From: Hysterangium stoloniferum
Lineage: Eukaryota > Basidiomycota > Agaricomycetes > Hysterangiales > Hysterangiaceae
Length of the DNA: 64,000 bases
Assembly (NCBI GenBank): GCA_015178975.1
Contig: WHVD01000020.1
Span: 682,001-746,000, forward strand
Direction: 5' to 3'
Part shown: positions 1 to 64,000 of the stretch, one piece after another
Numbering within the stretch: the first letter of the stretch is position 1
How the letters are laid out: each line of letters begins with the position of its first letter
Made by a program: the position numbers and the translations under genes
Notes under the pieces: generated by a model
What the model was told of the DNA's origin: nothing
Database searches by the model: none
Seen by the model: only the letters and a program-made list of their open reading frames with translations

Positions 1-102
1 TTACCTGTAGTGCATCATAAGTAGTATTTTGTGCTATACATTAATTCCAAGGCCGTATTAGAAGCTCGAAAATGATATGTTTTATTAAGCAGAGAAAGAA
101 AA

Positions 103-1927
103 TTATTGCAACTTCCTTAGTGCATGTTCAACCTTTGTTCTCAACCAAAATATATCCCCCAGTACCATCCCGGTACCCTCCAATATAGTGTCACTGATAA
201 GATGGACTTCATCAAGACGATAAAGTCCACAATCCACCAGCTTTGCCAAAATATGGCGGCGTTTGGGCTCCCTTTCCAAAAGTGGCTCAAGAAATTCGTC
301 GACCTGAGGGTAAAGCTTGTTGTGGTCAATGATGATGGGCACAACACCATGGGAGCTGTTAGCTGGACTGACGGTGTGTGGTAGCTGACCCATTTCACCA
401 AATGGGCCATTAACACTGAATGGGGGAGCAGCATAAGGGGCCAGGCCACTCAGCATTGCACCAGGCGCATTGTAAGATACACCATATGGTCCATTGCGAG
501 GTACTGATATTGCCTGAAACATCTGCATTTGCATCTGGCTTATATTCATCAGCTGGGTGGTTATAAGAAGGCTGAGGTCAATACTCGTGCTGCCAGAAGC
601 AGGGATGAAGGAGTTGGCAGGCTGCAACTGAGGTGATGTGGGACAAGCTGCAGTGGGGAGTGATGGAGTGGGGCTGGACACAGTTGGGATGGTTTGTGGC
701 ATTAGCGGGGGGAGGGGTGGAGTGTCAGGTGGTGGATGAACAATTGCACCAGGGGCCGCCGTAAAAAAATATTCAAAACTGGGTGTACGTGGTGGTAGTT
801 CAACTGACACACCAGTCACATTTTTTGCCTATGAATATTAATAATGGAAGAATGAGGACTAATGATTGTGTCTTACCAGTGCCTTTGCCCATCCTTTTAC
901 CCGGGCAGATGTAAAACGAACATGTGCCCCATCCTTTGACTTCAAGCAAAATGCCGCATCACCATGTGGGCAGCCTGGACAGTTCCTGAGTTTTGCCAAA
1001 ATTAGGCTGTGTGCCTGACGTTCTTCATCACTAAACCCATCTGAGCCAGGGACATATGGCCCCAAGGGCCCACTTGCAGGGTTGTCCCCAGCTGGCTCAT
1101 CTGAGTCGACATCTAAATTGAGGGGGCTAATCTTTTGCTTTCCTTTGCAGGTTGGGATAGTGAACCCCTTTACAAACCGGCATCGTAGTGGATTCATGTA
1201 CTAAAAACCAAAATAAGTACTATTAATAGATTCAAACACATGCCAATAATATAACTTACTTCGTCTGATACAATAATGTCAACCTTGACAGCTGATTGCT
1301 TCGACTTTGCTTGTCGCTTTTCTTCATCTGTCACTTGATTCTTTAGGACCTCCCAATCCTCTGCAGTGCTGAGGTTGAAATTCTTTGCTTTTGGCTTGTC
1401 TAGCTTGAACCTCAAGACGGGTTTGCGTACTATTTTCTCACAGCCCATGCCAACAACAATTGCCGCAAAAACATCTTCCCATTTGCAATCCCACAACACC
1501 GTGACCTGTGACCACCCATCAGAAGTGTATCCTTGGGGAACAATGAGTAGAATCTCTGTAAAAATGAGATTTGTAAGTAGAGTTGGCAGAGTCAAATTAC
1601 TGACATACCTTTTGATTCAACTGGTTCTGGTTGAATGGATGTGTTCCGTTTCATTTTCTTCTTTGGACCAGTTTCTGCTGCTTCCAAACCTTCCTCCAAG
1701 TCCTCATCATTTTCACTGAACATATGTTTCTCTGGGTGATAGTCAAAGGATATATCATCGTTCAATCCCAGCTCAATGGCTTCTTCTTCAAGAACATTGT
1801 CGACATTGGTGATGGCCACTTCGTCATCCTCTACTATATCAGCCATCTTTTTTGAGAGCTTTATCTTCCTACCAGACACTCGTTTCCCTGCTTTTTTGAG
1901 GTATGAGGGTGATATTTTGGAACCCAT
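103..1927 (-). CDS. Hypothetical protein, four exons, SAM-like C-terminus
   Basis: Four reading blocks on the minus strand join through plausible short GT-AG introns near 1543-1595, 1194-1255 and 820-877. The start is taken at the ATG ending at 1927 (M-G-S-K-I-S-P-S-Y); the frame opens further upstream but has no earlier ATG. The N-terminus is basic and then acidic, with a K-K-K-M-K-R stretch that could be a nuclear signal. The second exon is a compact hydrophobic/charged domain (W-D-C-K-W-E-D-V-F). The third has a C-P-G-C-P-H-G cysteine/histidine cluster. The last starts with a long proline-rich linker and ends in about 65 residues with the hydrophobic pattern of a SAM-like helical domain (ends A-L-R-K-L-Q). 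A C-terminal SAM-like fold suggests protein-protein or nucleic-acid binding, but no function is known to me. It may belong to an agaricomycete-specific, possibly transposon-associated, expanded family. Confidence 0.6.
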
Positions 1928-2092
1928 GAGGTGAGTCACGCGTTACACAATGTGTTTGTTATACCTCATACTCAGTCGACATAGAGATAATCAACCAGTT
2001 ACCTAGGATACTGTTGAGCCATTGAGTACATGTTTTTTAAGTCCTTTTCTCATTTATGTTTGGGTGATAATTGAGATGTGTACACATATCAG

Positions 2093-3390
2093 GACCACAA
2101 CATCGCGAACGGGCTGACGCTCTCTCTCCCCTGCGGACGATATCAGCTCCGGTTTTTAAAAAGCAAACTTCGTCCACAACCCTGGTCCTAGCCACGACAT
2201 GGACGAAGACTCCCCCACATCCCCGCCCGCCTCCAACCGAACCCTTCCCCTCCCGAACACGCTCAGTTCCACGCACCTTCCAACTGAGCCCTCCACCCTC
2301 ACCGACCCGCAACTCCTCCTTTCACGCACCATCAACTCTGTGAAGAACCTAATTGAGGTCTACTCCAAATCCTACGCTGTCGATGACCCAATTGCCGGGT
2401 GGCTCACTCTCTGCCTCAGCCTAATTGACGTTATTGTAGACTCCCCCACGGCGAACCCTTCATCGACCCTTCTATTGCCGACGCCCACTCAGAAATCCGC
2501 ACATACCTCAGTCAAGCCTTCAAGGTCTCCACATCTGCCCCCCCCCAGGATGCCCCGCCTCCCCCGTCCCTCCCAACCCCCCCTCCCGCGCTGGATGGCA
2601 ACATCACACACTACCTCCAACAATTCCAACAATCGATCACGGCCCAACTCTCACGATTGGAACGCCAAATCTCCAACGGAACTCGCACCACCCCCCACCC
2701 AGACCCCTCCCCCCGGCCCACGATCCTTTGCTGCAGTCGCTGCCTCACCGCCCATCTCAGGTCCCCCGGCTCCCAAAACTCCCAAGCCCCCCCTTCGCAA
2801 ACCCCCCTCCCCAATCCGCTTCGTGGTTCGCTTCAAAGGCAACCTCCGCCGGCGGACAGCCGCCCCCCTCCCTTAATCCTCTCCAAGAGGATCAACGCCA
2901 AACTTAAACCCATCCCCACCGCCTGTGGCCTCCAGGCCATCGGGACCCACTGGAACCCAACTGGCAACCTCATCGTCACATTCCCCCTGCCACCTCCCCC
3001 GCCCTCGTCTCAGCTCACCTCCCGTCCATCCGCGAGGCCCTAGACCTCGGCTCGGACCCCACCATATCACACGACACTCGCTGGTCCAAGATCGTCCTGT
3101 CCGGCGTCTTTGCACGTGAGTTCCCTGGAAGCCCAGTCTTCTCTGACACCTCCCTCCTGGACTCATTCAACAACCTCCCCTTCGCCTCTAAAATCACCCT
3201 CACCCAACCCCCCTCCTGGGTCCGACCCCTGGACGCAATCGCCGGTCCAAGTCCTCCATCTCGCTAGCCTTCGAAGACCCTGACGGCACTCTCTTCAAGG
3301 AAGCCTTCCAAACGCAATTTTTCATGTTCGGTGCCCCGGTCGTAGTGAAACGCTGGGTGGACAAACCGAAACTCCGCCTTTGGTGACAAC
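2093..3390 (+). mobile_element. LINE fragment: 5' region and ORF1 (Tad/L1-like)
   Basis: The frame starting at 2199 encodes a serine/proline-rich N-terminus, then a glutamine-rich predicted coiled coil (L-Q-Q-F-Q-Q-S-I-T-A-Q-L near 2615-2650). The block F-A-A-V-A-A-S-P-P follows, then an RNA-binding-like core (R-F-V-V-R-F-K-G-N), and it ends near R-W-V-D-K-P-K. This is the layout of the ORF1 protein of agaricomycete LINEs. The coding trace changes frame several times (around 2470, 2850, 2985 and 3245), so it is not translated whole. Homology stops near 3390, before any endonuclease or reverse transcriptase. The 5'-UTR-like leader from about 2093 precedes the ATG. A LINE copy that keeps its 5' end but lacks its 3' end is unusual, because target-primed insertion usually loses the 5' end; later deletion or recombination is likely. 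Confidence 0.6.
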
Positions 3391-4789
3391 TGGTATATCC
3401 CTACCTGTATTGTTCAAAGGTGTAGAGGTTTGTGTCTTGCAATCCTCAAACCTTCATATACTCATATTATGATAGATTGGGCGTGCTGCAATCAACGTGA
3501 GAGAGCACAAAATGCAATTATATCACCACATTAATTTGAATCTACACAGAACTTTGACCTGGTTCCTGGTCAAGACGTCCAGCCTTCTGAATTCCATTAT
3601 ATGCCAGCTCATCCTAATGATACCATTGTGCAAAGCTTCCTGTCTGCTTTCCTCACCACACCAAATTCGTTACCATTAACTATCAAAGGTAATTCTGCCA
3701 GTTCACCCTTCGCCTTGTTACAACCAGCATTAAGCGGTGTGTCACTTGATACTTCCTGAACGATATGTCCACTGAGGTGCTCTTTAGTAACGGTCTCTGG
3801 AGTCAGGAACACGTTTGTACCGGGCTTAGGCTATGCAACAGGAAAGTAGCAAGATCCGAAATCTGTTAACTCCTATTCAAAATTACTGCTCCAATATGCA
3901 GCGAAAAGACATACACTTTGAGGTGAGTAATAGTCAAGTGAATGTGGCTCACGGACTGTATCTCTGAGGTGCAAACACTGTTGGGTATCAGTGGGAGTGG
4001 GGCAGTCTAAACTATACCCTACTTCGCATGGCCACTTGGGATGGAAATGCTGCAGCTGTGGTAAGAAGCATGGTGGGGGTAGGACCTTGGGTTGGGAGGC
4101 CGCACAGCAGGAATGGAGACTTAGAGGGCTCTGGGGCTTTTATATGTACTATATAGTGACCTTATATACATAATTTGAAACCCCACATGTCTGAAAATGC
4201 AACAGAGCTAATGTGAGTGAGTTCGCCGAGTAAATGGATACAAACTACCCTCATACAGGTTTGCAGCTGGTATTTAGACCGCAAAAGCCAGGTGCTGTTA
4301 TTTTTCACTACCTATATACATGTAAAACAACATATTACAAGCTCATTGGGAGTGACACATCTGTTGACTCATGAATTGGTTCGCAAGCTCAAATGGACTG
4401 CGATTTTGGGAAAGATGCTGTAGGTCAAATTATGAAGTTATAACATCAAGATATACTAGATATATAGTGGTAAAATACATATATGAAGTTACAAGGCAAT
4501 TGGTCAATTATTGAGAGAGCTACGAGGTTCGCAATTTTCACGCAATATTTCCCCGCAAATCTAGCGCGCGCCTTACGTAATGGAAAGGGCTGTAATACTG
4601 TTGAAAGTATGCGACAAGTTATCATGTGGCGGAGTCCCTTATCTATTACAAGTGATTATTGTGAAGCCGAGTGTCCATCGAATAAATCAAATATACCACT
4701 TGATAATGCGGTATAGAACACAGCAAGACCGTGAGCGTGCTCAACAACTTGTAACACAACCTGCCATTCACTACATTGAACATTGAATG
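3391..4789. other. Gene-free stretch
   Basis: No reading frame with credible codon use or domain was seen on either strand. The sequence is mixed and unremarkable, with a few short TA-rich runs (4450-4480). It may be decayed intergenic DNA between the LINE fragment and the duplicated region that follows. Confidence 0.5.
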
Positions 4790-5030
4790 AAAAGATGCAC
4801 TTCCTGCAGCAGCTGTTCCTCTACATTTAGAAAGTGTTAATCATCTTTTAAAACCGGGATTTCATGAGGCCCATTACCATTTTCTAATGACGAAGGTCGT
4901 TGTAAACTGAGAGCGGCAACTCCGCTAATACTTGACAAGGCGTCAGATGGGCCTTGTAATGTAATTCCCTATAATTTAAACTTGAGTCGGTGGATAATTA
5001 CTCCAGTTCTCTCTTTTCAATTCGTTCTTC
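4790..5030 (+). repeat. Diverged duplicate block 1a (partner 10080-10390)
   Basis: Text shared in order with 10080-10390 includes CACTACATTGA, GCA(C/T)TTCCTGCAG, ATGAGGCCCATTACC, ACTTGA(C)AAG and ACTTGAG(T/C)C(G/A)GTGGA. Divergence is high, with many small gaps, so the duplication is old. The 10 kb copy lies upstream of the secreted-protein gene at 11212. Confidence 0.6.
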
Positions 5031-5099
5031 CGTTAGCCATGTTGAGACTGAAACGGCACCGCCACCGCTTCGCCGTTTATTTCATTCGTGTTAGCTCTC

Positions 5100-5880
5100 A
5101 AACCCATTATACCTCCAGCACTATCCTATTTAAATTTTGCATAGAAGGTTGAATAGACCAGTGCTGGGAGTCATTAGGCTTACATTGGTTAAAGCCAGCT
5201 GGACCCTGGTCTTCTCGAGGAATTGAACTTTATCCCTGGGAGGGTGTAAGTCGTGTTTGCATTTGGTTCTGAGAGGCGCAAATAGAGTAGGAAATGTGCC
5301 CATGAACACAAAGACAGCGTAGTGGTAACGTCGTTGAGAAAGCTACTGTAATGACTCTACTTTCGGATACCTGTATATATGAGTGCTGGTCTAACAGGCC
5401 ACACATGATTAAAAACGTACCTGGAGTTTCTGAAAATATGGTGGCTGATCAGAAATACATTCGTATCTCATATGCGTAATTAATTGAAGACATACGAAGT
5501 TGATAATGACGGCAACTAGCTGAATCAATGTGATAAAACTGCAATATAGTCGTTATTGTCTCGTTTTCTGGATGATAGCAATGATAAAACTTGTACAAAA
5601 TATGACAATTCTATGGATCAATTGTCAATGAACGGAAGCATTTCTCCTTAGTTATCTAATGGCCTACCACTGCCACATCAATGAGGCACTAACATTGTCG
5701 CTTCCCAAAATTCCTCAACTCAGGTGGTACTAGCCCTGATCATTCCAACCAGTTTCCAGGATACGTTGAAAAGACTAATTGTGATGAAAGTCGTTATAAA
5801 GGTTGCTATGTTCTTAGCGCAGCCATGTCAGGTGATTTTGTGTGAAAACATACGGGTTTAAAGGGATCGACGTAAGTCAC
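5100..5880 (+). repeat. Diverged duplicate block 2a (partner 6880-7690)
   Basis: The same order of short matches occurs at 6880-7690, for example GTCGTTGAGAA, AACGTACCTG, AAACTGCAATAT, GATAAAACTTG, CCTACCACTG and TTGTGATGAAAGTC. About 780 bp are repeated at an offset of about 1.8 kb. No intact coding frame is kept in either copy. Confidence 0.65.
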
Positions 5881-6219
5881 CTCTGCACAATTTCAACAAA
5901 GAAAAGAGTCCTGCAACGTAAATTTGTCCCATAGGTTGCAATTACAAACCAAACCGAGATATAGGCGAAGGATAGGATTGCGAATCATACCTGAAAGACT
6001 CTATTTAAAGTCTTGATTTAGCTGGCCCTGTCGTTCAACGGGCGCCCAAATAAAAAACTAATCGCCACTCTATTTCCTGTTTTGTCTGAACGATCAAATA
6101 AGAAGCAACAAATGACCTCACCGGCAGGTTCGTCGCCGTTGTTCAACTGTATCCAAAATAACTGCAAGAAGACTACTCTGCCCGCTCTGAATAAACTGTT
6201 AAAAGTGTAGAAAATGAAT

Positions 6220-6288
6220 GGCCAGACTGGGAATTTAACCCAGGGCTTCTGCATATATAGCAGGGTATTACCACTACACCACCTGACC
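6220..6288 (-). tRNA. tRNA-like sequence, probably a pseudogene
   Basis: Read on the minus strand, 69 nt fold into a cloverleaf. The acceptor is GGTCAGG against TCTGGCC (two wobble pairs), the D arm is GTGT/ATAC around AGTGGTA, and the T arm is CTGGG-TTAAATT-CCCAG. The A box (TGGTGTAGTGGTA) and much of the B box are recognisable. The anticodon loop reads TATATAT, so position 33 is A instead of the near-universal T, and the T loop lacks its usual C. The top pair of the anticodon stem also mismatches. It is therefore more likely a decayed tRNA or tRNA-derived repeat than a working gene. A related remnant with the same flank (CCATTCA-TTTTCTAC) lies at 51297. Confidence 0.45.
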
Positions 6289-6879
6289 TTGAGAAACACT
6301 GCTAGCATTACTCAATCTAACATAAACTTTGACGCTTCCTCCGCTAGAAAAGAATCTAGACTTTCGTTCGGTGGGGAGTGGGGGTGAACTTCTTCTTAAT
6401 TTTAAAGGACCCTACAATAGGCGTCGACGTTGCGGGCAATGAGACACACCATTTTCAAAAGTCTGTTCTTTCAGTTCGCCTGAACCACTGAGTCCAACAA
6501 GCCCGCTGTCTCGTATTCACTGGGTCGCCTGGCATAGATGAATAAAGCGGGCCATTGAGATTCATCATGGAGTATGGTCACTGTGTTCTATTAAATCCCA
6601 ACCGTCGTCCCGCATGGAAAGCTAAGGTTGTTTGCGACCTTATTCGAACAGGTATTCCTTGCTCTTCGAATTGTGACGTCATTTTATCAGAACATCACTT
6701 GAATTCAGCCACACAAACCACTGTTTACATTATCTCAAATGGTACTCTTCCTTTGTTATTAGTAAATGCGATGCAAATTGTCAAATGACAACATTGATAT
6801 AAATAGTTCCTGGACTGGTCGCTCCACTCCGTTCTCCGATCGGCCGAGCCAATGTCTCCTTCCGAACCGGCTTCCGTCA

Positions 6880-7690
6880 CCTACTAGCCTTCATTTCATC
6901 CCTATCAATTTCCAAATTTCCTATACATACAACATCGTCCGCTTCAAATTCCGTAACCAAGGTGGACCAGTGCTGAGATGTATTAGATTTGAATTGGGTA
7001 GCATTGGCTGGAGTCTTCGTGGAATTCGTGCTTATCCCTTCGCCAATACAAGTAGTGTCTGCTTTTGGCTTTGAGAGGGCTCGGCGCAAATCGAGTAGGA
7101 AACGCGAAATCAACAAGCTAGCTAACATGATTGTATAGTCGTTGAGAAGGCTGTTGTAGGGGTTCTACATTCGGATGCCTGTGAGGACGCCGACCTAAAT
7201 GGCCTTTGCGATCAATAACGTACCTGAGGATTCTGAAAGTATGGCGGTTAATTAGAAACATGCTCGTATTCCATATGCGGAACTGCAGACATACAAAATT
7301 TAGAATGACAGCAGCAAGTTGGATACTGGTGATCAAACTGCAATATCGTTGTCATTGTCCCGTTTTCCCCGTGACAGCATTGATAAAACTTGCACAAAAT
7401 ATAACACTCCTATGAAAAAATTGTCAGTTAAGGGAAGGACCGCTCCTAAATCATTGAGAACCTACCACTGCGCATCAATAAAACACTAACACAAGTGTTC
7501 TCGCTACCCACATTCTTCAACCCCCGGGCAACACCAATTATCCTGACTAACTTCCAAGAGACGACAAGAGATGTGACTACGTCGAATAAGTTGATTGTGA
7601 TGAAAGTCATTATCAAGGCTGTTTAGGTTCTGAGGGAAGTCACAGGGTGTGAGTTGGATGAGAACACACGGCTTTAAAATGAGTAATCGT
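6880..7690 (+). repeat. Diverged duplicate block 2b (partner 5100-5880)
   Basis: This is the second copy of the 5100-5880 block, with the matches in the same order and orientation. The rest of 7690-8990 shows no gene and no clear duplicate. Confidence 0.65.
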
Positions 7691-8989
7691 CAAGTCACTT
7701 TGATTCACATTACTGAAAAGAGACCTACATGTGAGGAACCGGCCGAGGGCATGTGGCCTGTGATACCACCAGCTTCATAGGTCAGGAAAATCAGATGTGT
7801 GAAACGTCATAGAATGTCTGAGCACGCACTGATTTAAAAGCTAGGGAAGTTAATGCCAGGATGCTGACGACCAGAGTAAAGAACGTCCTTGCGCTCCCTC
7901 GCGTGACAACGTAAACCCGTAGTATAAAGCACACTAGATAGGGTATAATGTGGTTACTGTCGTATATTATCTCACAAAAAACTCACCCGAGATAGCGATA
8001 CGTGGAGGAAAAGTACCGAAAAAGTACGTGAATCTCATCCATTGGTCGCAACTGCAAACCCATGTGAGATTTAAGCCGAAGAAGGCGATGGCAAATCATA
8101 CTACAAAGGCAAGACCTGAGTTAATATACATATTTATCTTAATTACGTTCATTGCGACCTTTACCTGTGGTGTTTCGAGAGTGAATGCGATTTGAAAGAT
8201 CGACCTTGCAATCAGGGGGTACCGAGCCATGAAGTAAAGGAGGGTTGATGCCTTGAACTTTTTGTCCCATATGAACTCCTTCTCTCGCTGGAGATTAATG
8301 AGTATGTCCCAAACATAGAGGGCTACCGAAGCGGGGTAATTGTCTGGAAATAAGTCAACCACTACATATATATTTAGTAAAGTTGGGCACCAATTCGTGA
8401 ATAGCTGGCAAATCTTTCCATCTGTCTGGATGTGCCGTAGAAGATTGATGAGTTCATAATATCAACAAAGTTGTGCAGAAGTACACACGTCTGTTGAGCC
8501 TGAAAAACGTCGAGTCCTGCTCTAGGTGCGAACATAATGATGTTTAGAGACGAGAAGTTGCCCAGTATATGTATATCTGGTGATCTGGCTCACAGCGCCA
8601 GGGTGTGTCATTGCCTCTTTTCATATTTGATTTGGTCAATTGAGATATATATGCACGTCAGCTCAGTCAGGATGACAATGCAATTTCACTTCTAGTTTGA
8701 GTTGAACCAGTTACGCCGCTTGGGAATTGAGAATGCTGTTAGATTGGGATTAGTTTTGGATCAATGGCCTCCGAGGCAAGTATCGTTTCGGACTTAGGGT
8801 GAAGCCGCCGCCGCCGGCATCGGCGTCCACATCATCATAGCTTGAAGCTAAAAAAAGAAATCAATTATCCAACATGATCTGTCACCTGTCTTACCCTGTC
8901 CCACGAACGCACGGGTGGCAACACCATCATGTCTGTTTTGAACCCATCCTATTCAGTTGTCCACATGTTTGTAAATGGAGGTCAGCCGG

Positions 8990-9160
8990 GATCTCAAAAC
9001 GTAGTAAACTATAAATCCCCAATCTGGAGCTCTCCAGGAAGAGGATAGCATCCAAGCTGTAGGAGATTACTTTACGTAGTGGCAATCAGATAATTGGCGG
9101 AAGGTTGATGTTTAGTTTACTGTACCACTCTATAGGCATACCAGGCCAAGTAAAAGTAGA
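8990..9160 (+). repeat. Diverged duplicate block 3a (partner 10830-10965)
   Basis: The shared pattern is GAGATC/CTCCA, CCAAG(C/A)(A)GCTGTA(A/G)GAGATTA, GG(A/T)(A)AGGTTG and TTACTGTACCACT/TTTACCACTTG. The partner lies just upstream of the gene at 11212. A TATATAAGG-like box near 9911 sits where a promoter would lie if this were once a gene copy. No coding remnant was recognised downstream of it. Confidence 0.45.
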
Positions 9161-10079
9161 AAAACATTTTCAACGTATTTTTCACGGTCACAACAAGAAA
9201 TTCCAAATATCCTACTAGCACTCATCGTTACATAGCACGAGATCATAATTTATGTTCGTAAATTCCCGAATGACATGATACGCCTTAAGAAAAGCACCAA
9301 GACTTGTTGTAAATTTCACCTCTCAAAATAGGATGGCGGTGCGCTATGTAAATACTGAACTACAACCTCCACTAATCAATTCTCGGAATGAATCCCCTGA
9401 GGCAACAACCTCCTGAATCCGTGGGTCTCGAAGCCTATATAGCTCGCAAACTCCAGCAGAAATAACCTTTCCAAGGGTCTGTTTTCTCAATTTGTCTGAC
9501 CCAATAGAGCCGCGAGGGCGGTTCACCCCTTGCTCGCCCGGACGCTACACGATCCGTCTAGTTCTTTCGTAATTTTGGAACATCTAAACTTACTGTGGCA
9601 TTATCCGACGTATAATCTTTGAACCACTGTTCGACGCTCCCCAAAGCTTACCTTTGCTATAATAATATTCTCCTCCACTACAGTCACACATTGAACTAGC
9701 GATTGCCCAGTTGCTGCCCTGGGGACAAGTTAGCCATCAGGTATTTGCATCCCTAAGTAAAACCGGAGGCTGAAGTCCCCACTTTGGATATTCTACGCCA
9801 AAGCCCGAATGTCAGGGCATAAGGCCTGACTTCTAATTACAGATAATGATTGATATTGCGCCCGAGGTGACAGAAGTGATTTCTCGATCCCGTTAAGCAC
9901 GCATTTTGAAGTATATAAGGCCAGATCAGGTGTCTTGCGCATTTCAACCCTTTCTCCTCATTTTTACTAAAAGGATGTTTATCACACTTATAATATCGGT
10001 CCTATCAATTTATTCTTATCCTAAGCTGTGACCTGAGGCCAGGCCTCGTCTTCGGTAGGGACTGGACTGGACTTGCCTT

Positions 10080-10390
10080 CACCACTACATTGAGCATTGA
10101 CAACAAAATGCATTTCCTGCAGTTTTTCCTCCACGCTTACCACACTTAGGCTAATAGCAAGGTGAAGACGTTATTCATATTTTGAAACTGGGAGTTAATG
10201 AGGCCCATTACCCTTCTCCAGTGATGAAAGTGATGAAAGTCCTTGTCAACTTGGAGCGCCGAGTTCGCCAAATTCTTGACAAGACATCAAATAGGCACCT
10301 TGTGATGTAGTTCCTATCATTTCTCAGTCTTTGTTAACAATGTCACATAACTTGAGCCAGTGGAGAATTATCCCGGTTATTTCTTCATGT
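10080..10390 (+). repeat. Diverged duplicate block 1b (partner 4790-5030)
   Basis: This is the second copy of block 1, about 820 bp upstream of the secreted-protein start codon. Together with blocks 2 and 3 it indicates repeated old duplication of the sequence between 4.8 and 11 kb. Confidence 0.6.
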
Positions 10391-11086
10391 TGGCCAAGTG
10401 AAGAAATCCAACCAGTCAATTGACTGCCTCACGTATCATTTCGGGCTTTTACATAGAGTTTGCCTTTGCAACTGGCCTCCATGCTAGCTATATTTACATG
10501 TAGAGCTTATTGATGTAACTCGTGACTTGAATTAGTAACCGACGCTTTACGATCGGATCAACACAACTTGTAGCTGTGAGCAACATAGATTCGTCAACCA
10601 AGAACATCTGTTATCCGTTTTTTTTTAAGGGCGGCCCCATCAGCATCATGATAGATGGTGAGATACCATCATGCCAACGTTCTCTCGGCTTCTCACAAGT
10701 AAACCTCGCCACATTTCTTTGTTGATGATATGTCCATAAGTGGAAGGACATCTTGGATCTCATGGGCAATGAATATGGTACATCTTTGAGAGCTTCTTCA
10801 TACGATCTATATTGGACGACCTAGAGATCCCCCGGAGAGAATAGACCTCCAAGAGTCCAAGCAGCTGTAAGAGATTAATGTACATTGTACCTATTAAGAC
10901 TGGTGTAAGGTTGCTATGCAGCTCATCTGTCGAGCGTCACTTTACCACTTGCTTCGTTGTCAATGGCATTGTCTTGCGGAATCATCGGTTGCCAGCGTCA
11001 CGGTCAGGGCGGCTAGTGACTGTGACCAACCAGTGCAGTACTGAGTTGAAACACTGAGTGATCGGCTCGTTTAGAACCTGTCCGAA

Positions 11087-11096
11087 CATATATAAG
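11087..11096 (+). promoter_or_regulatory. TATA box of the secreted-protein gene
   Basis: CATATATAAG lies about 120 bp upstream of the ATG at 11212, followed by a pyrimidine-rich leader (GCTGTTTCCTTAGG). Position and sequence fit a strong fungal TATA promoter. Confidence 0.55.
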
Positions 11097-11211
11097 CATG
11101 CGTCTAGCTTGCTGTTTCCTTAGGTTGAACCCATAGAGCCCGGTGCTTTTTACTATCTACGACGACTTTTGTTCAAACTTATTCAATTTTAATCACATTC
11201 ACATAATCAAC

Positions 11212-12472
11212 ATGGTTGCATTCTCTTCTCTCGTTTCCGTTGGTCTTCTTGTTGCTACTTCTGCTTCTGCTGCCCCGCTGCACCAAAAGCGCATTGCTCA
11301 GACCATCGCTGACTCCACAGCGAAATGGGTAGCGGCTTGCGTAGGTCTCTATTTAGACTTCTCAAGCATGCCTAACGTAATTATGATTAACAGCAAAAGG
11401 CCGGTGGTGCGGAACAGTGCAGCACGATTTCTCAGACAGCCTTCACTACACTCCTCGCCGCAGGCAAAAACTGTGACCAACAGGATGCCGCTGACCAGAT
11501 GGTGTCCCTTGCCAAGACCCTCAATAATGACCCTGATATGATCAGTCTGGCACAGATTTTCGTGCAACAGCCACGTAACGCCCCGGACAGTCTCCAAGTT
11601 CCTTACTGCCAGACTGCTCCCAAGAACCCAGAATTGAACGGTTTCTTCCATTGTCAAGTATGTAGAACAAACTCGATTTATCCTCCTTGAGAGTCTTAGT
11701 CGTACTTTAATAGTTCCAAGGCACTGTGGCCAGCGGCAAATTCAGCGGTGACCAAACTGGCAACCTGCCCCTTGGCGTTTCTGCTGTCAACCCACCAGGG
11801 TCATGCCCAGCATTAAACACTCCTGTCACTGACGGACAACAGTTGAACAGCATCGTTTCCAATCCTGGTAAACCCGCGAGGTGCGATATTTCAGTCTGTT
11901 GCAGTTCTATTTAATGTTAATTAATTTGCGACAATAGCGCAGCTGCAGCCGCTCCCAAAGTAGGTACTCGCGCTGTGGCATCCCCCGATCCTTCCAAGCC
12001 TTTCCTCCCTGGTATGCACCTAGTACATTTATACACGGCGATTCTTCGAGACTTACCCATCATGTATTAATTTTACAGATAATGGCCAACAAGCTCAGCA
12101 GCTCAATGCCAAGTTCGCCACTGCCAAAGCTGGTGATGCTTGCCAGGATGGTGAGCAGGCTTGTGCTGACGGTGCCTTCGCTCAGGTGTGTCTTGTTTAC
12201 AATTTTTCGACGAGTCTGAACATTCATACTGAGGACTTTTCCGCCCATCTTAGTGCGTTGCTGGAAAACTTGTTACGTCAGGTCCTTGTGCTGGTGGTCT
12301 TACCTGCGTTGCCCTTCCCCTCGTCAACAAAGCCGGTACTAGTGTGACCTGCGACACTGAAGCCGATGCCATTGCCAGGTAATTTAATCACATCGGTATT
12401 CGTATTACATTCTCACATTACAATAGAATCGCTGCCACTGGTGTCTCTGGCGGTCTTACTGGCTCTGGATAA
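11212..12472 (+). CDS. Secreted cysteine-rich protein with CBM19-like C-terminus
   Basis: The ATG opens a signal peptide (M-V-A-F-S-S-L-V-S-V-G-L-L-V-A-T, cleavage probably at A-S-A-A-P). Six short introns are seen, the first at 11341-11393 and the others near 11659-11715, 11871-11937, 12012-12078, 12186-12250 and 12380-12425. The frame stays open through all joins and ends in T-G-S-G at 12472. The mature protein of about 280 residues has an N-terminal helical region, a central domain with V-P-Y-C and F-H-C-Q, and a C-terminal cysteine pattern. That pattern (A-C-x-D-G-E-x-A-C-x-D-G-A-F-A-Q-C, then P-C-A-G-G-L-T-C, then T-S-V-T-C) resembles chitin-binding CBM19 of fungal chitinases. No catalytic residues are seen, so a cell-wall or extracellular carbohydrate-binding role is inferred. 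The TATA box and clean splice sites suggest a live gene. Confidence 0.8.
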
Positions 12473-12639
12473 ACCGCATTGTGCATCCCCATGTTACGAT
12501 TATATATCATTGCATAACTTTGTCTGTTTCAAACATGAAATTACTATCCCATGTGTTTTGGAAAATAAATTGAAGTCGCGTTGTATTGTTTTTGGTTTGA
12601 GTTTAGTGAGAGAATCTACCCACAAGTATAACGGGTGGT

Positions 12640-13800
12640 CAAACTTTCTATGAAAAAAACAGGTTTGAATACCCGAAAATCCATCGTATGTAACTGGTTC
12701 ACTGTCAACATCCAAAGGAATAAACTTGCACCGTTAATAGTCTTATTGGTGATGCAGAATCTTGTGACATCAGATGGATTTAGGACCGAGAAGAATTCAG
12801 TGAGCGATGCGCAAGCAAACACCGTACGGTCAATACCCATGATCATCACTGCGGTATATGTTGATGATCTGCACATGCTATCGAAGTCTTTGAAGGCTGT
12901 GAATGCAGTCAAGAGGGAACTGAATCAGCGCTTCGAGATGGTTGGCCTTGGAGAAGCAAATTAAATACTAGGGAAGGAAATCAGCAGGGATCGGAAGAGC
13001 CATAACACTTACCAATTCCCAACGCCGCTATATCCTCGACGTCCTGGAACGCCCCGGAATGACCGATTGCAAGGCCGTCTCGACCTCAACGGGGCAGAAT
13101 ATTAGTCCAGAAAAATTGCCAGGGCCAAAAATCGAAATGAGAGTTGAGTCCTCATGTATGTCATGATAGGAACTAGTCCAGACCTTGCTTTTGCAGTAGG
13201 CGCACTTAGTCCAGCACTGCGCTAGCCCTGGCAAGGAGTACGAAAAGGCAAACAAGCGTGTTCTGCGATACCTCCACAAATATGGTATATTAAAGGCAAG
13301 TGAATCTGAAGATCGGCGGACATGTTGACGCCTAGGCAACTGATAAGAACCATCGCCTCCCGATAACTGGTCAAGTTTTCCTTCTTGCTGGAGCCCCCAT
13401 AGCCGGAGTTTGAAGAAACAGTCCTCTACAGCGCAATCCGGTACCGAGGCCGAGTACTTGGCAGTTACGGACGCTGGGAAGGAGGCCTTGTTGTGGCTGA
13501 GGAACTTCATGAAGAAACTTGGTTTCGATCAGGACTCACCTATACAACTCCATGTCCCACAACCAGTCGGCCGTCGCCATTGCCAAGAGCCCTGAACCCC
13601 ACAGCCGCATGAAGCACATCGAAGTGGGTTATCACTTCATTGGCGAACATGGTAAAAACCGTCACTTGGAGTCCCTATACATTCCAGCGGTGATTCAATT
13701 GACGAAAGCACTTACCAATAAAAAAATCTGAATTACTTCGGGGCTCGAAGAAGGTTAAGAGCGTTGTGAACGCGACGCGCGCAATTAAGTCACTGATCTG
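12640..13800 (+). mobile_element. Ty1/copia pol fossil (RT and RNase H parts)
   Basis: A reverse transcriptase part carries the Y-V-D-D-L motif near 12855-12870, followed by R-F-E-M-V-G-L-G-E-A. An RNase H part near 13400-13720 carries the E-A-E-Y-L and K-H-I-E-V-G-Y-H-F-I blocks typical of copia. The copy is broken in many places and has no recognisable LTR pair, gag or integrase, so it is an old fossil. It begins about 170 bp after the secreted-protein stop codon. Confidence 0.75.
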
Positions 13801-13924
13801 GATCCACTACGGTTCACAACTGGTGTATACATGATATGGAACCATAGTGACCGATCGTTTTATATACGCCCGGGTCATGAGCTCACAGTCGATTGTTACG
13901 ACTCGGCATCCCGGCCCCAGATCT

Positions 13925-13955
13925 CATCCCATCAATCAATCAATCAATCAATCAT
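13925..13955 (+). repeat. (ATCA)n microsatellite
   Basis: About six tandem ATCA units lie immediately before the first satellite module. Confidence 0.85.
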
Positions 13956-15039
13956 CATATAAAGTAAAGTTGTACGGTGGGTGGTGGGCGTTTTTAGGCG
14001 CCGCAGGCCGAGGGCGCGGAGCGCCCGAGTTTTTCCCGATCCGGCCCTGAAATCCCGATGAGGGCGAGCTGTCCCGGTGAGGGCGCGTTAGCGCCCGAAT
14101 TTTTCAATTAGTCAGCGCGGGTGCATTTTTGCACTCGCGGGAGTATTTAATGGCGCCGCGGGAGCTTTTCTCACAGCGCGGGAGCATTTATGGCGCCGCG
14201 GGAGTATTTTGTGACGGGAACGGAAGTATTTTCTAACGCGCGGAGGTATTTTGTGACGCGCGGGAGCATTTTATCACGTGCGCGGAGGTATTTTTTAATG
14301 CCGCGGGAGCATTTTTGAAACGCGCGGGAGTATTTGTCACATGCGCGGAACCATTTCATACGACCAATGGAAACATTTCCCACGCACCTCCAGTAGAATT
14401 TCCCGCGCCCTTCATGTCAGCATTTCCCACGCCCTTCACCGGACCATTTCCCGCGCCCCTCAAGAACACATTTCCCACGACCTTTCCGGGAGAATTGCCC
14501 GCCCCCTTTTGGGAGTATTTCCCGCGCCCTCACGGAAGCATTCGATAAAATACAATAAATGAAAATAAAATGTTGAAAAATAAAATAAAATAGAATAAAT
14601 CGAAATAAAATACAGTAAATGAAAATAAAATGCTTCAAGATTAAATAAAATCAGAAAAATCAAAATAAAATACAATAAATCAAAATAAAATGTTTAAAAA
14701 TAGAATAAAATAAAATAAAATAAAATGCAATAAATTAAAATACAAGAAAATATGTCAAAATACAATACAATATATCAATGCTCAATCAAAGAAAGTAAAG
14801 TATCAATGCTCCATGAATGCTTAATGAGTGTTCTCCTCTTCTCAATCAATGCTATATATATCATATCAATGCTGTGTCAATTGCACATCAATTCCAGTTC
14901 AAAACTGTTGCTCCTTTTGTACCCATTGTTCCTTTTGAAACCATTGTTCCATTTGTGATATTTCTTTCTGTATTTTGTAATACCTTTTGTAATGGTTTCT
15001 GTTCTTTAAACAGTTTCCATTCTTACACTTTTGTGACTG

Positions 15040-15285
15040 TTTCCGTTGTAACGGGTGTTTCCGTTGTAACGGGTGTTTCCGTTGTAACGGGTGTTTCCGT
15101 TGTAACGGGTGTTTCCGTTGTAATGGGTGTTTCCGTTGTAACGGGTGTGTCCGTTGTAACGGGTGTTTCCGTTGTAACGGGTGTTTCCGTTGTAACGGGT
15201 GTTTCCGTTGTAACGGGTGTGTCCGTTGTAACGGGTGTTTCCGTTGTAACGGGTGTTTCCGTTGTAATGGGTGTTTCCTTTTGTT
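15040..15285 (+). repeat. 18 bp minisatellite, GTTGTAACGGGTGTTTCC
   Basis: About 13 copies of GTTGTAACGGGTGTTTCC occur with rare single-base variants (TTTCC to GTCC, AACGG to AATGG). An 18 bp period keeps frames open on both strands as six-residue repeats, which explains the long frames without coding. Confidence 0.9.
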
Positions 15286-15551
15286 TCTCTTTCTCAGAAT
15301 TGTTTCCTTTCATTTCCTGTTGTAACCATTGTTTCCTTTGTAACACTTTCCATCCCCTGAACACTTTCTGCTCTGAGGTGACTTTCTGTTTTAAGGTGAC
15401 TTTCTGTTCTAAGGTGACTTTCTGTTCTAAGGTAACTTTCCTTTCTAAGGTAACTTTCCATTCTAAGGTGACTTTCCATTCTAAAGTGACATTCCGTTCT
15501 AAAGTGACTTCCCTTCCTTTAAAGACTTTCTGAACAGTTTCTGTTCTTATG

Positions 15552-16500
15552 TTCTACGAGACTCTACGTTCTACGAGACTCTACGTTCTACGAGACTCTA
15601 CGTTCTACGAGACTCTACGTTCTACGAGACTCTACGTTCTACGAGACTCTACGTTCTACGAGACTCTACGTTCTACGAGACTCTACGTTCTACGAGACTC
15701 TACGTTCTACGAGACTCTACGTTCTACGAGACTCTACGTTCTACGAGACTCTACGTTCTACGAGACTCTACGTTCTACGAGACTCTACGTTCTACGAGAC
15801 TCTACGTTCTACGAGACTCTACGTTCTACGAGACTCTACGTTCTACGAGACTCTACGTTCTACGAGACTCTACGTTCTACGAGACTCTACGTTCTACGAG
15901 ACTCTACGTTCTACGAGACTCTACGTTCTACGAGACTCTACGTTCTACGAGACTCTACGTTCTACGAGACTCTACGTTCTACGAGACTCTACGTTCTACG
16001 AGACTCTACGTTCTACGAGACTCTACGTTCTACGAGACTCTACGTTCTACGAGACTCTACGTTCTACGAGACTCTACGTTCTACGAGACTCTACGTTCTA
16101 CGAGACTCTACGTTCTACGAGACTCTACGTTCTACGAGACTCTACGTTCTACGAGACTCTACGTTCTACGAGACTCTACGTTCTACGAGACTCTACGTTC
16201 TACGAGACTCTACGTTCTACGAGACTCTACGTTCTACGAGACTCTACGTTCTACGAGACTCTACGTTCTACGAGACTCTACGTTCTACGAGACTCTACGT
16301 TCTACGAGACTCTACGTTCTACGAGACTCTACGTTCTACGAGACTCTACGTTCTACGAGACTCTACGTTCTACGAGACTCTACGTTCTACGAGACTCTAC
16401 GTTCTACGAGACTCTACGTTCTACGAGACTCTACGTTCTACGAGACTCTACGTTCTACGAGACTCTACGTTCTACGAGACTCTACGTTCTACGAGACTCT
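15552..16500 (+). repeat. 17 bp minisatellite, about 56 identical copies
   Basis: TTCTACGAGACTCTACG is repeated over 949 bp with no variant that I could see. The 17 bp unit gives an apparent 17-residue protein repeat that stays open for over 900 bp. Complete homogeneity points to very recent expansion, conversion or possibly assembly extrapolation. Confidence 0.95.
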
Positions 16501-16510
16501 TAATCTCTGA

Positions 16511-16656
16511 CAATGAGGCTCAGAAATACTTAAGAGTTGTCGACGCGGGGGGGTTTGGGGGGCGAAGCCCCCCAACAAGCCGGAGCCCGCAGCGAAGTTG
16601 TGGGGCAGGTCACGAAGTGACCGCCCCGCAGCGTAGCAAGGGTTCCCAGGCTTGTC
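16511..16656 (+). repeat. GC-rich hairpin cassette, copy 1
   Basis: It begins CTCAGAAATACTTAAGAGTTGT, then a G-rich run, the stem GGGGGGC-GAA-GCCCCCC, a region where CAACAA can pair with GTTGTGGGG-side sequence, the perfect stem GGTCAC-GAA-GTGACC, and the tail GGGTTCCCAGGCTTGT. Two hairpins share a GAA loop. It closes module A. Confidence 0.9.
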
Positions 16657-18554
16657 AATATATAGTAAAGTTGCTTGGTGGGTGGTGGGCGTTTTTAGGC
16701 GCCGAAGGCGCCCCAATGCGTGAGGGCGCGGAGCGCCCGAATTTTTCCCCAATTTGTGAGGGCGCGCAGCGCCCGAACCTCACTGTCTGACTAAGCTGAG
16801 GGCGCGTTAGCGCCCGAAGTCTCTTATTAGTCAGCCCGGGGGCATTTTTGCACACGCGGGAGTATTTAATGACGCCGCGGGAGCTTTTCTCACGGCGCGG
16901 GAGCATTTGTGACGCCGCGGGAGTATTCTGTGACGGGCGCGGAAGTATTTCCTAACGCGCGGAGGTATTTTGTGACGCGCGGAAGTATTTGTCTACGCGC
17001 GGGAGTATTTCATTACGTGCGCGGAGGTATTTTTACATGCCCGGAAGTATTATGTCATGTGCGCGGAGGTATTTTCCGATGCCGCGGGATCATTTTTGGA
17101 ACGCGCGGGAGTATTTGTCATGCGCGGAACCATTTCATACACCGGACACATTTCCCACGAACCTCCAGTAGAATTTCCCGCTTCATGTCAGCATTTCCCG
17201 CGCCGTTCACGTAAGCATTTCCCGCGCAGTTCTCATAGCCATTTCCCACGCCCTTCACCGGACCATTTCCCGCGCCCCTCAAGAACACATTCCCACGACC
17301 TTTCCGGGAGAATTGCCCGCCCCCTTTTGGGAGTCTTTCCCACGCCCTCACGGAAGCATTCGATAAAATACAATAAATGAAAATAAAATGTTTAGAAATA
17401 AAGTAAAATAGAATAAATCGAAATAAAATACAGTAAATGAAAATAAAATGCTTCAAAATTACATAAAATCGGAAAAATCAGAATAAAATACAATAAATCA
17501 AAATAAAATGTTTAAAAATAGAACAAAATAAATCAAAATAAAATGGAATAAATTGAAATACAATAAAATATATCAAAATACAATACAATATATCATTTTT
17601 CCATTTTATTGAAATACAATAAAATATATCAAAATACAATACAATATATCAATGCTCTATCCACGCTCTATTAATGTTTCTTCAATGCTTATCAATTCTC
17701 AATCAATGCTATATCATATCAATGCTGTCTCAATTGTACATCAATTCCAGTTGAATCAACTCAATCTCTATTCAGTTACTCCATCTGAAACCATTGCTTT
17801 TTTGAAACCATTACTCCTTTTGCAACCATTGCTCCTTTTGAAACTGTTGCTCCTTTTGTACCCATTGTTCCTTTTGAAACCATTGTTCCATTTGTAATAT
17901 TTCTTTCTGTCTTTTGTAATACCTTTTGTAATGGTTTCTGTTCTTTAAACAGTTTCCATTCTTACACTTTTGTCACTGTTGTTTTCTTTTGTCACTGTTG
18001 TTTTCTTTTGTCACTGTTGTTTTCTTTTGTAACTGTTGTTTTCCACTGTTGTTTTCTTTTGTGACCATTCTTTTCTTTTGTGACTGTTGTTTTCTTTTGT
18101 AACCATTGTTCTCTTTACCATTGTTTTCTTTTGTGACTATTATTTTCTTTTGTGACCTTTGTTTTCTTTTGTAACTGTTGTTTTCTTTTGTCACTGTTGT
18201 TTTCTTTTGTGACCATTCTTTTCTTTTGTGACCATTGTAAAGGGTGTTTCCTTTGTAATGTTTGTTTCATTTTGTTTCTCTTTATCACAATTGTTTCCTT
18301 TCATTTCGTGTTGTAACCATTGACTCCTTTGCAAACATTGACTCCTTTGTAACCATTGAGTTCCTTTGTAACCATTGAGTTCCTTTGTAACCGTTGATTC
18401 CTTTGTAACCGTTGATTCCTTTGTAACCATTGATTCCTTTGTAACCGGTGTTTTCTTTGTAACCATTGTTTCCTTCCTTTGTTGTTTCCTTCCTTTGTAA
18501 TGGGTGTTTCCTTTATAACACTTTCCATTCCCTGAACACTTTCCATCTAAAGTG

Positions 18555-19095
18555 ACTTTCCTTTCTAAGGTGACTTTCCGTTCTAACGTGACTTTCCGTT
18601 CTGACGTGACTTTCCGTTCTGACGTGACTTTCCGTTCTGACGTGACTTTCCGTTCTGACGTGACTTTCCGTTCTGACGTGACTTTCCGTTCTGACGTGAC
18701 TTTCCGTTCTGACGTGACTTTCCGTTCTGACGTGACTTTCCGTTCTGACGTGACTTTCCGTTCTGACGTGACTTTCCGTTCTGACGTGACTTTCCATTCT
18801 GACGTGACTTTCCGTTCTGACGTGACTTTCCGTTCTGACGTGACTTTCCGTTCTGACGTGACTTTCCGTTCTAACGTGACTTTCCGTTCTAACGTGACTT
18901 TCCGTTCTAACGTGACTTTCCGTTCTAACGTGACTTTCCGTTCTAACGTGACTTTCCGTTCTAACGTGACTTTCCGTTCTAACGTGACTTTCCGTTCTAA
19001 CGTGACTTTCCGTTCTAACGTGACTTTCCGTTCTAACGTGACTTTCCGTTCTAACGTGACTTTCCGTTCTAACATGACTTTCCGTTCTAATGTGA
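18555..19095 (+). repeat. 18 bp minisatellite, GTGACTTTCCGTTCTRAC
   Basis: About 30 copies. The first half uses TCTGACGTGACTTTCCGT and the second half TCTAACGTGACTTTCCGT, with a sharp switch near 18860. This indicates block-wise expansion of two variants. Long frames on both strands (six-residue repeats) are a by-product of the period. Confidence 0.93.
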
Positions 19096-19122
19096 CTTCC
19101 ATTCAAACAGCTTCCCTTTTAG

Positions 19123-19270
19123 AACAATGGGCCTCAGAAATACTTAAGAGTTGTTGATGCAGGGGGGTTTGGGGGGCGAAGCCCCCCAACAAGCCGGAGC
19201 CCGCAGCGAAGTTGTGGGGCAGGTCACGAAGTGACCGCCCCGCAGCGTAGCAAGGGTTCCCAGGCTTGTC
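19123..19270 (+). repeat. GC-rich hairpin cassette, copy 2
   Basis: From the G-run to GGCTTGTC it appears identical to copy 1. The upstream side differs slightly (GTTGATGCAGG for GTCGACGCGG) and it shares the leader TTAGAACAATGGGCCTCAG with copy 3. Confidence 0.9.
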
Positions 19271-21115
19271 AAATAAAGTAAAGTTGCTTGGTGGGTGGTG
19301 GGCGCTTTTTGGCGCCGAAGGCGCCCTAATCCGTGAGGGCGCGGAGCGCCCGAATTTTTCCCCAATTTGTGAGGGCGCGGAGCGCCCGAACCCTCAGGGG
19401 TGGGAGTGTGTGACTCAGCTGAGGGCGCGCTAGCGCCCGAAGTCTCTCATTAGTCAGCGCGGGAGCAAATCCGGATGCTTTTTGGCGTTCGCGGGAGCAT
19501 TTTAGGGCCGCGGGAGTATTTGTGCCGCCGCGGGAGTATTCTGTGACGGGCGCGGAAGTATTTCCTAACGCGCGGAGGTATTTTGTGACGCGCGGAAGTA
19601 TTTGTCCACGCGCGGGAGTATTTCATTACGTGCGCGGAGGTATTTTTACATGCCCGGAAGTATTATGTCATGTGCGCGGAGGTATTTTCAGATGCCGCGG
19701 GAGCATTTTTGGAACGCGCGGGAGTATTTGTCATGCGCGGAACCATTTCATACACCGGACACATTTCCCACGAACCTCCAGTAGAATTTCCCGCGCCCTT
19801 CATGTCAGCATTTCCCGCGCCTTTCACGTAAGCATTTCCCGCGCAGTTCTCATAGCCATTTCCCACGCCCTTCACCGGACCATTTCCCGCGCCCCTCAAG
19901 AACACATTCCCACGACCTTTCCGGGAGAATTGCCCGCCCCCTTTTGGGAGTCTTTCCCGCGCCCTCACGGAAGCATTCGATAAAATACAATAAATGAAAA
20001 TAAAATGTTTAGAAATAAAGTAAAATAGAATGAATCGAAATAAAATACAGTAAATGAAAATAAAATGCTTCAAAATTACATAAAATCAGAAAAATCAGAA
20101 TAAAATACAATAAATCAAAATAAAATGTTTAAAAATAGAACAAAATAAATCACAATAAAATGGAATAAATTGAAATACAATAAAATATATCAAAATACAA
20201 TACAATATATCATTTTTCCATTTTATTGAAATACAATAAAATATATCAAAATACAATACAATATATCAATGCTCTATCCATGCTCTATTAATGTTTCTTC
20301 AATGCTTATCAATTCTCAATCAATGCTATATCATATCAATGCTGTCTCAATTGTACATCAATTCCAGTTGAATCAACTCAATCTCTATTCAGTTACTCCA
20401 TCTGAAACCATTGCTTTTTTGAAACCATTACTCCTTTTGCAACCATTGCTCCTTTTGAAACTGTTGCTCTTTTTGTACCCATTGTTCCTTTTGAAACCAT
20501 TGTTCCATTTGTAATATTTCTTTCTGTCTTTTGTAATACCTTTTGTAATGGTTTCTGTTCTTTAAACAGTTTCCATTCTTACACTTTTGTCATTGTTGTT
20601 TTCTTTTGTCACTGTTGTTTTCTTTTGTAACTGTTGTTTTCCACTGTTGTTTTCTTTTGTGACCATTCTTTTCTTTTGTGACTGTTGTTTTCTTTTGTAA
20701 CCATTGTTCTCTTTACCATTGTTTTCTTTTGTGACTATTATTTTCTTTTGTGACCTTTGTTTTCTTTTGTAACTGTTGTTTTCTTTTGTCACTGTTGTTT
20801 TCTTTTGTGACCATTCTTTTCTTTTGTGACCATTGTAAAGCGTGTTTCCTTTGTAATGTTTGTTTCCTTTTGTTTCTCTTTCTCACAATTGTTTCCTTTC
20901 ATTTCGTGTTGTAACCATTGTTTCCTTTGTAACACTTTCCATCCCCTGAACACTTTCTGCTCTGAGGTGACTTTCTGTTTTAAGGTGACTTTCTGTTCTA
21001 AGGTGACTTTCCATTCTAAGGTAACTTTCCATTCTAAGGTGACTTTCCATTCTAAGGTGACTTTCCATTCTAAAGTGACTTTCCATTCTAAAGTGACATT
21101 CCGTTCTAAAGTGAC

Positions 21116-21572
21116 ATTCCGTTCTTTAAAGACATTCCGTCCTTTAAAGACATTCCGTCCTTTAAAGACATTCCGTCCTTTAAAGACATTCCGTCCTTTA
21201 AAGACATTCCGTCCTTTAAAGACATTCCGTCCTTTAAAGACTTTCCGTCCTTTAAAGACATTCCGTCCTTTAAAGACATTCCGTCCTTTAAAGACATTCC
21301 GTCCTTTAAAGACTTTCCGTCCTTTAAAGACTTTCCGTCCTTTAAAGACTTTCCGTCCTTTAAAGACTTTCCGTCCTTTAAAGACTTTCCGTCCTTTAAA
21401 GACTTTCCGTCCTTTAAAGACTTTCCGTCCTTTAAAGACTTTCCGTCCTTTAAAGACTTTCCGTCCTTTAAAGACTTTCCGTCCTTTAAAGACTTTCCGT
21501 CCTTTAAAGACTTTCCGTCCTTTAAAGACTTTCCGTCCTTTAAAGACTTTCCGTCCTTTAAAGACTTTCTGA
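21116..21572 (+). repeat. 18 bp minisatellite, TTTAAAGACTTTCCGTCC
   Basis: About 25 copies in two variants, GACATTCC in the first third and GACTTTCC afterwards, with a few interspersed. The same DraI-like TTTAAA occurs in every unit. Confidence 0.93.
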
Positions 21573-22129
21573 ACACTTTCCATTCTTACGTTCTACGAGT
21601 TAGAACACTTTCTGTTCTTAGAACACTTTCTGTTCTTAGAACACTTTCTGTTCTTAGAACACTTTCTGTTCTTAGAACACTTTCTGTTCTTAGAACACTT
21701 TCTGTTCTTAGAACACTTTCTGTTCTTAGAACACTTTCTGTTCTTAGAACACTTTCTGTTCTTAGAACACTTTCTGTTCTTAGAACACTTTCTGTTCTTA
21801 GAACACTTTCAACACTTTCCGTTCTGAGAACACTTTTCATTCCTTTGTAACCATTGACTCCTTTGACTCCTTTGTAACCATTGAGTTCCTTTGTAACCAT
21901 TGAGTTCCTTTGTAACCATTGAGTTCCTTTGTAACCGTTGATTCCTTTGTAACCATTGATTCCTTTGTAACCGTTGATTCCTTTGTAACCGGTGTTTTCT
22001 TTGTAGCCATTGTTTCCTTCCTTTGTTGTTTCCTTCCTTTGTTGTTTCCTTCCTTTGTTGTTTCCTTCCTTTGTAATGGGTGTTTCCTTTATAACACTTT
22101 CCATTCCCTGAACACTTTCCATCTAAAGT

Positions 22130-22490
22130 GACTTTCCGTTCTAACGTGACTTTCCGTTCTAACGTGACTTTCCGTTCTAACGTGAGTTTCCGTTCTAATG
22201 TGACTTTCCGTTCTAACGTGACTTTCCGTTCTAACGTGAGTTTCCGTTCTAACGTGAGTTCTACGTGAGTTTCCGTTCTAACGTGAGTTTCCGTTCTAAC
22301 GTGAGTTTCCGTTCTAACGTGAGTTTCCGTTCTAACGTGAGTTTCCGTTCTAACGTGAGTTTCCGTTCTAACGTGAGTTTCCGTTCTAACGTGAGTTTCC
22401 GTTCTAACGTGAGTTTCCGTTCTAACGTGAGTTTCCGTTCTAACGTAAGTTTCCTTCCTAACGTGAGTTTCCGTTCTAACGTGACTTCCA
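22130..22490 (+). repeat. 18 bp minisatellite, TCTAACGTGAGTTTCCGT
   Basis: About 20 copies, with the shift from GTGACTTT to GTGAGTTT in the first six units. It is clearly related to the module B array at 18555-19095. Confidence 0.92.
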
Positions 22491-22510
22491 TTCAAACAGC
22501 TTCCCTTTTA

Positions 22511-22659
22511 GAACAATGGGCCTCAGAAATACTTAAGAGTTGTCGATGCAGGGGGGTTTGGGGGGCGAAGCCCCCCAACAAGCCGGAGCCCGCAGCGAAG
22601 TTGTGGGGCAGGTCACGAAGTGACCGCCCCGCAGCGTAGCAAGGGTTCCCAGGCTTGTC
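22511..22659 (+). repeat. GC-rich hairpin cassette, copy 3
   Basis: It appears identical to copies 1 and 2 through the two GAA-loop hairpins and the GGGTTCCCAGGCTTGTC tail. Confidence 0.9.
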
Positions 22660-22809
22660 CATATAATGAATTTTGCTTGGTGGGTTGTGGGTCCACCTTG
22701 CCTTTTTTAGTAATTAAGGCGCCCAGATTATGTCATCACCCAGGCTTTTGGATTCCTGTCACACATGTCCCGTCACCCGCGTTCCTGTCACGGATGGCCA
22801 TCGTCGTTT

Positions 22810-23275
22810 ACCAACGCGCGCACTCAGTCCCATCCACCGCGCACCACTCCCATCCACGGCTGACCCGCACCCATCCACCGCGCACCCATCCACCGCGCAC
22901 CCATCCATGGCGCACCCATCCACCCGCACCCATCCACCCGCACCCATCCACCGCGCACCCATCCACCGCGCACCCATCCACCGCGCACCCAACCACCCGC
23001 ACCCATCCAGCCGCACCCATCCACCGCGAACCCAACCACCCGTACCCATCCAGCCGCGAACCCAACCACCCGTACCCATCCAGCCGCACCCATCCACCCG
23101 TACCCATCCACCCGTACCCATCCACCGCGCACCCACCCACGGCGCACCCATCCACCCGCTCCCATCCGCCGCGCACCCATTCACCGCGCACCCATCCGCC
23201 GCGCACCCATCCACCGCGTACCCATCCATCACGCACCCACTCCCATCCACGGCGCACACACTCCCATCCATGGGC
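22810..23275 (+). repeat. 14-15 bp minisatellite, ACCCATCCACCGCGC
   Basis: Interspersed variants (ACCCATCCACCGCGC, ACCCATCCACCCGC, ACCCATCCAGCCGC) are strongly C-rich on the plus strand. Open frames in several registers (T/H/P and W/V/G repeats) reflect composition only. Confidence 0.9.
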
Positions 23276-23414
23276 ACATGCCTGCCCGCCCACTCGGGCA
23301 CAAACCGGCAAAGCGCGTTCCGTTTGCCAACGCGCGCACGCGCCACGCCTGTTCGCAACGCGCTGTGCCCATTTGTGCCCAATTGGGCGTGCACCCTGCT
23401 CTGATTGGCCCCTC

Positions 23415-24440
23415 CAGTTGGTGCGTGTCCCCTTTCCTTCTCTCTTCATCCTCCTCTGATCGTCCTCACCTCTTTCCTCCAGGATGTGTGTCCCCTTTCC
23501 TTCTCTCTTTGTCTGTCTGTCTTTCCTCCAGTTGGTGCGTGTCCCCTTTTCTTCTCTCTTCGTCCTCCTCTGATTGCCTCCTCTCTCTTTCCTCCAGGAT
23601 GTGTGTGTACCCTTTCTTTCTCTCTTCGTCCTCCACTCATGGGCCTCCTCTCTTTCCTCCAGGAAGTGCATGTACCCTTTCCTTCTCTCTTCGTCCTCCT
23701 CTGATGGCCTCCTCTCTTTCCTCCAGCAAGTGCGTGTCCCCTTTCCTCCTCTCTTTGTTCTCCTCTGATCGTCCTCCTCTCCCTTTCCTCCAGCGAGTGC
23801 GTGTACCCTTTCCTTCTCTCTTTGCCCTCCTCTGATTGTCCTCCTCTCCCTTTCCTCCAGTGAGTGTGTACCCTTCCCCTCTCCCTTTTTTCTCCAGGAG
23901 GTGCGTGTACCCTGTCTTTCTCTCTTTGTCTTCTTCTAATCGTCCTCCTCTCTCTTTCCTCCAGGAGTTGCATGTAGCCTGTCTTTCTCCCTTTGTCCTC
24001 CTCTCTTTCCTCCAGGCGGTGGGTGTACAGTTTCCTTCTCTCTTCATCCTCCTCTGATTGTCCTCCTCTCTTTCCTCCAGCCAGTGTGTGTACCATTTCC
24101 TTCACTCTCCGTCCTGCTCTGAATGGGCCCCTCTCTCTTTCCTCCAGATAGTGTGTGTACCATTTCTTTCTCTCTCCATCCTGCTCTGATTGGCCTCTCT
24201 TGCCTCCAGGTGGTGCATGTACCATTTCCTTCTTCCTCCATCCTGCTCTGATCAGCCCCATCTCTCTTTCTTCCAGGGTGCCTGTGCTGTTTCCTTCTCT
24301 CTTTGTCCTCTGATTGACCTCCTCTCTCTTTCCTCCAATGAGTGTGTGTACTGTTTCCTTCTCTCTTCCTCCCCATCTGATTGGCCTCCTGTCTGTCCTC
24401 CCGGAGGTGCGTGTCCCCTTTCCTTCTCTTTTTGTCCTCT
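23415..24440 (+). repeat. 63-66 bp polypyrimidine tandem repeat
   Basis: About 16 degenerate copies of a unit running GTGTACCCTTTCCTTCTC - TCTTTGTCCTCCTCTGAT - TGTCCTCCTCTCTTTCCTCC - AGG. Nearly all bases on the plus strand are pyrimidine, apart from the GTGCGTGTA and CTGAT islands. The long minus-strand frames rich in K/R/E/G are compositional. Confidence 0.9.
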
Positions 24441-24779
24441 GATCACAGCAATCCTAAAATAAAAATAATATACATTAAATAAAAATACAATGGAATAAAT
24501 TAAAATAAAATGCAGTAAATTAAAGTGAAATTCAATAAATTAGAATAAAATACAATAAATCAAAATAAAATACATGAATCATGATGAACTAAGTAAATCA
24601 AAATAAATAAATCAGCTACCCACATTAATTAGTTGACTGACTGTCAATTCAACCATTGGAACCATTCTTCCGTTGGTAACCATTTTTCCTTTTGTAATGA
24701 TTCATCCTTTTATACATTGTTCCCTTTGTAACTGTTTGTTCTTTTATAAGTGTTGTTTACTTTGTACCATTGTTTCCTT

Positions 24780-25045
24780 TGTAACCATTGATCCATTTGT
24801 AACCATTGATCCATTTGTAACCATTGTTCCTTTTGTAACCATTGTTCCTTTTGTAACCATTGTTCCTTTTGTAACCATTGTTCCTTTTGTAACCATTGTT
24901 CCTTTTGTAACCATTGTTCCTTTTGTAACCATTGTTCCTTTTGTAACCATTGTTCCTTTTGTAACCATTGTTCCTTTTGTAACCATTGTTCCTTTTGTAA
25001 CCATTGTTCCTTTTGTAACCATTGTTCCTTTTGTAACTGTTATTT
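24780..25045 (+). repeat. 18 bp minisatellite, CCATTGTTCCTTTTGTAA
   Basis: About 14 copies, nearly identical, with two CCATTGATCCATTTGTAA variants at the start. Single units of the same sequence occur in the transitions of modules A-C, so this array grew from a shared element. Confidence 0.92.
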
Positions 25046-25624
25046 CCATTCTCTAAACACTTTCCGTTCTTTACACAGTTTCCACAATTTTTGTTCTCTA
25101 AACACTTTCTGTTGTCTGAACACCTTCCATTCCCCAAACACTTTCTGTTCTACAAACACTTTCCATTTAACAAACACTTTCCATTCTACAGTACAAACAC
25201 TTTCCGTTTAACAAACACTTTCCGTTTAACAAACACTTTCCGTTTAACAAACACTTTCCGTTTAACAAACACTTTCCGTTTAACAAACACTTTCCGTTTA
25301 ACAAACACTTTCCGTTTAACAAACACTTTCCGTTTAACAAACACTTTCCATTTAACAAACACTTTCCGTTGAACAAACACTTTCCATTCTACAAACACTT
25401 TCCATTCTACAAACACTTCTGTTCTACAAACACTTTCCGTTCCACAAACACTTTCCATTCTACAAACACTTCTGTTCTACAAACACTTCCATTCCACAAA
25501 CACTTTCAGTTCCACAAACACTTTCAGTTCCACAAACACTTTCAGTTCCACAAACACTTCCATTCTACAAACACTTCCGTTCTACAAACACTTTCAGTTC
25601 CACAAACACTTTCCATTCCCCAAA

Positions 25625-26163
25625 CACTTTCCTTTCTCCGAACACTTTCCTTTCTCTGAACACTTTCCTTTCTCTGAACACTTTCCTTTCTCTGAACACT
25701 TTCCTTTCTCTGAACACTTTCCTTTCTCTGAACACTTTCCTTTCTCTGAACACTTTCTGTTCTCTGAACACTTTCTGTTCTACGAACACTTTCCGTTCTA
25801 CGAACACTTTCCGTTCTACGAACACTTTCCGTTCTACAAACACTTTCCGTTCTACGAACACTTTCCGTTCTACGAACACTTTCCGTTCTACGAACACTTT
25901 CCGTTCTACGAACACTTTCCGTTCTACGAACACTTTCCGTTCTACGAACACTTTCCGTTCTACGAACACTTTCCGTTCTACGAACACTTTCCGTTCTACG
26001 AACACTTTCCGTTCTACGAACACTTTCCGTTCTACGAACACTTTCCGTTCTACGAACACTTTCCGTTCTACGAACACTTTCCGTTCTACGAACACTTTCC
26101 GTTCTACGAACACTTTCCGTTCTACGAACACTTTCCGTTCTACGAACACTTTCCGTTCTAACA
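25625..26163 (+). repeat. 18 bp minisatellites, TCTCTGAACACTTTCCTT and TCTACGAACACTTTCCGT
   Basis: Two adjacent arrays, the first of about 8 copies and the second of about 21, share the core GAACACTTTCC. The preceding 25150-25620 array uses TTAACAAACACTTTCCGT and TCTACAAACACTTTCCGT with the same core. Confidence 0.92.
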
Positions 26164-26176
26164 GTTTCTCTTTTAC

Positions 26177-26323
26177 AACAATGGACCTCCAAAATACTTT
26201 AGAGTTGTGGACGTGGGGGGGTTTGGGGGGCGAAGCCCCCCAACAAGCCGGAGCCCGCAGCGAAGTTGTGGGGCAGGTCACGAAGTGACCGCCCCGCAGC
26301 GTAGCAAGGGTTCCCAGGCTTGT
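26177..26323 (+). repeat. GC-rich hairpin cassette, copy 4
   Basis: The core from GGGGGGC-GAA-GCCCCCC to GGTTCCCAGGCTTGT appears identical to the other three. The leader is more diverged (ACAATGGACCTCCAAAATACTTTAG). It ends the satellite region, and ordinary sequence follows at 26324. Confidence 0.9.
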
Positions 26324-28000
26324 TCATTAGTCATAATTGCATGTTGTCGATGCTCGGCTATTTCGTACTTTACAGTAGCTTAGTCATCACATGTATTTTG
26401 GTAGGGACTTTGTCATCCCCTCACCCACATGAAATCCCGTTGCATATTCTTACAATATTAACGTGAGGATGAATACTGATAAACACTATTAACATAACAC
26501 CATATCACGCAGCTTAATGGCGGCATGGATTATCCAGCCGAGAGCACTAAGGCCATCGAGCAAGCCAGCAAAACATTTTAAATGGAACGGGGATCCCTTC
26601 TATGAACTGGTTAATGACAGATGTAGGCCAGCACGCCTCGCTCTGAATAATATAATGTGATCTGCAATGCACCCACATGATGTTGGAATGTTGAAGGATG
26701 TCATGGATGAAAGCATGCAGTGGAATTCGTTGAGGAGGGTGCATGGTGGTTGGTGATGAAGTAAAGCATAGAGGGAGAAGGGAGTTGATATGCAGCAGGC
26801 CATCAAGGCACCTGGAGAATCCTCCCCATGCATACTTTCATATTGGAGTGGACTCATCACCTGAATGAATGACATTAAAACCTTCTTTCTATATGTCTAC
26901 AATATGTTGAATGGCAAGCTCTGTACCAAAAGTACCCATTAGCTTGAATTAGGATGGCCACAATTGATCATGTCAGAAATGCTGACTCATTAATGATGGC
27001 TTGAGGTTTGAACATTGTCTATCTCAACACCCTCTTTGCTGCAAACCAGACCATACCTTTTGTATGTCACCATATCAGCATGTCACCTGCAGGACCCAAA
27101 CAGGCCAGCAGTCACTCCCACATGCAAGAAAATGTGCTCAGCACCATATAATTCATATAGTCCCACCCAAGTATTATATCAACAGGGCCTATTTTCATGC
27201 AGGGAAGAGGTCCATGGGTCCCCAAAGGTGTGAGGTGCCATGTATAGCTAACCAGAGAAATTATACAGGGACTGACAGTGCTGCACCTCCAAGTGCAGGT
27301 CCCCAGCAGCTCACTGGTGGGACTCACCCCACCCAGTCAACATAAATATATATTAATATTAATATCTACATAAAATAGTGATACAGTTTTGTTGTATCTT
27401 CTGTCCACAATTGAATTATGGGAAGAGTCTACTGAGTTCCATCATGTCCAAGGCTAATCCTCCTCCTATATGCACTTAGGTAGCTGAAAATAAACTATGA
27501 GCCCTATTCAAGACCTTAATACTATTAAATAAGGATAACATTGACACTCACAGGTCTAGGTCAAATACCATATCAGGCCACATGGGGTCATTTATGCTAG
27601 ACAACACCATTGCAACAAATTCACCTGGCCAAAATTAACTGACCCAAGATCCCCTAACTCTAATCCTTGGGCAGGGGCACCTGGTATCACTAATGCACAT
27701 TTGATGGAGCCTAGTAACATGTGATAAATTATATAAACTGGAGGACAATAGTAGTATCACCTCAGTCCATTATATGATATATGAGACTGAGGTGAGTTAA
27801 TATTGTTATGTACTCACAAATAATGTAACTAATAGCCACTCATTAGTTATATTATCATTAGGTCTTACTTTCTAACAATTTATCCAACTGGGCTCTGCAT
27901 CATAAGAAGCATGCAATTGCACATCCAGGACAGGTCCCCCAAGGGGCTAGAAATATAATGTGGAGAAGTACATTCAAACAAGAATATGGTAAGTGATTCT
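26324..28000. other. CpG-poor, gene-free stretch
   Basis: No confident gene is present. Short minus-strand frames at 26547-26875 and 27112-27327 are compact but unrecognised. From about 26,640 onward CG dinucleotides all but vanish; none was found on reading 27,001-27,600. Confidence 0.5.
27720..27886 (+). repeat. LTR-like fossil piece with hairpin
   Basis: It carries the stem CACCTCAGTC...GACTGAGGTG (27761-27798) and ends TTTCTAACA. The same stem is in the solo LTR at 42665-42930. The 5' boundary and a target duplication could not be fixed. Old and CpG-depleted. Confidence 0.35.
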
Positions 28001-28099
28001 ATATCTCTAGAGTCAAATGAAATGAACAAAGTCTGAGGCATTTCCATGACTACTCTTGTCCCAGAATACTGTTGTCACAAAGGATTCAATATCATTTCC

Positions 28100-28800
28100 A
28101 AAAGAATTCTGTGCTTACTGATCTTCAACTCATGTGGAGGAACACCCTTGATCCCATTCTTCTCTATGTAAATCAATGCATATGCTCTCCATGATTTCTG
28201 TCCTTCAGACAAGGGTGAGCAGAAATCTGCAAAATTGACATTGGGCCAGCAGAAATATTTGATGTTGGCTTCATCAATATGATAGGTATATCTACATGGC
28301 AGGAAACTGAAGTCTATATAGTCTAGCTACTATCTGTACATACAATCCAATCAGAAAATCAACTAAATAACCCCCCAGTAATTTGCCTCAGCATATTCTT
28401 GGACAACATAATCTTGCAACAATGCTGTACATAAGTGGAAGCTATGTCCTTCTCTAGACCTTCTGCAGGTTTCTCTGGAGGCCTACCCATAAGCTCCATG
28501 CTTAACACCAATGGTAATTGTAGATCATCATGATGCCAGAACAGCTGGCTCATGTTTGTCCATGCCTTGTGGTCTTGTGCTGCTGTGACACCTTCATATG
28601 CTGCCTGCACCTTTGCTACCATTGCAAATGGTGTTAACCACTCTACATGCTTCCAAATTATGTCTGCAGCATCCAGTGGCAATGAAACATCAACATAATG
28701 CACATGTTTGGCAGGATGATGCTCTATTTGGACTGTAATAGTCCTTAACCCTCTGGTGGCATCAGTGCAACATGATATGGTTAACTGACTATGGGTGTCA
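28100..28800 (-). pseudogene. Unrecognised decayed coding fragment
   Basis: On the minus strand a protein-like stretch reads through H-P-A-K-H-V-H-Y-V-D-V-S-L-P-L-D-A-A-D, K-A-W-T-N-M-S-Q-L-F-W-H-H-D-D-L-Q-L-P and R-P-P-E-K-P. After two in-frame stops near 28340-28360 a second stretch follows (F-C-S-P-L-S-E-G-Q-K-S-W-R-A-Y-A-L at 28160-28220). Composition and regular helical pattern suggest genuine former coding sequence. It could be a host gene copy or part of a transposon protein; I do not recognise the family. Confidence 0.4.
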
Positions 28801-28929
28801 TGTCATACAAATATTATCACAACTCTTAACATTGGAATCTTCTGAAATTTTTGACTTTTTCTTGCATGCTGAATCCTGACTACACCAGAACCAAGTATGA
28901 TGTCTGTTAAGTTATGCACCACAAGGTTG

Positions 28930-29480
28930 GAAGTCTGATGATGTCCAAACAGAAGGATGTGGCTTTAGCTTGTGTACTGCACCCTCACAAATGTGCCATC
29001 AGTTGTCCTTAAAGTTCAAACATGTGAGAGCTTATCTATTAGAGGCTGAACAGTGTGCAGACTGTTGGACCTCCAGCTTGATTGAGAGAGAGAGAGAGAA
29101 GAAGAAGAAGAAGTTGGAAGTCTGAGGGAAGAGAAGAGCTAGTAGAAGTAACTTAGTTGATATTCTGATTGTCCTATAACTACTTTACAGCTTTGTATAT
29201 ACACAGATTTCTGGCATCTCACAGTACTAATGAGGAGACAAAGGATTACCTAAAGTAGAACAAGGCTGTTACTAAATCGGAAATACTATGGGTATGGGTT
29301 TCCGAGGTTCAGAAAATACATATTAGGATGGAACATACAGGCATACTATTCAGAACACAAGGGAATGGCCTGAAAAGGAGATTCAGTATCTGATGGTTAT
29401 CCGAGGATATGGGATAATATCAGATGACTTGGAGGTCCCATGGGATTCTGGGCACAGGTCATAACAATGTCCCAGTTTCT
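28930..29480 (+). repeat. LTR-like dispersed repeat, shares segments with 30959-31575
   Basis: Shared pieces include AGCTT(A/G)TGT(G/A)CTGC(G/A)CC and TCGTAACAATG/TCATAACAATG in the same order. A GA/GAA microsatellite lies at 29086-29116. Likely a fossil LTR of a retroelement; ends uncertain. Confidence 0.35.
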
Positions 29481-29789
29481 GCTTCTTATGGTCCTTTACC
29501 CTGTTGTCAGGTAAGCACTGTACTGAAATATATTGGAATTTATTTGACTGATGTGAATCTGTATCCTCTTACCCTCCAGACCTCCTGTGCTGCCATCTCC
29601 ACCTGTTGCTTTGTAGTCACAAGGGGACCATCTGGGACTTCATAAGCTCCTTTGAAAGCCATGTCACTTCTTTTTTGTTGAGTAGCTGGAGAATTGGTGT
29701 CATCCATTGTGCATTAGGTAGTTCAGTTTGCTAGCATGTAAATGCAAAGTACCCTTACTCTCCCCCAACAAAGTCATCACATGAGCCCC

Positions 29790-30958
29790 TGTCTGCAGGG
29801 GCCAACTCAGCCTAAGCAAATGAGCAGGCATCTATGATGTGGAAATGTTTGCCCTAGCAAGTGCCTGTGCTACTCTATCCAACATCATCTCCAACCTCCC
29901 TGAAGTTAAACACTTTCTCTTTTTCTCCAATAACCAAGCCACTCTAAATTCCATTGATGACCTCCAATTTTCTTCTATTAGCTTCTGGAAACACATTGAC
30001 TTGCTGCTAACAGACCCCTCTCACTACATCTCCCTCTCCTGGATCCCAGGGTACCATGGTTTCCATGGCAACAAGGGGGCTTATATCCCCCAGTCCTCCA
30101 CTCCACCATTTCATGGGCCCTAGAGCATGTGAAGGCATACTCTCTGAACCTCTGACACAAAGACTGGTTCAGCCTCCCTCACACCAATGCTGCCACCATT
30201 GCACTACACAAACATCCTGACCTGCACCTTTTGAAGTTCCACAAAGAATATGGAGGGCTCTGTCACACCCACACCTGCATCATCAAGGCCATTACAGGCC
30301 ATGGATTCTACAGCACTTACTACCACCACTTTCTCCCTGACCTCCCCTTGTGAGGAGTATGCTTTTACCACAGTTTCATTGTGGTAAAACACTCCTTTTA
30401 TTTTATTTATATTTTACACATTCTATTCATATCTATCTATCTTTTATATTCTTCAAATATTCCATCATTTCATTAGTTCAAAGCATTGTGTATACTTGTG
30501 GGTGCACTCGGCACCAATTAGAACTCAGACACACTTTTACCCAAGAACCACCACTTGTAAGCCATAAACTAGGTCTACTACGAGTGGTGATCAGGGTAAC
30601 GTGTCAGCTACTACATAAGTAGCAGTATCTGAACTATCTAACACTTCAGGCCTCGAACTGTAACAGTCGAGGCCTCCACTTGAATCATCCTTCTCAAATC
30701 ATCCTTCTCAAATCATCCTTCCTCCCATTCTACTCATTTCTTCGTATATAGAACAGTCAGAACTTATACCACTCTTCACACCCCTCATCCTGCCCCTGTG
30801 GCACATCAGCCATCCAGTCCCACCTCCACATACTATCTGAATGCCCTCTCTACAAGGAACACCACCACCTCCTACTCACCACCTCTCAGGACCTGTCCCC
30901 ATAGCCCCCTTGGTTTTTTTTTATCTCTTCTTCTCTTCCTCCCCCCCTCCCTACAATT
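29790..30958 (+). mobile_element. LINE 3' fragment (RNase H and C-terminal region)
   Basis: The coding trace shows an RNase H domain (I-Y-D-V-E-M-F-A-L-A near 29830, then S-W-I-P-G-Y-H-G at 30040). The LINE tail follows (N-L-W-H-K-D-W, L-L-K-F-H-K-E-Y-G-G, G-H-G-F-Y-S), then a C-P-C-G-T...C-P-L-Y zinc-knuckle-like block at 30783-30870. A second copy of the same LINE family at 54236-55065 shows that 432 bp are inserted here at 30349-30780 and that about 75 bp are missing near 30900. In-frame stops are present. The LINE body is CpG-depleted, so it is an old 5'-truncated copy. Confidence 0.75.
30349..30780 (+). mobile_element. Solo LTR inserted in the LINE
   Basis: The ends are TGTGAGGAGT and ACTCTTCACA, imperfect inverted termini with TG...CA. 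The 5 bp CCCCT is duplicated on both sides (30344-30348 and 30781-30785). The uninterrupted LINE copy at 54660 shows the empty site. Inside are a terminal hairpin (TTTTACCACAG...GTGGTAAAA) and a short TCAAATCATCCTTC tandem. No internal region remains. It keeps several CG dinucleotides, unlike its host, and is therefore younger. Confidence 0.85.
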
Positions 30959-31575
30959 TGTTAGAATATGAGTATATACAATTAGCTATGACTGTTAAGT
31001 GCCATGTTGGGAAACTTATTCCGGGAAGTTGGGAACTATCAGATAGGGTCAGGACATCGTCTTCAGCTTATGTGCTGCGCCTCTACGCAAATGCTCAAAG
31101 TCCTTAATTTCAGAAGTAAGGCTTACAACAGAAGATATGGATATTCAGAGTTCTGAAGTGTTCCAAATATTGAGCGTACAGAAAGACGGGAGGAGGAATA
31201 AGAAACTAAGTCGATATCAGATCTAAGGTAAAGTACAAATTTGCAGAAACTAATATAAGTCTACTCGTTATTGTACTACAAACTAAGACCATAATAAGAC
31301 GGAAACGGAAGTAATCTTAAAACGGAAATACAATAAGACATATTAGGGAGACAATATTCCGAAACGGGAATATAACAAACAAACGAGTGAATACTTGTCG
31401 ACGGACAAATTACCAAATGTGGAACAAGGGAAGAATGTGGATGATACGGTAACTATGATGTTCCGTAGTTGGAGATCGGAAGTCGGATATTGAAACATCC
31501 AGGAATGGGTCGTAACAATGACCTCATATCTCGTTTTGTGTCTGTATAGATTCAACTGGTTCACATCATGTGATA
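30959..31575 (+). repeat. LTR-like fossil in the LINE 3' end
   Basis: It starts TGTTAGAATATGAG directly after the LINE 3' UTR text CTACAATT. The LINE copy at 54918 continues as ACAATTGACCCTCATAT, and ACAATGACCTCATAT recurs at 31513. This suggests an insertion flanked by a CAAT-type duplication, ending near 31515. A similar start, TGTTGGAATATGAGG, is seen on the minus strand at about 54200. Confidence 0.4.
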
Positions 31576-31576
31576 G

Positions 31577-34095
31577 TTATTATTAGTGATTGGCAAGGCC
31601 CAGCCTGGCCTGAAAGCCCCAGCTTGGGCTCGGCTTTGACAGCTTGGGCCTCTCAATATCTCAGGCTGGGCCTTTAAGAGACGGCTTGGGCTGGGCTGGG
31701 CTGGGCTGGGCTTGGGCCCAGGTGGCGGTACAACAAGCCATTTTTAAACTTGTAGTCTACTAATAAAATCAAATAAACTTCTCAAAAATATTATCAATTT
31801 ATATTACATATAAATTTCCTCCTCATCAGATGATAGCTCAACTTCAAGAAATGTGGCCTCTGAATCCCCACTAGCCCAAATCTCCTGCTGTAAACTTGTT
31901 TCGATTTCTTCATCACTCTCAATATCCATCTCAAATGAAGAGGAAGGCATTGGAGGATGGATGAGGAGGTCCTTCCGAATTGCACATTTGACAACTTGAA
32001 TTGCTTCAACAATGTCATTTTTAAATGGTTTCAACGGCATGTGAGTGTAATGCCACTCACTGCTACATGCTCCCAACCCTCTATATTGTATAGTTACAAC
32101 TGGAGTTCCCGCCGGAGCCTGCACGTCAACCTTTTTATGCCTGACTCTCTGTACGCACCCCACCTGTCTGCACCTAACCCTCTGTGTCTCATATACCAGT
32201 CCTCGGACTCCACCGGACTCCAGACTCCACCCTACATACACCCGACACTCTGTGTCTTATGTACCAGTCACGGGACTCTGACTGGACTCCTGGAACCCCT
32301 TTAACAGAGCATAGAACCCCACTCCTGTTATGATCTGTCTCTGCATCTCACACCAGTCATCAGAAAACCCACCAGACTCCACTGGACCTCCTGCACATCA
32401 AACCTGTCTATATCCGACACTATCTTGTGCACCAAGTCACCGGACTCTGACTGGACTTCCAGAACCCCTTCATTATTCCTTCTCCACTCCCGTTCCGTTC
32501 CGTCCCTAATTCCCAGTTTAGTATTTACTTGTTTCGTTTTATGTTTAATAGTTCTGCCTCTCATTAATACCAGATTTGGTATTATTACATTTCACAGTCT
32601 ATATAAGTCTGCTATATTCATGTACTTGGAATCCAGTTTCAATCTCGAACAAGTTTTCCCCTGAACAAGTTTGACCCTTGAACAGTCTCTAGTCCTCTTG
32701 TCTGTCTGCACACTCGATTCCCGGAACTCCCACAGGAACTCCGGAATCTATATCTTCCTGTATGCATTCTGTCAGCTCGAAATATGGACACCCGAATGAG
32801 TGTACGAGGGCACAGCCTATAAGCTGAAGCCAAGTCCATCTCAGTCATTCACTATACTTTCTGGTAATTATTCTGATATCACCGTTCCTTGTACTAATAT
32901 CCCCGGAACTTTCCCAGGACTTATTACCTGGGGACTCCATGGGACAATTCTCGGAAGCAAGTGTGTGTTTGGAATAATTACCAGAAACCTCCATGGGACT
33001 ATCTGTGGAGCTTTGTTCGTGATAGCTTTGTAGTTTTTGGGTATTTAGGCTGAATGGCAGGAGCACCATTTCCATACAACTTTATGTACCATTCCTGAAA
33101 CTATAAAAATAAATTAGTGATTGAAAGTAGAAAAGCACAGATTCTCACTATTTTTTCAACATGCTCAAGTGCCTGATTTTTTAATTCGGCACCCCAGTAC
33201 TTCTTGAAATGCAGCGCTTTTTGTGAGGGATTAAGCACTGTGAATATCAGGGACTATGAAGTGGGACAGATAAGTATAATGTATATGACATACCCATGGC
33301 AATGAGATAGGCATCGGATTCCTCAGTTTTGTTATAGTATTCAGCAATTTTTGCAATTCCGGCTCCTAGGGGTGAAATGAACAATGGGCGACACTTAGAA
33401 TGGTGCTTTGTCCATGCAGCATGCAATCCCTCAAGTGCCGGAATTGCCAAATAAAGTGTAGGATAATTTTCTGATGAGAAGGCTTGTTGTGTGGCATCTG
33501 CATACTGATAAAACCAATTCAATGGGTAATTGGATGACGTGATGTTAAATTGAATAAAACACTTACACTTATTAATTCTCGAAATTCCTGGATCTCGTCC
33601 CATTCTGCCTTATCCAATGCAATTGAATGAAGTTTTGCATGCCTCGTGGTGTCGTTCTCTTCAGCTGTTATGTCAAATATAAAGCGGTCCACATGCTGTA
33701 AACCAATATAAAATATCAGAATAACCAAGTATCATCTCTGTTTTAACACTTACATCCCGTAAAAGATATGCCCAGTTCACCATAACAAAAGTAGATGACC
33801 AACGAACTGGCATATCTAATAACAGTGTTTGTGGGTGATTGGAGCCTTTGTCCTTTTGTAGTTTGAGAAATAGTTCTTTTCTTTTGCTTGAGCTTCGAAC
33901 CTGAAGTATATAGATAGTATCAGTGTGAAATGAATGCATCTTTTATCACATACCTTCACAACTATGGCACGAACCATCCCCAATACATCCTTCTTGTCAC
34001 CTGTGCCTTGAGTCGGAAGGTGTGCTTCCGGGTCATGTGGGTTGTAGTGTTTAGCACCCGAATATGTCGAGATAATTGCTTGAGTGGCAGACCAT
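31577..34095 (-). mobile_element. hAT transposon remnant, interrupted
   Basis: Minus-strand exons of a hAT transposase are joined by short introns. In order they are: A-I-I-S-T-Y-S-G-A-K-H-Y-N-P (34080), K-R-K-E-L-F-L-K-L and L-L-L-D-M-P-V-R-W-S-S-T-F-V-M-V-N (33800s), D-R-F-I-F-D-I-T-A-E-E (33690), a long exon with Y-P-T-L-Y-L-A-I-P-A-L-E (33300-33520), and L-L-N-P-S-Q-K-A-L-H-F (33240). The C-terminal end (V-E-A-I-Q-V-V-K-C) is at 31804-32040, separated by about 1 kb of foreign sequence. The dimerisation (hATC) region is mostly lost and the N-terminal BED zinc finger is missing. A GC-rich GGCTGGGCT tandem at 31577-31735 probably marks the 3' terminal region. It cannot make active transposase. 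Confidence 0.7.
32040..33030. repeat. Foreign insert within the hAT remnant
   Basis: About 990 bp separate two parts of the hAT transposase. It starts with a small perfect hairpin (GTGAGTG-TAATGC-CACTCAC) and holds degenerate CACCAGTCAYCGGACTC / TGGACTCC repeats (32140-32470) and a TATATAAG box at 32599. The look is that of a retroelement LTR, but no target duplication was identified. Confidence 0.4.
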
Positions 34096-34215
34096 GTAGT
34101 ACAGTATATAGTTAGTCCAGTTGAGGGGTAGAAACCTCAACTGGAAGCCCAGCTATATCACCGGTTTATTCTACACCGCTCTATCTAAGTTACTTAGTAC
34201 CTACATAGAGAGTCT
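34096..34215 (+). repeat. Dispersed repeat with hairpin (inverted partner 53917-54046)
   Basis: It contains the perfect stem CCAGTTGAGG-GGTAGAAA-CCTCAACTGG, then CTACACCGCTCTATCTAAGT and CTACATAGAGAGTC. The partner in opposite orientation at 53917-54046 shares all of these. It truncates the hAT gene's 5' side. Probably the R-region of an LTR fossil. Confidence 0.5.
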
Positions 34216-35089
34216 CATACTGAGTTTATAAATGCATATCGCCCACTAATTCAATCTATTAATTCTACATATGGGGCAATTCACCTAGAGGATAATATTT
34301 ATAATACAATACTATCTGGTTGATTATTTCGCTCCTTGACTAATTGAACATTACTTTGGTAATGATGTTTACATAAATGTCTTTGAGCCCTGACATTTAC
34401 TACTTCATTGCTGCTCACAGGCATTTTTTCACATGAATTCTTTCAATTTTCAAAATGACGGTGAGCCCTAGAACAAGCGAAGTATTTCAAGGACGTTGGT
34501 GATCTCCACATGGGATCCAGATGTGTACAAGTACAATGATATCCAGACTCATTTGAGCTATGAGGTAGGCGTGTCCGCCCGGCTGAAGGTCTGACAAACT
34601 TCGGACGCGATGTGGATCATCGGGAGGATAAGGCAGCTGTAGGGTAAAGTCGTTCAGAACGCGTAGTCGACATATGTAGCTCAATCTCAAAACTTCTAAC
34701 AAACGGAATAAGAAACTATTTGAACTCGATCGGTGATCAATCTATGGAAGTCAAAGGTGACTAAAGGAGATGGTTAAAAAAATCTAGGGATGAGATAGTT
34801 GACGCAAAACAACTTGAAACAGTTCTTAATTCTCGAGTGAAACAATAGAAAACAATCGTAAGTAAGCTTGACATGGTCACCAAATAACGGAGGCCCTCAC
34901 GAGAAGCCACGTACTCGTGTTACATGACTGATAATCGAATAGATTTAGAAATGCTTTTGGACTACGTCTGACCTTATCGAGCGGACACGTTGGATGCCTC
35001 ACGGCAGTCAATTTTGCGGCATTGCTCAAAGCTTAGTGCCTTCTTTCTCGTCCGAAATCGCGATGTTGGACAATAAATATAACCATCTA
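34216..35089. other. No supported gene
   Basis: A short minus-strand frame at 34487-34702 (S-D-L-Q-P-G-G-H) is compact but isolated and unrecognised. The remainder shows nothing. Confidence 0.4.
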
Positions 35090-35298
35090 TCCGATGAAAT
35101 TTCATCTTTGGAGTTATAGAAAAGATTTACGATCACACGTGCGCAAACCTTCGTTTCCGAAGCTTGCGACTGCGATACAGCCAATGTTGGCGTGGGTCGC
35201 GGCCGACTTGTTCATCGATCACATAGAGAACGCTAATGAGGCATCAAGCGCCAAATGATATAATTAATCAAATCATAAAACAAAAATATCAGTCCTAT

Positions 35299-37953
35299 TT
35301 ATACAATGCCGCCGTCGTCCTTTTCATCAAGGGTACTCCGTTCCTCGAGCTCCTGCTCCTGTGCCTCCTCATCAAGGATAACAATTCTATCCAATCGTCC
35401 CGGAGGAACATACCCGAGTTCTTTTGCGATCGTGAGGTATGCTCCAGATATGAACTGCCGCCGTAGTTTCGCACATTTTTTGCAGTTCTGACACTGTGCA
35501 TCGCCTGCCAGGCAGTTCTGGCACTCACCGCATCCCTTACATCCTCCACAGTAAGCAAGCAAGGAGCACTCGCGGCTGTTCCTAATGTGGGTGCGGACTT
35601 GGTCTGCTCTTGACCAGGTTTGATGGCAGGCAGGATTCGGACAGAAGTGTGTGAAATATTGCTCTGCCATCCGATGCTTGTGTTCTGTGGTGATAATGCG
35701 CCCATCGCAGAGTTTGATTGTATGATTTCTGATCGCTCGCAGCTCATCGCGAACATGGACCACCCAGTGTCGCAGGGCGTGGTCCAACACGGTCGCCAGA
35801 CTACACACCGTCTTTCTGCAGTGCATGTTCCCATAAGGACAAGGCACTTCTGATGAACGTAATTCAATGTGAGTTCCCGAGGATGAAGAGGAGGTGGGAG
35901 ACGAGGAAGAGGGAGAGGAAGATTTAGGAAAATGTGCTGGTGCGATTCCCCGAGGACACTTGGGACCTAAAAGGACCCTTTTGGCATGTTTATTGTGTGC
36001 CTTTGGTTTGTGTTGTGGTTTTGACCCATGTGGGACAAAAATAAAAGTGTCAGCAGGCAGATGCCCGCTGACTCGTTGTTTATTGGGGCTCTGGTTTCCG
36101 CAGACAGTAAAGCTTTTACTTTCTGTCTGTGGTTCAGAACCAGTGTTATTTAATTTCGGGTTGGCGGGTGCGTGCCTGAGTTTGTATTTTATTAGTCATT
36201 TGTTGTCAACAATCAATAAAATACTCCATACGTGTGCGCCCCGTCAACCCAAGCGATGGCCGATGGCCAGTTTGGTGCCTGCTCTCTTGACACTTCCTGT
36301 GAAAGAGTTGGAAATGACATCAAACTACACCACAAGTATCAGCATATTTATAGTGAAGCTCCAGTCAGAGACAAAACACCTGACAGAATGGCCTGTTTGT
36401 GTAAAGTCGGGAGCAGCAGCGGTCTTGCTCCATGGATTCATGCATATGGAGGATGAATCAGACGGTCTGGTGGTAGCTGACATCGTAGTTTTAGGATTGA
36501 AAAATCTAAATTTAAGCTGCGCCATCAGCGGTCCTTTGAGTTAAGATTAGATCTCACATACCCGCCATTCCATCCACCAAGTGAAGAATATGAGGGCATG
36601 CTCGTATTGCATCGAGGTTGCTGCGGTATCCCCATTGGAAACATGTCGGACGGTGCCCCCCGACAACTTGGAAACACCATAGGATCCGGGGACGGATCCC
36701 ACTGTGAGGAATGAGATTCGGCAGAATGCATCCGTGTACTCTGCGGGAAGCTGGGTTTAATAAGTAGTTAGATAAAATAACGATAACTAGAACCCTCGAA
36801 CTCACGATCCGTAGTCTGCCGTCGCATCCCACCTCGAAGAGGAGCTCGTGTTGGGGGACTGGGATATCCATGAGTCCAGGGTATTGCTATAAAATAATCG
36901 AGCGTTAGATCTTGTAATATGTTGTATCTGTGCCGAGAACTTACCTCTGGTAACTATGTTCATTAATTCCTGGCAGTAGAGCTGAAAGCGGGACCTCTGT
37001 GTTCCTCGACCCCATTCGAGACCTGTCTTCGCTAGTATGAAAATGTTGGTAGCAGGGCAAGTTGAGCCCTGAAGGAACAGGCTGGCCATAGCTATGACAT
37101 AATCGCGCGTTAGATGTGGAAAATTGCAAGATGTCGCATCACCCGAAAACGTACCTCAGACCATGCCCACTGACCCCTGGCGGTGGGGCCGAAATCGATG
37201 CTATTATATTGTCCAGCCTCATTCGGGACCTCTCTTCACTGTATAAATGTTGGTTTTACCGCGAGTTCAAGGTTGAAGGAACAAGCCAATCGTTTGGGGA
37301 TGCCAGTCCTGATAAATCAGGAGGGTAAACGAACTGGGTACTAGTGTCGCCAGTATCGAAGGTAGGGGGACCCAGCGGATACCTTTCATCAGGTGGTCCT
37401 TGTGAAAAAAACCATTGAAAGGGATCTTCTTGCCCCAATGCATCCAGGGCTCCACCGTGGACGCCCGGAAAATGATTAAAATCGGGGTGTGCAGCATGGC
37501 TACGGGACGATTGACGAGATAGGCCTTGCCTAAAAAATCCAGAAAGATGAGAATTAATTAACATGCTGCGCAACATCAACACAACTCACTCACAGGTCAT
37601 ATGAGTCGTGGGGAGAAAATCTCTGGTTAGGATAAGTGGCGTCTTCCCTAAAAAATGGTCACGTTAGAAGGGTGGTGGAAATATCACATGAAGAAAACAC
37701 GAAATGTCGTTAAATAGAGCGTACATTATTGCGAAATTGAGAAGAACTGTTGATTCTAAGTTGTAGGTGACGAGTCTGTGGTTAAGGAAAAACTGGCAGA
37801 AGAAATGAGAGTTGGTTTGAGGTTATATATCTGCTTATCCACATCAACAAACTCAAATTCAAGGTTTCCGCGATTGTCTTTGTTTTGCAATATCGCAGGG
37901 CAATTGAGTAATCCTAACCCTCGTGTATAACATGCGTTGGGTGCCAACTCCAT
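35299..37953 (-). CDS. Multi-exon host gene, disordered N-terminus, cysteine-rich C-terminus (model uncertain)
   Basis: The last exon (about 36100 to 35299) is an open stretch with S/P-rich linker, C-P-Y-G-N-M-H-C-R-K-T-V-C, a possible C2H2 unit (F-C-P-N-P-A-C...H-I), then C-x2-C-x2-C-x2-C-x2-C clusters (Y-C-G-G-C-K-G-C-G-E-C-Q-N-C) and an acidic tail (E-E-A-Q-E-Q-E-L-E-E-R). The cluster is probably zinc-binding. Upstream exons with clean GT-AG borders lie near 36555-36731, 36783-36890, 36948-37083, 37152-37240, 37256-37530 and 37585-37640, with a possible ATG at 37953. Two of them are related to each other (S-E-E-R-S-R-M and S-E-D-R-S-R-M). An in-frame TAA interrupts the joined 37256/37240 exon, so this part may be misread or decayed. 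Linking all exons into one gene is an inference. A regulatory protein is possible. Confidence 0.4.
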
Positions 37954-38979
37954 ATTAATTCGGAAGCGGTCTACTGCTGGTAACCCTTATTATCAATACG
38001 ACCGGCTAGAGATAAGAAGGGGGATAGGAGGTGAAGTATTTGCCAGGTAAGGCGAACAGCCTTCCCTTTGTTTTTCTGTGTTCTGATTTAATTAAATGGT
38101 GAAGCGCACAAAGCGCACAGCCACACTGCGTCAGCCACCGACATGAACTTGGATTGTTACACTACAGCTCTGGCTTACAAGATATATTGCGGGTTAATTG
38201 TTAAACAAGATAGTAATAAACAATGGATACTCAATAATGCAAGTCGAACACCTGTGCGACAAGGCTAATAAACGGATGTGGCTGCCTGCCGTATCAAACT
38301 TCGATCACAAGCATGAGAAAACACAGGAATTGTCGAATTTTAAGTCATCGGATTGAGTCTTCCATTCAACAACAGCCTTCCTCCACACCAGAAACACGAT
38401 GCGGATAGGTCATTAAAAAACCGGTCCTCATTGAAGTCGTTTCAAGGCTAGTCATCATATAGTTCGTCAGTTTATACTGCATTCGAGACTCAAGACCATC
38501 AGAATCTGCAGAAGTTTACACTGAATGGGTGTAAAGGATAGTCGACTATAAATACAACCAGTAAATACCACTTCTAAATCTCATTGCTGTCTGCTCACAG
38601 ATCTACGCCGGATCTTCACCGAATGGCATCCAGTATGGGCTTCAGAATGTATTGAAAGGACTTTATGCAGTGCAAGATGTGATATTGTGATATTGTGATA
38701 TTGCCAATGTGAACCGTGTGGCAGCAATATCCGTGATTTTTGAATGGAAGATGTGAACAATGAACAAGGTTACAGCCCGTCAAGGAGATACTAATACAAA
38801 CAGTCTCAGTTCCTCTTAATGAAAAATTGGAATGGTCAGATGAATCTGCCAGCGAGTTGGGTTCTAGAGTAGTACAGTATAGATGTATCGCCGCGATGTT
38901 ACCTCACTGCTGGTACACGTGGTGGCCAACCTACTGCAGGCTTCGCCAAGGCTGCCACCCTAGGAAAACAGGTAGAGAA

Positions 38980-39800
38980 CTCAAATACCAGCAACAATGA
39001 CCGTTGAGATAGCAAGCAATTCAGCAGATGGTTCAAACGACCCCCACAATGAGTCCCAGATATCATATCCCCATACTCCTTGATAAGAACCAAAACCCCA
39101 ACATGTTTTTTCATCTCCACGATCACTCACAATATCTGCCGGCGATTTACATTCCCTAGCCTTGAGCTTTATGCTATTCCTCCTCATCCCATCTGCACTG
39201 AATCAATGGTTAATAAAAATATATATACCCTTACTGAAGGATTCCTATTTTCGTCTTCACATAGGGCTGAATTCGGCGAAGAAAAGTCACATATTCGCAC
39301 TGAAAAAATTTGACGCCAATACTGGCCCGCTGGCCCCAAGACCGAGCTCGAATGGCTCACCTGGGCCGCATGGATAATATTATTGTCGATACCTAAGTCC
39401 TGCATCAATAGAGCTTCTGAGTCGAAATGCATTAAATACCAGTATCCGTTTATGTGACCTAAAATCCTTCTGTCGGAAAATCCAATTTCTATCTGTATGG
39501 TCTCTATCTATCGCGGAAGGTGCGGTCAGTTGTAATGTTCTTCATCCATAAAGGGTATCTCTGATATCAATCCTCTGATAGTTTTTTCTCCGTCAAGCTT
39601 CGTAGGGGCAGTGACAGTACCGAGCACTGTAGCAAGCGTAAGGTGAAATAAATTAATTCAAAGAAAAGAGTGATATAAACTACCGGCGTTGACTCCACGA
39701 GTGGATTATGGCATACCTCTGCATTGCGTCTCCATAAGAATCCTCATCACTATCAGGAACTTGGACTGTCCTAAATAGAGGTGAAGTGTTTCTCTACGAA
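38980..39800 (-). CDS. Unrecognised multi-exon gene fragment
   Basis: Exon-like blocks on the minus strand read V-Q-V-P-D-S-D-E-D-S-Y-G-D-A-M-Q (39760), V-L-G-T-V-T-A-P-T-K-L-D-G-E-K-T (39620), G-H-I-N-G-Y-W-Y-L-M-H-F-D-S-E-A (39440), C-E-Y-V-T-F-L-R-R-I-Q-P-Y (39290) and F-G-S-Y-Q-G-V-W-G-Y-D-I-W (39060), ending I-V-A-G-I. Borders fit short introns. The aromatic-rich blocks look conserved, but I do not recognise the family. The 5' and 3' ends are uncertain and it may be a relic. Confidence 0.35.
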
Positions 39801-39854
39801 CTACCTTTTCACATGGCTAACACGGAGAGGAATTAACTAAGCAAATACTAAACA

Positions 39855-40310
39855 GTGAAGGGACCGCACATACAGAGTTGTAAGAAGTGCGGAAAGTGCC
39901 GCCGCTGCCTGGAAGACGATTTACAGTGCGAGGTGTGCAAAGCGACGACGGCAGCTGATATCCGGCACTTACCTCAATTTTGCAATGGAGCTCGGATATA
40001 TTCATCGCAGTTAGGTGTAGATTTTATAACTGAAGAGCAGGCGCAGGAGCAGGAGCTCGAGGAGCGGAATACCCTAGACGAAGAGGAAGAGGACACAATC
40101 TATTTTTGAATAAACCTGCTATTTTTCTATTACTGTATTATTAACCCATATTGACCATTGGTGTGAACGTGATCGATGAGAAGTCGATCGCGACCGGGTT
40201 AATATTGGGCCGTCACAGTCGCAAGTTTCAGAAACGAAGATTTAGCGCGTGTGTTCTTAAATCTTTTCCATAACTTCAAAGATGAAGTTCTTTTGGACCA
40301 ACCCTCACAA
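39855..40310 (+). pseudogene. Partial inverted paralogue of the 35.3 kb cysteine-rich gene
   Basis: A short frame at 39855-40109 carries C-K-K-C-G-K-C-R-R-C-L-E-D-D-L-Q-C-E-V-C and the acidic tail E-E-Q-A-Q-E-Q-E-L-E-E-R-N-T-L-D-E. It matches the C-terminus of the gene at 35299 with about 20 residues missing. Similarity continues past the stop: 40160-40310 pairs with 35090-35225 in inverse orientation (CATCTTTGRAGTTATRGAAAAG, CTTGCGACTG, TCATCGATCAC). The N-terminal half is absent, so this is a truncated copy. Confidence 0.6.
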
Positions 40311-40586
40311 GTTACTGTTGGGTGTCCTTAAATTTTGGGTGGGTGAGAACTAGTCCTGTCATACATATGATCCTCACAGTAAGTCACTTATCAGAAACCA
40401 AAGGATAAGTTGGGTTGGGTTGAGGGTTGGGTTGGAGGGTCAAAGAGTTGGAGACCAAGAGTCAGAAACTGAGGGTAAGCGAGCGCAAGCAGAGGTGGAG
40501 AGCAGGATACTTTAGAGTGAGACTATGAGAGTTGTTTTGGAGTGTTCTGAGTCGATATTCTGATACTATGATACATGAACAGCTTA

Positions 40587-42195
40587 CAGTGGGTCAAAAA
40601 ACTGCCCCAATGTTTGTGCATTTTAGAAAGATTGATATTGTGTGAAGGAATGACATCAGCAAAAATTCTGAAAAATTCACATGATATACCAGAACATGTT
40701 GGCTATCTACCAACTTAAGAAATCATGTGATTCCAATCAAAACTCATTGCTCAATAAATCAAACAAAATAATCACTCATTGGGGCAGTTTTTTGACCCTC
40801 TATTATTTTACAATCTAATACTTTGTATGACCCTTCTTTGCCTTTAAAATTGCCTGTATTCTCCTAGGCATGCTTTCTATTCCTTCTGGCATGTCTCTGG
40901 TGGCATTTCAGTCCACTCCTTTGCCACCCTGTCCCATAATTCATGTACTCCTTTGGGTGGTATGTCATATTGTTGGAGTTTGGCCTTGAGGTGTTACCAG
41001 AGGTGTTCAATGGGATTCAGATCAGGGGATTGGGCAGGCCACTTCATGGGAATGATGTTATTGTCAGATAACCACTGGTCTGCCTTTTTTGAGGTATATT
41101 TTGGATCATTGTCCTGTTGGAAGTACCACTTATCCTCAGCCATCTCCAAACTTTCAATGCTCTCCTCCACTTCCTCCTCCAAAATCTCACAATACTGCAC
41201 TGCATCCATATTCTCCTGCACCTCCATCAGCTTCCCCACCCAATTCCAGCCCATACACCCCCAAATCATCAAGTTATTCCCCCCTCTATGTTTGACAGTT
41301 GGTATGGTGGTCCTGTCTGATACTGGTTCCCCTTGTTGCTTCCAAACATATACCTTCCCATCTGACCCAATCCTATTGATTTTTGTCTCATCAGTCCACA
41401 ACACCCTCTTCCAGTCCTCCATAGTCCAATTTTCATGGTATTGGGCAAACTTTAGATGTTGCTGACGATGAGACCCCTTGAGCATAGGGACTTTCTTCTT
41501 TGTTGCTGACCTAAAGCCAGCTTCCTTCAACACATTCTTAACAGTCTGAGGAGTGACAGAGGTAGATATGATGGAATTTATAAATTGTGTGGCTTGGACA
41601 GCATTGTCAAGCTTCCCAGAGCTGATTTGATGGATAATTGACTGTTTATCATAAGGGGAAAGCTTGGAAGAATGGCCACCAGGATGATTTTCCTTATCCC
41701 CCTCTACCTCCCTACTGATCCTGCCAATAGTACCCTTCCCCAGACCAGTCCTAGCTTGAATTTGACAATGGGAATACCCCTCATTGAGGAGAAAAACAAC
41801 AGAAGAATGCTTTTCTGCAGAGATGGATTTCATAGTGGTGGTAAGAAGTCACGGAGATGAATGAACAAAGTTCAACATGCCAAATTGATACAAATAAGGT
41901 CACATGACATGTTGATGATTCACATGACCCACTCCTACCTTATACTGGTGCGTAACATTGAAAATCAGAGAAAATAATAGAGGGTCAAAAAACTGCCCCA
42001 ATGAGTGATTATTTTGTTTGATTTATTGAGCAATGAGTTTTGATTGGAATCACATGATTTCTTAAGTTGGTAGATAGCCAACATGTTCTAGTATATCATG
42101 TGAATTTTTCAGAATTATTGCTGATGTCATTCCTTCACACAATATCAATCTTTCTAAAATGCACAAACATTGGGGCAGTTTTTTAACCCACTGCA
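40587..42195 (-). mobile_element. Tc1/mariner element Tc1-a, nearly complete
   Basis: Terminal inverted repeats of about 215 bp (40587-40806 and 41971-42195) begin CAGTGGGTCAAAAAACTGCC, and the left side is flanked by TA (right flank CA, a likely mutated TA). Each arm also ends internally with the same motif in inverse orientation (GGGGCAGTTTTTTGACCC), so every arm is bounded by an inverted pair. The transposase lies between on the minus strand. It is the best preserved of three related elements within 9 kb. Confidence 0.9.
40815..41833 (-). pseudogene. Tc1-type DD34E transposase, two lesions
   Basis: This is the cut-and-paste transposase of Tc1-a. The start is M-K-S-I-S-A-E-K-H-S-S-V, followed by a helix-turn-helix DNA-binding part (H-C-Q-I-Q-A-R-T-G-L-G). 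The catalytic domain has L-W-T-D-E-T-K-I (first D), F-Q-Q-D-N-D-P-K (second D) and S-P-D-L-N-P-I-E-H-L-W (E), with 34 residues between the last two: DD34E. The uninterrupted frame ends just after E-H-L-W at a TAA near 40992. The expected C-terminus (K-A-K-L-Q-Q-Y-D-I-P-P) continues downstream with one further frameshift near 40890 and ends K-G-H-T-K-Y. Length including that end is about 340 residues, normal for the family. Probably inactive as it stands. Confidence 0.88.
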
Positions 42196-42659
42196 TATAC
42201 AGAAAGCTGGCACTTAGCCAAATGAAAACAGAACAAAGAGAAGTACTAATGGAGAAGATGGGACAGAATAGAGAGTGATGTGAATGGGGACTGGTTGATG
42301 GATCATTATAAATTTGGATGTAGGTGGTAAAGGCTATGAGGACAAAAAGGTGGGATTACTGTTCCGATTGTATAGGGTAAGGGGCAGGTGAAAACACCAA
42401 TCAAGAACAATGAAGGTGCCTAATGGGGTTATTCAGAAGGCCAACAGTTTGTGAAAATCGGGAACTGATGAATGATGAGAGTTTTCGTGAAGTCCAATTG
42501 GGTCTGACAGTTTACTGAAAAAACACAGGTTGTGACAGCTAGCTTATTTAGATAATGGAATGTATGCAATACCAATCCAGTAATAATTACAGACAGAACA
42601 GGGAAGCCTGAAATGGGAAAGGTAAACACCAAACTAGGTGTTAGGGATGGAATGGGACA
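42196..42659. other. No supported gene
   Basis: CpG-poor sequence between Tc1-a and the solo LTR. No coding trace recognised. Confidence 0.4.
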
Positions 42660-42664
42660 GGAGC

Positions 42665-42930
42665 TGTTGGGATAACACTGTAAAAACCTTATCATCACAT
42701 GTAAGGCACATACACGGTCATCGTTCCCCGTGTGGTATTTAAACTGCGTAGTTACAACATTTACACCTCAGTCCGTTACACACTAATACGAGACTGAGGT
42801 GAGTGTTGCTCTGCGTAGTATCTCTTTTACCTTTATATTGATTGTATATATCAGATACATATAGGTACATACAATCAGTCCGTTACACACTAATACGAGA
42901 CTGAGATACATATAGAGTTACCTTTTAACA
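42665..42930 (+). mobile_element. Solo LTR with GGAGC target duplication
   Basis: 266 bp starting TGTTGGGATAACAC and ending TTTTAACA (TGTT/AACA inverted ends). GGAGC stands directly on both sides (42660-42664 and 42931-42935). It contains a TATTTAAA box, the stem CACCTCAGTC...GACTGAGGTG, and a second partial copy of the CAGTCCGTTACACACTAATA stretch. It keeps CG dinucleotides within a CpG-poor neighbourhood, so it is a comparatively young insertion. Confidence 0.85.
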
Positions 42931-42979
42931 GGAGCAGGGTCCAAAAGCATGACAGGTCATTTGACCATAACAGGAATGG

Positions 42980-43640
42980 GGCTCAGTTAGAGAGCTGATG
43001 GGTTGTCCGGCCAGAGTCCAGAGACTAGTGCATGGAACAGATGAAAAATGGCTCCTAGATCTCAAAAAGGCATTCCATGAACGATTTGGAATTTCAAGCA
43101 AAGGCGAGGCCCATTGGATATTGGGAACGAGTATCCATCGAGATGCTGAATTGAAATCAGTATTCATATTGCAGAGGGAATATATCAAAAATATAGCAAA
43201 GAAGTTCAATGTACAAAATTCCAAGCCAATTCGAACTCCCATATCACTTGGAATTGATTTTGCCTCTATTATTCGTCCAGATACTGGAGAAGAATGAAAT
43301 GAAGTCGAAAAATTGCCCTATCGCGAACTTATCGGAAGTTTGATGTTTGCAGCTACAGTATCGTGTCCCGATATCGCATATTCTGTTAAAAAACTATCTC
43401 AATATTCATCAAATCCCGCGACCGCTTCTGAAAGTGCAATATATTCCACTTCAGTGGATGAAAGGGCGACTGTTGATTGCTTCCTTGAAGACCAAGATAC
43501 CGCTCCTGAACTTGAAAAAATTGCATATCCTCCTGTTGAATGTCTATCCTCTTGATCTCCTGCGAAATTGGCATCCGAATATCCATGCAGACAAAGTGCT
43601 TGTCCTCCCAATCAAAGTTCAAAATTGCAAGTCATATATA
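42980..43640 (+). mobile_element. Ty1/copia pol fossil, RT end plus oppositely oriented RNase H part
   Basis: Plus strand 42998-43420 holds the end of a copia reverse transcriptase (L-K-K-A-F-H-E-R-F-G-I, then H-W-I-L-G-T-S-I-H, then Y-R-E-L-I-G-S-L-M-F-A-A and C-P-D-I-A-Y-S-V). At 43399-43611 the minus strand holds a copia RNase H part (Y-S-D-A-N-F-A-G-D, G-G-Y-A-I-F, S-S-T-E-V-E-Y-I-A-L-S-E-A). The two parts face opposite ways. Old and broken. Confidence 0.8.
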
Positions 43641-44926
43641 AATATTGCAGGATGTGCTTAGCTAAGTCCCAATGCATTCCATGAGTTTTTCAAAGACTCT
43701 GCAAAAACAGTCTTTTTGCTAACAGAAAAAAATGTTTCTATGATATGGATGCTATTGAATACTTAGGTTTTAGTATGGCCTGACAGCCTTCACATGGATA
43801 AAGCCAAAGTTCAAGTTGTCCATGATTGGCCTGAATCCCAGAAAGTCAAGGATATTCAATCCTTCCTAGGACTTGTGAATTTCTACCAACAATTCATTCA
43901 AAACTATTCAGATATTACAATACCTCTCACTCATCTTACTCACAAGACAACCCTGTAGGTTACCTTTCAAACCTTGAAGGATGCCTTCACTTCCACTTCT
44001 ATTTTGTCTCATTGGAAACCCAATGTCTGATCATTGTAGAAACTGATGTTTCTGACTATGCAATTGCTGAAATTCTCTCCATTCAGGATTCCAATGGGAA
44101 AATTCATCTGGTTGCATTTCTTTCTCAGAGACTTTCAGTTTCTGAACTCAATTACAATGTTCATGGCAAAGAATTTCTGATTGATGTTACTGACCCCAAG
44201 AATTTGGAATGTTTTTTGACCACTAAACTTCTGACCTATTGGCAAGCTGCTGGTCTGAATTTCTCTCCACTTTCAATATAATTATCCAATTCTGACCTGG
44301 ATGCCTTGGTGAAAAACCAGATGCCTTGACCCAATGAAGGGACATCTATCCTAAAGAGGGGGAAAACAAATACTGTTGTAAATCCACCCAATTTTAAACT
44401 GGTGTTTTCAACTCAGCAACTTTCCATGGCTACCTGAGCTACCCACCTCATTCATCCTATCTTCCACAGCATTATTGGCATGGACATTGAGAAAATACAT
44501 CAAGATACATATCCTATCTGCAATCTTTTCCAATTCTGTTCTCAAACCACACCTGGACATTCCTGAAGATCCCAATCAACCCCAGTGGTCTCAAGATGTT
44601 CAAGGTTTTACCCAACTTGATGGACATATCTACATTACAGATCCTGGTGATCTCTGACTCCATGTACTTCAGTACAAACATGATCATCTGCTCTTTGGAC
44701 ATTTCAGCATTAACAAGACTCTCCAATTAAGCCAATGAGAATATACTTAGCCCAATCTTGGAGATTTCATCACTCAGTACTGTAAATCATGCACCACTGG
44801 CTTACACTCTAAATGACAGCAACATAAGCCATATGGCCTTCTCAAGCAACTTCTGAGTCTGGAAGAACCCTGGAATTCATTTTCCGTGGATTTCATTGAA
44901 CAGCTCCCATCTTCCAAAGGCTATAC

Positions 44927-46513
44927 AGTGACTCAAAAAACTCTTCGCATGTTTCACCCTTCAGATGTATATCCCTGATAACTCAAAGAATAAAAATGCA
45001 AAAATATCAAAAATATTTGTGAATATGGTCTATCATATATAGAATATGGAAGTATGATGCCATTATATAAACTCCAAATATGGAAATATTACAAATATTT
45101 ATATACAAGAGACTCATGTGAAGGGTTTTTTTGCTGACCACTCTGACCCACAAAACTACTTATATTTAGTACTTAGTATAGCCACCCTTTGCCTTCAACA
45201 CAGCTACAACCCTCCTAGGCATACTCTCAATCAAATTCTGACACACCTCTGCATAAATCTTGTTCCACTCCTCCTCCACCCTCTCCCACAACACCAGTAT
45301 CCCTTAGCCTCCTCTTTTCATAGTCCCACAAGTGTTCAATGGGGTTGAGGTCTGGAGACTGTGCTGGCCATTGGAGAACATTGAAATCATTATCTTGAAA
45401 CCAAGTCTGGGCCTTCTTGCAGGTATGTTCAAGGTCATGATCTTGCTGAAAGATGACATCACCCACATATTTTCTATAATAGCTGAAGCTGGCTTGAAGG
45501 TCCTTCTCTATAATCTTAAGATAAAGGTCCCCATCCATCCTCTCATCTATCTTGAAAGAATACCCAGGTCCTTCCCACAGCATGTAGCCCATAACATCAC
45601 AAATCCTTCTCCAAACCTCACAAAAAATCCCTTCCAATAAGTCTCCTATATATAAATATTTGTAGTATTTCCATATTTGGAGCTTATGTAATGGCACTGT
45701 ATTTCCATAATATAGATATGATAGAGCATATTCACAAATATCTTTGATATTTCTGCATTTTTATTCTCTGAGTTATCAGGGATGTAAATCTGAAGTACCA
45801 AACATTAGAAGGGTTATTGAGGCATTCCCAACCATATTAAGACTATTGTACACAGTTTGGGTGCAGATGAACTGGTTGGTGACACTCCTAAGAGCTTTGG
45901 CCACATCAACAGCAGTGTCAGCCTTCCCAGAGCTGATGAGGTGCTGTGCATAGTGAATGTTGGTAGGGGAAAGCTTTGAGGGATGACCACCAATGGACTT
46001 AGAGAGATGAGAACAATGCTTAGAGTGAAGCTTAGAGACTGTGAAAATGCTATGACCAGTAAAAGCTGCAATGTGGCTAGCTAAATGGCCAACATCAAGC
46101 AATGAGAGGATATTATTCTGGCTGGCAAGAGACAAAGTGTGCATTTTGGGAATTGGAGCTTTGCTGGTTGCTAAAGACCATATATTTATACTCCAGTACA
46201 ACATGGTCATGTGACATCACATGATTTTGTTAATATGACCCAATTGGAGGTAAACAATCAACAAGGTCACATGACTGTAAGCATTATAGTCATCAAAGTT
46301 GCCAGCAAAAAAACCCTTCACATGAGTCTCTTGTATATAAATATTTGTAATATTTCCATATTTGGAGATTATGTAATGGCATCATACCTCCATAATCTAG
46401 ATATGATAGTGCATGTTCACAAATATTCTTGATATTTTTGGATTTTCATTCTTTGAGTTATCAGGGATATAAGTCTGAAGTACAAAATATGTGAAGGGTT
46501 TTTTGAGTCACTG
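44927..46513 (-). mobile_element. Tc1/mariner element Tc1-b with an internal TIR copy
   Basis: The termini CAGTGACTCAAAAAAC / GTTTTTTGAGTCACTG are flanked by TA on both sides (44925-44926, 46514-46515), with inverted repeats of about 215 bp. It sits inside the integrase region of the gypsy fossil. The transposase on the minus strand has its N-terminal part at 45800-46178 (H-T-L-S-L-A-S-Q-N-N, H-P-S-K-L-S-P) and its C-terminal part at 45240-45640 (F-Q-Q-D-H-D-L, S-P-D-L-N-P-I-E-H-L-W). Between them about 150 bp (45640-45795) are a third copy of the right TIR, replacing roughly 100 residues that would carry the first catalytic D. The element is non-autonomous. Confidence 0.85.
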
Positions 46514-47645
46514 TACATCCATCCTCATTGTTGTAGACCAAATTTCGAAACAAGGAATTTTCATACCCACTCATGATACATACTATCATGTCCTTACACC
46601 TAGTGGAATTATTCATTATTTATATATTTTCCAAACATGGTGTTCCCGGCACACATTACTTTTGATTGAGGTTCTGAGTTCATTTACCACTTCTTCCAAG
46701 TCCATCAGAAAAGCTCTCAACATGAAGTTACACTTCACTTCCAGATATCACATGGAAGGTGACAGAAAAATGGAATGTGTCAACCAAACACTAGAACAAT
46801 ATCTCCACATTTATTGCATTTATCAACAGGACAACTGGAAATCCATTCTTCTGCTTGTGTAATTGAATATAATACATAACTCCCCAAATGCCACCACCAG
46901 CATCTCACCCTCCTTTGCCAACAAAGGAACCAACCCTAATCTCACTATCCATCCTGAATGAGACCTTGCATCTAACTGTGCTCAAGAATTTGTTACAGAG
47001 ATCTCAATGAGTTTTATCAGGAACTTTGGAAAGCCATTTCTTGTGTTCAGGAACCTTATCAATGTTCCACAGACAAACACAGAATTTTGCCTCCCAACTT
47101 CAAGATTAGAGATTGCACTTATGTGAAGGCTCAATTCTTCTGAACCACCTGACCTTCAAAAAAACTTGTCAAGAAGTTTCTAGGCCCTTTTGAGAGTATA
47201 GCACAAGCTGGCTCACTTTCTTGGACTCTCCAACTTTCCAATAATATATGAGCAGTCCACCCTGCTTTCCACATTTCAATGTTGGAACTGTTAGAATGAA
47301 GAAGGGAGATGGATGTGAACACAAGAAGTATGAGAGCTCAGACACAGACACAGACATGAACGAGCGAATGCAAATTTCACCAGCATGCACTATGGACCCA
47401 CAATGGTACACAACTTGTAGCTACTGTGCCAAGTCACTAAATCTAACAGGAACTGTAATGGATTTGGCTATTCACTCTCTCAAATGGTTTAACAAACATT
47501 GATGCAGCAAGGATTCAAGAAATAAACAAATAAAACTCCAGTAATTTAAATACTGACATATTAATTAGCTGTGCTATTAAGCTTAAATAACTAAAGTCAA
47601 TATTTGTTTGGTCTCTTGACAAATTCAGATGAACTTGTAGTGATA

Positions 47646-49259
47646 CAGTGGCTCAAAAAATTATTCCAATGTTTTGTTGTTTTGGAAAGATTGATTCACA
47701 ATACACATACCAGACATCAGAACATTCTTAAAATATTACCCACATTGTATAGCATATTAATTTGAAATGGATGCTTAGCTTATGTAATTTGAAGCCAAAA
47801 TGGTGGAATAATAAATGAAACAAAATAATCCCTCATTGGAACAATTTTTTGACCCTATATTATTTTAACAGAAAAGCCACTATTTCAGTAAAAATATAAG
47901 TTTAAACCAATTGTAATAATAATGAACATGTCATGTGACTTTGTTTACATCTGTTTGACATGTTGACAGTTGGTTCAACCACTTCTTAGCTTTTACCATC
48001 ACTATGAAAGCTATTTCTGCTACTCAGCACATTAATATTATCTCTTTTCTTCCAGAGGGGTGTTCCTATGCTCAAATACAGACTAATACTGACTCAGAAA
48101 GGGATACAATAAGTGTGATCAAGGTTGAAGTACTTTTGGATAAAGAAAACACCTAGCTGGCCATCCTTCCAAGCTTATTACTTATGTAACAACAAGTAGT
48201 CAATTGTCCATCAAATTAGCTCTGGAAATCTTGACAATGCTGTTCAAGCTACCCAATTCATTGATTCTACTATCCCCAACTCTGTCACTCCCCAAACAGT
48301 TAGGAATGTACTCAAGAACAATGGTTTTTACACTGCAACAAAGAAGAAAGTACCCATGTTGAAGAAGACTCATTATCAGAAGTCACTTGAGTTTGCTCAG
48401 TACTATGAAAACTGGACTATGACACCTTTCCACCAGATACAATTTTGTTAATATTGGTCTTATCTATCCACAACACTCTTTTGGCATCCCCTACAATCCA
48501 GGATTTATGGTACTAAGCAAACTCAAGTCACTTCTAATAATGAGCCTTCTTCAACATGGGTGCTTTCTTCTTTGTTGCAGAGTAAAAACCATTGTTCTTG
48601 AGTACATTCCTGACCATTTGGGGAATGACAGATTTGGGGATAGTATAATTAATGAATTGGGTAGCTTGAACAGCATTGTCAAGATTTCTAGAGTTAATTT
48701 GATGGACAATTGACTGTTTTTCATGAGTAATAAGCTTGGAAGGATGGCCAGCTAGGGTGTTATCTTTACCCAAAAGTACTTCAGCCTTGATCACACCTAT
48801 TGTATCCCTTCCTGAGCCAGTGTTAGTCTGGATTTGAGGATAGGAACATTCCTCTGGAAGAAGAGAGATAATATTAAAGTACAGAGTAGCAGAAATAGTG
48901 ATGGTAAAAGCTAAGAAGTGGTTGAACCAACTGTCAACATGTCAAGCAGATGTAAACAAAGTCACATGATATGTTCATTATTATTACAATTAGTTTAGAC
49001 TTATATTTTTACTGAAATAGTGGCTTTTCTGTTAAAATAATATATGTAGGGTCAAAAAATTGTTCCAATGAGTGATTATTTTGTTTCATTTATTATTCCA
49101 CCATTTTGGCTTCAGATTACATAAGCTAAGCATCCATTTCAAGCTAATATGTTATACTATATGGGGCAATATTTTAAGAACTTCCTAATATCTGGTATTT
49201 GTATTGTGAATCAATCTTTCCAAAACAACAAAACATTAGAATGATTTTTTGAGCAACTG
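47646..49259. mobile_element. Tc1/mariner element Tc1-c, giant palindrome
   Basis: It starts CAGTGGCTCAAAAAAT, ends in the near-complement, and is flanked by TA on both sides (47644-47645, 49260-49261). The left arm (47646-48422) holds a TIR and the N-terminal third of a Tc1 transposase reading rightward (M-K-A-I-S-A-T-Q-H from 48006). The right arm (about 48497-49259) is an inverted near-copy, with the same N-terminal third reading leftward. About 75 bp in the middle belong only to the right copy. No catalytic domain is present. The whole 1.6 kb can fold into one long hairpin. Confidence 0.88.
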
Positions 49260-49269
49260 TATGCTCCAC

Positions 49270-49510
49270 ATCATCATGTAATGTCACATGATCAATAATG
49301 TGCATATATGAGGCTGTATGGGGTGGGGTGGTTCAGCCACCCAAAAATAGATAAACCAGCTGTGAAAACTATGTGACAACTTGTCAACACATTGTTGCAT
49401 CATCATCATGTGATTTCACATGATTGAGATTAAATAATACACATATACATATACTACAATATAATAAAGAACCTGGCCACCCACAAATAGATAAATTGGC
49501 TTATTATAAA
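49270..49510 (+). repeat. Degenerate tandem duplicate, about 135 bp
   Basis: CATCATCATGTAATGTCACATGAT...CCACCCAAAAATAGATAAACC at 49270-49365 recurs as CATCATCATGTGATTTCACATGAT...CCACCCACAAATAGATAAATT at 49400-49497. Each copy has a self-complementary ATCATGT-ACATGAT core. Confidence 0.55.
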
Positions 49511-50069
49511 TAGATTTTGACCACTCTAAGCTTCAATTATGTAATGTGACATCATTTGTAACCTTGAATATGCAAATTTAAAGGGAAGCAGCCCAATTCT
49601 TGAAATGATGGATTAAATTAAATTAAATCAATAAAATAGAAAATAAATTCTGGAAAATTAAGGTAAATTTGTGAAAATATACTAGATACATCACAGGAAC
49701 CTTGTGTTCCTAACACTATTCCAGAATGTGTTTCAACCTTCACCTCCTCTCATCATTATTGATGGAGAACCTGAATTTGAAATTCCAAAATTTTGGATTC
49801 CAAGATTGACAATCACCATTGCACCTGAAAACTGCTTTATTTGGTCAAATGGGGAGGCTATGAAGGTACCAATGAGGAAACCTCCTGGATATTCATGTTG
49901 GAACTTGGGACACATTAAGGAAATCACACTTGACTTCCACAGGGACTATCCTAGTAACCCAGACCTTTATCATTACTCTGATTTCTAATATTTCCAATAT
50001 TTCTGACATTCCAACATCTGTCTGCCTTTCCTTTCTTTCACAGAAGATTTGAAGTTTACACCAACAATA

Positions 50070-50747
50070 TTTGTTAGGACCAGCATCAAGCAATTCGCAT
50101 CGACGACACCTTATTGGAGTGCCATAATTCGATACATGAGTACTACAAAGAAAACCGATTTGGTGTGGTTGATTCCACTGTTATCACTCCCTCAATCTAA
50201 TCTGTTAATTTAGTCAGGTTCGTGAAGTCGACGGACTGGAAAGATCGGCTGATCGGCTTTGTTTCTAAGTTCGATGCTCACAGAAAGGATATTCAAGCTG
50301 CGTTCTCCCTCCGTTCGGATCTCATCGTTGATAACATAACCGATTATCCTGCATTGAATCTTTTCTGAGTCATCTCTTTTCCCAGAAAGCTCAATGGGAA
50401 CATAAATTAGATCAAAAAATAAACGATCTTGGGGATATGGCCGGCTGGATCAACGATAACGAGAAATTGGAGGGGTTGGTCAATCTTTCGTCCGGCGCCG
50501 GGGTGACACATCCTCTGGGGATAATCCCGCGGAACAAGCACGGAAGGCCGCGCTGTTGACCCAAATTAGAGAAGAAATTAAGTTATCCCTTGATGAACTC
50601 TGTCAGAGAAATATGGCGAGCTTCACCCAGAAGATGAAATTACAAACAAAGCAATTGCAGGGGTCCATTGACGAATCTGCCCGGAAAATTGTGCGGGAAC
50701 TTTCAGGTCCATATGATCGCCTGCAAAATAAGGTTATATTGTTGTGA
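50070..50747 (+). pseudogene. Fragment of a fungal STAND/NLR-like N-terminal domain
   Basis: Exon-like blocks read Q-H-Q-A-I-R-I-D-D-T-L-L-E-C-H-N-S-I (50082), then V-K-S-T-D-W-K-D-R-L-I-G-F-V-S-K-F-D-A-H-R-K-D-I-Q (50223-50295), then a helical stretch ending S-L-D-E-L-C-Q-R-N-M-A and S-A-R-K-I-V-R-E-L-S-G-P-Y-D-R-L (50560-50747). The W-K-x-R-L...F-x-x-H-R-K-D-I-Q-x-A-x-S-L pattern resembles the Goodbye-like helical domain at the N-terminus of fungal STAND (NLR-like) proteins. No NACHT, TPR or WD repeats follow in the window, so this is a truncated relic or a stand-alone N-terminal domain. Confidence 0.4.
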
Positions 50748-51296
50748 TACACTCGATCCCCAACTGACCCATCAGCCCGTTTAGGACCTGCGGGAGCTTT
50801 GGAAGGAAATGGTTTGTTAATGGTTTACAGTACACATAATTGTGACTGATGTGACGCTTGCCACTTGCCAATCTCCAACCCTGCCTTGTTCGCAGTCATT
50901 CACTACGGGCCTTTGTCAAAAGGCATTATTTGCTGCTGGGAATAATGGTAGTGAGATGGCTATAACGTAGTTGTTTGGACAGATGGAGGATCCTGGCTTT
51001 TGGCTGATGGTAGACCTTGGTGCATCTGAATCGTCTGCGTTGTAGATGGCTATGATCGAGGGTATGATATATGCAAGATACGGTGAGTAGCTGCACGCAT
51101 ACACGCACATACCCATATACACGCAATACATATACGTATTCTGGGAACATGATAATGAATATCTTACGATAAAGTGCACTATAATATGTGAGATTCAAGT
51201 CAGCGAAAGATCTATAGGATATCATTTTTTAACCTTCAACTTTACAAGACTGACAGAGGTAGTAGCGATAAAATGATAAAATGTAGAAAAGTGAAT

Positions 51297-51351
51297 GGCT
51301 AGACTGGGAATTGAACCCAGGCTCTTCACAATGTACATGCCTCCAATAGCC
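51297..51351 (-). pseudogene. tRNA-derived remnant
   Basis: On the minus strand the T arm and acceptor end (CTGGG-TTCAATT-CCCAG-TCTAGCCA) are intact and the flank CATTCACTTTTCTAC matches that of the tRNA-like sequence at 6220. The 5' half is replaced by GGCTATTGGAGGC from the neighbouring hairpin repeat. Confidence 0.45.
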
Positions 51352-51781
51352 GCAGGACAGCCTCATGTTCAAAGGATCGCCGAGATCCACCGCCTGCCAT
51401 GCGTTCGGTGTCTCACGCTGCTCTGATCCTTATTCCTGTCCCCTTCATTCCATCATCCCATTCATACCCACCATATCTTCTTCACCCGACGACCTAATTT
51501 TCCCCATATCAATCCTCCGAATCACATACTGCCTTGCACGAGCGAATAAGACGCTAGGACCTTGGGCGTGCGATGTCGCAGGCGGCATGTGGTTCGGAGG
51601 ATGGTGACATCGGAAACATAAGATCGTCGGGTGAAGAAGATATGGCGGTAGGGTATGAATGGGAGGATGAAGTGACGGGGACAGGAATAAGGATCAGAGC
51701 AGCGTAAGACACCGAACGCATCGCAGGCGGTGGATCTCGACGATCCTTTGAACATGAGGCTGTCCTGCGGCTATTGGAGGC
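51339..51781. repeat. Long hairpin: about 195-200 bp inverted arms, 47 bp spacer
   Basis: The left arm 51339-51533 (GCCTCCAATAGCCGCAGG...TTCACCCGACGA...CACATACTGCC) pairs with 51581-51781 at high identity. Both arms open the same protein-like frame (M-F-K-G-S-P/S-R-S-T-A-C) on opposite strands, which is a by-product of the duplication. No flanking target duplication was recognised. The left arm merges into the tRNA remnant. Confidence 0.8.
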
Positions 51782-53916
51782 GTTCACATCTTCATTGTGA
51801 GGGCCTTCGTCGTAGTCGTAGGCGGCGTGTATTCTTCTCCCTTCTCTTCCTCCTCCTCCCCCTCCCCCTCCCCCTCCTGCTCGTCGTTGTCAATCTCGTT
51901 GTCCATTGTGCGTCCCGCTAGTCACAGTCAGCATCGGTCGTTATCCCTATTGGCTATCAAATGTATTTTTCGCTGGATACCTCACTCGGTGATATCTAAG
52001 CACGTCACATTGAAGAGTCCCTCTAATAATATATATATTAGCTTGTACAAATCGTTTTTGATTTCATTCACCATGTCGTATAGCCCCAAAATGGTTTCTC
52101 TCGTATCAATTGATTTCATGCATTTGACCCAATTACATGTCTCCTCGGAATACTAGTTATTGAGGTCACGTTAAAACTATATCCTAAGTGTGATATGTTG
52201 AAAATAGTTTAGTAAATTGAAAGACACCAAAACGGTCCTCATACCTTCTTTTGTCTCGAATCTCACGTGGGGCTCCTGCCTTCATCCATTGTGACCAATA
52301 CCAGCTTACCGTCAGTTTCAGTCTTTGCTTCCCAGATTTTAACCCTTCACTGCAAGGGAACCCAACGATCCTTGCCTTTTATAACAGTCTCCTTTGCGAC
52401 CGATTAGGTGTGTAACAACTCAAAATCTCGTCCATCGACGCAAATATTAATCCCTGCGATGAGTGGAACAGGTTTTATCTTTGAGATGACAGAACGAGCG
52501 TACGTGTTCATGAATATTGTTTCCTTTGTCGCCCTGGGAGACTTGCCTTGCCCTAAGGACTCCGGGGATCAGGGTTGGCAATTAGAAAACTATATTCTAT
52601 ATTGTTGTGGTCCATCCTCCTTCGATGGGAACCTTACCATTATCAATATGAGCTTTGTGAACGCCAATAGATTCAGTGTCAGCAGCCCCAGGGATTAGCG
52701 CCGAAGAGGTTGGGACATGCTAGCAGGAGTCAACTAAACCACAAGTCGGGAAGCAATGTAGACAGGGAATGGACTTACTTTATTTCCCATCAATATTACT
52801 ATAATTGAAAGTTTGTTGCGTCAACCTCACTCAGTCGACACAGATATGACTAAGTTAACTTGGTTGAAAGAGTAGAGTATGAGAAATACAAGTGGTGAAG
52901 CTATTCTGCAGAGTAACTACGTTGTTCGACGGGCAATATATCATTTATGGAACAATGGAAAGGCGATATAAAGCGTATATAAAGAACAAAAGGGAAAGTA
53001 TTGTGATTGTGATTGTGGCGAGAGAATAGAGAAATGAACGATCCGGCCAGAGCGGAGAGGTTGGATGGACAATGGAGGATTGGGTAGACAGTGGAGGAGT
53101 GGTCAGTAGTATGTGCCTGTCATGACACAGGCAGGATTACAATGCTATCACCGGGAAAAGCCCTTGTTCCAAATTTTTAGGATCCTCAAAAGATCCCTAA
53201 CTAATTTTAACTCTTATAAGGACTCAATGGATAATTGTTGGAGCTTATATAAAATAAGGCTCTACTAAGGATCTTAAATTTTCTTGGAGAGGGGGTTATC
53301 CCGGTGTATATAATTCATAGCAAAATCCGGTCTTGAACCGGCTACTAATGAGATTATACTGCGTCAATTGTTGTTGCAATACTTCCGAATGAAAATTGAA
53401 TTGTCTAACTAACACAAGACTGGACGAATCGGCCATCCAAGCGCGACTGACTCCTTTCAAGTAAGTCGACACCGTGATGGGCAGTCCCCATCCCATCTAT
53501 ATCTTCTTATGTTGCCAGTTCCAACTGCTTGGTAATTAGGAAGATGTCTATTATGAAAGCCGAACTTGGATGGATAAGTGCCTAATTAATTTGAGTCAAG
53601 ACAATTATCATTGGATGGAGGATATACTGACATTCATTTTTCAATACAATCTCACCAAAGCTGTGCACAATGAATATAAGTGGCGGGTCCTAGATTACAA
53701 AGTTTATCAGAAAATAACAGTAAAATGTTTCGAACTACGAACGTAGGTTCCAGTAGAGAGTCTGAACTCAGTCGATTTGGCTACAGAATCCCACAGATGT
53801 ATCATACAGTCTCTGCTGCGATCTATTCGGGCCATGGGTATGCACATCAAAACCATATACGAGAATTCTGACACAAGATAATATTAGAGTAAACTGCAAG
53901 CCTGGGGAGCAAGTTG
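51782..53916. other. No supported gene
   Basis: Short frames at 51797-52156 and 52408-52698 have no recognisable domain. Around 53296-53496 the minus strand shows a protein-like piece (S-S-L-V-L-V-R-Q-F-N-F-H) that could belong to a retroelement fossil running with the repeat at 53917-54200, but this is not certain. Confidence 0.35.
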
Positions 53917-54200
53917 AATGACTCTCTATGTAGGGCAGAGAATGCGACTTAGATAGAGCGGTGTAGAAATAAACCGATGCTATAACTAGGCTTCCAGTTG
54001 AGGTTTCTACTCCTCAACTGGGGCTAACTATATACTATATTACATGGTTAGTGCATGGGTCTGTGCTCACAAGGAACTCGGAACTCCGTCACTAAACTAA
54101 TAATACTATCACGGAAGTCCATGAACCGGCGATAACCTAAGCAGTCACAATACAAGGTATGAGGTCATACTAATAGATGATACCTCATATTCCAACAGAT
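53917..54200 (-). repeat. LTR-like fossil, minus orientation
   Basis: Read on the minus strand it starts TGTTGGAATATGAGG at 54200, contains the stem CCAGTTGAGG-AGTAGAAA-CCTCAACTGG, and shares about 120 bp with 34096-34215. The other end and a target duplication were not fixed. Confidence 0.45.
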
Positions 54201-54235
54201 AATGCCTGTGGAAGGAGATCCTGAAGCCGGAAAAC

Positions 54236-55065
54236 ACCATTATCTACGGTGGGGGACGACTTCCGGTATCCATCAAGGCCTTGTATAGCAGTGATACTAT
54301 GAGGAGTTCGGCCTTGATCATCTGTGAGGATGCAAGTTTCCATTTACTCGATGGCAGGAGATTCCTTCTAAAGGAGGCTGACACCCTCACAAAAGAGGCT
54401 GTCAACTTACATCCCCCAATCCTCCACTCCACTGTTTCATAGGCCTTGGAGTGCGCAAAGGCTCGCTCTCTGAACCTTTGGCACAAAGACTGGCTCAGCC
54501 TCCCCAACACCAATACTGCCATTATTGCACTGCACAAACCTCCCGCCCTGCACCTTTTGAAGTTCCACAAGGAATACGGAGGGCCCAGCCACACCCCACC
54601 CATGTCATCCAGGCCATCATGGGCCATGGATTCTACAGTATGTACTACCACCAATTTCTCCCCGACCTCTCCTCATCCTGCCCCTGTGGCACATCAGACA
54701 CTCAATCCTGCCTTCACATACAATCTGAGTGCCCCCTCTACAAGGAACACTGCCACCTCCTGCTCGCCACCTCTCAGGACTTGTCCCCCTCCACCATCCT
54801 CAGAACCCACAAAGGGCTCACTGCCCTAGCAAAGTTTATCGACACCTACAACCCCTTTGGCACATCATAGCCCCCTTGGTTTTTATCTCTCCCTCTCCTT
54901 TCCCCCTCCCGACAATTGACCCTCATATGCACACCTACTCATCCCAGCATCTACTTACATTTCTCTACCTACCATTAGGGGCCCCTGTTCCCAACCACTA
55001 TGTACCTTAGTTGTGCGACACGGTATATAAATGTATTTAAAGAATAAATATATAAATGGTCATGT
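54236..55065 (+). mobile_element. LINE 3' end, second copy
   Basis: It shares with 29790-30958 the blocks N-L-W-H-K-D-W, H-G-F-Y-S-M-Y-Y-H-Q-F and C-P-C-G-T-S-D-T-Q-S-C-L-H, and continues through D-T-Y-N-P-F-G-T-S to a stop at 54868. A 3' UTR ends with TATATAAATG and A-rich ATAAATATATAAATG repeats, a LINE-like tail. Frame changes and one stop are present upstream of 54450. CG dinucleotides are retained, so this copy is younger or was never methylated. It is 5'-truncated. Confidence 0.75.
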
Positions 55066-55099
55066 GAGGCACCCAGAACAGTTTGACTTACAATGTTAT

Positions 55100-55560
55100 C
55101 TAGGCCAGCTATGGCCCCAAAACAAAGAGCAGCCTATGACTTGTAGCCACTATTCTGAAGATCTCAAGGACCATGTCAGCTATCAATATACCATCCTTGC
55201 AATGAAACCAATAGAGATTGCTACCAACTTAGATGTGTCAATTCATGTTGTCCACCAGACATTGCAATTGTGGCAAGAAAAAGGAGATGTTATACAGGAT
55301 CCTAAGACATACAATATTAGGAGTAGACCCACCCTGATGAATGAGACAGCATGCAATGTAAGTGTCAGTTCACAGTTGGATTGTTTCTAAATTTATTTGC
55401 ATTACCCAGTACATGATGAAGCTTCTTGAAAGCAGACCTGACATGTACCTTGATGAAATTGCCCTTGAGCTAGCAGATACACTTGGTGTTATAAAGCCAT
55501 ACAGCTTATGTCTCTGGGATTTAGAGCATAAGTGGGTGGTGCTTGACAATGTCAGATGAT
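55100..55560 (+). pseudogene. IS630/Tc1-like transposase N-terminal fragment
   Basis: A helix-turn-helix region reads H-Y-S-E-D-L-K-D-H-V-S-Y-Q, then I-E-I-A-T-N-L-D-V-S-I-H-V-V-H-Q-T-L-Q-L-W, then G-D-V-I-Q-D-P-K-T-Y. After a short intron-like break near 55358-55405 it continues L-L-E-S-R-P-D-M-Y-L-D-E-I-A-L-E-L. This is the N-terminal DNA-binding part of a transposase family common in agaricomycetes. The catalytic domain is missing; sequence after 55560 does not match. A degraded fragment next to the LINE tail. Confidence 0.6.
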
Positions 55561-55629
55561 CTGGAAGGTATGGTTCAAACACAAGGAGCCTATAAAAATT
55601 TGAAAATATTAAAATTTCTTCTTTCATAC

Positions 55630-55940
55630 CCCATCAATGACACAATGGGACCAAAACCCACACCACACAAACCTACCATCTCTGCTGGGCTTTCACAGGG
55701 GCCATACCAGGCTCCACTCATGGCTGCTCAAATACTTGAGCAGCATGAAGAGCAGCATTGCCAGCATGAGGAGGCCAACAAAAAGGCTAAATAGGTGGAA
55801 GAGGAGCTGGAGAGAGAATATTAGGTGGTGTTGGCCACAGAGAAAGAGGTATAGGAGAAGAGAAAGAAGGAGGAGGAGGAGGCAGCCCAGGTTGCCATGG
55901 AGTGGACAAAAGCAACTGTGATAGCCATGGGAAAGGTAAG
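55630..55940 (+). pseudogene. Coiled-coil coding remnant, unrecognised
   Basis: One frame reads G-P-K-P-T-P-H-K-P-T-I-S-A-G-L-S-Q-G-P-Y and then a highly charged helix rich in E, Q and K (to about 55920, ending T-K-A-T-V-I-A-M-G-K). A stop lies near 55793. It may be the C-terminal part of another transposase family, but that is a guess. Confidence 0.3.
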
Positions 55941-56284
55941 TCAGAACTAACTATCTCATACCACTCCCATAATGGCAGGAACATCAAAACCCAAAAAGCC
56001 GTCCTCCCTTACATATATCCTTCCCCTCTTGGTGCAACCAGGAACAACAATTGTGAAAGTCGGCATGAGTGCGACTCTTTACGACGTTTGCGACTTTTGT
56101 GTATATAATTATCTCATTTGTCACATCTAATAATAGAACATGTGCCAGTGGCCATGTACTCTCATGATTGTCGCCATTTGAAATTTCCAAACACAATGCC
56201 CAATGCCCCGAAATTACACCAGACCCTTCGCCCCGGACTACCAAGCATCTCCACATATCCCTCAATATGGATTTTCATGATTAT

Positions 56285-56742
56285 CTGATGACAATGAGAC
56301 CTCTAGATCTACCTCAGGTTTCATCTTCATTACAAATAAGGGAGCCTTTTCTTGGCCCAGTAAATGTCAATTGATGGCGGCCGTGTCCAGCATTGAGGCG
56401 GAGTATATCGGACTTAGTGTAGCGGGTCAGCACCTGCAATGGTTACAAACGTTTTTTGAAGAGATAGGACATCCTCTTCAACCTACAGAACTCTACTGTG
56501 ACGACCAAGCGGCCATTATCTTCTACAAGGATCCGCAATTCAGAGCTCGAACGAAGCATATTCAACGCAAGTATCATCAGGTACGAGATGACCTAGTGGC
56601 AAAAAAGGAAGCTGCTATATGCTATGTTCCCACCGTCATGATAGCGGATATCCTTACAAAGCTGTTGACTCAAGAAGAACATTGGAAGATTGTGAAAGCT
56701 ATGGGTTTACAGTTGCGCCCGAGTGGGAGTGGTAAAAACTGA
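56285..56742 (+). mobile_element. Ty1/copia fossil, RNase H end
   Basis: RNase H part with S-S-I-E-A-E-Y-I-G-L-S, L-Y-C-D-D-Q-A-A-I, K-H-I-Q-R-K-Y-H and A-D-I-L-T-K-L-L, the classical copia pol C-terminus. The rest of the element is absent upstream and no LTR was assigned downstream. A broken, partial copy. Confidence 0.8.
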
Positions 56743-57280
56743 CGGCACATCGGTTCAGTAGATTAGCACAAATCGTTCTGCTCTAACCGCGCTGCACTCG
56801 CCGTACATCGGATTCGGCAGATCTGGTACCAAACCTTGGCAAAGTGTATCGCGGGCACAGCTTTCTATCCGCACGTTTAGAGCTGAGAGTATTTGCAACT
56901 AAATGTGAACTGCCAATATCGTGCAACGTGCGTAATAAGGGGCCTGATGCAGCTTGCGCCAAAATTAATTACTAACCAGGGCTCAAAGAACCTCTGCGAG
57001 TACTGTGGCCGTTCTTCCAGCATGAATTGAGAAAGAACCTCAATATGATCCTAAATGTAGTCCAAGTGCTTGGTATTTATTGATATGACCTCGATTGAAT
57101 TGTGAAGTCAATATTAGTGTCAGATCACACCCAAGCCTTTCAATGAGCGCTTACTGGTAACGCCTTGAAGACGCCCATCAGATTACAGATGTTCGTTGTT
57201 TGGGCCCAGTTTACCCTTGCAACAGCGGTCCGAGACAGTTAACCCGACTTGGACGCTGAACTGTATCCTTATCGACCTCC
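56743..57280. other. Intergenic, upstream of phospholipase D
   Basis: No gene seen. The 5' regulatory region of the phospholipase D gene presumably lies here; no clear TATA box was identified. Confidence 0.4.
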
Positions 57281-60200
57281 ATGTCTTTCTTCCAGAAACT
57301 CGAGGCTTTCGTCGATAACGCTCCAGCTCTTGTTGAGAAAGGACTCCACCATGCAAGTCAAACTGTACAAGGTGTGAAGTCCTCATCTCATTCAAATGGA
57401 TTGATTTCATTATTGCTACAGGAGCTCTCAATCCTGACCGTACGTTCAGTCCACGCAAAAGCCATAATTATTAACTCAGATTGCCCCAGGTCGTCACGAT
57501 GATCCCATCGAGAAGCACCACGACGAAATCCGAGCACAAATCAACGCTGGACACCGATTTCACTCGTTCGCTAACGAACGCGCCAGCAATTTTGTGAAAT
57601 GGCATGTCGATGGACACGATTTCTTCTACGCCGTCTCTGAGATGCTCGAATCGGCGCGTGAGGTGCGTATTGGGTCCATGCCGTCGTGGCTCTGTTTGAC
57701 GATCCCCGCAGGTTATCATGATTATGGATTGGTGGCTCACCCCAGAGCTGTATCTGAGGCGTCCGCCAGCATTTCACCCGGAATGGCGACTTGATCGAGT
57801 TTTACAGCGAAAGGCAGAGGAAGGTGTCAAAGTGTACATCATAGTCTACAAGGAGGTCCGTACAGAATCAACTTATAACTTACTTCGTTCTCTAATTCTC
57901 ATGCAGGTTACTCAAACGATGAGTATGAGCTCTCACCACACCAAGTCTGCTCTCGAAGCTCTGCACAAGAATATTGCCGTCATGGTCAGTATTTGCGTCA
58001 TATTTTAGGATCTCCGGCTCAATCCATGTACAGCGCCACCCCGATCATATCGGCTCCAGAGATGATGTCGAATTCTGGTCTCACCATGAGAAGGTGTCGG
58101 AATTGTCTTACATATCGCCTTTACCAAGCCTTACTCTCGTAACAGGTCGTCGTCGTGGACAATCACCGCGCTTCCATCGGAGGACTCGATCTCTGCTTCG
58201 GCCGCTGGGACACCCACAATCAGTACGCATCAATCGACATGTTAATGTCTTACCCTAATCCTTGTCAGCCCTCTCGCCGATGTCCACCCCACGGACTTCA
58301 ATCGCACGCTCTTTCCCGGACAAGACTATAACAACGCGCGTTTGCTCGACTTCCAGCAAGTGGACAACTATGTCAGCAATCAGGTTTCCATTCTCGAGTC
58401 ACCAAGGATGCCTTGGCATGATGTTCACATGACGCTGGTAGGACCCTCTGTCCTTGATATCGTACAGCACTTCGTGGAACGCTGGAATGAAGTCAAGACG
58501 CGCAAGGTGTGCACATTATATTGATGATAACAGAGCTACATTAAATGCCGTCTCACTGGCTGTGGGATCCTCTAGTACAAGACGAACGAGTTCGTACAAG
58601 ATCGTCGCTTCGTGCCTTATCCTTTTTCATTCTGACCTGGACGTCCCGCAGGCGCTTTGACTGGCTCGCACTTCCCCATGACGTCAACCTCGCGCCCAAC
58701 GAGGCCGTCGTTCGTAAGCGCATTCCCGTCATCCACGATTCTTGACATGACGGAGTGCCTGTAGGTCATCCTCACCGCGAGCGCTGGCACGCCATAGGTC
58801 GACAGTTCAGGCAGCGTTTCCACTTCCAGCCGGGTGAAGATGAGCTCAACCCCGACGAGGACGAATCGATATACTCGCGTGTACCACATGGGCTGATGAA
58901 TGTGCAGGTCGTTAGGAGTGTGTGCGATTGGAGTCACGGGGTGCTGACTGAGAGAAGCATTCAAAACGCTTGTATGTCTTGATGAGTCTTGCGCTGCTTA
59001 TCAGAGATCGGCGTTGATGGATAATATGGCAGATATCCAGCTCATTCGGGAAGCCAATCACTTCATCTACATCGGTATGTGTATTTGGGCATCTTTTAAG
59101 GGCTTTGTTTTGACGCTGGGTATGGTTAGAAAATCAATTCTTGTATGTTGTGGATCTTCTTGCATACCTCTGAAACTTAGATACTCTCGACAGCATCTCG
59201 AACACCCAGGACTCGGGTCCCGTCAAAAACACGATCGCTGCAGCAATCGTGGAGCGCATCCTTCGTGCAGCCCAGGAAGGCCGGAACTTCCACGTACGCG
59301 ATGCAACACATTCCTTTGAAGTTTTGACGTGCTAAACCAATGAACTCCAGGTTGTAGTCGTCATCCCCGAAGTTCCCGGATTCGCCGGCGATATGTCAAC
59401 TGATAAGTCGATAAAGACGATATTGGCAGCTCAGTGGAGGAGCATCAATCGCGGTGGACACAGTATTTATGAAGAAGTTAAGAAGGCAGGATATGACGCG
59501 TATGTGCTTGTGAAGGTGCTCGCACGCTGGACAATAACGGAATTCCCCATCTTTGTTCAGCTCCGAGTACATCCGCTTTTACCACTTGAGATCATACGAC
59601 CGAATTAATGCTCCTTATCGTGCGTCCATATCTGCTCGTTACACTCTCGCTTCTTGATTGTGACGTCATGTTCCAGCATCACTCATCTCCATGATGGAAC
59701 ACAACAGCGGCGTGACATTCCACCAGGCACAGGTCGCGCTCGCTCGCATCTGGCTCGGCGAAACGTACGAGGAGGACTACATCAAGACCGTCGCGATCAA
59801 GGTGCCCCAGCCCACGACCGAGGGGATCTCGCCCGCGGCGACGGACGAGAAGCAGCAGATCGAGCAGGTCCCGCTGCCGGCGTCTGTCGGCGAGGCGAAG
59901 CGCACCGTGAGGCGGTTTGAGCGCGGCGCGGAGGGGCTGCGCGGAGACGAGGACGTGTCGGATTCGGTCGCGCAGCATATGTTGTGTGATAGGACGGTGT
60001 TGGAGCAGGAGAAGTGGCTGGGCACGGAGCAGGAGGAAAGGGACGCGTAAGTTTTGCCGTGTTTTTTTCGTGCTGTGGGTGAAGGGCGGATGCTCAAGTC
60101 TCTTGCCTTTGTCAGTTATGTCACGGAGCTGCTTTATATCCACTCCAAGGTGAGCCCCCGCAGCACCAATGCGTTATGAGTCAGAATGTCAGTATTCTGA

Positions 60201-61217
60201 TGCCCTGCTTTAGGTCATGATTGTGGACGACCGCCGTGTTATCGTGCGTTTACACCCTATCTTGTTATCCCTTCTCATGTAGTGATGCTTATTGATGACA
60301 GATGGGTTCTGCGAACTTGAACGACCGTAGTCAAAAGGGCGATGGAGACTCTGAAATCGCCCTCGTCGTAGAGGACACCGATGAGATAGAATCGCGCATG
60401 GATGGCAAAAGAGTACGTTCAAGCCACCACGCTCGCTTGTTTGATTATATGGCCATGGGCGTCTAATTAAACCATTTTGACAGTATATTGCCAGACGGTT
60501 TGCAGCCACGCTCCGTCGTCAGCTGTACAAGGGTCCGTATTATCACCTAAGCAGTCTACCCTGAGATGGCTGTTGATGAGTTCTTATTACACAGAACACC
60601 TGGGCCTTATTCATCCCCAGAACGTCCTGGATGGGAAGGTGAAAGTTACCTCGTTCATGCGTGCGGCGCCCTGTCCCAATATCGACAGGACCGAGTCTTG
60701 GGAAGACCAGCAAGTGGCTGATCCACTGTCCCAGGAAACGATGGATATGTGGCGTGGCATTGCGAAGAGGAATCGGGACATCTTTACTGAAGTGTTCAGA
60801 CCCGTGCCGTCTGATTTGGTCCATAATACGGAGGCGTATAAAGTTCGTTCTTGTGTTGCTTTAATGTTAGGGGTCAACGGCGTTTATACCGTGATCACCG
60901 CAGAACTATGTGCCCAAAGTGAAGAGCGGACACCTTGTCCCTGAGATTTCCCTAGAGCGTGCCAAGAAACAGCTCAGTCAGGTACTCACCCGACATTTTA
61001 ATTCTTCTTTTTTTAAATATTCATCATTGCATGGCTAGATTCGTGGTCAACTAGTTGAGATGCCGTTGCAGTTCCTGATTGAGGAGACCTCATTGGTAGA
61101 GGTGAGTATTATCATTGCGTTTTGACCATTACTTGGTTTGGTGGTTGGTTACTCAAACGCTGTCCCTAGGGACCTACATGGACTGGGTTGGACCCTACAC
61201 TGCCCATCTACCTCTAG
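57281..61217 (+). CDS. Phospholipase D, two HKD motifs, many introns
   Basis: PLD hydrolyses phosphatidylcholine to phosphatidate and choline at membranes. The ATG at 57281 (M-S-F-F-Q-K-L-E-A-F-V-D) leads through about 15 short GT-AG introns to G-L-D-P-T-L-P-I-Y-L at 61217. Conserved blocks: I-M-D-W-W-L-T-P-E-L-Y-L-R-R-P (57720), first HKD H-E-K-V-V-V-V-D with I-G-G-L-D-L-C-F-G-R-W-D (58085-58215), the I-E-N-Q-F-like region (N-H-F-I-Y-I, 59060), V-V-V-I-P-E-V-P-G-F (59360), second HKD H-S-K-V-M-I-V-D with M-G-S-A-N-L-N-D-R-S (60140-60330), and S-E-I-A-L-V-V-E-D. Both HKD motifs are split by an intron. An apparent TGA near 58743 falls inside a GTAAGC...CTGTAG intron. No PX or PH domain is visible, so it is shorter (about 820-850 residues) than Spo14-type enzymes. 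The splice pattern near 58510-58660 is the least certain. Looks functional. Confidence 0.9.
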
Positions 61218-61873
61218 ATAATTGTGGTTTGCGAGCCGTGTGGGGATGGATGTCGGGGAAGCTTATCAGGTGTAAATTCGAATGTGGCAATAACTGATTA
61301 TGTCAGTAAAGACTTTCTTTGTGTGGCTGTAGGATTTTGTAGGCACTTCCTGTTTTTTTTTGATTATAAATAGCGCATTCTGTGTATTCTCGATCAATAT
61401 CGGAAGAGGGCTGAGCAACATTCGATGATAATATATGTATTCTTGGACCAAACGCAGGGACTCACTCGGCGATACCTAGGATATACGGAAGAGTACAGGC
61501 CACGAAACATGCCACAAAATATTCTTGCTTGATCACGACCTGACAACAGTGGTTAACCTGGCCTTCAGAAGATTCATACTTACGGACTATTCCAGGCGAA
61601 TATTGTATTTCACTTGAATAGACCCTTCCCAATTCTATACCTAGAATATGCGGAAGAGTAGAGGCCATGGAACATGTGCACCTATATTCTCCGCTTCATA
61701 TGTCTCCTAGCAACCCTTAATGAACATCTCCGCGAACGAAAAGTAACAGCTAACACTTCCAGTACCACAGACCAAATGTAATTAGGCCGCCTAATTGGTC
61801 TAGGTAATCTATTCAGATGACACCTCGATATCAATCACTGTGCCAGCTCAGTCTTCTCTTCTGCCTGTACAAG
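61218..61873. other. Intergenic between phospholipase D and the DUF6533 gene
   Basis: No gene. It contains two copies of an about 45 bp sequence (GATACCTAGGATATACGGAAGAGTA at 61480 and ATACCTAGAATATGCGGAAGAGTA at 61637) about 160 bp apart, possibly regulatory or a small duplication. Confidence 0.5.
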
Positions 61874-63746
61874 ATGGCGCCTCAGATGCTCAGGTATTCA
61901 GTTCTCTTGCTCTTTAAAGATCCCCAAGTCCTTCCGATTAACCACCATACCATTAACAGTGAACCATTTTCAATCTAGATAGCATGGATGGCAACAGCTT
62001 GATCGTCATGAGAGCGTGTGAGTTCCACATTCTCCTTCCAGACAATTTAATAAATATTCTTCGGCGGTATATCACTCGTTGATTGTTATTTTCAGATTAT
62101 GTGATCAACAAGTGTACTTGGGTGGTGGCAGCAGCGGTGATGGTATATGACTACGGTAAAGCCTGGGCTATCGCGATTACGCCGGGAGATAATGAATATC
62201 TATTTTGTACTTTCAGGATTGACCATTGAACACGAAGTACGTGTTTCCAAGTAACTGCTAGATTAAGTCGTTTCTCATCTATTACTTCTCACAGAAATCT
62301 ATGTGGGAGCGCCGATGGTCCTTAGGAAAATGCCTGTATCTTTTCGTGAGTTATTCACTTGAGTTATATTAGATCATGATAATGATTGCCATCGTTTAGA
62401 CCCGCTATCTGGGACTATTCGCAGCCATTTTTGGCCTTTCTGGTGAGCGCTCTGATTTCATTATAAACCTTCCTGTCTCAAGCAACTTTCGCAGTAAACT
62501 TTAGTGTAAATCTTACGGCCAAGGTGTGTCAGATTCCGACTGCTTCGTCCACGGTCAATATCTCATATATTTTAATAGTTGTAAGGATCAATTAAACTCT
62601 TATTTGCACCGTAATAATGACGCTTTTATGTCGAACAATAGCTGTAACGCCTTCGTTTGGTGGCTGCTATTCTCGTTAGTATGGATTGATGATTTAAAAA
62701 ACCTTTCTAATTCCCCTTCCACCACGAAAGTGTAACTGCCGCCATCATATCAGCCCAAGGTACGCTCAACGGGACATGGTTTTTCGAGGAAAACATCAAA
62801 CTGATGCTCTCACTGCACATTGCATCAAGTCATTCTACTATGTCGGGTGGGCTTTTCTCATTAATACAAGATCAATGTCATTTATTCATTGTTACCAACT
62901 CAAAAGGTTTGCGCCGTTTATCGACGGAATAACAAGTTGCTTATAGTACTAGTGATCATATTAGCACTAGTGGTACCTGCAAGTTTGCTCATGATGGGCC
63001 TTAATATGCCTGTCGGTGAGTCCTTATATTTTACTAAAACAATATGTCCAACCCGTTACTAATATGCCATAGGATCTGCGCCGCCGTTCGGATTCACCGG
63101 TTGCGGGCATGCCAGTGCAACATTACCAAGGTTTGCCTTTGGAATGCTTCCGCCGTTGATCTACGAAACAATTCTCTGCTCCCTCATGGTATTAAAGGCC
63201 ATTCAGAATTACCGAGATGGATATGGGTGTTCAATTTTATCGGCAATGGTACATGACAGGTAAGTACGAGGTCCAAAGCCTCCCCTGGTAAGCGTGAGCT
63301 TAAAAACCCGCTGTCTAGTCTCATTTACTTCGTTGGGTATGTCTGTCACGTTTCTTCGGGGTCGCACTTCCCACTGCACACTTTTTTTCACTTCATTTTC
63401 CAGTATCTTCACCGTTCTGTTTGTTGACTTCACCCTCTACTGCTTCCATAAGCAGGAATGGGCTCAGTTCGTCGTAGGGTGAGTTAAATCACTTTTGCTT
63501 ATTCATGCTCAAGCCTAAAATACATATAGACGGGAATATACTATACCATGCGCGATGGGATGCCGACTCCTAATGAATACCATGGAATGGGCTGAAGTGT
63601 CAAAATCTTCTCGTGACACAATCGTTACGCCAACAACGTATTACCCTATCGACAGGCTACCAGCTCACACAAGTGAAGTGAAAATCACCAACGTAACTCC
63701 GGCCGTAAATGAGTCCTACGGATTTCACACTACGATAGGGCAGTAG
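61874..63746 (+). CDS. DUF6533-family seven-helix membrane protein
   Basis: The start M-A-P-Q-M-L at 61874 joins (acceptor before C-A-T-G-G at 61985) to S-M-D-G-N-S-L-I-V-M-R-A-Y-Y-V-I-N-K-C, then V-V-A-A-A-V-M-V-Y-D-Y-G-L-T-I-E-H-E and W-E-R-R-W-S-L-G-K-C-L-Y-L-F-T-R-Y. This is the DUF6533 signature found in large agaricomycete families. Further exons give membrane helices A-F-V-W-W-L-L-F-S-V-T-A-A-I-I, N-K-L-L-I-V-L-V-I-I-L-A-L-V-V-P and I-F-T-V-L-F-V-D-F-T-L-Y-C-F, and a hydrophilic tail after C-R-L-L-M-N-T-M-E ending T-T-I-G-Q at 63746. About eleven short introns. Function is unknown; topology suggests a membrane sensor or transporter-like protein. All joins keep frame, so it is probably a live gene. 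Confidence 0.8.
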
Positions 63747-64000
63747 TCGTGTAGGTTCCCCGCGTACTACATTTTCTAGATTTGATACTATTCTACATTG
63801 CAAAACCACGTTGTTTATTATTTCATGGCAAATTGAGGCAGCTATTCTATTTTCTGTTCTGACTATCGTACATCAGATAAATATATATATTGAATCATCA
63901 TTATGTTTGGGTTGTTTCTGGGTATTTTTTAACTAGTTGCTCTCACTCGCGGGAGGCCTGAATGTACCCCTCGGCTGCTTCGAGCAGTGGCTGGTTAAAC
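63747..64000. other. 3' flank of the DUF6533 gene
   Basis: AT-rich, with possible polyadenylation context around 63830-63900. Nothing else seen before the window ends. Confidence 0.4.

Follow-up and report, generated by a model that had tools for sequence, protein, structure and literature searches.

Head-to-tail non-autonomous Helitrons form a satellite-like array in Hysterangium stoloniferum

Introduction

A block of four composite repeats in Hysterangium stoloniferum raises the question of what kind of element it is and how its units came to lie head to tail. The block is part of a 64,000-nucleotide stretch of contig WHVD01000020.1 (hereafter the window, to which all positions without a contig handle refer). 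An initial annotation made from the letters alone knew no named class with this architecture and offered three options: a non-autonomous mobile unit, a centromere- or subtelomere-related structure, or a satellite that spreads by recombination. Here we find that the block is built as non-autonomous Helitrons are, a kind already known, in which the closing hairpin cassette is the 3′ end and the GC-rich head is the 5′ end. Less familiar, compared with published Helitrons, is a ladder of nested 5′ ends with matching truncated remnants.

Results

Four elements share a terminus and differ in filler

The array spans positions 13955-26322 on the forward strand, correcting the earlier bounds of 13962-26323. 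It consists of module 1 (13955..16654; 5′ TCATATAAAG, 3′ CTTG, left base A), module 2 (16655..19268; 5′ TCAATATATAG), module 3 (19269..22657; 5′ TCAAATAAAG) and module 4 (22658..26322; TCCATATAATG, a different 5′ family), all of them non-autonomous Helitrons. Modules 2 and 3 each have G|TC at their left junction, and the junctions are perfect G|TC with zero host bases between the units. To the left, an (ATCA)n tract (13931..13954, forward strand), which is either a host microsatellite or the leftovers of older 5′ ends, places its last base A at the insertion point; to the right, the flanking base is T and host TTCATTAG directly follows the 3′ terminus of module 4. These limits, together with sequence comparison, bear out the annotated plan of four head-to-tail units closed by one cassette.

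All internal features of module 1 were read on the forward strand. Its 5′ terminus contains GC palindromes (13955..14189) and is followed by opposed motif arrays (14115..14530), with a forward CGGGAG/CGGAGG/CGGAAG-ATTT type and then a reverse ATTTCCCGC type; the equivalents lie at 16855-17348 in module 2 and 19490-19977 in module 3. The first 720 bases hold nine forward motifs in modules 1 and 2 and ten in module 3, together with six reverse motifs in each of the three, far above chance (maximum of two per simulated sequence in 1000 Markov-1 simulations per module). An AT block (ATAAAATACAATAAATCAAA, 20-bp period; 14545..14778) comes next, with equivalents at 17363-17595, 19980-20212 and 24457-24574, and then minisatellites (15038..16500; equivalents at 17967-19098, 20961-22484 and 24656-26160). 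The annotated unit of 18 bp holds for two of the module 1 arrays but not for the longest, which has a 17-bp unit in 55.9 copies with 100% match.

The common plan proposed for all four modules is complete in modules 1-3 but not in module 4, which has neither the GC head nor the opposed arrays (0 forward and 0 reverse motifs). The predicted RNA fold of its first 171 nt is -34 kcal/mol, versus -62 to -81 for modules 1-3. In place of these features it carries replacement filler on the forward strand (22866..24443), comprising a 15-bp CGCACCCATCCACCG array (22866-23239) and a ~65-bp array (23520-24443). The earlier remark that the cap is conserved and the arrays are free to change was a fair one, with the cap being the transposition terminus and the arrays being filler.

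The 3′ terminus is a long palindrome ending in CTTG

All four modules close on the forward strand with the same 107 nt (16548..16654, 19162..19268, 22551..22657 and 26216..26322), confirming that the cassettes are identical over their hairpin core; over 150 nt, pairwise identity is 138-149. The terminus has a G-rich hairpin (GGGGGGC GAA GCCCCCC) and a 79-nt terminal imperfect palindrome (CAAGCC...GGCTTG). Folded as single-stranded DNA, its last 80 nt gave a z of -5.6, with 0 of 200 shuffles as good (z of -5.6 and -3.96 in the 3′ hairpin test). One related element that also carries coding pieces (L071) has a 3′ end without the long palindrome, which matches the modules along 70 bp only and folds less distinctly (z -2.35, 5 of 200 shuffles as good). 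A search of the window with Rfam at gathering thresholds found nothing, so the hairpins are not accounted for by a curated RNA family.

Textbook Helitrons end in CTRR, with a palindrome 10-12 nt before the end. Here the four modules depart from the strict consensus by ending in CTTG, as do the other listed 3′ ends save for small mismatches, and the hairpin differs from the canonical position in that the palindrome includes the end. We did not treat the departure from CTRR as excluding a Helitron, because the published fungal HELPO2 also ends in CTTG (PMC4289320).

The palindrome is occasionally found inverted. An exact inverted-end pattern has three matches genome-wide: an inverted palindrome preceding a TC head (C367; L050 and L085), a shortened symmetric palindrome preceding a truncated head (C234; L084) and an unrelated sequence (C496; L086). 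A further, diverged case was seen at L069. With three exact matches, regular flipping of the 3′ palindrome was set aside.

Copies are dispersed and inserted between A and T

The genome holds 350 exact copies of the 3′ end, of which 346 are followed by T, many of these being the T of a following TC; the remaining four are all tandem junctions at which the next head begins with CC for TC. Among 48 distinct 3′ ends examined, the next bases were TC in 41 (in one of them, L003, without a known head), CC in four, TA in two and TT in one. The 71 exact 5′ ends are preceded by A in 50 cases, by C or T in none and, by subtraction, by G in 21, and A precedes all 14 non-tandem 5′ ends in the loci examined. 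The elements therefore begin with TC and insert between A and T (50/71 5′ ends, 346/350 3′ ends), and their sites, A|TC and CTTG|T, are not the TT or T-rich insertions of Helentrons, HINEs and Helitron2. The tandem junction pattern matched 77 times in the genome versus once for its reversed control. Of the 346 3′ ends, the first 100 in the list include 40 neighbour pairs less than 10 kb apart, and in 38 of them both ends lie on the same strand. The same 100 are spread over 34 contigs, which refutes confinement to one locus.

A vacant site with both sides available was obtained once. On contig C28, TCAA|2134 bp element|TATATAGTAAAG rejoins to an intact 5′ end, placing the insertion between A and T with zero bases duplicated. 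Target duplications had been proposed as the mark of a mobile element; Helitrons make none, and none is present at this sole two-sided site. For the block in the window, a search with joined flanks gave 460 candidates. The 40 that were scored included no vacant site: they comprised the two halves of the locus itself and 38 matches to a dispersed repeat of the right flank.

Coding copies carry the same ends

RepHel-coding copies with the same ends are present in the same 111-Mb genome. The Helitron_like_N profile (PF14214) has 151 genome matches, some in open frames of up to 1923 aa, and none in 14 control genomes, all prokaryotes. The Rep part of one coding copy matches the Helraiser structure (PDB 7lcc) with an E of 1.4e-99. 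L071 is one element from 5′ TC to 3′ CTTG. Its Rep-helicase frame is interrupted by stops, and the open pieces that are left match Rep (E 3.9e-59) in one part and PIF1 (7.7e-70) in another; the Pfam matches of the pieces of this single decayed copy include no endonuclease domain, an extra domain of autonomous Helentron, HINE or Helitron2 partners. At two further loci (L025 and L072), the cassette of the modules follows PIF1 frames, and each of the four modules aligns to these loci at 93-97% over its last 131-137 bp, through the final base.

At the other end, modules 1-3 match RepHel-bearing heads at 77-84% over about 235-287 bp. The head of module 1 and the 5′ end of L064 are 80% identical in an alignment that begins at the first base of that element, whose Rep lies at C38:161039. 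For module 4, the first 171 bp had no match among the RepHel-bearing loci used in this comparison. A Rep and PIF1-like helicase partner with the same ends is thus found by 5′ match for modules 1-3 and by 3′ match for all four.

Taken together, these results make it almost certain that the modules are non-autonomous Helitrons moved in trans by an end-sharing Rep-helicase. The array probably arose mostly by serial insertions, with minisatellites as changeable filler. The shared ends, RepHel partners, A/T sites, lack of duplication at one vacant site and dispersed copies directly support a Helitron, and of the three options first offered it is the non-autonomous mobile unit that the dispersal, fixed ends and coding partners uphold. 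From sequence, movement of the modules would be by rolling circle: Rep from the coding copies would nick at the 5′ TC, the helicase would peel off one strand, the 3′ terminal hairpin would halt the process at CTTG, and a circle or single strand would join between a target A and T. Different copies would mostly have been inserted beside or just inside older 5′ ends, with minisatellites probably turning over within elements that have no coding function.

Formation of the array and of the 5′ ladder

The array might instead have arisen as a multimer in one event, with the rolling circle reading on beyond the 3′ end, or as a local tandem duplication. The perfect G|TC junctions without host bases would fit, as has been argued for bat arrays (PMC2267711), as would three Rep domains on contig C153 spaced 7228 and 7228 bp apart, and over their first 700 bp modules 2 and 3 are 91% identical, above the 84% between module 2 and its closest other locus examined. 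Against this, over the same length module 1 is 99.3% identical to a copy on contig C464 (L043/L018, one locus) versus 76% to module 2, and module 4 belongs to another 5′ family, being 90.9% identical to L023 and without a match to its siblings. The four units therefore represent at least three lineages, and these comparisons rule out local tandem duplication for modules 1 and 4. A single event, which does not explain these two and is possible for modules 2 and 3, is improbable for the array; serial insertion is preferred because the modules diverge and the same junctions occur elsewhere. A structural satellite of a centromere or subtelomere, spread by recombination, could account for long minisatellites in tandem higher-order units. 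It is nonetheless extremely improbable: the exact 3′ end is present 350 times, the first 100 copies in the list being spread over 34 contigs, the ends are fixed, the target is A/T, RepHel partners have the same ends, and the window is interior to a 995-kb contig (at 682-746 kb); a centromere or telomere role of the block finds no support here. A run of perfect 17-bp repeats 950 bp long is difficult for assembly, and array lengths in the assembly may still be wrong, but an artefact behind the block as a whole is very improbable when the same junction types recur genome-wide (77 versus 1).

Serial insertion left a further trace, if we read the 5′ ends correctly. Upstream of the 5′ end lie nested TC...A pieces (TCA, TCAA, TCCAA, TCATA and others). 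Most of these units are short and TCA makes up 11 of 21, as ordinary microsatellite slippage would produce, yet A precedes all 21 inner TCs, and an 83-bp unit on contig C334 cannot arise by slippage. Truncated 5′ remnants of the form CTTG|TATATAG or CTTG|TATAAAG occur four times (reversed control 0), and a fifth, CTTG|TATAAGTGAATTC, lies on contig C234. At C28, prefix and remnant flank a single element and rejoin exactly; this is the one remnant of the five verified on both sides, the others lying on C90, C124, C234 and C544, and for C124 no head was found on the 5′ side in the partial sequence (L092). Slippage thus seems rather unlikely. The ladder and its matching remnants point to insertion at A^T within the first bases of older copies. 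Whether arrays grow mainly on their 5′ side, by new copies entering at A^T within, or immediately ahead of, the first bases of older ones, with hybrid 5′ ends that are mobile and a ladder that records earlier insertions, is evenly balanced in our judgement.

Discussion

Helitrons in tandem, ends in CTTG and relatives filled with satellite repeats have all been published before (PMC2267711, PMC4289320, PMC7492417, PMC4067079). Closest in setting are HELPO1 and HELPO2 of Pleurotus ostreatus, fungal Helitrons with AT insertion and a subterminal hairpin as here, and with Rep and helicase in one ORF (PMC4289320). According to a figure legend in that report, HELPO1.3 copies contain inverted repeats and satellite sequence with varying repeat number; HELPO1 is the sole family for which it describes intact non-autonomous copies, and its main text does not use the word "tandem" (PMC4289320). 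Here, minisatellite-filled, non-autonomous CTTG copies form long arrays. FoHeli elements of Fusarium oxysporum are likewise fungal Helitrons, one FoHeli4 having inserted 2 bp upstream of another copy's partial 5′ end, but their ends are of Helitron2 type, bearing asymmetric inverted repeats, and their target sites differ (PMC5148889).

Head-to-tail maize Helitrons and tandem Helibats share the G/T junction, in which TC follows the 3′ end of another copy (PMC2267711). Neighbouring maize copies differ in content and, in that account, their insertion order was left open (PMC2267711). In the present genome the junction pattern is genome-wide, truncated remnants of 5′ ends occur, and one vacant site falls within the 5′ end of an older copy. 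Helraiser/Helibat1 has a homologous Rep domain, a TC 5′ end and an A/T target, and its 3′ hairpin acts as a terminator; it terminates in CTAG, and its 19-bp palindrome lies 11 nt before the end (PMC4778049), in contrast to the CTTG and the 79-nt palindrome including the end that are seen here. Cg_HINE Helentrons of the Pacific oyster and DINE-1 are non-autonomous rolling-circle elements that can hold a satellite-like centre between conserved ends, but they use TT or T-rich targets rather than A/T and carry subterminal inverted repeats (PMC7492417, PMC4067079). The part of the Helitron literature surveyed yielded no description of a 5′ ladder, which is not proof of its absence.

An apparently unknown composite satellite thus becomes a known transposon type, and the block illustrates the seeding of satellite-like DNA by a mobile element, probably in a fungus. 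Ladders and remnants together provide a sequence record of insertion order, and therefore the question of how arrays form, by read-through or by 5′ or 3′ insertion, can be tested from assemblies alone. If growth on the 5′ side is true, the block would be a satellite built by transposition, and this would favour one answer on the insertion order of the maize elements.

Unit limits and internal plan of the block

The assembly (111.1 Mb, 554 contigs; window at C113:682001-746000) was searched, unit limits were set from the 3′ motif, and the whole block was read and its tandem repeats mapped. The best scores for an EF-1alpha frame of this assembly were with chains 1f60 (Saccharomyces; 454 bits) and 5o8w (Candida; 453.9), followed by 5lzs (a mammal; 436), so the source is probably a fungus and may be a basidiomycete. 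All four modules start with TC and end with CTTG: module 1 at window positions 13955-16654, module 2 at 16655-19268, module 3 at 19269-22657 and module 4 at 22658-26322. An A precedes module 1 and a T follows module 4; the inner junctions read G|TC with zero host bases between units. The cassettes (module 3′ ends) are the same over 107/107 terminal nucleotides, confirming the initial annotation of a four-unit block with one cassette closing each unit. Folded as ssDNA, the terminal 80 nt reached -25.9 kcal/mol, where shuffles averaged -12.9 (z -5.6); directly upstream is a second, G-rich hairpin (z -3.96 against shuffles).

The proposal that one plan is repeated in all four units held for modules 1-3, each of which carries GC palindromes, two motif arrays (one forward, one reverse), an AT block and minisatellites. 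It did not extend to module 4, which has an AT block and minisatellites besides other filler, but no comparable GC head, and in which a scan for the opposed-array motifs of modules 1-3 found none. The GCGGGA motif resembles an E2F-type site; a regulatory role would be a guess.

Variants of the terminal structures were observed at other loci. Where a head (module 5′ end) follows, the 3′ terminal palindrome is inverted at L050, the same locus as L085 (C367:541155, minus strand; an exact inner inversion), and at L069 (C535:169142, plus strand; diverged), and is both shorter and symmetric at L084 (C234:12453, minus strand). All these forms are rare, and the two inverted ones are reminiscent of flip/flop termini. 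Among 48 distinct 3′ ends, GAA or AAA forms the G-rich hairpin's loop in 31 and TTC or TTT in 7, with 10 left unparsed; inversion of small hairpin loops would give such a pattern.

Module ends are dispersed through the genome

Searches with the cassette and with the head matched numerous contigs, the scored sets being 40 of 455 candidates and 40 of 196, respectively. The exact 3′ end is followed by T at 346 places (reversed control 0) and by another base at 4, all tandem junctions where the TC of the next element reads CC. The first 100 listed of the 346 are spread over 34 contigs and include 40 pairs of neighbouring 3′ ends <10 kb apart, 38 of them same-strand; contig C28 carries at least 13 3′ ends in 45 kb among the matches listed. 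For the exact 5′ end TCATATAAAGTAAAGTTGYW there are 71 matches, preceded by A in 50 (some of these As belonging to ladder pieces, described below, rather than to host DNA) and by C or T in 0/71; the other 21 are therefore preceded by G, as at tandem junctions. At the extracted loci, non-tandem 5′ ends follow A in 14/14 cases. The general tandem-junction pattern was found 77 times genome-wide (reversed control 1). The genome search proposed in the initial annotation thus found the cassette core dispersed (350 exact 3′ ends, at least 34 contigs), and the fixed ends named there as a test for a mobile element recur genome-wide as TC...CTTG termini in A/T context.

An odd 22-bp insert lies inside 3/77 tandem-junction matches. 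At C173:19089, C173:86000 and C233:33299, a ~22-bp TC...CTTG stretch stands between GCTTG and a TATAAG remnant head; it may be a tiny element in its own right or a terminus from a different family.

Rep-helicase copies share the module ends

Helitron_like_N has 151 matches in the genome, with open frames up to 1923 aa, and 0 in 14 control genomes, all prokaryotes. The element at L071 (7180 bp; TC at 388, CTTG at 7567) has a forward GCGGGAGTATTT-type array close to its 5′ end and, downstream, Rep-helicase gene pieces broken by stops. Searched apart, these pieces matched Helitron_like_N (E 3.9e-59), PIF1 (7.7e-70) and Pif1_2B (7e-14), and the Rep piece matched Helraiser 7lcc (E 1.4e-99). At L025 and L072, PIF1-type frames lie immediately 5′ of the same cassette, and the last 131-137 bp of modules 1-4 match both loci at 93-97%, through the final base. 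The first ~235-287 bp of modules 1-3 match heads of Rep-helicase-bearing loci at 77-84%; the L071 ends are more distant, with 66-72% identity to the 5′ ends of modules 1 and 3 and 89-93% over a 70-bp stretch close to the 3′ end. Module 4 had no match to the Rep-helicase-bearing loci compared in its opening 171 bp. Many further matches in L062 and L072 arise because non-autonomous neighbours occupy the same loci. Such a relation is usual for non-autonomous copies and their partners, the open-frame copies being putatively active.

Three Rep domains on one strand at C153:8457-23464, spaced 7228 and 7228 bp apart, are a tandem array of copies of this Rep-helicase type.

Origin of the array and route of insertion

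Module kinship was compared against the extracted loci over the first 700 bp. Module 1 is 99.3% identical to a copy on C464 compared to 76% for module 2, and module 4 is 90.9% identical to L023, its first 700 bp having no sibling match in modules 1-3. Since modules 1 and 4 are nearer to copies elsewhere than to their siblings, we infer that the array probably consists mostly of separate insertions. Modules 2 and 3 could have been made by duplication, being 91% alike, whereas module 2 reaches 84% at best with the other extracted loci.

Many 5′ ends are preceded by ladders of extra short pieces (TCA, TCAA, TCCAA, TCATA and others), present in 15/35 distinct head junctions among the loci extracted by then, with TCs ≤18 nt from the head motif excluded; the inner TCs follow A in 21/21 cases. 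A new element would insert at A^T inside the 5′ end of an older copy, leaving a prefix and a remnant, and such insertion predicts truncated remnants after some 3′ ends. These were found at 4 places (reversed control 0), and a fifth, of a different 5′ family, on C234. On C28, a 2134-bp element lies between prefix TCAA and remnant TATATAG, which rejoin as the intact end TCAATATATAGTAAAGTTGCTTGG. C28 is a vacant site documented on both sides, without duplicated bases; target duplication, suggested earlier as a mobile-element sign, is absent there. On C334, a 7-kb element is preceded by an 83-bp piece of a 5′ end that closes in CCA, and L005, L016 and L072 contain the site uncut, CCATAAAAGG; a whole new element in place of a remnant follows, so that this site documents the 5′ side alone. 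For the window block, a vacant site sought with joined flanks was not found among 40 scored of 460 candidates. Ladders and remnants point to A^T insertion within the 5′ ends of older copies, while a plain G|TC junction could stem from this 5′ route or from a 3′ G^T route.

Other features of the window

The right flank (26329-26454) is a dispersed ~130-bp repeat, with six pairs ~0.9-1.0 kb apart among the copies listed; the copy at L083 reads TGTTAGAAG...CCTTACA with CAAAG on either side. This arrangement recalls a TRIM-type element with its short LTRs. The window also carries a Tc1/mariner-type transposase ORF (40994-41833, minus strand; DDE_3 1.4e-10, HTH_Tnp_Tc3_2 8e-9) and a tRNA-Ile (anticodon TAT; 6219-6288, minus strand) predicted by ARAGORN.

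Relation to known Helitrons

The initial annotation knew of no named class with this architecture, a view overturned by published features of non-autonomous Helitrons. The block resembles the fungal family HELPO2 in its CTTG ends and A/T insertion (PMC4289320, which also describes a satellite inside HELPO1.3 copies), maize and bat Helitrons in its G|T head-to-tail junctions (PMC2267711), and satellite-filled, non-autonomous oyster Helentrons in form (PMC7492417); the 3′ hairpin of Helraiser is described as a terminator (PMC4778049). As ends, junctions, hairpin and satellite filling are all in print elsewhere, the block belongs to a known kind. For maize, the authors leave undecided whether the second copy entered at the 5′ A^T or the 3′ G^T (PMC2267711). 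On this question of insertion order, the ladders and remnants described here point to use of the A^T route inside older 5′ ends.
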